Shown here piece after piece: positions 1-37,796 of a stretch of DNA of 37,796 bases; within the stretch, counting starts at the first letter, position 1, and the number at the start of each line of letters is the position of its first letter. Origin of the DNA: Comamonadaceae bacterium CG_4_9_14_3_um_filter_60_33 (lineage in GTDB: Bacteria; Pseudomonadota; Gammaproteobacteria; Burkholderiales; Burkholderiaceae_C); the NCBI GenBank assembly GCA_002789915.1, contig PFUD01000104.1:1-37796 (forward strand), given 5' to 3'. The position numbers and the translations under genes are program-made. The notes under the pieces were generated by a model. It had not been told where the DNA came from and ran no database searches. It saw only the letters and a program-made list of their open reading frames with translations.

Positions 1-378
1 GGGGTCAAGCGTGATGGCACAGCGCCCGGCATTACCCACATTGACCATCTGGCTCAGCGTTGCATCTGGATCGACCTGGCCATTTACGGTGGCCGTGGCG
101 CGCAGGGCAAAGTCGCTTTGCACTTCCACCACCGCCAGCTTGACCGGACCGTCGCCGAACACTTGCACGATCAACGAGCCATTGAACTTGATGTTGGACT
201 GCATCAAAACGGCCGCTGCTGTCATTTCGCCGAGCAGTTCTTGCACTGGCAGCGGGTAGGCACCATGCGTGGTGCTGCTGGCACGGCGACGCAGAACCTC
301 AAGCCAGGCGTCCGTCAGGCGTACCACGGCACCGCGCACCGGCAGACCAGCGAAAATGAATTTGTGAATTTCAGACAT
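1..378 (-). CDS. hslO: Hsp33 redox-regulated chaperone, N-terminal part (runs off the window)
   Basis: The frame opens at an ATG at 378 and stays open to base 1, giving 126 codons of the N-terminal substrate-binding domain. The beginning, MSEIHKFIFAGLPVRGAVVRL, followed by a stretch ending EVLRRR and by VQELLGEMTAAAVLMQS, is typical of betaproteobacterial Hsp33. Hsp33 is a cytosolic holdase switched on by oxidation of a C-terminal zinc centre; that four-cysteine domain lies outside the window and cannot be checked. The gene lies downstream of the carbonic anhydrase gene on the same strand. The 111 bp between them is almost entirely two REP-like repeats, so the hslO leader lies within repeat sequence. 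I see no strong Shine-Dalgarno before the ATG. Confidence is high for the family. Confidence 0.9.
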   Translation of the reverse strand, partial: MSEIHKFIFAGLPVRGAVVRLTDAWLEVLRRRASSTTHGAYPLPVQELLGEMTAAAVLMQSNIKFNGSLIVQVFGDGPVKLAVVEVQSDFALRATATVNGQVDPDATLSQMVNVGNAGRCAITLDP

Positions 379-382
379 ATAA

Positions 383-495
383 ACCTTGCGGGTCAGACCA
401 CTTGCGAAGCAACGTGCTCTGACCCCAACCAATTAGAAGACCTTGTGGGTCAGTCCACTTGCTAAGCGCCGTGCTCTGACCCCAATTAATTAGAA
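383..495 (-). repeat. Two tandem REP-like palindromic repeats (about 56 bp each, 57-bp period)
   Basis: Copies at 383-438 and 440-495 agree at 49 of 56 positions. Each contains the inverted pair GGGTCAG / CTGACCC (390-396 with 419-425; 447-453 with 476-482) and, inside it, CAC / GTG. In the 383-438 copy an inner TTGC / GCAA pair completes a hairpin. Read on the minus strand each unit begins TCTAATT and then has GGGGTCAGAGCAC. The unit supplies the TAA stop of the carbonic anhydrase gene and fills the gap to hslO. A related half element lies at 4337-4363. The layout resembles REP elements mobilised by RAYT (Y1-type) transposases, but no such transposase is in the window, so that link is inference. 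Confidence 0.8.
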
Positions 496-1020
496 CCCCG
501 TTTTGTGCAGACTGGCCTTGAAGCGCTGCGCATTGGCCACGTAATGCCGGGCGCTCTCGCGCAGGCCTTCTGATTGCTCTGGCGTGAGCTGGCGCACCGC
601 CTTGGCTGGGCTGCCGATGATCATGGAACCATCGGGAAACTCTTTGCCCTCAGTGACCAGTGCGCCCGCGCCCACCAGGCAGCCCTTGCCAATTTTGGCG
701 CCGTTGAGCACCACCGCGCCAATGCCGATCAGGCTGTCGTCGCCCACGGTGCAGCCGTGCAGCATGGCTTTGTGGCCCACCGTCACGCCGCTGCCAATGG
801 TCAGCGGCATGCCGACATCAGCGTGCAGCACGCTCAGGTCCTGAACATTGGTGCGCGCACCGACGCGGATGGCAGCGGTATCGCCCCGCACCACCACACC
901 AAACCAAAGGCCGACTTCCTCGCCCAGCACCACGTCGCCCATCACTTCAGCGCTGTCAGCCACCCAGGCAGAGTCCGGAATCTGCGGTGCCATGCCATCC
1001 ACTTCATATATTGCCATCAT
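490..1020 (-). CDS. Gamma-class carbonic anhydrase family protein (left-handed beta-helix)
   Basis: The 176-residue protein is a hexapeptide-repeat protein of the YrdA/CaiE/PaaY type. The repeats run from about residue 20 to 140. The likely metal ligands are His66, His83 and His88; the five-residue spacing of the last two matches the gamma-carbonic anhydrase pattern (GHKAMLHGC). Family members bind zinc or iron in a trimer; many hydrate CO2 weakly and others act in CoA-linked catabolism, so the substrate is open. Two ATGs sit side by side (1020 and 1017). The gene is divergent from the DUF455 gene, and AT-rich -10-like hexamers on both strands overlap near 1042-1050. The TAA stop (490-492) belongs to the downstream REP-like repeat. 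Confidence 0.88.
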
Positions 1021-1068
1021 CAGCTTTCAAAGTCAGTTGCCTAGAATTGTAGGGAAGCCAGGCGCAAC

Positions 1069-1935
1069 ATGAACCCGATCGACGCAAACTACCCCACCGA
1101 CCTCCCAGAACATACGCTTTTCCAGCAGACGGCAAATAGCTTGCGCGCTGCTTGCCTGGGTCTGCTGCAAATCGGCTCGCCGCAAGACAAGGCGACCCAG
1201 GTACGCGTCATGGCCGCAGAACGATGCCCGCTGAATACGGCCGAGACTTTTCCCGAGCCACCCACTCTGCCCGGGCGACCCCCGCGACCGCTGCTGGTGC
1301 AGCCCGCCCAGCTCAAAACCCGCGCCGTCGGCACCCTGGAAGGCCGCGCCGGGCTGATCCACGCGCTGACCCACATCGAGGCCAATGCCATCAACCTGGC
1401 GCTCGACGTGGTGTGGCGCTTTGCTGGCATGCCGGCCGACTTCTACCGCGATTGGTGGCGCGTGGCCCAAGAGGAAGCGCTGCATTTTGAATTGCTCAAC
1501 GCGCACCTGAACCAGATGGGTTTTGCCTATGGAGACTTCCCCGCGCACGATGGTTTGTGGGACATGGCAGAGCGCACCAAAAACGACGTGCTGGCGCGCC
1601 TGGCGCTGGTGCCACGCACGCTGGAGGCGCGCGGGCTGGATGCCACGCCAGCGGTGCGCAACCGGCTGGTGTCGGTGGGCGACCAAGCGGCGGCCAAAAT
1701 TCTGGACATCATCCTGCGCGACGAAATTGGCCATGTGGCCATTGGCAACCGCTGGTACCGTTTTCTGTGCAATTCGCGCCAGCTCGACCCCATCAGCACC
1801 TATGCCGAACTGGCACTGCGCTATCAGGCGCCAATCCTCAAAGGCCCGTTCAACCTGGACGCGCGCCGCGCTGCGGGCTTTACCGAAGCCGAGCTTTTGG
1901 CCTTGCAGGGTACAACGGGCATCACCACCGGGTGA
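1069..1935 (+). CDS. DUF455 ferritin-like domain protein
   Basis: The 288-residue protein has the DUF455 pattern: HIEANAINLALDVVWRF, then EEALHFELLNAHL, then RDEIGHVAIGNRWY. The Glu and His residues in these three helices are spaced as in di-iron ferritin-like four-helix bundles, so a di-iron site is likely. The family is common in beta- and gammaproteobacteria and its physiological role is not settled; some relatives resemble the tRNA hydroxylase MiaE. It starts with ATG at 1069, about 20 nt after a -10-like TAGAAT (1042-1047), and is divergent from the carbonic anhydrase gene. It converges on xerD with only 14 bp between the stops. No function beyond the fold is claimed. Confidence 0.85.
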   Translation: MNPIDANYPTDLPEHTLFQQTANSLRAACLGLLQIGSPQDKATQVRVMAAERCPLNTAETFPEPPTLPGRPPRPLLVQPAQLKTRAVGTLEGRAGLIHALTHIEANAINLALDVVWRFAGMPADFYRDWWRVAQEEALHFELLNAHLNQMGFAYGDFPAHDGLWDMAERTKNDVLARLALVPRTLEARGLDATPAVRNRLVSVGDQAAAKILDIILRDEIGHVAIGNRWYRFLCNSRQLDPISTYAELALRYQAPILKGPFNLDARRAAGFTEAELLALQGTTGITTG

Positions 1936-1949
1936 TTCCACACGAGCAC

Positions 1950-2897
1950 TCATCCGCGCGGGTGATGATGTGCGTGCAAGACTTTGAGGCGTTCCCGCGC
2001 CACATGGGTGTAAATGGTGGTGGTGGAAATATCCACATGGCCGAGCAGCAGTTGCACTGCGCGCAGGTCAGCGCCATGGTTGAGCAAATGGGTGGCAAAG
2101 GCGTGGCGCAGCGTGTGCGGTGACAGCGGCGCGGTGATGCCGGCCAACAGCGCGTATTTTTTGATAATCATCCAGAACATGACCCGGCTCATGGCCGTGC
2201 CCGGCGTGCTGCCGCGCACAGTGACAAACAGCGCCTCGCTGGCGTGGCCCGCCAACAGTTCGCCCCGGGGTTGAGCCAGATAGCGTTTCAGCCACAGGCT
2301 GGCGACCTCGCCAAACGGCACCAGGCGCTCCTTGTTGCCCTTGCCAAAAACACGCAGCACGTTGTCCGACAGGCTCACGTTGAGCACTTTCAATCCCACC
2401 AGTTCACTCACGCGCAGGCCGCTGGCATACATCAGCTCCAGCATGGTGCGGTCGCGCACACCCAGCGCCTCGCTGGTGTCAGGCGCGTTCAACAGCGCTT
2501 CCACTTGCGGCTCGGTCAGCGTTTTGGGCATGCGCAGCGGCTGTTTGGCTGCCTGTAGCTTCAAAGTCGGATCGGCAAGCAGCAACCGCTCGCGCAAGGC
2601 CCATCGGTAAAAGCGCTTGAACACCGTCAGTCGGCGGTTGGCGGTGGTGGCTTTGGTACTGCCGTGCTGGTCGGCAAAATAGCTGTTGAGCAGCATCTCG
2701 GTGCCGCCCAACAAATGCCCGCCCTGCCCGGCCAGCCAGGTGCCAAACAAGCTAAGGTCGCGCCGGTAAGCGGCCAACGTGTTTTTGGACAAGCCCTCCT
2801 CCAACCAGAGGGCATCGATGAAGGTGTCAATCACCGGGTCGGGTGCGGTTTTGACACTGCGCGCAATCGTGTTCACAAGGGATGGAGTCCGGGGCAT
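1950..2897 (-). CDS. xerD: Tyrosine recombinase XerD
   Basis: The 315-residue protein has an N-terminal SAM-like core-binding domain (about 20-110) and a C-terminal catalytic domain. The active-site set is complete: Arg162 (ASGLRVSEL), Lys186 (GKGNKERLVP), His261 and Arg264 (PHTLRHAFATH), His287 (GHVDIST) and the nucleophile Tyr296 (IYTHVARERL). With XerC it resolves chromosome dimers at dif next to FtsK at the septum. It is slightly longer than the usual length of about 300 residues, and the first 20 residues look like a lineage-specific extension or an over-long start. A lone xerD beside housekeeping genes, with no att-like repeats nearby, argues for the cell's own XerD and not a phage integrase. 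Confidence 0.93.
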   Translation of the reverse strand: MPRTPSLVNTIARSVKTAPDPVIDTFIDALWLEEGLSKNTLAAYRRDLSLFGTWLAGQGGHLLGGTEMLLNSYFADQHGSTKATTANRRLTVFKRFYRWALRERLLLADPTLKLQAAKQPLRMPKTLTEPQVEALLNAPDTSEALGVRDRTMLELMYASGLRVSELVGLKVLNVSLSDNVLRVFGKGNKERLVPFGEVASLWLKRYLAQPRGELLAGHASEALFVTVRGSTPGTAMSRVMFWMIIKKYALLAGITAPLSPHTLRHAFATHLLNHGADLRAVQLLLGHVDISTTTIYTHVARERLKVLHAHHHPRG

Positions 2898-2984
2898 GGG
2901 CAGGAAGACAAAAAGAGGTGCGCCATCTTATGCCGAGCTGTCACCTGCGCTCGCTAGCGACCGCTTTGACGGAGCCCGGCCTGC

Positions 2985-2990
2985 TATTCT
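2985..2990 (+). promoter_or_regulatory. Possible -10 element for a leaderless AEC transcript
   Basis: TATTCT lies seven bases before the GTG start of the AEC gene at 2997, and there is no Shine-Dalgarno in between. If it is a -10 box, transcription would begin at about the GTG itself. The -35 region is poor: TTGACG is present but only 13 bp upstream. This is a weak call from spacing alone. Confidence 0.25.
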
Positions 2991-2996
2991 CAAGCC

Positions 2997-3911
2997 GTGA
3001 ACTTCGCTCAACTCCTCTTTCCCGATTTTTCGCTGATTCTGATTGGCTACCTGATCTGCCGTTTCACGCCATTAAACCGCACCGTGTGGACGCAGGTGGA
3101 GCAACTCGTCTATTTTTTGTTCTTTCCGGTGCTGCTGTTTCACTCCATCTTGAAAAGCCCGCTGGACCTCAGCGCTGCGGGAAACCTGGTGTTTGCCGGC
3201 TGGGCGCTCGGGCTGGGCGGCATCACCATGGCCTACTCGGTGCCTTTTTGGCCGGGCCTAAAGAAACATATGGTGGCGCGCCAGCACGCAGCCTGCGCCC
3301 AGGTTGCTTTCAGGTTCAACTCATTTATTGGCCTGGCGCTGGCCGAGCGCCTGGCTGGACCGCCCGGCCTGCTGGTGATCGCGCTGTTGATTGGCGTCAG
3401 CGTGCCGTTGATGAACATCGGCGCGGTGTGGCCGATGGCGCGCCACGCCGAGCGCGGGTTTTGGGGCGAACTGGTGCGCAACCCGCTGATCATCGGCACC
3501 GCCAGTGGTCTGGCGGCCAATCTGGCCGGTTTGTCGATTCCGGATTGGGCCGAGCCGACTGTGAACCGCATTGGTGGTGCATCGCTTGCGTTGGGGCTGA
3601 TGGCCGCCGGCGCCGGTATGCAACTGAGCGCGCTGAATCATGCCAAATTGTTGGGGGTCGCCGTGTTGTTGATCCGTCATTTGTTGATGCCGCTGTGGGC
3701 GCTGGCCTTGTGTTTGCTGTTTGGCCTGGATCAGGTGCAGGCCACCATTTTGCTGATGTTCTCTGCGCTGCCAACTGCCTCGAGCTGTTATGTGTTGGCC
3801 GCGCGCATGGGTTATGACGGGCCCTATGTGGCGGCGTTGGTGACTGTGTCCACCGTGCTCGGCATGTTGAGTTTGCCGCTGGCGCTGGGGTTTTTGAGGT
3901 CGTTTGTGTAG
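2997..3911 (+). CDS. AEC family transporter (auxin efflux carrier fold)
   Basis: The 304-residue protein is almost entirely hydrophobic, with about ten predicted membrane segments in two halves. It opens with DFSLILIGYLICRF and has the inter-half region RNPLIIGTASGLAANLAGL, both typical of bacterial AEC (PF03547) permeases. Relatives export or import organic anions such as malate, but the substrate cannot be read from sequence. The start is GTG at 2997, which puts the first membrane helix at the usual distance from the N-terminus; upstream in-frame codons would add sequence unlike the family. It is divergent from xerD with 99 bp between starts and is followed by the repeat-rich gene-free stretch. 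Confidence 0.85.
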   Translation: MNFAQLLFPDFSLILIGYLICRFTPLNRTVWTQVEQLVYFLFFPVLLFHSILKSPLDLSAAGNLVFAGWALGLGGITMAYSVPFWPGLKKHMVARQHAACAQVAFRFNSFIGLALAERLAGPPGLLVIALLIGVSVPLMNIGAVWPMARHAERGFWGELVRNPLIIGTASGLAANLAGLSIPDWAEPTVNRIGGASLALGLMAAGAGMQLSALNHAKLLGVAVLLIRHLLMPLWALALCLLFGLDQVQATILLMFSALPTASSCYVLAARMGYDGPYVAALVTVSTVLGMLSLPLALGFLRSFV

Positions 3912-3918
3912 TCAACGC

Positions 3919-4050
3919 GCGTTCTTAAAGTGGTGAAGTGCGTCATGCGGTCAACATATATTGCCGAGATCAAACAGCGGTGACGTGCTTTGCGTGGCGA
4001 CCGCAACTTGCCGCGTTCGAACGGTGGTGATGTGCTTCGCGTGGCAACCG
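3919..4050. repeat. Degenerate tandem repeat, 47-bp period, three copies
   Basis: The motif GGTGANGTGC recurs at 3932, 3979 and 4026, exactly 47 bp apart each time. The similarity extends around it: GCGTTC...AA.GTGGTGA.GTGC occurs at 3919 onward and again about 94 bp later at 4013 onward. Copies 1 and 2 agree at roughly 29 of 47 positions. A further partial match, GGTGAA, begins at 4120, again on the 47-bp grid. The third copy runs into the left arm of hairpin A. Copies are too diverged and the pattern too continuous for CRISPR. Confidence 0.6.
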
Positions 4051-4116
4051 GTAGGGGCGGCCACCTCATACTGGGGTACCAGAAATCGGCGACCACCCCA
4101 ACCGATTACCACGCGA
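4037..4116 (-). repeat. Hairpin element A: 27-bp stem with conserved 25-nt apex
   Basis: Arms at 4037-4063 and 4089-4116 are complementary at 21 of 27 positions. Read on the minus strand, five of the six mismatches become G-T (G-U) wobble pairs and one is T-T; read on the plus strand those five are A-C mismatches. The 25-nt apex (4064-4088) is, in minus-strand sense, CGATTT, then a mini-hairpin CTGG-TACC-CCAG, then TATGAGG. The same apex, with one substitution, caps element B, whose stem is unrelated in sequence. The strand bias of the wobbles suggests that the minus strand folds as RNA or single-stranded DNA. Confidence 0.75.
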
Positions 4117-4232
4117 GACGGTGAATATGCGACGAATGGTCAAATTCAAATTCATTCAAATACAGGGACAGCTGCCTTGTCGGTTTTGTGCATAACTAAG
4201 CGACGCCATCTTTGTTGATCGCACGGCGACTA

Positions 4233-4308
4233 GCGCAGTGGCTGGCTTTGGCGGCTGACGATTTCTGGTACTCCAGTATGAGGAAGCCGTCAAAGCCAGT
4301 CGCTGCGC
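4233..4308 (+). repeat. Hairpin element B: 24-bp stem with the same apex as element A
   Basis: Arms at 4233-4256 and 4285-4308 are complementary at 21 of 24 positions, and on the plus strand all three exceptions are G-T wobbles. The apex (4259-4283) carries the same 25-nt sequence as element A except TACT for TACC in the innermost loop. Elements A and B are therefore inverted relative to each other, with about 115 bp between them. The stems share no sequence, so the pair looks like one structural class with a conserved apex. It is not a simple duplication. Confidence 0.75.
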
Positions 4309-4336
4309 GGGCAAGGATCGCTGCCGACAATTTGAA

Positions 4337-4363
4337 ATTAATTGGAATCTGACCCCAATTAAT
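4337..4363 (-). repeat. Short palindrome of the REP-like family overlapping the queG stop
   Basis: ATTAATTGG (4337-4345) and CCAATTAAT (4355-4363) form a perfect 9-bp inverted repeat with a 9-bp spacer. In minus-strand sense it starts TAATTGGGGTCAGA, the same sequence that starts the repeats at 383-495 (TAATTGGGGTCAGAGCAC). The queG TAA (4359-4361) is its first TAA. It could also act as a weak transcription stop for queG. Confidence 0.6.
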
Positions 4364-5450
4364 GTCTCTGATCCAAAGCCCAGGCCACATGTTCACGCAC
4401 CACTGCACTTGGGTGCTCAGCCCGCGACACAAGCGCGGCTATCAACTGCCTGGCTGGCTCAGCCAAGCGCAAAGCGTTGCCCAGCGCCACCGCAATGTTG
4501 CGCAACCAGCGCTCATGGCCGATGCGCCGGATCGGGCTGCCCTCGGTAAATCGTAAAAATTCCTCCTCACTCCAGCCGAACAACTCAACGAGTTGGCTGC
4601 CCGCCATTCCGGCGCGGGCATCAAAATCAGGCAAGGCGCTGCGCTTGGCAAATTTATTCCAGGGACAAATCAATTGGCAGTCGTCGCAGCCGTAGATGCG
4701 GTTGCCCATCAGCGGGCGCAGTTCAACGGGGATGGAGCCGGCGTGTTCGATCGTCAGGTACGAGATGCAGCGCCGTGCGTCGAGCCGGTACGGCGCAATG
4801 ATGGCCCGGGTCGGGCAGATGTCGATGCAGGCGCTGCAACTTCCGCAGTGGCCGGCCACGGGTTCTGTCTCGGGCAAGGCCATGTCGACAAAGATTTCAC
4901 CCAAGAAAAACATCGAGCCTGCGTCACGATTCAGCAGCAACGTATGCTTGCCGCGCCAACCCAGGCCGCTCAAACTGGCCAGTTCGACTTCGAGCACCGG
5001 TGCCGAATCGGTGAACACGCGGTAGCCCAGCGGCCCCATCGCAGCAGCAATCTGATCGCTCAACTTTTGCAAGCGGTTGCGCATCACCTTGTGGTAGTCT
5101 CGGCCGCGGGCATAGACCGACACAATCGCTTCTGTCGGGTGCTTGATCCGCTTCAGTTCAAGCGCCTGCCAGCCCCCGGGTGTGTTGGCGGGCAGGTAAT
5201 CCATGCGGGCGGTGATCACGCTGACCGTGCCCGGCACCAGTTCGGCTGGGCGCGCGCGCTTGAGGCCATGCGCCGCCATGTAATGCATGTCGCCATGGAA
5301 ACCAGCGGCCAGCCACGCCGATAATCCGGGTTCTGCGCTTGTTAAATCGACACCGGCCACGCCAATTTGTGAAAATCCCAATGCCTGCCCCCATTGCTGA
5401 ATTCTGGAGACCCATTGACTGTTGTTGATTTGCTGCAAGGTGATGTTCAC
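4359..5450 (-). CDS. queG: Epoxyqueuosine reductase QueG
   Basis: QueG reduces epoxyqueuosine to queuosine in the tRNA wobble position using cobalamin and two [4Fe-4S] clusters. With the GTG at 5450 the protein has 363 residues, near the family norm. Features include YHKVMRNRLQKL (about 119-130), TDSAPVLE with the catalytic Asp (about 148), the ferredoxin-like CGSCSACIDICPTRAI (Cys202, 205, 208, 212) and GNRIYGCDDCQLICPWN (Cys255, 258, 262, with Cys228 upstream). A HEAT-like C-terminus follows. The frame stays open 600 bp further upstream, but that part lies opposite tsaE and does not resemble QueG. The GTG start overlaps the 5' end of the divergent tsaE; a TTG 12 bp further in is an alternative. 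Confidence 0.93.
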   Translation of the reverse strand: MNITLQQINNSQWVSRIQQWGQALGFSQIGVAGVDLTSAEPGLSAWLAAGFHGDMHYMAAHGLKRARPAELVPGTVSVITARMDYLPANTPGGWQALELKRIKHPTEAIVSVYARGRDYHKVMRNRLQKLSDQIAAAMGPLGYRVFTDSAPVLEVELASLSGLGWRGKHTLLLNRDAGSMFFLGEIFVDMALPETEPVAGHCGSCSACIDICPTRAIIAPYRLDARRCISYLTIEHAGSIPVELRPLMGNRIYGCDDCQLICPWNKFAKRSALPDFDARAGMAGSQLVELFGWSEEEFLRFTEGSPIRRIGHERWLRNIAVALGNALRLAEPARQLIAALVSRAEHPSAVVREHVAWALDQRH

Positions 5451-5945
5451 CTGCCCATTGTAAAAAGCCTGTATTGGCACGATGAAGTCGCCACTGGGCA
5501 CTTTGCCCGTGCGCTGGCCGCGGTGCCTGAACTGCGCCAGGCCTACATCGAATTGCAAGGCGATCTGGGCGCCGGCAAAACCACGCTGGTGCGCCATTTG
5601 CTGAAGGCCTTGGGGGTGCCGGGGCACATCAAAAGCCCCACCTATGCCGTAGTGGAGCCCTATGAACTGCCGAATCTCAACATTTGGCACTTTGATTTTT
5701 ACCGTTTCAGCGACCCGCGCGAATGGCTTGATGCCGGCTTGCGCGACATTTTTGCCAGCCCCGGCCTGAAAATTGCCGAATGGCCGGACAAGGCCGCTGG
5801 CTGCGTGCCGTTGGCCGACCTGGTCATTCAACTCGAGGTGGTTGATGACACCGCGCGCCAGGTGCACCTGACCGCGCAAACCGAGTTGGGTGTCAGCCTG
5901 CTCCAGCAGCTCGGGCGCACAGCACACAACGAGGCCAGCCCATGA
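5394..5945 (+). CDS. tsaE: tRNA threonylcarbamoyladenosine biosynthesis ATPase TsaE
   Basis: TsaE is the small P-loop ATPase that drives the TsaB-TsaD cycle making t6A at position 37 of tRNAs. The Walker A motif GDLGAGKTTLVRHLL and the following IKSPTYAVVEPYEL and WHFDFYRF...EWLDAGLRDIF are diagnostic. The frame from ATG 5394 gives 183 residues, but the first 20 or so lie in the region that overlaps the start of queG on the other strand, so a later start (TTG 5415 or beyond) is possible. The last four bases overlap the amiC start (ATGA), implying coupled translation. This tsaE-amiC order is common in proteobacteria. Confidence 0.92.
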   Translation: MLNSGDPLTVVDLLQGDVHLPIVKSLYWHDEVATGHFARALAAVPELRQAYIELQGDLGAGKTTLVRHLLKALGVPGHIKSPTYAVVEPYELPNLNIWHFDFYRFSDPREWLDAGLRDIFASPGLKIAEWPDKAAGCVPLADLVIQLEVVDDTARQVHLTAQTELGVSLLQQLGRTAHNEASP

Positions 5946-7360
5946 AACGCCGTCAACTGCTGCAGTCGGGCACCCTGGTGCTGTTGCTGGGTGCGCAACA
6001 TCTCGCCCGTGGCGCCAGCATCGTGGCAGTGCGGGTCTGGCCGGCGCCTGACTACTCACGCGTGACCATCGAGTCCGACGCGCGCCTGAGTTTCAAACAA
6101 AGCTTTGTGCCCAACCCGCCACGGCTGGCAGTAGACGTGCAGGGCCTCGACCTGAACCCGGCGCTGAAGGAACTGGTGGCCAAGGTGAGCGACAACGATC
6201 CGACCATCTCCGGCATTCGCGTTGGCCAGTTCGCCCCGCGTGTGGTGCGCTTGGTGTTCGACCTCAAACAGTTAATTGCGCCTCAGGTGTTCACCCTGAC
6301 GCCGGTGGCGGCCTACCAGCACCGGCTGGTGTTCGATTTGTACCCGACGCAGGTGGACGACCCGCTGGAGACCCTGATCGCCGAGCGACTTAAGGAAGGT
6401 GCCAGCAAACGCCTCGCCCTGCCCCCAACGGTTGACCCGCTGGGCGAATTGATTGCGCAACGAGACCCTACGTTGCTGTCCTCAGGGGATGCACCAGCCG
6501 CAGCCAGCGCAGGCGCCCGCGCCGCTGAGGCGGCAGACGCCATCGCGGCTTTCGCCTTCCCGGACGGTGCCGACGCAAAAAAGTCAGGTAAAAGGCTGCC
6601 CCCGCAAAGCATGCGCGCGCCCGCCCCAAGTGCCACTGACCGGCTGATCATCATTGCGCTTGACGCCGGTCACGGCGGCGAAGATCCGGGCGCCATTGGC
6701 CCCAGCGGCACGCGCGAGAAAGACGTGGTGCTGCGACTGGCCCACCGGCTGCGCGACCGCATCAACGTGGCGTCGAGCAACGGCAACCCGATGCGCGCTT
6801 TTTTAACCCGCGATACCGACTTTTTTGTGCCGTTGCACATCCGGGTGGACAAGGCGCGCCGGGTGCAGGCCGACCTCTTCATCAGCCTGCACGCGGATGC
6901 TTTTTTTACGCCTAGGCCGCAAGGCGCCAGCGTGTTCGCCCTGAGTCAGGACGGCGCCTCCAGCAGCGCCGCGCGCTGGATGGCCGCCAAGGAAAACAAG
7001 GCCGACGTGATTGGCGGCCTGAACGTGCGCGCCCGCGATGCCCAGGTCAAACGCGCCCTGCTCGACATGAGCACCGCCGCCCAGATCAAGGACAGCCTGC
7101 AACTCGGTGGCGCCATGCTCAAAGAAATCAGCCGCGTCGGCAAGCTTCACAAACCGCGGGTTGAGCAGGCCGGCTTTGCCGTGCTCAAGGCGCCCGACAT
7201 TCCCAGCGTGCTGGTTGAGGCGGCGTTCATCAGCAACCCGGACGAAGAGGCCAAGCTCAACAGCGACGCCTACCTGAATCAACTGGCCGATGCCCTGATG
7301 CGTGGCATCAACGCCTATTTCTCCAAAAATCCACCACTGGCACGCAGCCGGACTACGTGA
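5942..7360 (+). CDS. amiC: N-acetylmuramoyl-L-alanine amidase, AMIN plus Amidase_3 (AmiC type)
   Basis: The enzyme cleaves the stem peptide from muramic acid during septum splitting. The N-terminus, MKRRQLLQSGTLVLLLG, with RR followed by a hydrophobic run, looks like a Tat signal, as in E. coli AmiA and AmiC. An AMIN domain (about 28-135) should target it to the septal ring. After a linker rich in Ala and Pro comes the zinc amidase domain (about 235-465): DAGHGGEDPGA and EKDVVL (ligands His and Glu), SLHADAF (His) and VEAAFISNPDEE (catalytic Glu). The 472-residue length fits. It overlaps tsaE by 4 bp upstream and overlaps the end of the convergent DedA gene by 8 bp. Confidence 0.94.
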   Translation: MKRRQLLQSGTLVLLLGAQHLARGASIVAVRVWPAPDYSRVTIESDARLSFKQSFVPNPPRLAVDVQGLDLNPALKELVAKVSDNDPTISGIRVGQFAPRVVRLVFDLKQLIAPQVFTLTPVAAYQHRLVFDLYPTQVDDPLETLIAERLKEGASKRLALPPTVDPLGELIAQRDPTLLSSGDAPAAASAGARAAEAADAIAAFAFPDGADAKKSGKRLPPQSMRAPAPSATDRLIIIALDAGHGGEDPGAIGPSGTREKDVVLRLAHRLRDRINVASSNGNPMRAFLTRDTDFFVPLHIRVDKARRVQADLFISLHADAFFTPRPQGASVFALSQDGASSSAARWMAAKENKADVIGGLNVRARDAQVKRALLDMSTAAQIKDSLQLGGAMLKEISRVGKLHKPRVEQAGFAVLKAPDIPSVLVEAAFISNPDEEAKLNSDAYLNQLADALMRGINAYFSKNPPLARSRTT

Positions 7361-7997
7361 CCGGCTGCTTGCGCGCCTTCCAGGCGCCGAAAATCACGAT
7401 CAGGCCCGGCACCAGAATCATCGCCCAGATGATCTTGTCCAGATTCACCTTGACCCACGGAATGCTGCCCAAAAAGTAGCCCGCCGTGCAAATGCCGAGC
7501 ACCCAGAGCACGGCACCAGCCATGTTGAAAAGAGTGAACTTGACGCGGCGCATGTCGGCCACGCCCGCAACAAAAGGCGCAAAGGTGCGCAAAAACGGCA
7601 TGAAGCGCGCCAGAATGATGGTGACACCACCGTAACGCTCGTAAAAATTGTGCGTGCGGTCGAACGCGGCCTTGTTGAACAACCGCGAGTTTTCCCACTT
7701 GAACACCTTGGGTCCGAAATAGCGCCCAATGGTGAAATTGGTCTGGTCCCCCAGAATGGCGGCCGCCAGCAGCACCGAAACTGCCACGGGGAAGCTCATC
7801 AGGCCGACACCGCACAGGGCTCCCACTACAAACAGCAGCGAGTCGCCGGGCAAGAACGGCATCACGACCAGGCCGGTTTCAACAAAGATGATCAAAAACA
7901 GCAGCGCATAGACCCACATGCCATAGCTTTGCACAAAGGTCTCCAGGTGTTTGTCAACGTGGAGGATGAAGTCGAGAAGAAAGGTGATGATGTCCAT
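7353..7997 (-). CDS. DedA family (VTT domain) membrane protein
   Basis: The 214-residue inner-membrane protein has the DedA/SNARE-associated pattern: FVETGLVVMPFLPGDSLLFVVGAL near residues 39-62, then GDQTNFTIGRYFG, FYERYGGVTIILARFMPFLRTFAPFVAGVADM, and a C-terminal pair of membrane helices. DedA proteins help recycle lipid carriers such as undecaprenyl phosphate across the inner membrane and support envelope and pH homeostasis. The ERYG...ARF.P..R motif that is needed for function in E. coli YqjA and YghB is present. The start ATG at 7997 is divergent from the dcu gene with a 155-bp promoter region; the 3' end overlaps amiC. Confidence 0.9.
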   Translation of the reverse strand: MDIITFLLDFILHVDKHLETFVQSYGMWVYALLFLIIFVETGLVVMPFLPGDSLLFVVGALCGVGLMSFPVAVSVLLAAAILGDQTNFTIGRYFGPKVFKWENSRLFNKAAFDRTHNFYERYGGVTIILARFMPFLRTFAPFVAGVADMRRVKFTLFNMAGAVLWVLGICTAGYFLGSIPWVKVNLDKIIWAMILVPGLIVIFGAWKARKQPVT

Positions 7998-8065
7998 GCG
8001 GCTGGATTATCTCCGGCAAGCGTGTGGTAAATAATGAACAAATAATTACAACTCCTACAGCTTGA

Positions 8066-8079
8066 TTGATTCAAGTCAA
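8066..8079 (+). promoter_or_regulatory. Candidate FNR/Anr box upstream of the dcu gene
   Basis: The sequence TTGATTCAAGTCAA matches the FNR consensus TTGAT-N4-ATCAA with one mismatch (G for A at the start of the second half). Its centre is about 80 bp before the dcu GTG start. A site at -41.5 would place transcription start near 8114, next to a second palindrome. Regulation of Dcu carriers by FNR is well known in enterobacteria; here it is inferred from the site alone. Confidence 0.5.
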
Positions 8080-8099
8080 AAAAACCGAAAGTTAAAACC

Positions 8100-8113
8100 T
8101 AGGGTTTACCCTA
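8100..8113. promoter_or_regulatory. Palindrome in the dcu promoter region
   Basis: TAGGGT-TT-ACCCTA is a perfect 6-bp inverted repeat with a 2-bp spacer, about 20 bp downstream of the FNR-like box. It could be an operator or part of the promoter core. No cognate regulator is identifiable in the window. Confidence 0.3.
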
Positions 8114-8152
8114 ATCCTGATTACATTAAAGCCTTCTTTGAAGGAGCTTAAC

Positions 8153-9493
8153 GTGGATATTGTTCTACAACTGATTGTGATTCTGGTCTGCCTGTTTTAT
8201 GGTGCCAGAAAAGGCGGCGTAGCGCTGGGGTTGCTGGGTGGCATTGGCCTTGTCATCATGGTGTTTGTCTTTGGCCTCAAGCCGGGCAAGCCACCGGTTG
8301 ATGTGATGCTGACCATCATCGCCGTGGTGGCAGCTTCAAGCACACTGCAGGCCTCGGGCGGACTGGAGGTAATGCTCAAGGGTGCTGAAAAAATGCTGCG
8401 CCGTAACCCCAAATACGTGTCGATCGTGGCACCGTTCACCACCTGTGTGCTGACCATGCTGTGCGGCACAGGCCATGTGGTCTACACCATGCTGCCGATC
8501 ATTTACGACGTGGCCATCAAGAACAACATTCGCCCCGAGCGTCCGATGGCGGCTTCTTCCATATCGGCGCAAATGGGCATTCTGGCAAGCCCCGTGTCGG
8601 TAGCGGTGGTGGCGCTGGTGGCTTTCCTGGCCAAAGCTCCGGTGGATGGCCATGTGATCGACTTCGTGCAGGTGCTCTCAATTACCATTCCGTCCACACT
8701 GGCCGGCGTGCTGATGATTGGCATTTTCAGCTGGTTCCGTGGCAAAGACCTCGACAAAGACCCCGAATTTCAGGCGCGCATTGCCGACCCGGAACAACGC
8801 AAGATGATCTATGGCGAAAGCGCCACGCTGATGAACAAAATTCTCTCCCGGGACCAATGGACGGCGATGTGGATTTTTCTGGGTGCGATTGCAGTGGTGG
8901 CTATCTTGGGTGCCTATCCAGGCCTGCGTCCCGCCTTTGGTGACAAGCCGATGTCGATGGTGCTCACCATTCAGATGTTCATGTTGCTGGCAGGGGCCTT
9001 GATGATCATCTTCACCAAAACCGACCCTGCCAGCATTGGCAAAACCGAGGTCTTTCGCGCCGGCATGATCGCCGTAGTGGCCGTGTTCGGCATCGCCTGG
9101 ATGGCCGATACGGTGTTTGCCGCTCACCTGACCGAGTTGAAAGCCGCCCTGACCGAGGTCGTCAAAACCCAACCGTGGACCTATGCGATTGTGCTGCTGC
9201 TGGTGTCCAAACTGGTCAATTCGCAAGCCGCCGCCATCAGTGCCATGGTGCCTGTGGGTCTGGCCATTGGTGTGCCCCCGGGCTACATCGTGGCTTTCGC
9301 CGCAGCTTCTTATGGCTACTACATCTTGCCCACCTACCCCAGCGACCTGGCTGCCATTCAGTTTGACCGCTCGGGCACCACCCGCATCGGCAAGTACGTG
9401 ATCAACCACAGCTTCATCCTCCCCGGGCTGATTGGCGTGGGCACGTCCTGCCTGATGGGCTACCTGCTGGCCTCGGCCAGTGGTTTGATTTAG
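8153..9493 (+). CDS. Anaerobic C4-dicarboxylate transporter, Dcu family
   Basis: The 446-residue polytopic protein matches the DcuA/DcuB family along its length: [22 protein letters not shown] at the N-terminus, [49 protein letters not shown], and [19 protein letters not shown]. Dcu carriers exchange fumarate, malate or aspartate for succinate across the inner membrane in anaerobic growth. The start is GTG at 8153, seven bases after AAGGAG (8141-8146); an upstream in-frame ATG at 8138 lies before the Shine-Dalgarno and is unlikely. The upstream FNR-like box agrees with oxygen control. DcuA and DcuB subtypes cannot be separated with certainty by eye. Confidence 0.92.
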
Positions 9494-9668
9494 CTGCAAG
9501 AGGTTCGATCGCGACCGATCTGTTCGCGCTCTAGCGCACAACACCACGCCAGCTCTTTGACAGTGGCAGACACAGCTAAAGCCGGGGCAATACCCGCGCA
9601 GGCACGCCCGGGCATGGGCTGCATTAAGATTTGCCTAAATTTGTTTACCCTTGACCAGGAGATTGACC

Positions 9669-10592
9669 ATGGCAAATTTTCAACGGCGCACGGTGCTGGC
9701 GCTTTCTGGCGCGTTGCTCACAGGCAGCTTGCTCGCCCAGTCCACCGCTGCAGTGCGGGTGGCCTCCAAAATTGACACCGAGGGCAAGCTGCTGGGCCAC
9801 ATGATGACGTTGGTGCTTGAAGCCGGCGGCATCAAGGTGGACAACAAAACCGGCTTTGGCACCACCAAAATTTTGCGCGGCGCCATGATCGCAGGTGAAA
9901 TTGACATCTACCCGGAGTACACCGGCAACGGTGCTTTTTTCTTTTCGGATGCGGCCAACCCGGCCTGGAAAAACGCCCAAGCGGGCTATGCACGCGTCAG
10001 CGCGCTTGACCTTGAAAAAAACAAAATTGTTTGGCTGACCCCCGCACCCGCCAACAACACCTGGGCAATTGCCGTGCGCAAGGATGTGGCCGCCGCCAAC
10101 AAGCTCAAAACCCTGGCTGACCTGGGGCCGTGGATCAGCGCTGGTGGCCAATTCAAACTGGCGGCTTCGGCCGAGTTTGCCGAGCGTTCTGACGCCCTGC
10201 CGGCGTTTCAGGCGGCGTATGGCTTCAAGCTCAAACCCGAGCAGTTATTGACCCTGGCCGGGGGCGATACCTCAGTGACGATTCGTGCGGCGGCCGAGCA
10301 AACCTCGGGCGTTAACGCCGCCATGGCCTATGGCACTGACGGCCCGGTGTCAGCACTTGGGCTGGTCATTCTGGAAGACCCCAAAGGTGTGCAGCCGGTT
10401 TACGCGCCCACGCCCATCATCCGCAGCAGCGTGCTGGCGCAACACCCCAAGATCAAGGGCCTGCTGGCTGCCGTTTTCATGCATCTGGATGGTCCTACGC
10501 TGCAGGCCCTCAACGCCAAAATCCAGCTCGAAGGCCAGGATGCCAAAAAAGTGGCGGCTGAGTTCTTGCGTTCCAAAAAACTGATCTCTTGA
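9669..10592 (+). CDS. osmF: Osmoprotectant-type ABC transporter substrate-binding protein (OsmF/YehZ)
   Basis: This is the periplasmic binding protein of a betaine/choline-class importer (OpuAC family). The start is ATG 9669 with AGGAG at 9657-9661; a further in-frame ATG at 9651 is upstream of that site and is less likely. The first 28 residues form a signal peptide (RR, hydrophobic run, LLAQS). The mature 307-residue form has the family marks RVASKIDTEGKLLGHM, TGFGTTKILRGAMIAGEIDIYPEYTGNGAF and, near the C-terminus, PVYAPTPIIRSSVLAQHP. It heads four genes in the same order as E. coli osmF-yehY-yehX-yehW, whose substrates are poorly defined and which has low affinity for betaine. Confidence 0.88.
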   Translation: MANFQRRTVLALSGALLTGSLLAQSTAAVRVASKIDTEGKLLGHMMTLVLEAGGIKVDNKTGFGTTKILRGAMIAGEIDIYPEYTGNGAFFFSDAANPAWKNAQAGYARVSALDLEKNKIVWLTPAPANNTWAIAVRKDVAAANKLKTLADLGPWISAGGQFKLAASAEFAERSDALPAFQAAYGFKLKPEQLLTLAGGDTSVTIRAAAEQTSGVNAAMAYGTDGPVSALGLVILEDPKGVQPVYAPTPIIRSSVLAQHPKIKGLLAAVFMHLDGPTLQALNAKIQLEGQDAKKVAAEFLRSKKLIS

Positions 10593-10607
10593 GTTGGGGC
10601 GTGCCGC

Positions 10608-11846
10608 ATGCGAATTGATCCAGCTGGCGTGCTGTTAGGTGGATTCGGGCTGGCCGCCGGTCTTGCCCTGCCGCTGGTCACGGTGGCACCCAACCGGCTG
10701 GTGTCAGGGCAAGGCGTCTCTTTGTGGGCGGTGGGGCAGCGACTTGGACCGCAGCTTGAGCAAGTAACAGGGCAAGACGCGTGGGTGGCGGACGTATCCT
10801 CCACGGCACTGGCATTGGCACTGGCACTGGTCGTTACCAGCTTGCTGATGCTGAGCCTGATCGCGTTTTGGCGCAAAGCCGCCATGGGCCCAGATGGCAT
10901 GACCGTCGCCCTGGGCGTTGCGCTGATCCCTGCGCTGTTGCTGCTGGCTGGCCGCTACGCGCTGCACATTTCACAGAATGAATCAACACTGTCGCGCACC
11001 GCTTTGGGCAGCGGCTTTTGGGTGATGGTTCTGGTTGTGTGGCTGGCGGTTTCGAGCGCGCTGCAGCGCTTGCGCGCCGGCTGGGCCCTGGGCGCTGGCG
11101 TCAGGGCGGTCATTGCTGGGTGCGTGTTGGCGGCGCTGGCCCTGGGTTGGTGTGATCAGCTTTCCCTGATGCGGGAGTTTGCGAACCATGCCGACACCCT
11201 TGGTGCTGCCGTGTTGCGCCATGTGCAAATTGTGGTGTTGACACTTTTGCCTGCGCTGTGCATCGGCTTGCCGCTGGGTTGGATGGTTAACCGCTCAACC
11301 CGGCTGCGGCAGTGGCTGTTGCCACCGTTGAACGTGATTCAAACCATTCCCTCGATCGCCTTGTTTGGCTTGCTGATGGTGCCGCTGGCTTGGGCTGCGC
11401 AAGCCTGGCCCGGTTTGGCCGCCATGGGCGTGAGCGGCATTGGCTTGGCACCGGCAGTGGTGGCGCTCACGCTCTACAGCTTGTTGCCCGTGGTGCGCGG
11501 CACACAGGCGGGTTTGGCGCAAGTGCCCGGCGCGGTGCTGGATGCAGCGCGCGGCATGGGCATGGGGTCGGCACAAATGTTTTGGCATGCCCAGTTGCCA
11601 CTGGCCGCGCCGGTGATTCTGGCGGGTATTCGCACTGCCACCATTCAAACCGTGGGGCTGGCCGCCGTGGCCGCGCTGGTGGGTGCTGGAGGGCTGGGCG
11701 CCATCATGTTCGACGGTTTGTTTGGCAGTGCACAAGACCTGGTGCTGCTGGGCGTATTGCCGATAGTTGGCCTGGCGGTGCTGCTGGATCTGGGCTTTGA
11801 GGTGCTTAACCGGCTGGCACATGTACGCACCGGAGGTACCGTTTGA
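10608..11846 (+). CDS. yehY: ABC transporter permease (YehY-like)
   Basis: The 412-residue inner-membrane permease has several N-terminal membrane segments and a C-terminal BPD_transp_1 domain (about 200-400). The latter includes NVIQTIPSIALFGLLM and the coupling loop motif LYSLLPVVRGTQAGLAQVPGAVLDAARGMGMG. The long N-terminal membrane region beyond the usual permease core is characteristic of YehY. It starts with ATG 10608, 15 bp after osmF. A short run of near-perfect GGCACT repeats at 10805-10830 encodes alternating Ala-Leu inside a membrane helix. Its stop overlaps the TTG start of the next gene (TTGA), implying translational coupling. Confidence 0.87.
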   Translation: MRIDPAGVLLGGFGLAAGLALPLVTVAPNRLVSGQGVSLWAVGQRLGPQLEQVTGQDAWVADVSSTALALALALVVTSLLMLSLIAFWRKAAMGPDGMTVALGVALIPALLLLAGRYALHISQNESTLSRTALGSGFWVMVLVVWLAVSSALQRLRAGWALGAGVRAVIAGCVLAALALGWCDQLSLMREFANHADTLGAAVLRHVQIVVLTLLPALCIGLPLGWMVNRSTRLRQWLLPPLNVIQTIPSIALFGLLMVPLAWAAQAWPGLAAMGVSGIGLAPAVVALTLYSLLPVVRGTQAGLAQVPGAVLDAARGMGMGSAQMFWHAQLPLAAPVILAGIRTATIQTVGLAAVAALVGAGGLGAIMFDGLFGSAQDLVLLGVLPIVGLAVLLDLGFEVLNRLAHVRTGGTV

Positions 11847-12787
11847 TCCGGTTTGAACACATTTGTAAATCGTACAAGGGCGCACGCGTGGTCGATGACC
11901 TGAACCTGCACATCGCCCGCGGCGAGTTGCTGGTGTTGATTGGGGCATCGGGTTCGGGCAAGTCCACAATTTTGAAAATGATCAACCGGCTGGAGCCGCA
12001 CGACAGCGGGCGTATTTTGTTTGACGGGCGAGAAATCCAGTCGTTCAAGCCACGCGACCTGCGCCTGCGCATGGGCTATGCCATTCAGTCGGTGGGCTTG
12101 TTTCCGCATTGGACGGTGGCGCGAAACATTGCCACGGTGCCGAATTTGCTGGGCTGGCCTGCTGCCAAAATAGGCAAGCGGGTGGACGCCCTGCTCACTT
12201 TGTTTGAGCTGGCCCCGGCGCAATACCGGACGCGTTTGCCGCACCAGCTCTCAGGCGGCCAGCAGCAGCGGGTGGGTGTGGCGCGAGCGCTGGCGGCCGA
12301 CCCCGATGTGTTGCTGATGGATGAGCCGTTTGGTGCGCTCGACCCCGTCACCCGGGCGGCGCTGCAGCAGGCGCTCAAGCGCATCCACCGCCAATCAGGT
12401 AAGACCATTGTGCTGGTCACCCATGACATTGACGAGGCCTTGCTGTTGGCCACGCGTGTGGTGTTGATCGACCAAGGCCGCGTGGTGCAGCAAGCCACAC
12501 CGCTCGATCTGTTGTCCCGGCCTGCCAACGCCACAGTGGAGGAATTTGTCGGGCGCAGCGACATTGGCATCAAATGGCTGTCGCTGCAAAGTGCGGTCGA
12601 CCGGGCGCGGGCACAGCCCACCTCGCCAGGCCTGACGCTGGCGGCACAAGCCTCGTTGCGCGAGGCAGTCTCCATCATGGCGTTGCACCACGTTGACCGC
12701 ATCAATGTGCTGGATACGTCGGGGCAACACGCTGGGGTGTTGTACGCCGCTGACGTGTTTGCCCCACAGGGAACACCAGGTGGGTAA
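11843..12787 (+). CDS. yehX: ABC transporter ATP-binding protein (YehX/OpuCA type)
   Basis: This cytoplasmic ATPase powers the importer. It has Walker [10 protein letters not shown] (about 33-41), the Q-loop near [16 protein letters not shown], the signature LSGGQQQR, Walker [13 protein letters not shown], and the H-loop VTHDIDEA. After the ABC domain (about 1-240) a single CBS-like segment remains (about 270-310, [18 protein letters not shown]), as in other ProV/OpuCA-type subunits, where CBS domains sense ionic strength. The start is TTG at 11843 overlapping the previous stop, with GGAGG at 11832-11836. The 314-residue length fits YehX. Confidence 0.9.
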
Positions 12788-13589
12788 GGTCAAAAACGCC
12801 ACTAACGCGCAGCCCCAGCCCACGGCTGACCGGGCGACCATGCCCATTAACACCGCTTTGCGTGGCCTGCTGTGCGATCGGCTGTTTTGGACTGTGGCCG
12901 CCTTACTGGCCTTGGTGCTGGGCTTACCGGCGTCTGGGTCCCTGTTTGCGCACCTGTTTCCGGCGCTGGAGCGCCCGGTTTACCTACAAGAGCCGTTTAC
13001 CCAATTGCTGTGGCAGCACTGCAAACTGGTGGGGTTGTCGAGCTTGGTGGCCACAATCATCGGCAGCTTGGCCGGCATTGCGGTCACGCGCGCCGCAGGC
13101 CAGGCCTTCAAGCCCATGGTGGACACCCTGGCCACCATGGGCCAGACGTTTCCGCCAGTGGCCGTGTTGGCAGTGGCTGTGCCATTGGTTGGTTTTGGTG
13201 AATTGCCAGCCCTGATCGCACTGACGTTATATGGTCTCTTGCCGGTGTTGCAAGGCACCGTGGCCGGCCTGCAAGCCGTGCCAGAGCCGATGCAGCAAGC
13301 CGCCCGCGGCTTGGGGCTGTCACCTTGGCAATCCTTGTGGCAACTTGAAGTGCCGATGGCGTTGCCGGTATGGCTGGCCGGCGTGCGGGCGTCGGTGATC
13401 ATCAACATTGGCACGGCTGCAATTGCATCCACTGTGGGTGCCAAAACATTGGGCTCCCCCATCATTGTGGGCCTGAGCGGTTTTAACACCGCCTACATTT
13501 TGCAGGGGGCCTTGGTGGTGGGCTTGCTGGCCGTGGTGACTGACATGGCGTTTGAGCGCGTGGCAAGCCGCGTGGCTTGGCAAGCTTGA
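12780..13589 (+). CDS. yehW: ABC transporter permease (YehW-like)
   Basis: This is the second permease of the importer. The BPD_transp_1 core has [28 protein letters not shown], then [21 protein letters not shown], then [32 protein letters not shown] and a closing [15 protein letters not shown]. The start I favour is GTG 12780, overlapping the end of yehX (269 residues); ATG 12840 (249 residues) is the alternative and would drop a hydrophilic leader. The two different permeases with one ATPase and one binding protein match the Yeh arrangement in E. coli exactly. Transcription probably ends before the transcarboxylase genes, which have a promoter-like sequence of their own. Confidence 0.87.
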
Positions 13590-13617
13590 CTGACAGCGAC
13601 CGCCTCCTCCCTAGATA
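13590..13617 (+). promoter_or_regulatory. Possible promoter of the transcarboxylase operon
   Basis: CTGACA (13590-13595) and TAGATA (13612-13617) are separated by 16 bp and would start transcription near 13624. This lies after an in-frame ATG at 13620 but before the TTG at 13698, so it supports the later start of the 5S gene. The match to a sigma-70 promoter is only moderate. Confidence 0.35.
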
Positions 13618-13697
13618 AAATGACCGGAATTCTCCCATGGCCGCATGCAAAACCCTTCCTCCCGGTAACCCGGGACTTTTCCAGAAATGAGTTCCCA

Positions 13698-15197
13698 TTG
13701 ACCAAGACCATCGACATCACCGAGTTGTGCCTGCGCGACGCGCACCAGAGCCTGCTGGCCACCCGCATGGCCCTTGAAGACATGGTGCCGGCCTGCGCCG
13801 ACATTGACCAGGCCGGCTACTGGTCGGTGGAGTGTTGGGGCGGTGCCACCTTTGACGCCTGCATCCGTTTTTTGAACGAAGACCCGTGGGAGCGGCTGCG
13901 CACCTTTCGCACCCTGCTGCCCAAGTCGCGCCTGCAAATGCTGTTGCGTGGCCAGAACCTGCTGGGCTACCGCCACTATGAAGACAGCGTGGTGGACCGC
14001 TTTGTCGATAAAGCCGCCGAGAACGGCATGGATGTTTTTCGCATTTTTGATGCGCTCAATGACATTCGCAACATTCGCCATTCGGTGCTGGCCGTGCGTC
14101 GCAATGGCAAGCACGCGCAAGGCACCATCTGCTACACCGTCAGCCCTTTGCACACCACGGAAACTTTTGTCGAGATGGCCGAGCACCTGGTCGAACTGGG
14201 CTGCGACTCGATCTGCTTGAAAGACATGGCGGCCCTGCTCAAGCCGCAGGCCGCCTATGACATCGTCAAGGGCATCAAGACCCGCTGTGGCGAGGGCGTT
14301 CGCGTGCATGTGCACACCCATGCGACCACCGGGGTCACGCTGGTGTCCTTGATGAAGGCGATCGAAGCTGGCGCCGACGGCGTTGATACCGCCATCAGTT
14401 CGCTGAGCCTGGGGCCTGGCCACAACCCGACCGAAAGCCTGGTGGCGATGTTGGATGGCACTGGCTACCAGACCCAACTCAACAAGGACTGCCTGCACCG
14501 CATCAAAGACCATTTTGCCGCCCTGCGCCCGCGCTACCAGGCGTTCATGTCCAACATTTACGGCGTTGAAACCGATATTTTTGACAGCCAGATTCCGGGC
14601 GGCATGATTTCCAACATGGAAAGCCAGCTCAAGCAGCAAAACGCCGCCGACCGCATCCACGAAGTGTTCATTGAAGTGCCGCGCGTGCGCGAAGACGCCG
14701 GCTTTCCGCCGCTGGTCACCCCGTCGAGCCAGATTGTGGGCACGCAAGCGGTGTTCAATGTGCTGATGGGGCGCTACAAGGTGGTCTCAAGCGAGTTTGC
14801 CGACCTGATGCTGGGCTATTACGGCAAAACGCCAGGCGAGCGTGACCCCGAGGTCTTGGCCCTGGCCACTGCCCATGCTCAGAAGCCCGCCATCGAGGTG
14901 CGCCCCGCCGATCTGTTGCAACCCGAATGGGAAGCCTTGCACACTGCGGCGACCGCTCTGCCCGGCTGCAATGGCAGCGAAGAAGATGTATTGACCTACG
15001 CCATGTTTCCGCAAGTGGCTGCGGCCTTTTTTGACAAGCGCACGCAAGGGCCGCTCAACCTTGGGCGTGCGCCCAAGGCAGCCGAAACGCACAGCGAATC
15101 AGGCGCAGCGAACACGTCCATCCAGGCGCCAGTGACTTACGACGTCAAGCTCAACGGCCGCTCACACCGGGTGTCAGTCACCCCCATCGACCAATAA
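13698..15197 (+). CDS. Transcarboxylase 5S subunit (pyruvate/oxaloacetate carboxyltransferase)
   Basis: The protein closely resembles the 5S subunit of Propionibacterium methylmalonyl-CoA carboxyltransferase, which moves CO2 from carboxybiotin to pyruvate to give oxaloacetate. From the TTG at 13698 it has 499 residues, near the known 5S length. Key parts are LCLRDAHQSLLATRM (metal ligand Asp14), AGYWSVECWGGATFDACIRF, the carbamylated-lysine site CLKDMAALLKPQ (Lys175) and VHVHTH (metal ligands His206 and His208). As I recall the 5S numbering, Asp and Lys are both offset by nine. The C-terminus PVTYDVKLNG also matches 5S. An ATG at 13620 would add 26 residues not seen in the family. It heads the four-gene unit. 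Confidence 0.87.
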   Translation: MTKTIDITELCLRDAHQSLLATRMALEDMVPACADIDQAGYWSVECWGGATFDACIRFLNEDPWERLRTFRTLLPKSRLQMLLRGQNLLGYRHYEDSVVDRFVDKAAENGMDVFRIFDALNDIRNIRHSVLAVRRNGKHAQGTICYTVSPLHTTETFVEMAEHLVELGCDSICLKDMAALLKPQAAYDIVKGIKTRCGEGVRVHVHTHATTGVTLVSLMKAIEAGADGVDTAISSLSLGPGHNPTESLVAMLDGTGYQTQLNKDCLHRIKDHFAALRPRYQAFMSNIYGVETDIFDSQIPGGMISNMESQLKQQNAADRIHEVFIEVPRVREDAGFPPLVTPSSQIVGTQAVFNVLMGRYKVVSSEFADLMLGYYGKTPGERDPEVLALATAHAQKPAIEVRPADLLQPEWEALHTAATALPGCNGSEEDVLTYAMFPQVAAAFFDKRTQGPLNLGRAPKAAETHSESGAANTSIQAPVTYDVKLNGRSHRVSVTPIDQ

Positions 15198-15209
15198 AAG
15201 GGCACCACC

Positions 15210-16757
15210 ATGACAGCCATGCAAGCAAAAATTGAAGAACTCCACCGCCGCCAGGACCAGGCTTACCTGGGTGGCGGTGCCGACAAACAAGACAAGCAGC
15301 GCCAAGGCGGCCGTCTTACCGCGCGCGAGCGGGTGGCAGCTTTGGTGGATGAAGGCAGCTTTGACGAGGTGGGCCTGTTCGTCAACCACCATGCTTCCTC
15401 GTTCGGCATGCAGGGCAAACAGCTGGCGGCAGATGGTGTCATCACCGGTGCCGCGTCAGTGCACGGCCGCCTGGTGCACCTGGCCAGCCAGGACTTTACG
15501 GTGGCGGGCGGCTCGGCGGGTGAAATGCATTCAATCAAGGTGGCCGACATCATGAAAGAGTCGCTGCGCACCGGCTCGCCCTTTGTCTTCATCAACGACT
15601 CGGGCGGCGCGCGGGTGCAAGAAGGCATTGCCTCGCTGTCGGGCTACGGCAAGGTGTTTCAGGCCAATGTGCTGCTGTCGGGCGCTGTGCCGCAAATCTC
15701 CTTGATCTGCGGCCCCTGTGCCGGTGGCGCGGCCTACAGCCCGGCGCTGACCGACTTCATCATCCAGACGCGTCAGGCACAGATGTTCATCACCGGCCCG
15801 CAAGTGATCAAGCAGGTCACCGGCGAAGACGTTACCGCCGAAGAACTGGGCGGCGCCGACGCCCACATGGTGCACTCGGGCGTGATCCACTTCATTGCCG
15901 ACGACGACCAGCATGCCATCGCGCTGTGCCACAAACTGCTCAGTTTTCTACCCGCCAACAACCTCGAAGACCCGCCGCAGACCGAGGGCGACCGCTCGGT
16001 AGAGCCAAACCCGGCGCTGGAAAGCATCCTGCCCGAAGAGTCCAAAAAGGGCTACGACGTGCGCGCCGTGATTGAGCCGATTGTCGATTTTGGTGACTTC
16101 TTTGAAGTCCAGGCCGGCCACGCCATGAACATCGTGGTGGGCTTTGCCCGCATTTGCGGTGGCTCGGTCGGCATCATTGCCAACCAGCCTTCCGTGCTTG
16201 CCGGTGCGCTCGACATCAATGCCGCCAGCAAGGCCGCGCGATTCATCCGCTTTTGCAACGCCTTCAACATCCCGCTGGTCACGCTGGTCGATGTGCCCGG
16301 CTTCATGCCCGGCGTGGCGCAGGAATACGGCGGCATCATCCGCCACGGTGCCAAGCTGCTGTTTGCCTACGCCGAGGCCACCGTGCCCAAGGTCACTGTC
16401 ATCCTGCGCAAAAGTTATGGCGGCGCCTACCTGGCCATGTGCGGCAAAGACCTCGACGCCGACCGCGTGTTTGCCTGGCCCACGGCCGAGATTGCGGTCA
16501 TGGGTGCCGAAGGTGCCGCAGAAATTGTCTTTCGCAAGGAAATTGCCGAAGCCGCTGACCCGGCCGAGCGCCGCCAGGAGCTGATTCAAAGCTACCGCGA
16601 CACCTTCTCCAACCCCTATGTGGCCGCCGAGCAGCGCTTGGTGGACTCGGTGATTGAGCCCAAAAACACCCGCCGCCACATTGCCCAGGCGCTGGAATAC
16701 TTAAAGATCAAGCGGGTGCCCATGCCGCACAAGAAACACGGTCTCACCCCGCTCTAA
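15210..16757 (+). CDS. Transcarboxylase 12S subunit (methylmalonyl-CoA carboxyltransferase, MmdA-like)
   Basis: The 515-residue protein is a carboxyl transferase with the two crotonase-like halves of acyl-CoA carboxylase beta subunits. N-terminal half: GSFDEVGLFVNHHASSFGM, ASQDFTVAGGSAGEMHSIK, INDSGGARVQEGIASLSGYG and CGPCAGGAAYSPALTDF. C-terminal half: NQPSVLAGALDINAASKAARF, LVDVPGFMPGVAQEYGGIIRHGAK and SYGGAYLAMCGKDLDADRVFAWP. Sequence and length follow the 12S subunit, which exchanges CO2 between methylmalonyl-CoA and biotin. Propionyl-CoA carboxylase beta is the close alternative, but no biotin carboxylase gene is adjacent and a 5S gene is. It lies 12 bp after 5S. Confidence 0.88.
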   Translation: MTAMQAKIEELHRRQDQAYLGGGADKQDKQRQGGRLTARERVAALVDEGSFDEVGLFVNHHASSFGMQGKQLAADGVITGAASVHGRLVHLASQDFTVAGGSAGEMHSIKVADIMKESLRTGSPFVFINDSGGARVQEGIASLSGYGKVFQANVLLSGAVPQISLICGPCAGGAAYSPALTDFIIQTRQAQMFITGPQVIKQVTGEDVTAEELGGADAHMVHSGVIHFIADDDQHAIALCHKLLSFLPANNLEDPPQTEGDRSVEPNPALESILPEESKKGYDVRAVIEPIVDFGDFFEVQAGHAMNIVVGFARICGGSVGIIANQPSVLAGALDINAASKAARFIRFCNAFNIPLVTLVDVPGFMPGVAQEYGGIIRHGAKLLFAYAEATVPKVTVILRKSYGGAYLAMCGKDLDADRVFAWPTAEIAVMGAEGAAEIVFRKEIAEAADPAERRQELIQSYRDTFSNPYVAAEQRLVDSVIEPKNTRRHIAQALEYLKIKRVPMPHKKHGLTPL

Positions 16758-16767
16758 AAAGCCTGTC

Positions 16768-17037
16768 ATGCAACAACAAAACAACGACACGCTGGCCCTG
16801 ATCGCGCAAATGCGCGAGGAGTTAAGCACACTGCAAAGCCGCGTCACCACGCTGGAGCGCCTGGCCGCCAAAGCCGCAGCTGCCAGTGTCAGCGACGAAG
16901 ACATGCTGGCCATCTCTGCTGCCGTGGCGGCCTTCCTTGGCGTGCGCGCCCGCGTTCGCCAGGTGCGCCTGGTGCACTCCAGCGCCTGGGCCCAGGTGGG
17001 CCGCATGGGCACCCACGCATCGCACCATACCCATTGA
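16768..17037 (+). CDS. Small accessory protein between the 12S and 1.3S genes
   Basis: The 89-residue protein has an N-terminal heptad-like helix (ALIAQMREELSTLQSRVTTLERL, residues about 9-31) that probably forms a coiled coil. Then come SDEDMLAISAAVAAFLGVRARVRQVRLV and a tail with WAQVGR and several His. There is no signal peptide or membrane segment. Short proteins ending in a W-x2-GR pattern occur between the carboxyltransferase and biotin carrier genes of methylmalonyl-CoA decarboxylases and transcarboxylases, where they may aid assembly. I assign the role from position and this pattern only. It starts 10 bp after 12S and ends 11 bp before the 1.3S GTG. Confidence 0.65.
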   Translation: MQQQNNDTLALIAQMREELSTLQSRVTTLERLAAKAAAASVSDEDMLAISAAVAAFLGVRARVRQVRLVHSSAWAQVGRMGTHASHHTH

Positions 17038-17048
17038 TCGGAACTACC

Positions 17049-17450
17049 GTGAAACTACGCATCACCCTGGACGACAAAACCTTTGAAGTCGAGGTCGAAG
17101 TGGCCGAAACTGACCACGCCAGCCTGCCCCCAGCCTACCCGGTGGGCTCGGCACGGCTCACCGGCAGTGCGGCTGCCAGCGCACCTGCTGGCACACCCTC
17201 AGCCACCGGCAACCCGCCAGCAACCGTAGCCGATGAAAGCAAAGCCTGTCGCAGCCCGGTGTCTGGCGTGGTGGTGAAAGTAGTGGCCGCGTCCGGTGCC
17301 AACATCAACGCCGGCGACTCCATCCTGATCCTGGAAGCCATGAAGATGGAAACCAACATCACCGCCCCGGTCTCGGGCGTGATCGCCAGCATCAAGGTGG
17401 CCCAAGGCGACCGCGTGCAAACGGGGGATGTGCTGGTGGAGTTTGTTTGA
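17049..17450 (+). CDS. Transcarboxylase 1.3S subunit (biotin carboxyl carrier protein)
   Basis: The 133-residue protein carries the biotin that shuttles CO2 between the 12S and 5S subunits. From the GTG at 17049 it begins VKLRITLDDKTFEVEVEV, closely like the N-terminus of 1.3S, then has an Ala/Pro/Gly-rich linker (about 30-65) and a biotinyl domain (about 67-133). The biotin acceptor is Lys99 in EAMKMET. The frame stays open five codons upstream, but GTG aligns with the family start. It closes the unit; 198 bp separate it from ccdA. No biotin carboxylase follows, as expected for a transcarboxylase and not for an acyl-CoA carboxylase. Confidence 0.9.
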   Translation: MKLRITLDDKTFEVEVEVAETDHASLPPAYPVGSARLTGSAAASAPAGTPSATGNPPATVADESKACRSPVSGVVVKVVAASGANINAGDSILILEAMKMETNITAPVSGVIASIKVAQGDRVQTGDVLVEFV

Positions 17451-17605
17451 GCCAAGTACAACTGACGAGCGTGTTGATACTGGTCACATAAGGGTTTTCC
17501 ATGAACGCTTGGTCGGTTCAAAATGACTCGACTTTGCGGCGTTTAAAGTGCCTTTGCTTGATCCGTTTGAACAGCAGGCTGCCAGCTGGCCGCGCAACAC
17601 ACCTA

Positions 17606-17626
17606 AATGCGCATATGATGCGCATT
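17606..17626. promoter_or_regulatory. 21-bp palindrome, probable CcdAB operator
   Basis: AATGCGCAT and ATGCGCATT form a perfect 9-bp inverted repeat around an ATG spacer, ending 22 bp before the ccdA start. It encloses a -10-like TATGAT (17614-17619), so a bound protein would cover the promoter. CcdA-CcdB complexes repress their own operon through sites in this position in known systems; here the assignment is from position and symmetry. Confidence 0.6.
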
Positions 17627-17648
17627 CTTAAACAACAAGCAATATGCC

Positions 17649-17897
17649 ATGCCTGTCGCTACCAACCTTAAACGCAAACGGCCCGTCAATCTGACACTGA
17701 GTGTTGGCTTGGTGGCGCAGGCCAAAACCTATACCAACAATCTGTCCGAGACCATAGAGTCGCTGTTGGCCGAATTTGTGGCCCAACAAGCGCGCGCGCA
17801 GCACGATCACAGGCAAGCGATCGACACGTGTGTGTCGGACTGGAACGCGGTGCATGCCCGCGTGGGCTCCTTTGCTGACGAACACGTCAACCTGTAA
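17649..17897 (+). CDS. ccdA: CcdA-type antitoxin
   Basis: The 82-residue protein has the CcdA layout: a short basic N-terminus (LKRKRPVNLTLS) followed by a ribbon-helix-helix-like segment (VNLTLSVGLVAQAKTYTNNLSETIESLLAEFV, about 13-44) for DNA binding. The acidic or polar C-terminal tail (HDHRQAIDTCVSDWNAVHARVGSFADEHVNL) would bind and neutralise CcdB; the paired D.....W motif is typical. The stop overlaps the ccdB start by one base (TAATG). The 9-bp-arm palindrome just upstream is the likely autoregulatory site. The pair sits between a metabolic operon and mutL with no other mobile element. Confidence 0.85.
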   Translation: MPVATNLKRKRPVNLTLSVGLVAQAKTYTNNLSETIESLLAEFVAQQARAQHDHRQAIDTCVSDWNAVHARVGSFADEHVNL

Positions 17898-18226
17898 TGG
17901 CCCAGTTTGATGTCCATCGCAACAAAGGCACGTTGCGTGAATCCATTCCCTTTGTCGTCCTGGTGCAATCGGCACAGTTTGACGCTTATCGCAGGTGCGT
18001 CGTTGTGCCGCTGGTTCGGCGCAGCATGCTGCCCATCCATACGCCGACGGTCGGCAGGCGCATGAACCCGAAATTTCATGTGGACGGCATCGATGTGGTG
18101 TTACACCCCCTGGACATGGTATCGGTATCGGTAGATCAGTTGGGTGTACACATTGGCTCTTTGGCAGAACATGGACAAAGCATTGCAGACGCGCTGGACG
18201 AACTGCTGACCCGGTCCTGGGGCTGA
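17897..18226 (+). CDS. ccdB: CcdB-type gyrase toxin
   Basis: The 109-residue protein resembles CcdB throughout: MAQFDVHRNKG at the start, IPFVVLVQSAQFDAYRRCVVVPLV in the middle, then MNPKFHVDGIDVVLHPLDMVSVS and SLAEHGQSIADALDELL. CcdB poisons DNA gyrase by trapping it on cut DNA. In F-plasmid CcdB the last residues (Trp99, Gly100, Ile101) contact gyrase; here the protein ends SWG, so the Trp-Gly pair is kept and the Ile is lost. Whether it is still toxic cannot be judged from sequence. One base separates its stop from the mutL ATG (18228). Confidence 0.88.
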   Translation: MAQFDVHRNKGTLRESIPFVVLVQSAQFDAYRRCVVVPLVRRSMLPIHTPTVGRRMNPKFHVDGIDVVLHPLDMVSVSVDQLGVHIGSLAEHGQSIADALDELLTRSWG

Positions 18227-18227
18227 T

Positions 18228-20117
18228 ATGAACGAGCCATTCCCTCTGCGCCGCCCCATCCGCGAACTCCCCGACACGCTGATCAGTCAGATTGCTGCTG
18301 GCGAAGTGGTGGAGCGGCCGGCCTCAGTGGTGCGTGAACTTCTTGACAACGCGCTTGATGCCGGCGCCAGCCAGATCACCGTGCGGCTCCTCGCTGGCGG
18401 CGTGCGCCTGATCAGCGTGGAAGACGATGGCGCTGGCATTCTGCCCGACGAGCTGCCGATGGCGCTCAAGCGCCACGCCACCAGCAAGATCGGCAGCCTG
18501 GCTGACCTGGAGTCGGTCGGCACCATGGGTTTTCGCGGCGAGGCGCTGGCCGCCATCAACGCCATTGCCGATTGCGCCCTGCTGTCGCGCGTCAATGGCC
18601 AAACCCACGCCTACCTCCTTGAAGGCCAGACTGGAGAGATCACGCCAGTGGCGCGAAGCACCGGCACCACGGTCGAGGTCAAGGAGCTGTTTTTCAGCAC
18701 GCCAGCGCGGCGCAAGTTCCTCAAGACCGACGCGACTGAGCTGGCGCATTGCGTCGAAGCGGTGCGGCGCCACGCACTGGTGCGGCCTGATGTCGGTTTT
18801 GCCATTTGGCATGAAGGCAAACTGGTCGAGCAATGGCGGCGCTGCGGCGAGTTGGCCAGTCTGCCCGCACTGGAGCAGCGCCTGACCGATGTGCTGGGTG
18901 CTGATTTTGTCGAGCGCTCGGTGTGGGTCGATTTCTCCACCAGCGCCACGCCCGGCCGCCCGGACTACGCCCCAATCATCAAGGTTTGGGGCCGCGTTGG
19001 TATTCCCGACGCGGCCAGGGCGCGTGCCGACCAGCAGTTCTGCTATGTCAACGGCCGCTTTGTGCGTGACAAGGTCATCACCCACGCCGCCCGCAGCGCC
19101 TATGAAGACGTGCTGCACGGCCAGCGCCAACCGGTTTACGCGCTCTACATTGACATTGACCCGACGCGCGTCGATGTCAACGTGCACCCGACCAAGATCG
19201 AGGTGCGCTTTCGCGACAGCCGCGAAGTGCACCAAGCGGTGCGCCATGCGGTGGAAAGTGCGCTGGCGGCGCCGCGTGCCGGGCAGGTGTCGCCACAAGT
19301 GGCCACCTCGCTGGTGCGGACCGAGTCAGCGGCCCAAGTCACCGATTGGGGTCAGGCGTTGTCGCCGGAAAGCACCAGCCCGATTTTGTCGCCGGCCTCC
19401 TATTCCTACACGCAGGCAGGGATGCATTTTGAGGCACCAGTGGGCCATCGCGTCAGTGACCTGGCAGCGCTGTGGCAGCCCCAGCCCACGGCGGTTCCCC
19501 TGCCAGCGAACGACTGGCCGCTAGGCCGCGCGCTGGCGCAACTCAAAGGGGTTTACATCCTGGCCGAAAACGCGCAGGGGCTGATCATTGTTGACATGCA
19601 CGCGGCGCACGAGCGCATCGTTTACGAGCGGCTCAAGGCGCAATGGGCTGACACCTTGGGCGCCTCGAACTCATCCAGCCTGCCAAGCCAACCCCTGCTG
19701 ATTCCCGCCACCTTTGCCGCCACACCGATCGAAGTCGCCACGGCAGAAACCAACGCTGCCACGCTGCACCTTCTCGGTCTCGACATCACGCCGTTTTCCG
19801 GCAAGACGCTGGCGGTTCGCGCCGTGCCGACCACGCTGGCGCAAGGCGATGCCGTAGAACTGGCGCGTAGCGTGCTGACTGAATTGAGCCAGCACGAGGC
19901 CAACACCGTGGTGCAACGCGCCCACAACGAGCTGCTCGGCACCATGGCCTGTCACGGCGCGGTGCGCGCCAACCGCCATCTGACGCTGGAAGAGATGAAC
20001 GCGCTGCTGCGGCAGATGGAGGCCACCGAACGAAGTGATCAGTGCAACCACGGCCGCCCCACCTGGCGACAAGTGAGCCTGCGCGAGCTCGACACCTTGT
20101 TCATGCGCGGGCGTTGA
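18228..20117 (+). CDS. mutL: DNA mismatch repair protein MutL
   Basis: The 629-residue protein couples MutS recognition to strand removal. The GHKL ATPase domain (about 15-340) has VVRELLDNALDAGA, DDGAGI, and GFRGEALAAI. A variable linker (about 345-430) joins the C-terminal dimerisation domain. That domain keeps IIVDMHAAHERIVYERL, the form of the DQHA-x2-E-x4-E metal motif found in MutL proteins with endonuclease activity, so this MutL probably nicks DNA; no mutH is visible. The ATG is one base after the ccdB stop, so the toxin-antitoxin operon may feed transcription into mutL. Confidence 0.95.
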   Translation: MNEPFPLRRPIRELPDTLISQIAAGEVVERPASVVRELLDNALDAGASQITVRLLAGGVRLISVEDDGAGILPDELPMALKRHATSKIGSLADLESVGTMGFRGEALAAINAIADCALLSRVNGQTHAYLLEGQTGEITPVARSTGTTVEVKELFFSTPARRKFLKTDATELAHCVEAVRRHALVRPDVGFAIWHEGKLVEQWRRCGELASLPALEQRLTDVLGADFVERSVWVDFSTSATPGRPDYAPIIKVWGRVGIPDAARARADQQFCYVNGRFVRDKVITHAARSAYEDVLHGQRQPVYALYIDIDPTRVDVNVHPTKIEVRFRDSREVHQAVRHAVESALAAPRAGQVSPQVATSLVRTESAAQVTDWGQALSPESTSPILSPASYSYTQAGMHFEAPVGHRVSDLAALWQPQPTAVPLPANDWPLGRALAQLKGVYILAENAQGLIIVDMHAAHERIVYERLKAQWADTLGASNSSSLPSQPLLIPATFAATPIEVATAETNAATLHLLGLDITPFSGKTLAVRAVPTTLAQGDAVELARSVLTELSQHEANTVVQRAHNELLGTMACHGAVRANRHLTLEEMNALLRQMEATERSDQCNHGRPTWRQVSLRELDTLFMRGR

Positions 20118-20121
20118 CGTT

Positions 20122-21525
20122 TTGCTCCGCCCCTTCAAACAACTGATGCGCCACCCGGCGCAGCGCAACCGGCTCGACACCGAACTGCGTCAGCTTTGGC
20201 ACCTGGCCTGGCCGATCCTGGTCGGGCAACTGGCTTATGTGGGCATGGGCGTTGTCGAGGTCGCCATGGCCGGCCATGCCTCGGTGCAAGATCTGGCAGC
20301 CGTGTCGCTCGGGGTGTCGATCTGGAACATGCTGATGCTCACCGTCATGGGCGTCATGATGGCCATCAACCCGATCGTGGCGCACCATGTGGGCGCTGGT
20401 GAAATTGACGAAATCCCGCACAAGGTGCGCCAGGCTTTGTGGAAGGCGCTCGGGATTGGCCTGCTCGGCTGTCTGCTGGCCAACCTGGCGGCGCTGGTGT
20501 TTGATCACCTGAGTCTGGAGCCGCGCGTGCACGACATGGCTCGGGACTTTGTGCTGATCACCAGCCTGGCGCTGCCGCTGTTTGCCTGCTACCGCGTGCT
20601 GTATGGCTACAGCACCAGCCTGAATCAGACCAAGCCGCTGATGGTGATTGCCCTGTTGTCACTGGGGCTCAACATCGTCGTCAACTGGCTGCTGGTGTTC
20701 GGCAACCTGGGCTTTCCGCAGCTCGGCGGGGTTGGTTGCGCCTGGGCCACGCTGCTCACCGTCAGTTTTAACCTGGCCGCGCTCATCTGGTGGATGCGGC
20801 GCTCAGTCGTTTACCACGCAAGCTGGCCTTTTGATCACTTCGAGGCACCACGCTGGCCCACCATCAAAAGCCAGCTCAAACTGGGCCTGCCGATTGGCGT
20901 GACCTATTTCGCCGAGACCAGCGCGTTCAGCCTGATTTCGCTGCTGATTGCCAAATTTGGCAGCACGCAGATGGCCGCGCATCAGATCGCGCTCAATTTC
21001 ACCTCGCTGGTGTTCATGGTGCCGCTCAGCCTGGGGCTGGCGCTGCTGACGCGCGTGGGCCAGTCGCTGGGTGCGGGCAACCCCACCAGGGCACGCTACC
21101 AGGCTTGGGTCGGTGTGGCGTTGGGATTGGGCTTTGCCGCCGTCTCGGCGACGCTAATTGCCGTCTTTAACCAGCAGGTGGCCAGCGCTTACACCAACGA
21201 TGCCGCTGTGGTGGCGCTCACCGCGCAACTGCTGTTGCTAGCGGCATTTTTTCAGCTTTCGGATGCCACCCAGGTCATTGCCAGTTGCGCCGTGCGCGGC
21301 TACAAGGTCACGCGCACCCCCATGTTGATCCACATGACGGCGTTTTGGTTGATCGGCCTGCCGCTGGGCGTCACCCTCGGGCTGGCGCCAGACTGGATGC
21401 CTTGGGCACCCGCTCAACCCATGGCCGCCCAGGGCTTCTGGATTGCGCTGATTGTGGGTCTGACCATTGCCGCGCTTGGGCTCACGGCACTGCTCAGACG
21501 CGTGGCACGCAGCCAGATACGCTGA
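20122..21525 (+). CDS. MATE family multidrug efflux transporter
   Basis: The 467-residue protein has twelve predicted membrane segments in two MatE repeats. Marks include LAWPILVGQLAYVGMGVVEVAMAGHAS near the N-terminus, MGVMMAINPIVAHHVGAG, and VGVACAWAT-like text near residue 210. In the second half are GLPIGVTYFAETSAFSLISLLI and QMAAHQIALNFTSLVFMVPLSLGLAL. NorM-type MATE proteins export cationic compounds in exchange for Na+ or H+. The start is uncertain: TTG 20122 or ATG 20146, neither with a clear Shine-Dalgarno. It follows mutL by 4 bp, probably in the same transcript, and converges on scoB. Confidence 0.88.
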   Translation: MLRPFKQLMRHPAQRNRLDTELRQLWHLAWPILVGQLAYVGMGVVEVAMAGHASVQDLAAVSLGVSIWNMLMLTVMGVMMAINPIVAHHVGAGEIDEIPHKVRQALWKALGIGLLGCLLANLAALVFDHLSLEPRVHDMARDFVLITSLALPLFACYRVLYGYSTSLNQTKPLMVIALLSLGLNIVVNWLLVFGNLGFPQLGGVGCAWATLLTVSFNLAALIWWMRRSVVYHASWPFDHFEAPRWPTIKSQLKLGLPIGVTYFAETSAFSLISLLIAKFGSTQMAAHQIALNFTSLVFMVPLSLGLALLTRVGQSLGAGNPTRARYQAWVGVALGLGFAAVSATLIAVFNQQVASAYTNDAAVVALTAQLLLLAAFFQLSDATQVIASCAVRGYKVTRTPMLIHMTAFWLIGLPLGVTLGLAPDWMPWAPAQPMAAQGFWIALIVGLTIAALGLTALLRRVARSQIR

Positions 21526-21542
21526 TCGGATCGGATCGGATC
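21524..21542. repeat. GATCG short tandem repeat between convergent genes
   Basis: Four near-perfect 5-bp GATCG units join the stop of the MATE gene (TGA, 21523-21525) to the stop of scoB (21541-21543). Both stop codons include repeat bases. It may be a slippage-prone tract; no function is visible. Confidence 0.6.
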
Positions 21543-22185
21543 AGTGCAGTTGCACGCCGGTTTTGGACTGCAGTTCTTCCATCGTCACGCCGGGTGCGCG
21601 CTGCACCACCTTGATGCCGTGCGGTGTGATGTCGAGCACGGCCAGGTCGGTGATGATGCGATCCACCACGCCCACGCCAGTCAGCGGCAGGGTGCAGCTG
21701 GGCAGAATCTTCATGTCGATGGTGCCGTCTTTCTTTTTGGCCACGTGCTCCATCAGCACCACCACGTTTTTCACGCCACCGACCAGGTCCATGGCGCCGC
21801 CCATGCCCTTGACCATCTTGCCCGGAATCATCCAGTTGGCCAAATCGCCGGTTTCACTGACCTGCATGGCGCCCAGAATGCTCAGGTTGATCTTGCCGCC
21901 GCGAATCATGGCAAAGCTCTCATGGCTGCCAAAAATGCTGGAGCCGGGGATGGTGGTCACGGTTTGTTTGCCGGCATTGATCAGGTCGGCATCAACTTCC
22001 GTCTCGGTCGGGAACGGGCCAATGCCAAGCATGCCGTTTTCGCTTTGCAGCCAGACCTCGATCTCGGGCGACACAAAATTGGCCACCAGTGTCGGCAGGC
22101 CAATGCCCAGGTTCACATAAAAACCGTCCTGCAATTCTGCTGCGGCCAAAGCGGCCATTTCGTCGTGTGTCCAAGCCATGATCAA
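21541..22185 (-). CDS. scoB: 3-oxoacid CoA-transferase subunit B
   Basis: The 214-residue subunit of a class I CoA-transferase has the catalytic-loop motif [14 protein letters not shown], whose Glu forms the glutamyl-CoA intermediate. Other family text includes [31 protein letters not shown] and [19 protein letters not shown]. With ScoA it moves CoA from succinyl-CoA (or another donor) to acetoacetate or a related 3-oxo acid, allowing use of ketone bodies or polyhydroxybutyrate products. Succinyl-CoA is the usual donor, but the donor cannot be fixed by sequence. Its ATG overlaps the scoA stop by 4 bp. Confidence 0.92.
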
Positions 22186-22889
22186 ACTCCTGCTTTCGGT
22201 GTGATAGTTCTTTTCTCAATGCGCTTCTCAGGGGCGGCATTGAGCACGATGCGGTTCACATAGATACCGGGCAAATGCACGCTGTCGGGGTCGAATGTGC
22301 CGGTTTCAACAATCTCTTCCACTTCCACCACAGTGATCTTGCCGGCCATGGCCACGGCCGGATTGAAGTTGCGCGCGGTGCGCCGAAACAGCAGGTTGCC
22401 GCTCTTGTCGGCTTTCCAGGCTTTCACCAGCGACACATCAGGCACCAACGCATGCTCGAGGATGTAGACATGGCCGTCAAAAACGCGGTTCTCCTTGCCC
22501 TCGGCCACCAGCGTGCCAACCCCGGTGCGCACATAAAACGCGGGAATGCCGGCGCCGCCGGCGCGTAGCTTTTCAGCCAGCGTGCCCTGCGGGGTGAATT
22601 CAAGCTGCAGTTCACCAGCCAAAAACTGGCGTTCGAACTCTTTGTTTTCACCCACATAGCTGGAGATCATCTTGCTGATCTGGTGCGTTTCGAGCAGCTT
22701 GCCCAAACCAAAGCCATCGACACCAGCATTGTTTGAAATGACAGTGAGGTCGCTCACGCCGCTGTCGCGTAAGGCGTCGATCAGCGCCTCAGGAATGCCG
22801 CACAAGCCAAAACCGCCGACAGCCAGTAATTGACCGTCGCTGACAATGCCTTGCAGCGCTGCGGCTGCGGATGGGTAAATTTTGTTCAC
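22182..22889 (-). CDS. scoA: 3-oxoacid CoA-transferase subunit A
   Basis: The 235-residue partner of ScoB carries the CoA-transferase signature [24 protein letters not shown] near the N-terminus. It continues with [68 protein letters not shown] and [13 protein letters not shown]. The GTG at 22889, with AGGAGA eight bases upstream, matches the usual beginning (MNKIYPSA); an ATG eight codons further upstream precedes that ribosome site. The gene is divergent from a PAS-LuxR regulator, whose intergenic region carries inverted repeats, so control by that regulator is likely. Confidence 0.92.
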
Positions 22890-22909
22890 TTGAACTTTCT
22901 CCTGATAAA

Positions 22910-22991
22910 GCAACGATATTGCAACGATACTACTTATTCTTATACGTAGTTTTCCGTAAGGTGCAAACCCTACTTACCGGTGCTCTGACCC
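22910..22991. promoter_or_regulatory. Divergent scoA/luxR control region with repeats
   Basis: GCAACGATA occurs twice 11 bp apart (22910 and 22921), about one helical turn. ACTAC (22929-22933) pairs with GTAGT (22946-22950), and CCGTAAG (22954-22960) is nearly inverted by CTTACCGG (22973-22980). These are candidate binding sites for the PAS-LuxR protein. GTGCTCTGACCC (22980-22991) is a 12-base match to the core of the REP-like repeats at 383-495. No hexamer pair stands out as a promoter. Confidence 0.4.
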
Positions 22992-23017
22992 ACACGCTTT
23001 CCCTATTTTTGCGACTT

Positions 23018-23572
23018 ATGGACATTGACTACCGCCTGGCCTTCGAAATGGCGCCCGTGGGGCTGGCTTTGTCACGCAACCGCACCATGGTCAACTGCAA
23101 CCGGCACCTGTGCGAGATGTTCGGTGCTGCGCCCGATCAACTGATCGGCCAGTCATTCCAGTTGCTCTACCCCAGCGCGCTTGAATTCGAGCGCACCGGC
23201 GAGCGCATTGCGCCTTTGCTCAACCGCAACGGCACTTACGCCGATGACCGCATCATGAAACGGCTCGACGGCCGTTTCAGGGGCGAAACCTTCTGGTGCC
23301 ACGTGACCGGTCGCGCCCTTAACCAGGCAGCCCCGCACGAAGCTGGTATCTGGACCTTTGAAGACCTCAGCGCCAGCCGCCCGGTCAAGGCCGAGCTCAC
23401 GGCCCGCGAACGCGAAGTAGCGGCATTTTTGATGGTCGGCCTGACCAGCAAGGAGATCGGCAAAGCGCTCGCCATCAGCCACCGCACGGTCGAAATCTAC
23501 CGCGCCCGCTTGATGCGAAAATACAAGGCGTCCAATACCGGCGACCTGGTGCACAAATTGATGACCTCTTGA
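23018..23572 (+). CDS. PAS domain LuxR-type transcriptional regulator
   Basis: From ATG 23018 the protein has 184 residues: an N-terminal PAS domain (about 1-110, with FEMAPVGLALSRNRTMVNCNRHLCEMFGAAPDQLIG) and a C-terminal LuxR/GerE helix-turn-helix (about 122-184). The latter reads LTAREREVAAFLMVGLTSKEIGKALAISHRTVEIYRARLMRKY and is intact. It lacks a response-regulator receiver domain. The frame is open further upstream, but that part is promoter-like sequence. The divergent pairing with scoAB makes the CoA-transferase its likely target, with the PAS domain sensing a small ligand or redox state; this is inference. Confidence 0.85.
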   Translation: MDIDYRLAFEMAPVGLALSRNRTMVNCNRHLCEMFGAAPDQLIGQSFQLLYPSALEFERTGERIAPLLNRNGTYADDRIMKRLDGRFRGETFWCHVTGRALNQAAPHEAGIWTFEDLSASRPVKAELTAREREVAAFLMVGLTSKEIGKALAISHRTVEIYRARLMRKYKASNTGDLVHKLMTS

Positions 23573-23662
23573 TTGTGGTGCGCCAGCCTGCATCTGTTCC
23601 AGCAAGCAGGCCATGCGCCGCATTGGTCATGGTTACACACCCATTCACCCAAGGAGTCACTC

Positions 23663-23986
23663 ATGGTCACTGCAAAAAAATCACCCACCAAAAAAACTGT
23701 CGCTGCGCCAGTGGCTGAGGCGGCACTCAAAACGACGCCCAAAACGACGCCCGAGCTTGCGCTGAAAAAAGCCCCTGCCAAAAAAGCAACGGCCAGTAAA
23801 GTTACAACCAGCCCCGCAACTGTGCGGCCCGAGGTCACGCATGAACAGCGCCACAACTATATTGAAGTGGCCGCCTTCTATGTGGCGCAGCGGCGCGGCT
23901 TTGCCCCCGGCAATCCGCTGGATGACTGGGCCACGGCAGAAGTTGAAGTGGACGACCTGATCGCCACCGGCCACTTTTCAAAGTAA
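23663..23986 (+). CDS. Lys/Ala-rich DUF2934 protein
   Basis: The 107-residue protein starts at ATG 23663 with AAGGAG at 23651-23656. Residues 1-60 are a low-complexity, strongly basic tail (KKSPTKKTVAAPVAEAALK, KTTPKTTP, KKAPAKKATASK) like those of histone H1-like proteins, with a 12-bp direct repeat in the DNA behind KTTPKTTP. Residues 62-107 are a DUF2934 domain: HNYIEVAAFYVAQRRGF, then DDWATAEVEVDDLI. DUF2934 has no settled function. The basic tail suggests nucleic-acid binding, but this is inference. It lies after the PAS-LuxR gene on the same strand, 90 bp away. Confidence 0.8.
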   Translation: MVTAKKSPTKKTVAAPVAEAALKTTPKTTPELALKKAPAKKATASKVTTSPATVRPEVTHEQRHNYIEVAAFYVAQRRGFAPGNPLDDWATAEVEVDDLIATGHFSK

Positions 23987-24020
23987 ATAAACGCACCAAC
24001 CCAGGGCCTGCGCAGACAGC

Positions 24021-25766
24021 ATGATGGCGGCAGCAGATATTTCCGAATCCAATTTGGCTGACCTGCGGCTGGGCGAGGCCCTAGGCAGCACGGTCTTTGA
24101 TGCCATGGTGGAGAGCATGGCTGTGCTCGATGCGCAGGGCGTCATCGTGGCAGTCAACCAACGCTGGCATGAGTATGCACAGGCCAATGGTGCAACGACA
24201 GCGGTCAATCGCGCTGTTGGGCTGAATTATTTGGCGCTCTGTGACTGCGTGGTGGGTCAAGCACAGGCGCAAGAAGCCGGCCCTGTCGCTGCGGGCATTC
24301 GCGCCGTACTGAACGGTGAAAAGCAGGATTTTCATCTTGAATATCCCTGCCATGCAGTTGATCAAAGCCATTGGTTTCACCTGCATGTCAGTCCCCTGCG
24401 TGGCTCGCTGGCGGGTGTTTTGGTGGCCCATGAAGACATCACTCAGCGCGTGCTGGCTCAACAAGCGGTACTTGAGAGCGAACAGCGCTACCGCATGCTC
24501 TTTGAGATGTCGGGCGACGCCATCATGCTGACCGCGCCTGACGGCCATGTTTTTGACGCCAACCCGGCCGCTTGTCGCATGTTTCAGCGCAGCCGCGAAG
24601 AACTTTGCCAACTCGGGCGTAATGGCGTGGTCGACACCTCTGAAGCGCATCTGGCTGTGGCGCTGAAAGTGCGCCAGCAAACCGGTCACTTTGCCGGCGA
24701 AACCACCTTTTTGCGCAAGGACGGCTCAAAATTGATCGGCGAAGTGTCTTCGACGGTGTTCACCGACAAGGACGGCAACGCCCGCACCAGCATGGTCATC
24801 CGAGACGTTTCAGAGCGCAAGCGCATGGAAGCCGCGCTGAAAGACAACGAGCAACGCATGTCGGCGGTGTTTCAGGCCAGCCCGATTGGCATTGTGATCA
24901 GCAGGATCAAGACCGGCGAAATACTGGATGTGAACGAGGCTTGTTTGCGCCTGTATGGTTACACCCGCGAACAAGCCTTGGGTTACACCGCTGCCGAGCT
25001 GGGCGCCTATGTTTACCCTGAACAACGGCTGCGCCTGGTTCAATTGTTGAACGAGCAAGGCTATGCCAATGCCTTCGCGGTGGATTACCGTTCTCACACC
25101 GGCGAGCATGGTGTGCTCGAAGTGTCTGCGCGCCGTATCAGCATCCAGGGCGAATCCTGCCTGCTGGCCATGATGATGGATGTGACCGAGCGCCATCAGT
25201 CGGAGGCGCTGATGCATGAACAAGCCTTTCACGACCCATTGACACGGTTGCCCAACCGCCGCCTGCTGGGCGATCGTCTGCGTCAAACCATGGCAACAGC
25301 GCGGCGCAATGGCTATTTTGGTGCGCTGATTTACCTTGACCTGGACAACTTCAAACCGCTCAATGACACGCACGGTCATGACATGGGCGACTTGCTGCTG
25401 GTGGAAGTCGCCAAACGCCTGAGCCAAGTAGTGCGCGCCATGGACACCGTGGCCCGGGTCGGTGGTGACGAATTTGTGATTTTGCTCGACGAGCTCGACA
25501 CCACACTGGTCGCAGCCCGGGCGCAAGCGCTGGCCGTGGCCGAAAAAGTGCGCGATAAGCTCGATCGACCCTACCAGCTGACAGTCCACAGCGACGGCTT
25601 TGCCGACCGGATCATTGAGCACAACTGCTCAGCCAGCCTGGGCATTGTCTTGTTTGCCAACGACGACACCACCGACAAAGAGCTCCTCAGTTGGGCCGAT
25701 GCCGCCATGTATCAGGCAAAACACAACGGACGCAACCAGATTCATCTCTACCAGACGCCAGCCTGA
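24021..25766 (+). CDS. Diguanylate cyclase with three PAS domains
   Basis: The 581-residue protein makes cyclic di-GMP. Three PAS-like modules come first: about 25-150 (MVESMAVLDAQGVIVAVNQRW), about 155-275 (YRMLFEMSGDAIMLTAPDGHVF) and about 280-395 (MSAVFQASPIGIVISRIKTGEILDVNEACLRLYGY). The GGDEF domain (about 405-575) starts with HDPLTRLPNRRLL and has an intact active site, GGDEF at 481-485, preceded by the inhibitory I-site RAMD at 472-475. No EAL domain and no membrane segment are present, so it is probably a cytosolic sensor cyclase with product inhibition. The gene begins 34 bp after the DUF2934 gene and converges on the thioesterase gene. Confidence 0.93.
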   Translation: MMAAADISESNLADLRLGEALGSTVFDAMVESMAVLDAQGVIVAVNQRWHEYAQANGATTAVNRAVGLNYLALCDCVVGQAQAQEAGPVAAGIRAVLNGEKQDFHLEYPCHAVDQSHWFHLHVSPLRGSLAGVLVAHEDITQRVLAQQAVLESEQRYRMLFEMSGDAIMLTAPDGHVFDANPAACRMFQRSREELCQLGRNGVVDTSEAHLAVALKVRQQTGHFAGETTFLRKDGSKLIGEVSSTVFTDKDGNARTSMVIRDVSERKRMEAALKDNEQRMSAVFQASPIGIVISRIKTGEILDVNEACLRLYGYTREQALGYTAAELGAYVYPEQRLRLVQLLNEQGYANAFAVDYRSHTGEHGVLEVSARRISIQGESCLLAMMMDVTERHQSEALMHEQAFHDPLTRLPNRRLLGDRLRQTMATARRNGYFGALIYLDLDNFKPLNDTHGHDMGDLLLVEVAKRLSQVVRAMDTVARVGGDEFVILLDELDTTLVAARAQALAVAEKVRDKLDRPYQLTVHSDGFADRIIEHNCSASLGIVLFANDDTTDKELLSWADAAMYQAKHNGRNQIHLYQTPA

Positions 25767-25783
25767 GCGTTTGCCAGGTTTTG

Positions 25784-26203
25784 TTAGGCGACGATGGCGC
25801 GCACGCGGTCGGGCAGGTCAATCGCTTTTTGCTTGGGAAAGTCCACCCAGATCGTGGTGGCGCCGCCGGCAGCGTAGATCACGCCGGGCTGGTCGAGCCT
25901 CTCCATGGTGGCCCAGGTTTCAAAAGTGGTACGCGCCGGGTCGCTGGTGTACATCTTGAGCAACACGTTGCCCGGGTATTCCAGTTGCTTGTAAAAATTG
26001 CAAAACGCGTTGACGATCAGTGGCCCTTCGCCCATCGGATTGACCATGCAACCAGTGGCGAGCATCCAGTCGACGCGACCGGTTTCGAGGTAGCGAAAGT
26101 AAGTGGTGTTGTTGACGTGGCCCATGGCGTCCATGTCGCCCCAGCGGATCGGGATCACCACCTCAAACACCAGCTTTTTTTGTTCCGGAATATCAAATTT
26201 CAT
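25784..26203 (-). CDS. Acyl-CoA thioesterase, hotdog (4HBT) fold
   Basis: The 139-residue protein has the 4-hydroxybenzoyl-CoA thioesterase family motif RWGDMDAMGHVNNTTYFRYLETGRVDW near its N-terminus, with the catalytic Asp in GDMD. Family members hydrolyse acyl- or aryl-CoA. The usual length is 130-150 residues. Its ATG overlaps the ubiC stop by 4 bp and has AAAGGAA upstream, so it is translated with ubiC. A thioesterase next to ubiC suggests, without proof, a role near 4-hydroxybenzoate or aromatic CoA metabolism; a general fatty acyl-CoA role is equally possible. Confidence 0.88.
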   Translation of the reverse strand: MKFDIPEQKKLVFEVVIPIRWGDMDAMGHVNNTTYFRYLETGRVDWMLATGCMVNPMGEGPLIVNAFCNFYKQLEYPGNVLLKMYTSDPARTTFETWATMERLDQPGVIYAAGGATTIWVDFPKQKAIDLPDRVRAIVA

Positions 26204-26787
26204 ACGTCTTGTTTCCTTTGCTTGAAATTACTCTGAGGCGCGCCGCCCGGCCAGCACCAACAGCTGGCCGGGGCGACAAACACCTCCATCACCAGCAGCG
26301 CTGCGCCATGGCGGGTAAATACCGAACGCCGCGCTGACAAGGTTTGCGTGACCAGAGGCTTGCCCGTGGCCGCCTGCCAGGAACTGGCCACATGGCGCTG
26401 CAACCGGCTTTGGCGCTGGAGCTGGTTGTAGGCCAGCGGCGCCCGCGAAATGCCCGAACGTTTGAACAACACATCGGCCAGCGGGCGGCTCCCCAAGCCC
26501 CGCACCGAGCGCCAGGCGCCCACAGAGGCAGCATGCGCCGTGACACTGCGGGCAAACACCATGGGCTGGCCATCCACCCGCAACAGCACCTCGCGCGCGT
26601 AGCCGATGCTCCGCCCAGCCAATCCCAAGGCCCGTGATTCATCGACGCTGAGCGCCTGGCGCCCCTGCGCCAGCACTTGCACACTGAAGCGCTCACCCGT
26701 GGCCGCCAGCCGGGCACTGAGCGAGCCCGAGGCTTGCAGCCAACGCCGCAAGCCGCCGCGCCTGGGGGTGAAGATTTGCCAGCCCAT
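26200..26787 (-). CDS. ubiC: Chorismate--pyruvate lyase UbiC
   Basis: UbiC converts chorismate to 4-hydroxybenzoate and pyruvate, the first committed step of ubiquinone synthesis. The 195-residue protein has IGYAREVLLRVDGQPMVFARSV (Arg65 matches the catalytic Arg), the middle LGSRPLADVLF, and ARRSVFTRHGAALLVMEVFVAP with Glu168 in the catalytic position. The ATG at 26787 shares one base with the stop of the EamA gene; the frame stays open upstream, but that part lies inside the EamA coding region. The C-terminal tail after about residue 173 is short and variable. It sits in the middle of a three-gene overlapping operon. Confidence 0.87.
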   Translation of the reverse strand: MGWQIFTPRRGGLRRWLQASGSLSARLAATGERFSVQVLAQGRQALSVDESRALGLAGRSIGYAREVLLRVDGQPMVFARSVTAHAASVGAWRSVRGLGSRPLADVLFKRSGISRAPLAYNQLQRQSRLQRHVASSWQAATGKPLVTQTLSARRSVFTRHGAALLVMEVFVAPASCWCWPGGAPQSNFKQRKQDV

Positions 26788-27689
26788 CAACGATGCGCCC
26801 TGATCGAGATCAGAATGCCCATCACAAACAACACTGCGGCCCAGGCTTGTACCGAGGTAGGCAAGGCACCGTCCCAGACAAAAGAATAAAACAGGGCAAA
26901 CAAGGTTTCGCTCACAATCAACTGGCCACACAAACTGACGCTCAGGCGCTGGCTGGCCACGTTCCACAAAATGCTGGCAGCCCAGCCAGAACCAATGCCG
27001 GTGGCAATGCAGGCCATCACAATGACAGCCCGATTGTCCAAGGCTGCAAGCGTATTCATGTCAGAACCCAGCAGCAGCCACAGCACAAAAGCGCCCACGC
27101 CAGTGGCCACACCAATCCAATTAGCCCATTCGGTGGCGCTGACTTCGGGGTGGCGCTTGAGCCAGGCCGCGTTGACCAGGGCAAAAGCCGTCCAGCTCAA
27201 CATGGCCCCCAGCGCCAGCAGCGCACCCCACCAGAACTGGCCACCTTCGGCGGGCAGTCTTGCTGCCTGACTCAAGGTGGATTGCATCATCAGCGCCAGT
27301 CCGCCCAAAGTGAGAAGCAAGCCTGGCAACAAGCCCGCCCATTTGAGGCGGGCGGGCTTGCCCAGTAACATGACCCAGATCGGGATGGTGCCAATGATGA
27401 GGGTGGGCACCTCGGTGCCCGCATAGACGATGCTTTGCGCCAGCAACAGGTAATACCCGGTGGCGCCCAGCAGGCTCATGCCCAAAGCGGTTGCCGCCTG
27501 ACGCACTGTGGGCCAGGTGTGGCTGCGCCAAGTGACCAGCATGGCCAGTGCGGCGACGCCACCGTAGCTGACAAAGCGCCCGGCCGTCAGGTCGACCGAA
27601 CTCAAGCCCGGCGTCATGCGCGGCACCACGAACACCATGCCCCACAACGCGCCCGCGGCGAGGCCCGCCAGCAATCCCGTCAGCATCAA
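26787..27689 (-). CDS. EamA/DMT family permease
   Basis: The 300-residue inner-membrane protein has ten predicted membrane segments in two EamA repeats. It starts MMLTGLLAGLAAGALWGMVFVVPRM and has the inter-repeat region PTLIIGTIPIWVMLLGKPARLKW; the end carries SETLFALFYSFVWDGALPTSVQAWAAVLFVMGILI. DMT exporters carry amino acids or other metabolites and the substrate is unknown here. It is the first gene of the set followed by ubiC, whose start overlaps its stop by one base. A GC-rich inverted repeat (27330-27339 with 27351-27360) lies within the gene and may form a strong intragenic hairpin. Confidence 0.85.
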   Translation of the reverse strand: MMLTGLLAGLAAGALWGMVFVVPRMTPGLSSVDLTAGRFVSYGGVAALAMLVTWRSHTWPTVRQAATALGMSLLGATGYYLLLAQSIVYAGTEVPTLIIGTIPIWVMLLGKPARLKWAGLLPGLLLTLGGLALMMQSTLSQAARLPAEGGQFWWGALLALGAMLSWTAFALVNAAWLKRHPEVSATEWANWIGVATGVGAFVLWLLLGSDMNTLAALDNRAVIVMACIATGIGSGWAASILWNVASQRLSVSLCGQLIVSETLFALFYSFVWDGALPTSVQAWAAVLFVMGILISIRAHR

Positions 27690-27692
27690 GTT

Positions 27693-28475
27693 TTACACCG
27701 CAAAGCCATCGTCGGCCGAGATCACGGCGCCGTTGATGAAATGGCTTTGGTCGGAGCACAGCATCACCAGCAGCGCGTCGAGGTCCTGCGGCTGGCCGAT
27801 GCGTTTGCGCGGCAGCATTTGAATCAGTTTTTGGCCTGGCTCGGTCTGCCAGTGCGCGTGGTTGATCTCGGTGTCGATGTAGCCCGGGCAAATGGCGTTG
27901 ACGTTGATGCCAAAACGGCCCCACTCCCCGGCCATGGCTTTGGTCATCTGGATCACCGCCGCCTTGCTCATGCAATAGACGCCAATTTTGGGCAAGACCT
28001 TGAGGCCCGCCATACTCGCGATGTTGACGATACGCCCGCCGGTAAAGCTGCCTGGCGCTACCCCTTGCGCGCGCGCCAGCATGCGCTTGCCTACCTCTTG
28101 TGCCACAAAAAATGCGCCTTTGACGTTGGTGTCAAAGATGAAATCGAAATCATCCTGGCGCACGTCCTGCAACTTCTGGGTGGTGCTGACACCCGAGTTG
28201 TTGACCAAAATGTCGATCGAGCCGACCTCGGTCTCGGCATGCGCCACGGCCGACTTGATGGAGGCCTGATCCGTCACGTCGAGCTCGATCACATGGGCGT
28301 CGCCGCCCGCGCCTTCAATTTGGGCGCGCAAGGCCTTGAGCCGCTCAACACGGCGACTGGCCAGCACCACAGCGGCACCAGCTGTCGCCAAAGTGCGGGC
28401 AAATTGCGCACCCAAGCCACCCGAGGCGCCGGTGATCAGGGCCACTCGGCCCGAGAGGTCAATGCTGTATGCCAT
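27693..28475 (-). CDS. SDR family oxidoreductase
   Basis: The 260-residue protein is a classical short-chain dehydrogenase. It has the dinucleotide motif TGASGGLG (about 15-22), the NNSG motif, the active-site Ser in NIASMAG and YCMSK (Tyr and Lys of the catalytic triad), and ICPGYIDTEI after it. The ASRR after strand beta-2 (about residue 40) suggests NADP as well as NAD use, which is not settled. The substrate is unknown, although 3-hydroxyacyl-CoA is plausible from its neighbours. GGAGAAA precedes the ATG at 28475. It is divergent from ETF-QO around a 22-bp palindrome and precedes the EamA gene by 3 bp. Confidence 0.9.
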   Translation of the reverse strand: MAYSIDLSGRVALITGASGGLGAQFARTLATAGAAVVLASRRVERLKALRAQIEGAGGDAHVIELDVTDQASIKSAVAHAETEVGSIDILVNNSGVSTTQKLQDVRQDDFDFIFDTNVKGAFFVAQEVGKRMLARAQGVAPGSFTGGRIVNIASMAGLKVLPKIGVYCMSKAAVIQMTKAMAGEWGRFGINVNAICPGYIDTEINHAHWQTEPGQKLIQMLPRKRIGQPQDLDALLVMLCSDQSHFINGAVISADDGFAV

Positions 28476-28501
28476 GGCTATTTCTCCAGTAATTTCGTTA
28501 G

Positions 28502-28523
28502 AAATAGAACGACCGTTCTATTT
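28502..28523. promoter_or_regulatory. 22-bp perfect palindrome, TetR-type operator candidate
   Basis: AAATAGAACG and CGTTCTATTT form perfect 10-bp arms around a 2-bp AC spacer. It lies 27 bp before the SDR ATG and 109 bp before the ETF-QO ATG. For ETF-QO a -10-like TAAAAT (28540-28545) would put the -35 inside the palindrome. Size and symmetry fit TetR-family repressors; no such gene is in the window. Confidence 0.6.
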
Positions 28524-28631
28524 AGATCAATAGCTTGCCTAAAATCCGATTTTGTCGAAGACAATGTGCAGACGTGTCGACCAAGCGCAGATTGGCAAGA
28601 GTTTAATCAGTTGAGAAAGTGAGCCCCAACC

Positions 28632-30323
28632 ATGACACCACAAGACATCCTGACCCAGCACGGTCCCCGCGAATCGATGGACTACGACGTGGTCGTGGTC
28701 GGCGGCGGCCCGGCCGGCCTGGCCACCGCCATTCGCCTCAAACAGTTAGCCGCAGAAAAAGGCACCGACGCGTCGGTGGTGGTGCTGGAAAAAGGCTCCG
28801 AGCCCGGCGCCCACATCCTCTCGGGCGCCGTGCTCGACCCCAAGTCGCTCACCGAGCTGTTTCCCAACTGGAAGGCCATGGGTGCACCCTTGAACCAACC
28901 GGTCACCGACGAAGCCATGATCTTCCTAAGTGAGACCAGCGGCTACCGCACGCCCAACTTCATGTTGCCCGAATGCAGCCAGAACCACGGCAACTACATC
29001 ATCAGCCTGGGCGCATTGACGCGCTGGCTGGCCGAGCAGGCTGAAGCGCTGGGCGTGGAAATCTTCCCCGGTTTTGCCGCCGCCGAAGTGCTGTACGACG
29101 ACGCCGGTGCGGTCAAAGGCGTCGCCACCGGCAACATGGGTATCGAGAAAAATGGCGAGCCCGGCCCCAACTTCCAGATCGGCATGGAACTGCTGGGCAA
29201 ATACACCGTCTTTGCCGAAGGCTCGCGCGGCCACCTGGGCAAGCAGGTCATTGAAAAGTTCAAGCTCGACGAAGGCTGCGAGCCGCAAAGCTATGCCATC
29301 GGCATCAAGGAGCTGTGGCAGGCCGAGCCCAGCCGCCATGAACCTGGTCTGGTGGTGCACACCGCCGGTTGGCCGATGGAAAACGACACCTACGGCGGCT
29401 CTTTCCTGTACCACATGGAGGACAACAAGATCGCCTTGGGTTTCATCACCGGCCTGAACTACGCCAACCCCTACCTGAGCCCGTTCGAGGAATTCCAGCG
29501 CTGGAAGACGCACCCCAACATCCGCTGGTACCTGGAAAACGAGCAAGGTGAAGTCACAGGCAAACGCCTGGCCTACGGCGCGCGCGCCATCACCGCCGGC
29601 GGCTTGATGGCCCTGCCCAAGACCGTGTTCCCCGGTGGCGCGCTGGTGGGCTGCGAGGCCGGCTTTTTGAACGTGAGCCGCATCAAAGGCAGCCACACCG
29701 CCATCAAGTCTGGCATGTTGGCGGCCGAAGCTGCGTATGAGGCGGTAACCGCTGGCCGCTCGCACGACGAACTGACAGCCTACCCGGAGGCTTTTGAAGC
29801 CAGCTGGCTGTACACCGAGCTCAACAAGTCACGCAACTTCAAGGCGTGGTTCAAGCACGGTCTCACCGTTGGTACGCTCATGAATGGCCTGGAGCAGTTT
29901 GGCCTGAACGGCCGCATGCCGTGGACCATCCACCGCGACAAGCCAGACCACGCTTACCTGAAACCCGCCTCAGAATGCAAACCCATTGACTACCCCAAAC
30001 CCGACGGCAAGCTCACTTTTGATCGCTTGAGCAGCGTCTTCATCAGCAACGCCAACCACGAGGAAAACCAGCCATCGCACCTGACCCTGAAAGATGCCAG
30101 CGTGCCGGTGGCCATCAATCTGGCCAAGTACGCGGGGCCAGAGGCGCGCTATTGCCCGGCTGGTGTCTATGAATTTATCAAGGACAACAGCGGCGCTGAC
30201 AAACTGCAGATCAACGCCGCCAACTGCGTGCATTGCAAAACCTGCGACATCAAGGACCCGACACAAAACATCGTCTGGGTCACGCCCGAGGGCGGCGGCG
30301 GGCCAAATTACGCGGGGATGTAG
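28632..30323 (+). CDS. Electron transfer flavoprotein-ubiquinone oxidoreductase (ETF-QO)
   Basis: ETF-QO passes electrons from reduced ETF, loaded by acyl-CoA and related dehydrogenases, to ubiquinone at the inner membrane. The 563-residue protein has the FAD motif VVVGGGPAGLATAIRL (about 21-36), the family text GAHILSGAVLDPKSL, GGSFLYHMEDNKIALGFITGL and ALPKTVFPGGALVGCEAGF. At the C-terminus is a single [4Fe-4S] ligand set, Cys508, Cys532, Cys535 and Cys538 (CVHCKTCDIKDP). The length is as expected without a mitochondrial leader. No ETF alpha or beta genes are in the window. It is divergent from the SDR gene around the TetR-type palindrome. Confidence 0.95.
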   Translation: MTPQDILTQHGPRESMDYDVVVVGGGPAGLATAIRLKQLAAEKGTDASVVVLEKGSEPGAHILSGAVLDPKSLTELFPNWKAMGAPLNQPVTDEAMIFLSETSGYRTPNFMLPECSQNHGNYIISLGALTRWLAEQAEALGVEIFPGFAAAEVLYDDAGAVKGVATGNMGIEKNGEPGPNFQIGMELLGKYTVFAEGSRGHLGKQVIEKFKLDEGCEPQSYAIGIKELWQAEPSRHEPGLVVHTAGWPMENDTYGGSFLYHMEDNKIALGFITGLNYANPYLSPFEEFQRWKTHPNIRWYLENEQGEVTGKRLAYGARAITAGGLMALPKTVFPGGALVGCEAGFLNVSRIKGSHTAIKSGMLAAEAAYEAVTAGRSHDELTAYPEAFEASWLYTELNKSRNFKAWFKHGLTVGTLMNGLEQFGLNGRMPWTIHRDKPDHAYLKPASECKPIDYPKPDGKLTFDRLSSVFISNANHEENQPSHLTLKDASVPVAINLAKYAGPEARYCPAGVYEFIKDNSGADKLQINAANCVHCKTCDIKDPTQNIVWVTPEGGGGPNYAGM

Positions 30324-30440
30324 CTCAACCGCAGCTTTTTGGGTCAACGCATCGGGACGTCTGCCGCTTCCGCAGGCTTTAAGACCGATGAGATTCGGCA
30401 GGTGATCAGTGTTGACTTTCCGACGGGCAGTCAAATTCAG

Positions 30441-31238
30441 TCATTTCTGAGCCTTGTAGTGCGGGATCGCAACGGTCTCGGGCTGGCCCTCTGGATGGAT
30501 GGAGAGATTCAACCCCTTGTTCCATTGGGCCAGCATCTCCGTCCCAAGCTCACGGAATGACACGTTGTTGTGCATATAGAGCGTTGCCTCGCTAACAGCG
30601 TAGAGCACGCCTTGCGCGTCTGTCCGTGAGATTGCAGTGGGTGCGTGCAAAAGCAATGAGCGCCCGGGCCTTTGGCCAGCACTTGGTACCGCCCATGGTC
30701 AGTGCGAGGATGTGCGATGGGTTGTATGCGGTCGTGGTCACCAGGTCGTAGATCGGTGATAGTCGAACGGCGCTTTCCGTGTTGTCGTACAGCACCCCAA
30801 AATTTTTCAAATGGGCATCACCATTTCTTTAGGCATTGCGCCAGAGATGCCTGAATGAACCGCATAGCGGGCGAGCAGGCTCTCAAACAGACCTTCTGCG
30901 CCATCGTGGGCCAGAAGGTCGCTCAGGTTTTCGGTCGGTACATCAGGCATGCCTTCGCCCGGCATGGCAAAACGCAGTCTGCCAATTTGAGATTTCCCGA
31001 CGATCTTGAGCAAGGCCAGCGCGTCAAAATGTGGGATCACTTTACTGAATTCTTTGCGCAAGCGCTCAGCCAGCGCACCCTCTGGCAGATTCATGTCAAA
31101 GACGGGGTGCAGCGTCTTGTAATGCGAAATGTAGTGCTCACGCGCGACCGGCATGCTCAACGACATGAGCACAGAAGTCTTTGCATGGTGCCGAATGTGC
31201 CTCCGCTTGAGGGCGACAAGTGGGAATGAAGCCTGCAA
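30441..31238 (-). pseudogene. hipA: hipA-family kinase toxin, internally deleted and frameshifted
   Basis: Three pieces of one HipA-like protein lie in order in different frames. The first (about 31170-30830) has MNLPEGALAERLRKEF and GKSQIGRLRFAMPGE, and ends HSGISGAMPK. It then jumps directly into RNGDAHLKNFGVLYDN...SPIYDLVTTTAY (about 30836-30640). This drops roughly 150 residues of the ATP-binding core and shifts the frame. A second shift near 30630 leads to the last piece, TDAQGVLYAVSEATLYMHNN, ending at TGA 30441. The conserved N-terminus before the first piece is missing or unrecognisable. With two shifts and the deletion it cannot make an active kinase. No hipB is present. Confidence 0.8.
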
Positions 31239-31293
31239 AACAATACTTTTAAATGTCTAAGGGATTTGTTGCATCTTTTGTATGTCGCGACAA

Positions 31294-31318
31294 AAAGCCT
31301 GCCAGCTTAGGAGGCTTT
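31294..31318 (-). terminator. Weak terminator-like hairpin, minus strand
   Basis: AAAGCCT and AGGCTTT (7-bp arms, 11-bp loop) are followed on the minus strand by a run of five T. It sits between the hipA remnant and the Phd antitoxin gene, with no minus-strand gene directly upstream of it, so it may be a relic. Confidence 0.3.
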
Positions 31319-31396
31319 GCTCACCATTTCACGCCTGAATGAGACCACACTTTTCAGCTTGATGCTAATATGTGGGCTTATTTGAAAGGTAAGACC

Positions 31397-31702
31397 ATGC
31401 AAGTGTCCATCCGCGAACTCAAAGCCAACCCGGCCCGCGCCATTGCCATGACGCACACCGGGCAGCGCGTACAGATTACCTCGCACCGCAAAGTGGTGGC
31501 CGAACTGGTGGCGCCTGCACCCGTCACCCCGCCCCCGCGCGATTTGACCGATGAAGAGGCCATTGCGCGACTGATGGCCTCGGGCTTTGTAGCCGAGCCG
31601 GCAACCCGGCCATTCAAACTACCAAAGGCCGTTGTTTTTCCACCTGGTCCCGACGGTCAAACCATGAGTGACTTGGTCATTGAAATGCGGGGACCCCGGT
31701 GA
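31397..31702 (+). CDS. Type II antitoxin, Phd/YefM family
   Basis: The 101-residue protein starts at ATG 31397 (MQVSIRELKANPARAIAMTHTGQRV). It then has the Phd/YefM N-terminal fold with QITSHRKVVAEL, which dimerises and binds the operator. A proline-rich joint (PAPVTPPPRD) leads to a C-terminal tail (about 55-101) that would wrap the toxin. The next gene overlaps it by 4 bp (GTGA), the usual antitoxin-toxin coupling. It follows a hipA remnant, so this spot has held more than one toxin-antitoxin unit. A possible -10 TAATAT lies at about 31368. The partner is PIN-type, so the pair could be called Phd/VapC-like. Confidence 0.85.
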   Translation: MQVSIRELKANPARAIAMTHTGQRVQITSHRKVVAELVAPAPVTPPPRDLTDEEAIARLMASGFVAEPATRPFKLPKAVVFPPGPDGQTMSDLVIEMRGPR

Positions 31703-32127
31703 TTTTGTTCTTTGACACATCGGCTCTGCTGAAACTTTTTATCAAAGAACAACACAGCGAAGCGATTTGCGAGGCATCCATGGCAGCAACGTTAACGATG
31801 GTCAGCCAACTAACCTGGGTTGAAATGTGTGCCGCGTTGGGGCTAAAGCAACGCACCCGGCAAATTGATGCACCACAAGCCACCCAGGCCTTACAGGAAT
31901 TGCGCGACGAATGGGATCGCTACAGCAAACTTGCCGTTGACCAAGCCCTGATCACCACCGCCGGTGAACTCGCCCTCACCTTTGGTCTGCGCGCCTATGA
32001 CAGTTTGCAACTCGCCAGCGCCCAACGCGCGCACAGCCAGGCTGGTAACACTCTGGCCTTTGCCTGCTTTGACAAACAACTCAATGCCGCAGCCACGGCG
32101 CTTGGCATCAACACCTTGATGGGTTAA
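31699..32127 (+). CDS. PIN domain toxin (VapC-like RNase)
   Basis: The 142-residue protein is a PIN-domain ribonuclease. The metal-binding acidic residues are in place: Asp6 in FFDTSALLKLF, the Glu in QLTWVEMCAAL, the Asp in LRAYDSLQLASA and the Asp in LAFACFDKQLNAAA. Such toxins cleave tRNA or rRNA at specific sites. It starts with GTG at 31699, inside the end of the antitoxin gene. The two appear intact and therefore probably active, unlike the flanking hipA and cls remnants. It converges on the cls remnant with 3 bp between the stops. Confidence 0.9.
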   Translation: MILFFDTSALLKLFIKEQHSEAICEASMAATLTMVSQLTWVEMCAALGLKQRTRQIDAPQATQALQELRDEWDRYSKLAVDQALITTAGELALTFGLRAYDSLQLASAQRAHSQAGNTLAFACFDKQLNAAATALGINTLMG

Positions 32128-32130
32128 CCC

Positions 32131-32632
32131 TCAGAGCACCGGCGCTAGTCGATAGGCGGCGCGTGCAGCCATCCGCTGCCACCAGGCGCGCTGCGCCAGT
32201 TCATCGGTTCCCATCGCCCTGCTGCGGGCGAAATCTGCCTCGATCATGGCGGCGGTCTGCGCGGCAAACGCCGGGTCGAACACCCAGGCCGTGATCTCGA
32301 AATTGAGGCGAAACGAGCGGTTGTCCAGATTCACCGTGCCCACGCTGGCCGCCCATGAGGTGAGCGGGTTGTCGGTGCGCTCGGGGATCAACATACGCAC
32401 ATTCACGCCGCGCAGGGCGGCCAGCTTGAGCGCCGCCTGCACGCCTTCGTCGGGCACAAAGTACGGGCTGGTAGGCAGGATCAGCACCTGCGCGCCGTTG
32501 TTCACCTGCTTGGGCGACCATTCAAGTTCGGGCACATCGCTGCCACTGGCCCAGTGCCAGTCCTCCAGAAAAGCCAGTTGCAGGGCGACGGCGGCCGGCG
32601 CGGCTTGCGTTTGGGGTGGACGGTGGCTTGCG
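32131..32632 (-). pseudogene. cls: Cardiolipin synthase (phospholipase D family) remnant
   Basis: The readable part starts near 32600 in the middle of a Cls protein (QLAFLEDWHWASGSDV), with everything before it, including the first HKD domain, absent. It continues QVLILPTSPYFVPDEGVQAALKLAALRGVNVRMLIPERTDNPLTSWA and then goes straight to ASVGTVNLDNRSFRLNFEI. In intact enzymes about 40 residues lie between these, including the second HxKxxxxD motif, so an in-frame deletion near 32348-32362 has removed the active site. The tail (FARSRAMGTDEL) is normal. The remnant follows the CNNM gene directly and was probably the last gene of that operon. Confidence 0.8.
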
Positions 32633-33673
32633 TCATGACGCCACCTCTGCACCGGCCGCCACCGACCGGGCGATGCGGCGCAGCAGCCGGCCAAGCAGGT
32701 CGGAGCCGGTGATGATGCGGCGCTCGGCATCGGTCCAGACCAAAATCAGGTCCTGATCGACCACATCGTCACCCGGCCGCTCCGGCCGCACGGTGAGGCG
32801 CGTGAGGACACGGCCCAGCGGGAAGCTGGCGTCCCGGACCACCAGAGGATGGTGGCACAGGGCGGCAGGATCGAAGCGCTGCGGCGCAAACAGCGCGGCG
32901 CGCAACAGGGCGGGGGCACTGGCCACCAGGCGCGGCGCGTCGTCTTCGTCCACCAGCACAATCCACTTGAACCCGGAAGCCGCCACCTGGCGCAAAAAGG
33001 GGTCGTCGGTGCTGGGTTTAATCTCGGGAAAGACCGGCAGGCCGTTGTGGAACGGCAGGCGAATCACACTCTGCGGGTCCAGCGGTTCCCCCTCATGGCC
33101 CACCGGCAGGTCGTCGAGGGCGAGAAAGTTGACGGCGCCGGCGGCCTCCACCCGGCTGATCTCGTTGCCCTCGCCGCGGGCGTGATGCTCGAGCATTTGC
33201 CGCAGTTCGCGCTCGCGCAGCCAGGGAACGCCCTCGGGGCCGATCCAGGCGTCCAGCAAGCGGCCCGAAGGCCAGGCCAGCGGCCACAGCAGCAGCCGGT
33301 AAAAGCGCAACAGCGGCGCCAGACGCGCGGCCACAGTCAGGGCGTGGCGCGAAAACCAGGCCTGCGGGACGATCTCGCCGGCGATGGTGATCACCACCGT
33401 CGAGAACAAAAAGGCCGCCGCCCCGGCCAGCACCGAATCGGCCAGCAGGGTGAGCAGCACGTTGATGCCCACGTTGCCCCACAGGATGGTGGCCAGCGTG
33501 CGGTTGGCGTCGTGGCGCAGCGCCAGCACGGTGCGCGCGTCGGCATCACCCGCCTCAGCCGCCGCCTCGAGGTGCAGTCGGCTCAGGCTAAACACTGCGA
33601 GATTGAGACCCGAGAACAGTCCCGACTGCAGCAGGCACAGGGCAATGCCAAGCCAGATCAGCACATCATTCAT
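32633..33673 (-). CDS. CNNM/DUF21 transmembrane protein
   Basis: The 346-residue protein has an N-terminal DUF21 membrane domain (about 1-150): SGLFSGLNLAVFSLSRLHLEA, NVGINVLLTLLADSVLAG and TIAGEIVPQAWFSRHALTVA are typical. A cytosolic region follows with EISRVEAAGAVNFLALDDLPVG, but the CBS pair seen in CorC/CNNM relatives is not clear in the rest (about 190-346), which may be a diverged CBS region. CNNM proteins move or sense Mg2+. It is downstream of the Na/Pi cotransporter gene with 24 bp between, in the same minus-strand operon, and is followed by the cls remnant. Confidence 0.8.
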   Translation of the reverse strand: MNDVLIWLGIALCLLQSGLFSGLNLAVFSLSRLHLEAAAEAGDADARTVLALRHDANRTLATILWGNVGINVLLTLLADSVLAGAAAFLFSTVVITIAGEIVPQAWFSRHALTVAARLAPLLRFYRLLLWPLAWPSGRLLDAWIGPEGVPWLRERELRQMLEHHARGEGNEISRVEAAGAVNFLALDDLPVGHEGEPLDPQSVIRLPFHNGLPVFPEIKPSTDDPFLRQVAASGFKWIVLVDEDDAPRLVASAPALLRAALFAPQRFDPAALCHHPLVVRDASFPLGRVLTRLTVRPERPGDDVVDQDLILVWTDAERRIITGSDLLGRLLRRIARSVAAGAEVAS

Positions 33674-33697
33674 GCGGTCCTTGTCATTGATCGTGGC

Positions 33698-35320
33698 TCA
33701 TTCATCGAACGCAGCGGGCAGCTCGCCAGCTTCCGCAGCGATGCCGCTTTTGGCGTCCGCGAGGTAATGACAAATGCGCCAGACATGCTGGGCGGTCCGC
33801 TCGATCCAGCGGATGGCGTCGAGCGCCGCTATGGCCTGAGGCGGATTATGGCGGCCGTTGGCGGTCTGCTGCAAAATCGTCAGCCTTTCCTCGCGGTGCA
33901 GTTCGGCAATGGCCTGCACATGCTGGCCCATGACCGCCTCCCAGTCCGTCGGTGCGTGGCCCTGAAGCGCCTTGCGGGCCAGATCAAGCACCTTGCGACA
34001 CTGGCTTGCCGCCTGCTCCAGCGCGGGCTGGACCAGCGCCCGCCGGGTTTCTGCGGGCAGACTTAGTCGGGCATGCAGCCGGGCGAGGTGATCGATGGCG
34101 TGCAACTGCGCCACACGCTGGCTCGACAGCGTCCCGTTTTCGTCGAGCGGCGGGATGCGCGCAAAGAATTGTTGCGTCTGCAGCAGGGCAGCCTCGGCCT
34201 CGACGCGGCGCCGCTCCTCAACCGGTGCTGCGGCATTTGTCAGCAGGGGTTGCGTCAGGTCGATGAGTTCGAGTGCAATGTCGGACAGCGTGCGGCGGCT
34301 GGCGTCCAGCGCCACCGGCGGGGCGGCCAGCAGCGTGTCGTCCAGGTGCCGCGTCAGGCGCGGACCGCGCTCGGGCAGCAGGCGCTCGATTTGCCGCGCG
34401 AACTGCTGGGTAAACGGCAAAAAGATCGCCACGCCCAGCGCGATGAACGCGGTATGGAACGCGGCCAGACTCACCGCGCCGGCTTCGAGCCCAGCATAAC
34501 GCTGCGCCAGACCAATAAGCCACAAAAAAACAGGCAGCAAGACCAGCGCAATGAGGCCGGTGGCAAGGTTGAACAGCACGTGCGTGAGCGCCGTGCGTCG
34601 CGCCGCCACGCTGCCGCCGATGGCCGCCAGCGCGCCGGTCACGGTCGTGCCGATCGCCGCGCCAATCACCAGCGCCGCCGCCTGGTCGAAGTTCACCGCC
34701 CCGGTGTGCAGCGCGGTCAGCGTGGTGGCCACGGCAGCACTCGAGGACTGCATCAGCACCGTCATCAGCGCGCCAACGAGCATCGCCGCAAGATGCCCTT
34801 GCCAGCCCACCGACGGCAGCTGCGCCAGATCGAAGACGTCAGCCAGCCCCCTCATCCCGACCTGCAGGGCCTCGATGCCAATGAAAATCAGCGCGAATCC
34901 GGCCAATGCCAGCCCAAGCGAGCGCCAGCGGCCGTGGGCGAGCAGCCGCATCAGCGCGCCAACCCCTACCAGCGGCATCGCGTAATAGCCCAGGCTGACC
35001 TTCAGGCCCAGCACCGAAACCACCCAGCCGGTGCCGGTGGTGCCCAGGCTCGCGCCCAGCACCACGCCGATGGCTTGCGGAAAGGTCAGCAGCCCGGCGC
35101 TGACAAAGCCGATCAGGGTGACGGTGGTGGCGCTGGAGGACTGCACCATCAGCGTGACCAGGGCGCCAGAGACAAAGGCCTTGTTCGGCGTGCCGGTGAA
35201 CCGCACCAGGGCGGTGCGCAAGGCGTCGCCGGCAAAGGCCTTGAGGCCGTCGGTGAGCAGCACCATGCCCATCAGGAACAGGCCAATGCCGCCCAGCAGT
35301 TGGAAGACGATGGCGGTCAT
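33698..35320 (-). CDS. Na/Pi cotransporter family protein with PhoU-like C-terminus
   Basis: The 540-residue protein has two inverted Na/Pi-cotransporter repeats in the membrane part (about 1-310). Each has the QSSS signature: VTLMVQSSSATTVTLIGFVSAGLL and MTVLMQSSSAAVATTLTAL. A helical PhoU-like domain follows (about 330-540). Bacterial members take up or, in some cases, export phosphate, and the PhoU-like part may regulate flux. The ATG at 35320 overlaps the stop of the P-type ATPase gene by 4 bp, so the two are co-translated. The pairing with a cation pump suggests that the pump's ion and phosphate are handled together; this is inference. Confidence 0.9.
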   Translation of the reverse strand: MTAIVFQLLGGIGLFLMGMVLLTDGLKAFAGDALRTALVRFTGTPNKAFVSGALVTLMVQSSSATTVTLIGFVSAGLLTFPQAIGVVLGASLGTTGTGWVVSVLGLKVSLGYYAMPLVGVGALMRLLAHGRWRSLGLALAGFALIFIGIEALQVGMRGLADVFDLAQLPSVGWQGHLAAMLVGALMTVLMQSSSAAVATTLTALHTGAVNFDQAAALVIGAAIGTTVTGALAAIGGSVAARRTALTHVLFNLATGLIALVLLPVFLWLIGLAQRYAGLEAGAVSLAAFHTAFIALGVAIFLPFTQQFARQIERLLPERGPRLTRHLDDTLLAAPPVALDASRRTLSDIALELIDLTQPLLTNAAAPVEERRRVEAEAALLQTQQFFARIPPLDENGTLSSQRVAQLHAIDHLARLHARLSLPAETRRALVQPALEQAASQCRKVLDLARKALQGHAPTDWEAVMGQHVQAIAELHREERLTILQQTANGRHNPPQAIAALDAIRWIERTAQHVWRICHYLADAKSGIAAEAGELPAAFDE

Positions 35321-37796
35321 GTCCGATCTTGCTTCATCGGGTGTGGCGTTGGGCCAGCACGGCGCAGCAGGGCCTTCTCGGCCTCAATCAGCAGGAACAC
35401 CGCCAGGCCGATGGCGAGCGGCACCAGCCAGTGGCGAGCCTCCAAAGGCGCGGTGCCAAACCAGCGGTGCATGAAAGGCGCATAGACAAACAGCAGCTGC
35501 AAGCCAACCAGCGCCGCCACGGCGAGCCAGGCCGCGCGGTTGCTGAACAACAGCCCCAGGCGCAAGCTTGACGCGCCCAAGAAACGGCAGTTGAACAGGT
35601 AAAAGGCCTGACCGAACACCAGGGTGTTGACCGCCATGGTGCGGGCCACGTCCAGCGGCATATCCCGGGCCAACTCCAGTTCAAACATCGCGAGCGTTGC
35701 GCCACCGATCAACAGCGAGACGAAGGTGATGCGCCAAAGAAAAGCGCGATCCAGCAGGGCGGCCTTCGGGTCGCGCGGCGGCCGGCTCATGACACCCGGC
35801 TCGGCCGGCTCGAAGGCAAGTGCCAGCGCCAAAGTCACGGCAACGATCATGTTGACCCACAGAATTTGTACCGGTGTCAGCGGCAGCACCAGACCGAACA
35901 CGACGGCAGCGAGGATGACCAGGCCCTGCGCGCCGTTGGTGGGCAGGATGAACAAAATCGCCTTCTTCAGGTTGTCGTAGATGGTCCGGCCTTCCTCCAC
36001 TGCGCGCTCGATCGAGCTGAAGTTGTCGTCGGCCAGCACAATGTCGGCCGCCTCTTTGGTCGCCTCGGTGCCCTTGATGCCCATCGCCACGCCGACATCG
36101 GCGCGCTTCAATGCCGGCGCATCGTTGACGCCGTCACCGGTCATCGCCACCACCTCGCCGCGCGCCTGCAAGGCCTTGACCAAGCGCAGTTTGTGCTCGG
36201 GGCTGGTGCGGGCAAAGATGTCGTTGTCATGGGCGATCTGCTGCAGCGCCTCGTCACTGGCGGCTTCGATCTCAGCGCCGGTGGTGGCGCGTATGCCCTC
36301 GCCACCCATGCCCATTTCACGGCCAATGGCGCTGGCGGTGCCAGCGTGGTCACCGGTGATCATCTTGACCCGGATGCCGGCTGCGTGGCAGGCCTTGATG
36401 GCCGCGATCGCCTCGGGCCGCGGCGGGTCGATGATGCCAACCAGGCCGACAAACACCATGGCCTCGCCCAGATCATCCAGGGTCAGGTCGGTCTTGCCTT
36501 CTTCCACCTCGCACGCAGCGGCTGCCAGCACGCGCTGACCCTCGTTGCTCAGCGCTTCGATCTCGGCCTCCCAAAATGCAGCATCAAGCGGCTCGCTTGC
36601 GCCGTCGGCACCGCGCTGCTGACCACAACGCGCCAGCAGCCGGTCTGGCGCGCCCTTGAGCAGAATGCGCGCGCCGCCGCCGGACAGGCGCTCCAGCGTG
36701 GCCATGAACTTGTTTTCCGACTCAAAGGGGACCGACGCGACGCGCTGGTAACCAGCGGCATCGAAACCGCTTTTGAGCGCCAGCGTGCACAGCGCGCCTT
36801 CGGTGGGTTCGCCGGTTAGCCGCCACTCGCCGCCCTCCTCCTTGACCTGGCTGTCGTTGGCCACCGCCATGACCTCGATGAGCGCGCGTAAATCGTCATG
36901 CCCGTCCTGCGTTGCCTGCGCGCCGTCCCGGGTAATCTGTCCCTGCGGCGCGTAACCGGTGCCCGCCACGTCGTAGCGACCGGCGCGGGTGACCACATGG
37001 CGCGCGGTCATCTCGTTTTTGGTGAGCGTGCCGGTCTTGTCGGAGCAGATCACCGTCACCGAGCCCAGCGTCTCCACCGCGTTGAGCCGGCGCGTGATGG
37101 CGTTGCGCCCGGCCATGCGCTGCACGCCCAGCGCCAGGGTGATGGTGAGGATGGCCGGCAGGCCCTCAGGAATGGCGGCCACGGCGAAACCGATGGCCGA
37201 CAGGAACAGCTCATCAAGGGTGAAGTCATGCAGCAGCCAGCCTAAGGCGAACATCAGCGCCGCCAGGCCAACAATCACCACTGACAGAACTTTGCCGAAA
37301 TGGTTCATTTGCCGGGTCAGTGGCGTGGCCAGGGTCTGCACCTCGCCGATCATCTTGTTGATGCGGCCGATTTCCGTGGCCGCGCCAGTGGCGCTGACCA
37401 CGCCGAGGCCGCGACCCGCAGCCACCATGGTGCCGGAATAGGCCATGCCGCGGCGGTCGCCAATGCCGGCATCCGTCGCGGCGGCCTCGGTGTTTTTTTC
37501 GCTCGGCACCGACTCGCCGGTGAGCGCTGATTCTTCGACGCGCAGTTCGATGGTCTCAATCAGCCGCAGGTCGGCCGGCACGCGGTCGCCCGACTTCAGG
37601 CGCACGATGTCGCCGGGCACCAGCGCTTGGGCGTCGATTTCGCTCCAGGCGCCGTCGCGGCGCGCGTGGGCATGCGACGAGAGCATCTTTCGAATACCTT
37701 CAAGCGCCTGCTCGGCCTTGCCCTCCTGGATGAAACCGATGATGGCGTTGACCAGCACCACGGCCAGGATCACGCCAGTGTCGATGAAGTGGCCCA
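35317..37796 (-). CDS. Cation-transporting P-type ATPase (P2 type), 5' end outside the window
   Basis: The frame runs off the right edge and gives at least 826 residues, starting within membrane segment 2 ([27 protein letters not shown]). The actuator domain has [11 protein letters not shown], membrane helix 4 has the ion-site motif IPEGLPAIL, and the phosphorylation loop is [13 protein letters not shown]. Further on are the hinge [22 protein letters not shown] and a C-terminal cation ATPase membrane domain ([20 protein letters not shown]). PEGL is characteristic of P2 pumps for Ca2+ or monovalent cations. The helix 5 and 6 text does not let me choose the ion. The true start and first membrane helix are outside the window. 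Confidence 0.9.

What the first reader, a model, noticed from the sequence alone, without database searches (positions are those of the whole stretch)
4037..4308. Two inverted long hairpins share one conserved 25-nt apex but have unrelated stems
Elements A (4037-4116) and B (4233-4308) each have a 24-27 bp stem capped by the same 25-nt sequence with one change (inner mini-hairpin CTGG-TACY-CCAG). The stems are not homologous to each other, yet each is self-complementary. In the sense that reads the shared apex, all mismatches in B and five of six in A are G-T/G-U wobbles. A and B face opposite ways, so the preferred folding strand flips with the apex. This looks like covarying stems around a fixed recognition loop: a structured RNA, or single-stranded DNA recognised by a recombinase or transposase. 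I know no named family with this apex.
Basis: partly seen in the sequence, partly recalled or inferred. Interest (0 to 1): 0.75.

Follow-up and report, generated by a model that had tools for sequence, protein, structure and literature searches.

The report
Mobile hairpin family with fixed-length stems
The two hairpins belong to a family of scattered hairpins in Comamonadaceae-type bacteria, not found in the RNA library searched, whose shape (a stem of about 27 pairs and a small conserved internal loop) is kept by paired mutations while the sequence drifts, so some unknown protein probably reads the shape.

Summary
A (4039-4114, -) and B (4233-4308, +) are two of 13 places in this genome (two doubtful) and of over 200 distinct fetched copies. 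Members occur in 40 of 200 genomes of the window's family (34 of 141 genera); one clear hit lies in another family. The window has no Rfam match at gathering score. Stem sequence is nearly free but pairing is kept: covariation score 0.904 against 0.181 shuffled. Pairing drops after pair 27. Mismatches are G-T rather than A-C on the apex strand, 262 to 19, so one strand acts single-stranded. The best-kept part is smaller than the 25-nt apex: an internal loop GATTT/YATGA; the cap varies. Adjacent copies are almost always divergent pairs. Copies avoid divergent gene gaps (6 of 106 against 27 of 83), show no sense preference, are shared at 24 orthologous sets of loci, and one lies inside leuS of G081, absent in its congener. 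I read it as a REP-like mobile hairpin, recognised single-stranded by an unidentified protein with a 27-bp ruler. DNA or RNA is unresolved. A specific RAYT link and GTAG/CGTC REP membership failed.

The parts
4039..4114 (-). Hairpin A (A-type): 27-bp stem, 5x5 internal loop, 4-bp cap helix, tetraloop
   Evidence: CM R1 83.7 bits, E 7.6e-19; fold z -7.85
4233..4308 (+). Hairpin B (B-type): same architecture, with tandem G.A/A.G next to the loop
   Evidence: CM R1 82.2 bits, E 1.9e-18; fold z -9.77
4064..4087 (-). Shared apex in A; GATTT at 4087-4083 and TATGA at 4070-4066 form the internal loop
   Evidence: kept across caps
4260..4283 (+). Shared apex in B; GATTT at 4260-4264 and TATGA at 4277-4281
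4115..4232 (.). Spacer between the two divergent hairpins; its length varies between doublets
   Evidence: apex-to-apex distance 196 here; 87-276 over all adjacent copies
4331..4365 (.). Probable remnant of a different repeat (GGGTCAGAT core at 4347-4355, -), of the kind found beside the single-copy RAYT gene; a neighbour, not part of the hairpin
   Evidence: two such cores in the window, 8 of 100 shuffles have as many; core GGGTCAGA at 9 of 9 single-copy RAYT loci held and within 200 bp of 44 of 150 hairpin clusters
2997..3911 (+). Left neighbour: membrane transport protein (PF03547); its 3' end faces the doublet
4359..6059 (-). Right neighbour: ORF with epoxyqueuosine reductase QueG domains (true start not determined); its 3' end faces the doublet

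Best explanation
A and B are one divergent doublet of a dispersed, REP-like hairpin family. Shown: pairing over about 27 bp and a GATTT/YATGA internal loop are kept while stem sequence and cap drift; the constraint is on one strand; copies sit mostly between genes, avoid divergent gaps, are shared at orthologous places, and one lies within a gene that lacks it in a congener. Inferred: a protein binds the internal loop on a single-stranded hairpin and acts at the stem base, 27 bp away, as a ruler; spreading goes through such a hairpin, most likely as single-stranded DNA, because orientation is indifferent to neighbouring genes. The protein is unknown, and persistence at orthologous places implies that the hairpin also does something for the host.
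For: Covariation score 0.904 against 0.181 shuffled and at most 0.146 slid; 411 cells changed on both sides against 111.8 shuffled (40 sequences). Pairing 0.86 at pair 27, then 0.56, 0.64 and 0.41 at pairs 28-30 in 138 standard-cap copies, and likewise in 33 others. G-T to A-C 262:19 in 172 hairpins with a strand-neutral filter, 402:68 in all 209. Loop kept while caps are replaced. 24 sets of orthologous loci; 368 of 2725 compared stem pairs changed on both sides and still pair, in 109 non-independent comparisons. 66 of 70 adjacent copies are -+ (52 distinct by the script's key). leuS of G081 carries a copy, congener G185 does not. Single copies in co-directional gaps: 8 sense, 10 antisense. 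Divergent gaps: 6 of 106 gaps with hairpins, 27 of 83 without (150-800 nt).
Against: No protein partner found; the one family searched for (Y1_Tnp, RAYT) is in 190 of 200 family genomes, and no such hairpin lies in the up to 1.5 kb held around it. 314 of 2725 ortholog pairs are broken in one of the two. The number of stem pairs with two-sided changes (26 of 27) is reached by 43 of 500 shuffles, so that measure alone proves nothing, and the two pairs nearest the loop fail to pair in 24 and 18 of 40 sequences. A laxer extension rule gave stem lengths spread mostly over 25-36, with 42 of 209 hairpins broken off before 25. Purely mobile copies should not keep compensating at fixed loci. No target duplication or exact empty site was established.
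Confidence: 0.5

Rival explanations
1. A structured RNA: each hairpin is selected inside a transcript (its own or a neighbour's 3' UTR), where a protein or RNase III-type nuclease reads the loop and a 27-bp helix.
For: One-strand wobble bias and covariation are what a structured RNA shows; divergent gaps are avoided, 6 of 106 against 27 of 83; shared positions at gene ends.
Against: No sense preference towards neighbouring genes, though only 18 cases; no upstream sequence motif; by my arithmetic the shortest doublet spacers leave about 30 nt, too little for two divergent promoters; no Rfam match at gathering score; the leuS copy lies antisense to the gene.
Confidence: 0.32
2. A RAYT substrate: the hairpin is moved by the single-copy REP-associated tyrosine transposase of these genomes.
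For: Y1_Tnp matches in 9 of 9 hairpin genomes searched (NF047646 in G000, 81.7 bits against a cut-off of 80); GGGTCAGA repeats, found at 9 of 9 single-copy RAYT loci, lie within 200 bp of 44 of 150 hairpin clusters and on both sides of 33.
Against: RAYT is present in most hairpin-free genomes; hairpin-bearing G100 has no RAYT match; the RAYT gene has GGGTCAGA repeats beside it and not this hairpin; no GTAG or CGTC tag is conserved at the stem base.
Confidence: 0.1
3. No selection: the stems are kept perfect by template switching between the arms during replication (quasi-palindrome correction).
For: Would give compensatory changes without function; in copies bracketed by GGGTCAGA repeats the apex faces either way relative to the outer arms, as if the arms recombine.
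Against: Does not explain the G-T over A-C excess, the drop after pair 27 or the kept GATTT/YATGA loop.
Confidence: 0.05
4. Bidirectional intrinsic terminators between gene ends.
For: The window copy lies between convergent genes; gaps with at least one gene end are preferred.
Against: No T tract after the stem (T 0.07-0.17 at positions 1-8 downstream); 27-bp stem; orientation indifferent.
Confidence: 0.03

Closest known systems
REP/BIME repeats (GTAG and CGTC families; PMC3733652, passages seen)
   Same: Short dispersed palindromes, mostly intergenic, often as inverted dimers, also of two subtypes; complementary stem changes
   Different: Stem about 27 bp against 5-13 bp; best-kept part is an internal loop near the apex, not a tag at the base; no GTAG or CGTC found; shared at orthologous loci
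REPINs with RAYT transposases (PMC3116915, PMC2817692: start of abstracts seen; rest recalled)
   Same: Doublet unit, single-copy RAYT in the genome; 33 of 150 clusters lie between inverted GGGTCAGA repeats of the kind found at RAYT loci
   Different: No such hairpin beside the RAYT gene; RAYT also in hairpin-free genomes; hairpin without RAYT match in G100
BRE, betaproteobacterial repeat element (PMC3110155, passages seen)
   Same: 75-91 bp repeat, mostly between genes, counted in Polaromonas and Rhodoferax among others
   Different: Described there as conserved in sequence and at some loci tandem; here stem sequence is not conserved. BRE sequence itself not compared
IS200/IS605 ssDNA hairpins and integron attC sites (recalled)
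   Same: Recognition of a folded single strand
   Different: No linked Y1 transposase; integrase not searched for; best-kept part on the apex side; divergent doublets

Membership tests
REP (GTAG/CGTC superfamilies) | GTAG or CGTC tetranucleotide at the stem base | tested here: not met
   No conserved position upstream of the stem (at most 0.26 bits in -40..-1, 158 hairpins weighted)
REP (GTAG/CGTC superfamilies) | Stem of 5-13 bp | tested here: not met
   About 27 bp
REP (GTAG/CGTC superfamilies) | Inverted dimers in intergenic DNA | tested here: met
   53 of 150 clusters are -+ pairs and 149 of 150 lie outside ORFs of a home-made caller; 66 of 70 adjacent pairs -+
RAYT-REP / REPIN | Repeat flanks its RAYT gene | tested here: not met
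   No hairpin at the Y1_Tnp loci of 9 genomes in the DNA held; GGGTCAGA repeats there instead
RAYT-REP / REPIN | Repeat occurs only where the RAYT occurs | tested here: not met
   G100 has the hairpin and no RAYT match; one genome in 200 contigs, so a missing gene is possible
Rfam families | Score above gathering threshold | tested here: not met
   0 in the window; weak microRNA-like hits far below threshold; other loci not scanned
Intrinsic terminator | T tract after the stem | tested here: not met
   T 0.07-0.17 at positions 1-8
BRE repeat | Sequence identity with the published element | not tested
   Sequence not in the passages read; not fetched
IS200/IS605 | Y1 transposase linked to the hairpins | tested here: not met
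   No hairpin in the DNA held around 11 Y1_Tnp matches in 9 genomes
Integron attC | Core boxes at the base and an integrase | not tested
   No integrase search made

The most novel reading that the evidence does not exclude
A new class of mobile hairpin that acts as folded single-stranded nucleic acid: a protein not yet known reads a tandem G.A internal loop (GATTT/YATGA) and measures 27 bp to the stem base. Cap, stem sequence, orientation and neighbouring genes are all free, and copies are kept at fixed loci for structure alone across genera.
Probability: 0.4. Interest if true: 0.8.

Novelty: new variant of a known kind. Interest (0 to 1): 0.62.

Why it matters
Conservation of shape and length without sequence points to a molecular ruler, and here it comes in up to dozens of natural variants per genome. 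If a binding protein exists, the family gives a ready series of variants for its rules. It looks like a palindromic repeat that is maintained and not merely inherited, which bears on the old question of what REP-like elements do. The window copies match nothing in Rfam 15 at gathering score.

Tried and rejected
RAYT as specific partner: rejected as specific. Intrinsic terminator: no T tract. Own promoters or a flanking motif: none conserved. Sense preference towards genes: none in 18 cases. Replicon context: no exact apex in viral contigs; no match in plasmids or phages to the window doublet, a query whose stems are expected to differ. Autonomous element between widely spaced copies: C150 holds a methyltransferase gene and a companion ORF; L093 and L121 showed no transposase-like ORF by eye, no family search made. 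Generalised pattern CGATTTC..GTATGAGG over 399 genomes of the order: 53 positive; 29 new loci were read; besides the standard-cap copies of G114 and G087 two had a full stem (L200, L202), one had 18 of 27 pairs (L216, weak fold), the rest 8-15; the other places were not read. Common neighbour gene of low-copy members: none among 10 proteins of 8 loci. Papers: six searches aimed at this repeat or its hosts listed nothing describing it; one search listed RAYT papers. Only passages of PMC3110155 and PMC3733652 were seen. Not done: replication-strand bias, co-occurrence of other proteins, structure prediction.

Full report
Names. That the window's family is Comamonadaceae is inferred from the titles of public contigs with the same hairpin.

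Observation. A (4039-4114, -) and B (4233-4308, +) lie in the gap between a membrane transport gene and a QueG-domain ORF that converge on it. Each folds better on the strand that reads the apex, though the other strand folds too. The 24-nt apex pattern occurs twice in the window, 0.00 expected.

The family. The own genome has 11 apex copies. The covariance model R1 gives 14 hits there, one the reverse strand of another, so 13 places, of which C2 is weak (33.9 bits) and C150:5509 partial with a chimeric stem. By apex, 13 of 200 family genomes are positive, own included; by R1, 40 of 200 genomes and 34 of 141 genera. In the order, the apex was found in 3 of 300 genomes, all of the window's family, and R1 in 3 of 150, one of them (G221) of another family. 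In the class, R1 found 2 of 185, both of the window's family. Searches used stricter filters that lose weak matches.

Structure under selection. One search kept 158 hairpins with at least 23 of 27 pairs and picked 42 dissimilar ones; 40 of these were aligned, without gaps. That filter favours pairing, so the percentage paired (94.9) is partly built in, but not the covariation: score 0.904 against 0.181 (sd 0.012) in shuffles and at most 0.146 when slid; 411 cells changed on both sides against 111.8. The count of pairs with two-sided changes, 26 of 27, is not special (43 of 500 shuffles reach it), and the two pairs next to the loop often do not pair (24 and 18 of 40). Without any stem filter, 209 hairpins give 3378 Watson-Crick, 402 G-T, 68 A-C and 332 other cells in pairs 5-24. 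With a strand-neutral filter (at least 12 of 20 Watson-Crick), 172 hairpins give 262 G-T and 19 A-C. A-C on this strand is G-T on the other, so the excess means that the apex strand is what folds.

A ruler. In copies with no GGGTCAGA core within 120 nt, chosen by pairs 4-23 only, pairing is 0.94 at pair 26, 0.86 at 27, 0.56 at 28, 0.64 at 29 and 0.41 at 30 (138 standard caps), and 0.88, 0.82, 0.64, 0.39, 0.36 (33 others; some differ from the standard cap by one base, and one, from L028, is a mis-call across neighbouring copies). In 18 copies next to such a core the pairing runs further out. A laxer extension rule spread the lengths mostly over 25-36, with 42 of 209 broken off before 25. So 27 is where the average constraint ends, not an exact length of every stem.

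The core is smaller than the apex. Variant members replace the cap (CTGCTCGCAG, GTGCGTACCCGCAC, CGCAAAGCGAAGCGCG, a 47-nt hairpin in G221) but keep GATTT on the left and TATGA or CATGA on the right. R1 and the scans favour these letters; the loosest scan (28 loci) still gave them throughout, and L186 (TATTT), L045 and L036 deviate. The first cap pair switches between C-G and G-C (L237-L239). On paper the loop can form tandem G.A pairs; that is inference.

Arrangement. Of 150 clusters, 94 hold one apex and 53 a -+ pair. Of 70 adjacent copies under 400 bp apart, 66 are -+; some loci overlap, and 52 are distinct by the script's key; the rest are 2 --, 1 ++ and 1 +-. Near 30 of the 94 single-apex clusters another hairpin was found, of which I judge 10 by eye to be true partners. 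With a home-made gene caller 149 of 150 clusters lie outside ORFs. Doublets with both genes within 200 bp: 14 ++, 12 --, 8 +-, 1 -+. Single copies turned to sense: 8 ++, 10 --, 6 +-, 3 -+; 11 with partners were left out beforehand, one of them (L043) without support. As control, gaps of 150-800 nt without hairpins in the same loci are divergent in 27 of 83, gaps with hairpins in 6 of 106.

Age and mobility. Flanks on both sides match in 24 sets of loci. The window doublet is shared with a Rhodoferax and a Polaromonas MAG (L049, L112; flank identity 81-83 percent). In 109 hairpin comparisons (not independent; arms 50-99 percent alike) over 25 pairs each: 1814 same, 368 changed on both sides and paired, 202 on one side and paired, 314 broken in one, 27 in both. 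L049 against L112 shows one such double change in hairpin B. Yet copies arise anew: in G081 one sits in an open frame inside leuS, where G185 of the same genus has none; it is antisense to the gene. Other genomes carry unrelated inserts at that place, so it is a tolerant site.

Relation to RAYT. The GGGTCAGA core occurs at 9 of 9 single-copy RAYT loci held, lies within 200 bp of 44 of 150 hairpin clusters (1.01 per kb against 0.038 in the rest of the same loci, a control that includes coding DNA), and brackets 33. But RAYT is in 190 of 200 family genomes, G100 has a hairpin without a RAYT match, and no hairpin of this family was found at the RAYT loci (one search gave two 3-mismatch matches that lack the loop).

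Conclusion. It works like a REP-like dispersed hairpin recognised single-stranded; by the features tested it is not a member of the GTAG/CGTC REP families. Whether DNA or RNA is the active form, and which protein reads it, remain open.

Noticed in passing
L012 5509-7431 (own genome C150): A DNA-methyltransferase gene (NCBIfam matches below their cut-offs) and a companion ORF without a match sit between the two hairpins of a gap whose flanking genes look like parE and parC (names recalled); L151 has the matching flanks with an uninterrupted doublet, and one hairpin here has a chimeric stem.
   Followed up: partly
L242 and L232: A hairpin of this family lies inside the open frame of an MmeI-type gene (G057), and another just behind the 3' end of an MmeI-type fragment (G100).
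   Followed up: partly
L052, L046, L093 and other loci bracketed by GGGTCAGA repeats: The apex faces either way relative to the asymmetric outer arms (GGTC/TTCC), as if the centre of the palindrome flips.
   Followed up: no
L247-L256: The same point of the LeuS editing region carries different, unrelated insertions in several genomes of the family.
   Followed up: no
L020, L040, L047, L080 (G064 and a Polaromonas MAG with a contig of the same length): The fixed-length spacer (156 nt apex to apex) contains its own inverted repeat around GTAGCGCGCTACCGGTAG (by eye).
   Followed up: no
L096, L130: Contigs labelled Singulisphaera carry copies of this family; probably misbinned.
   Followed up: no
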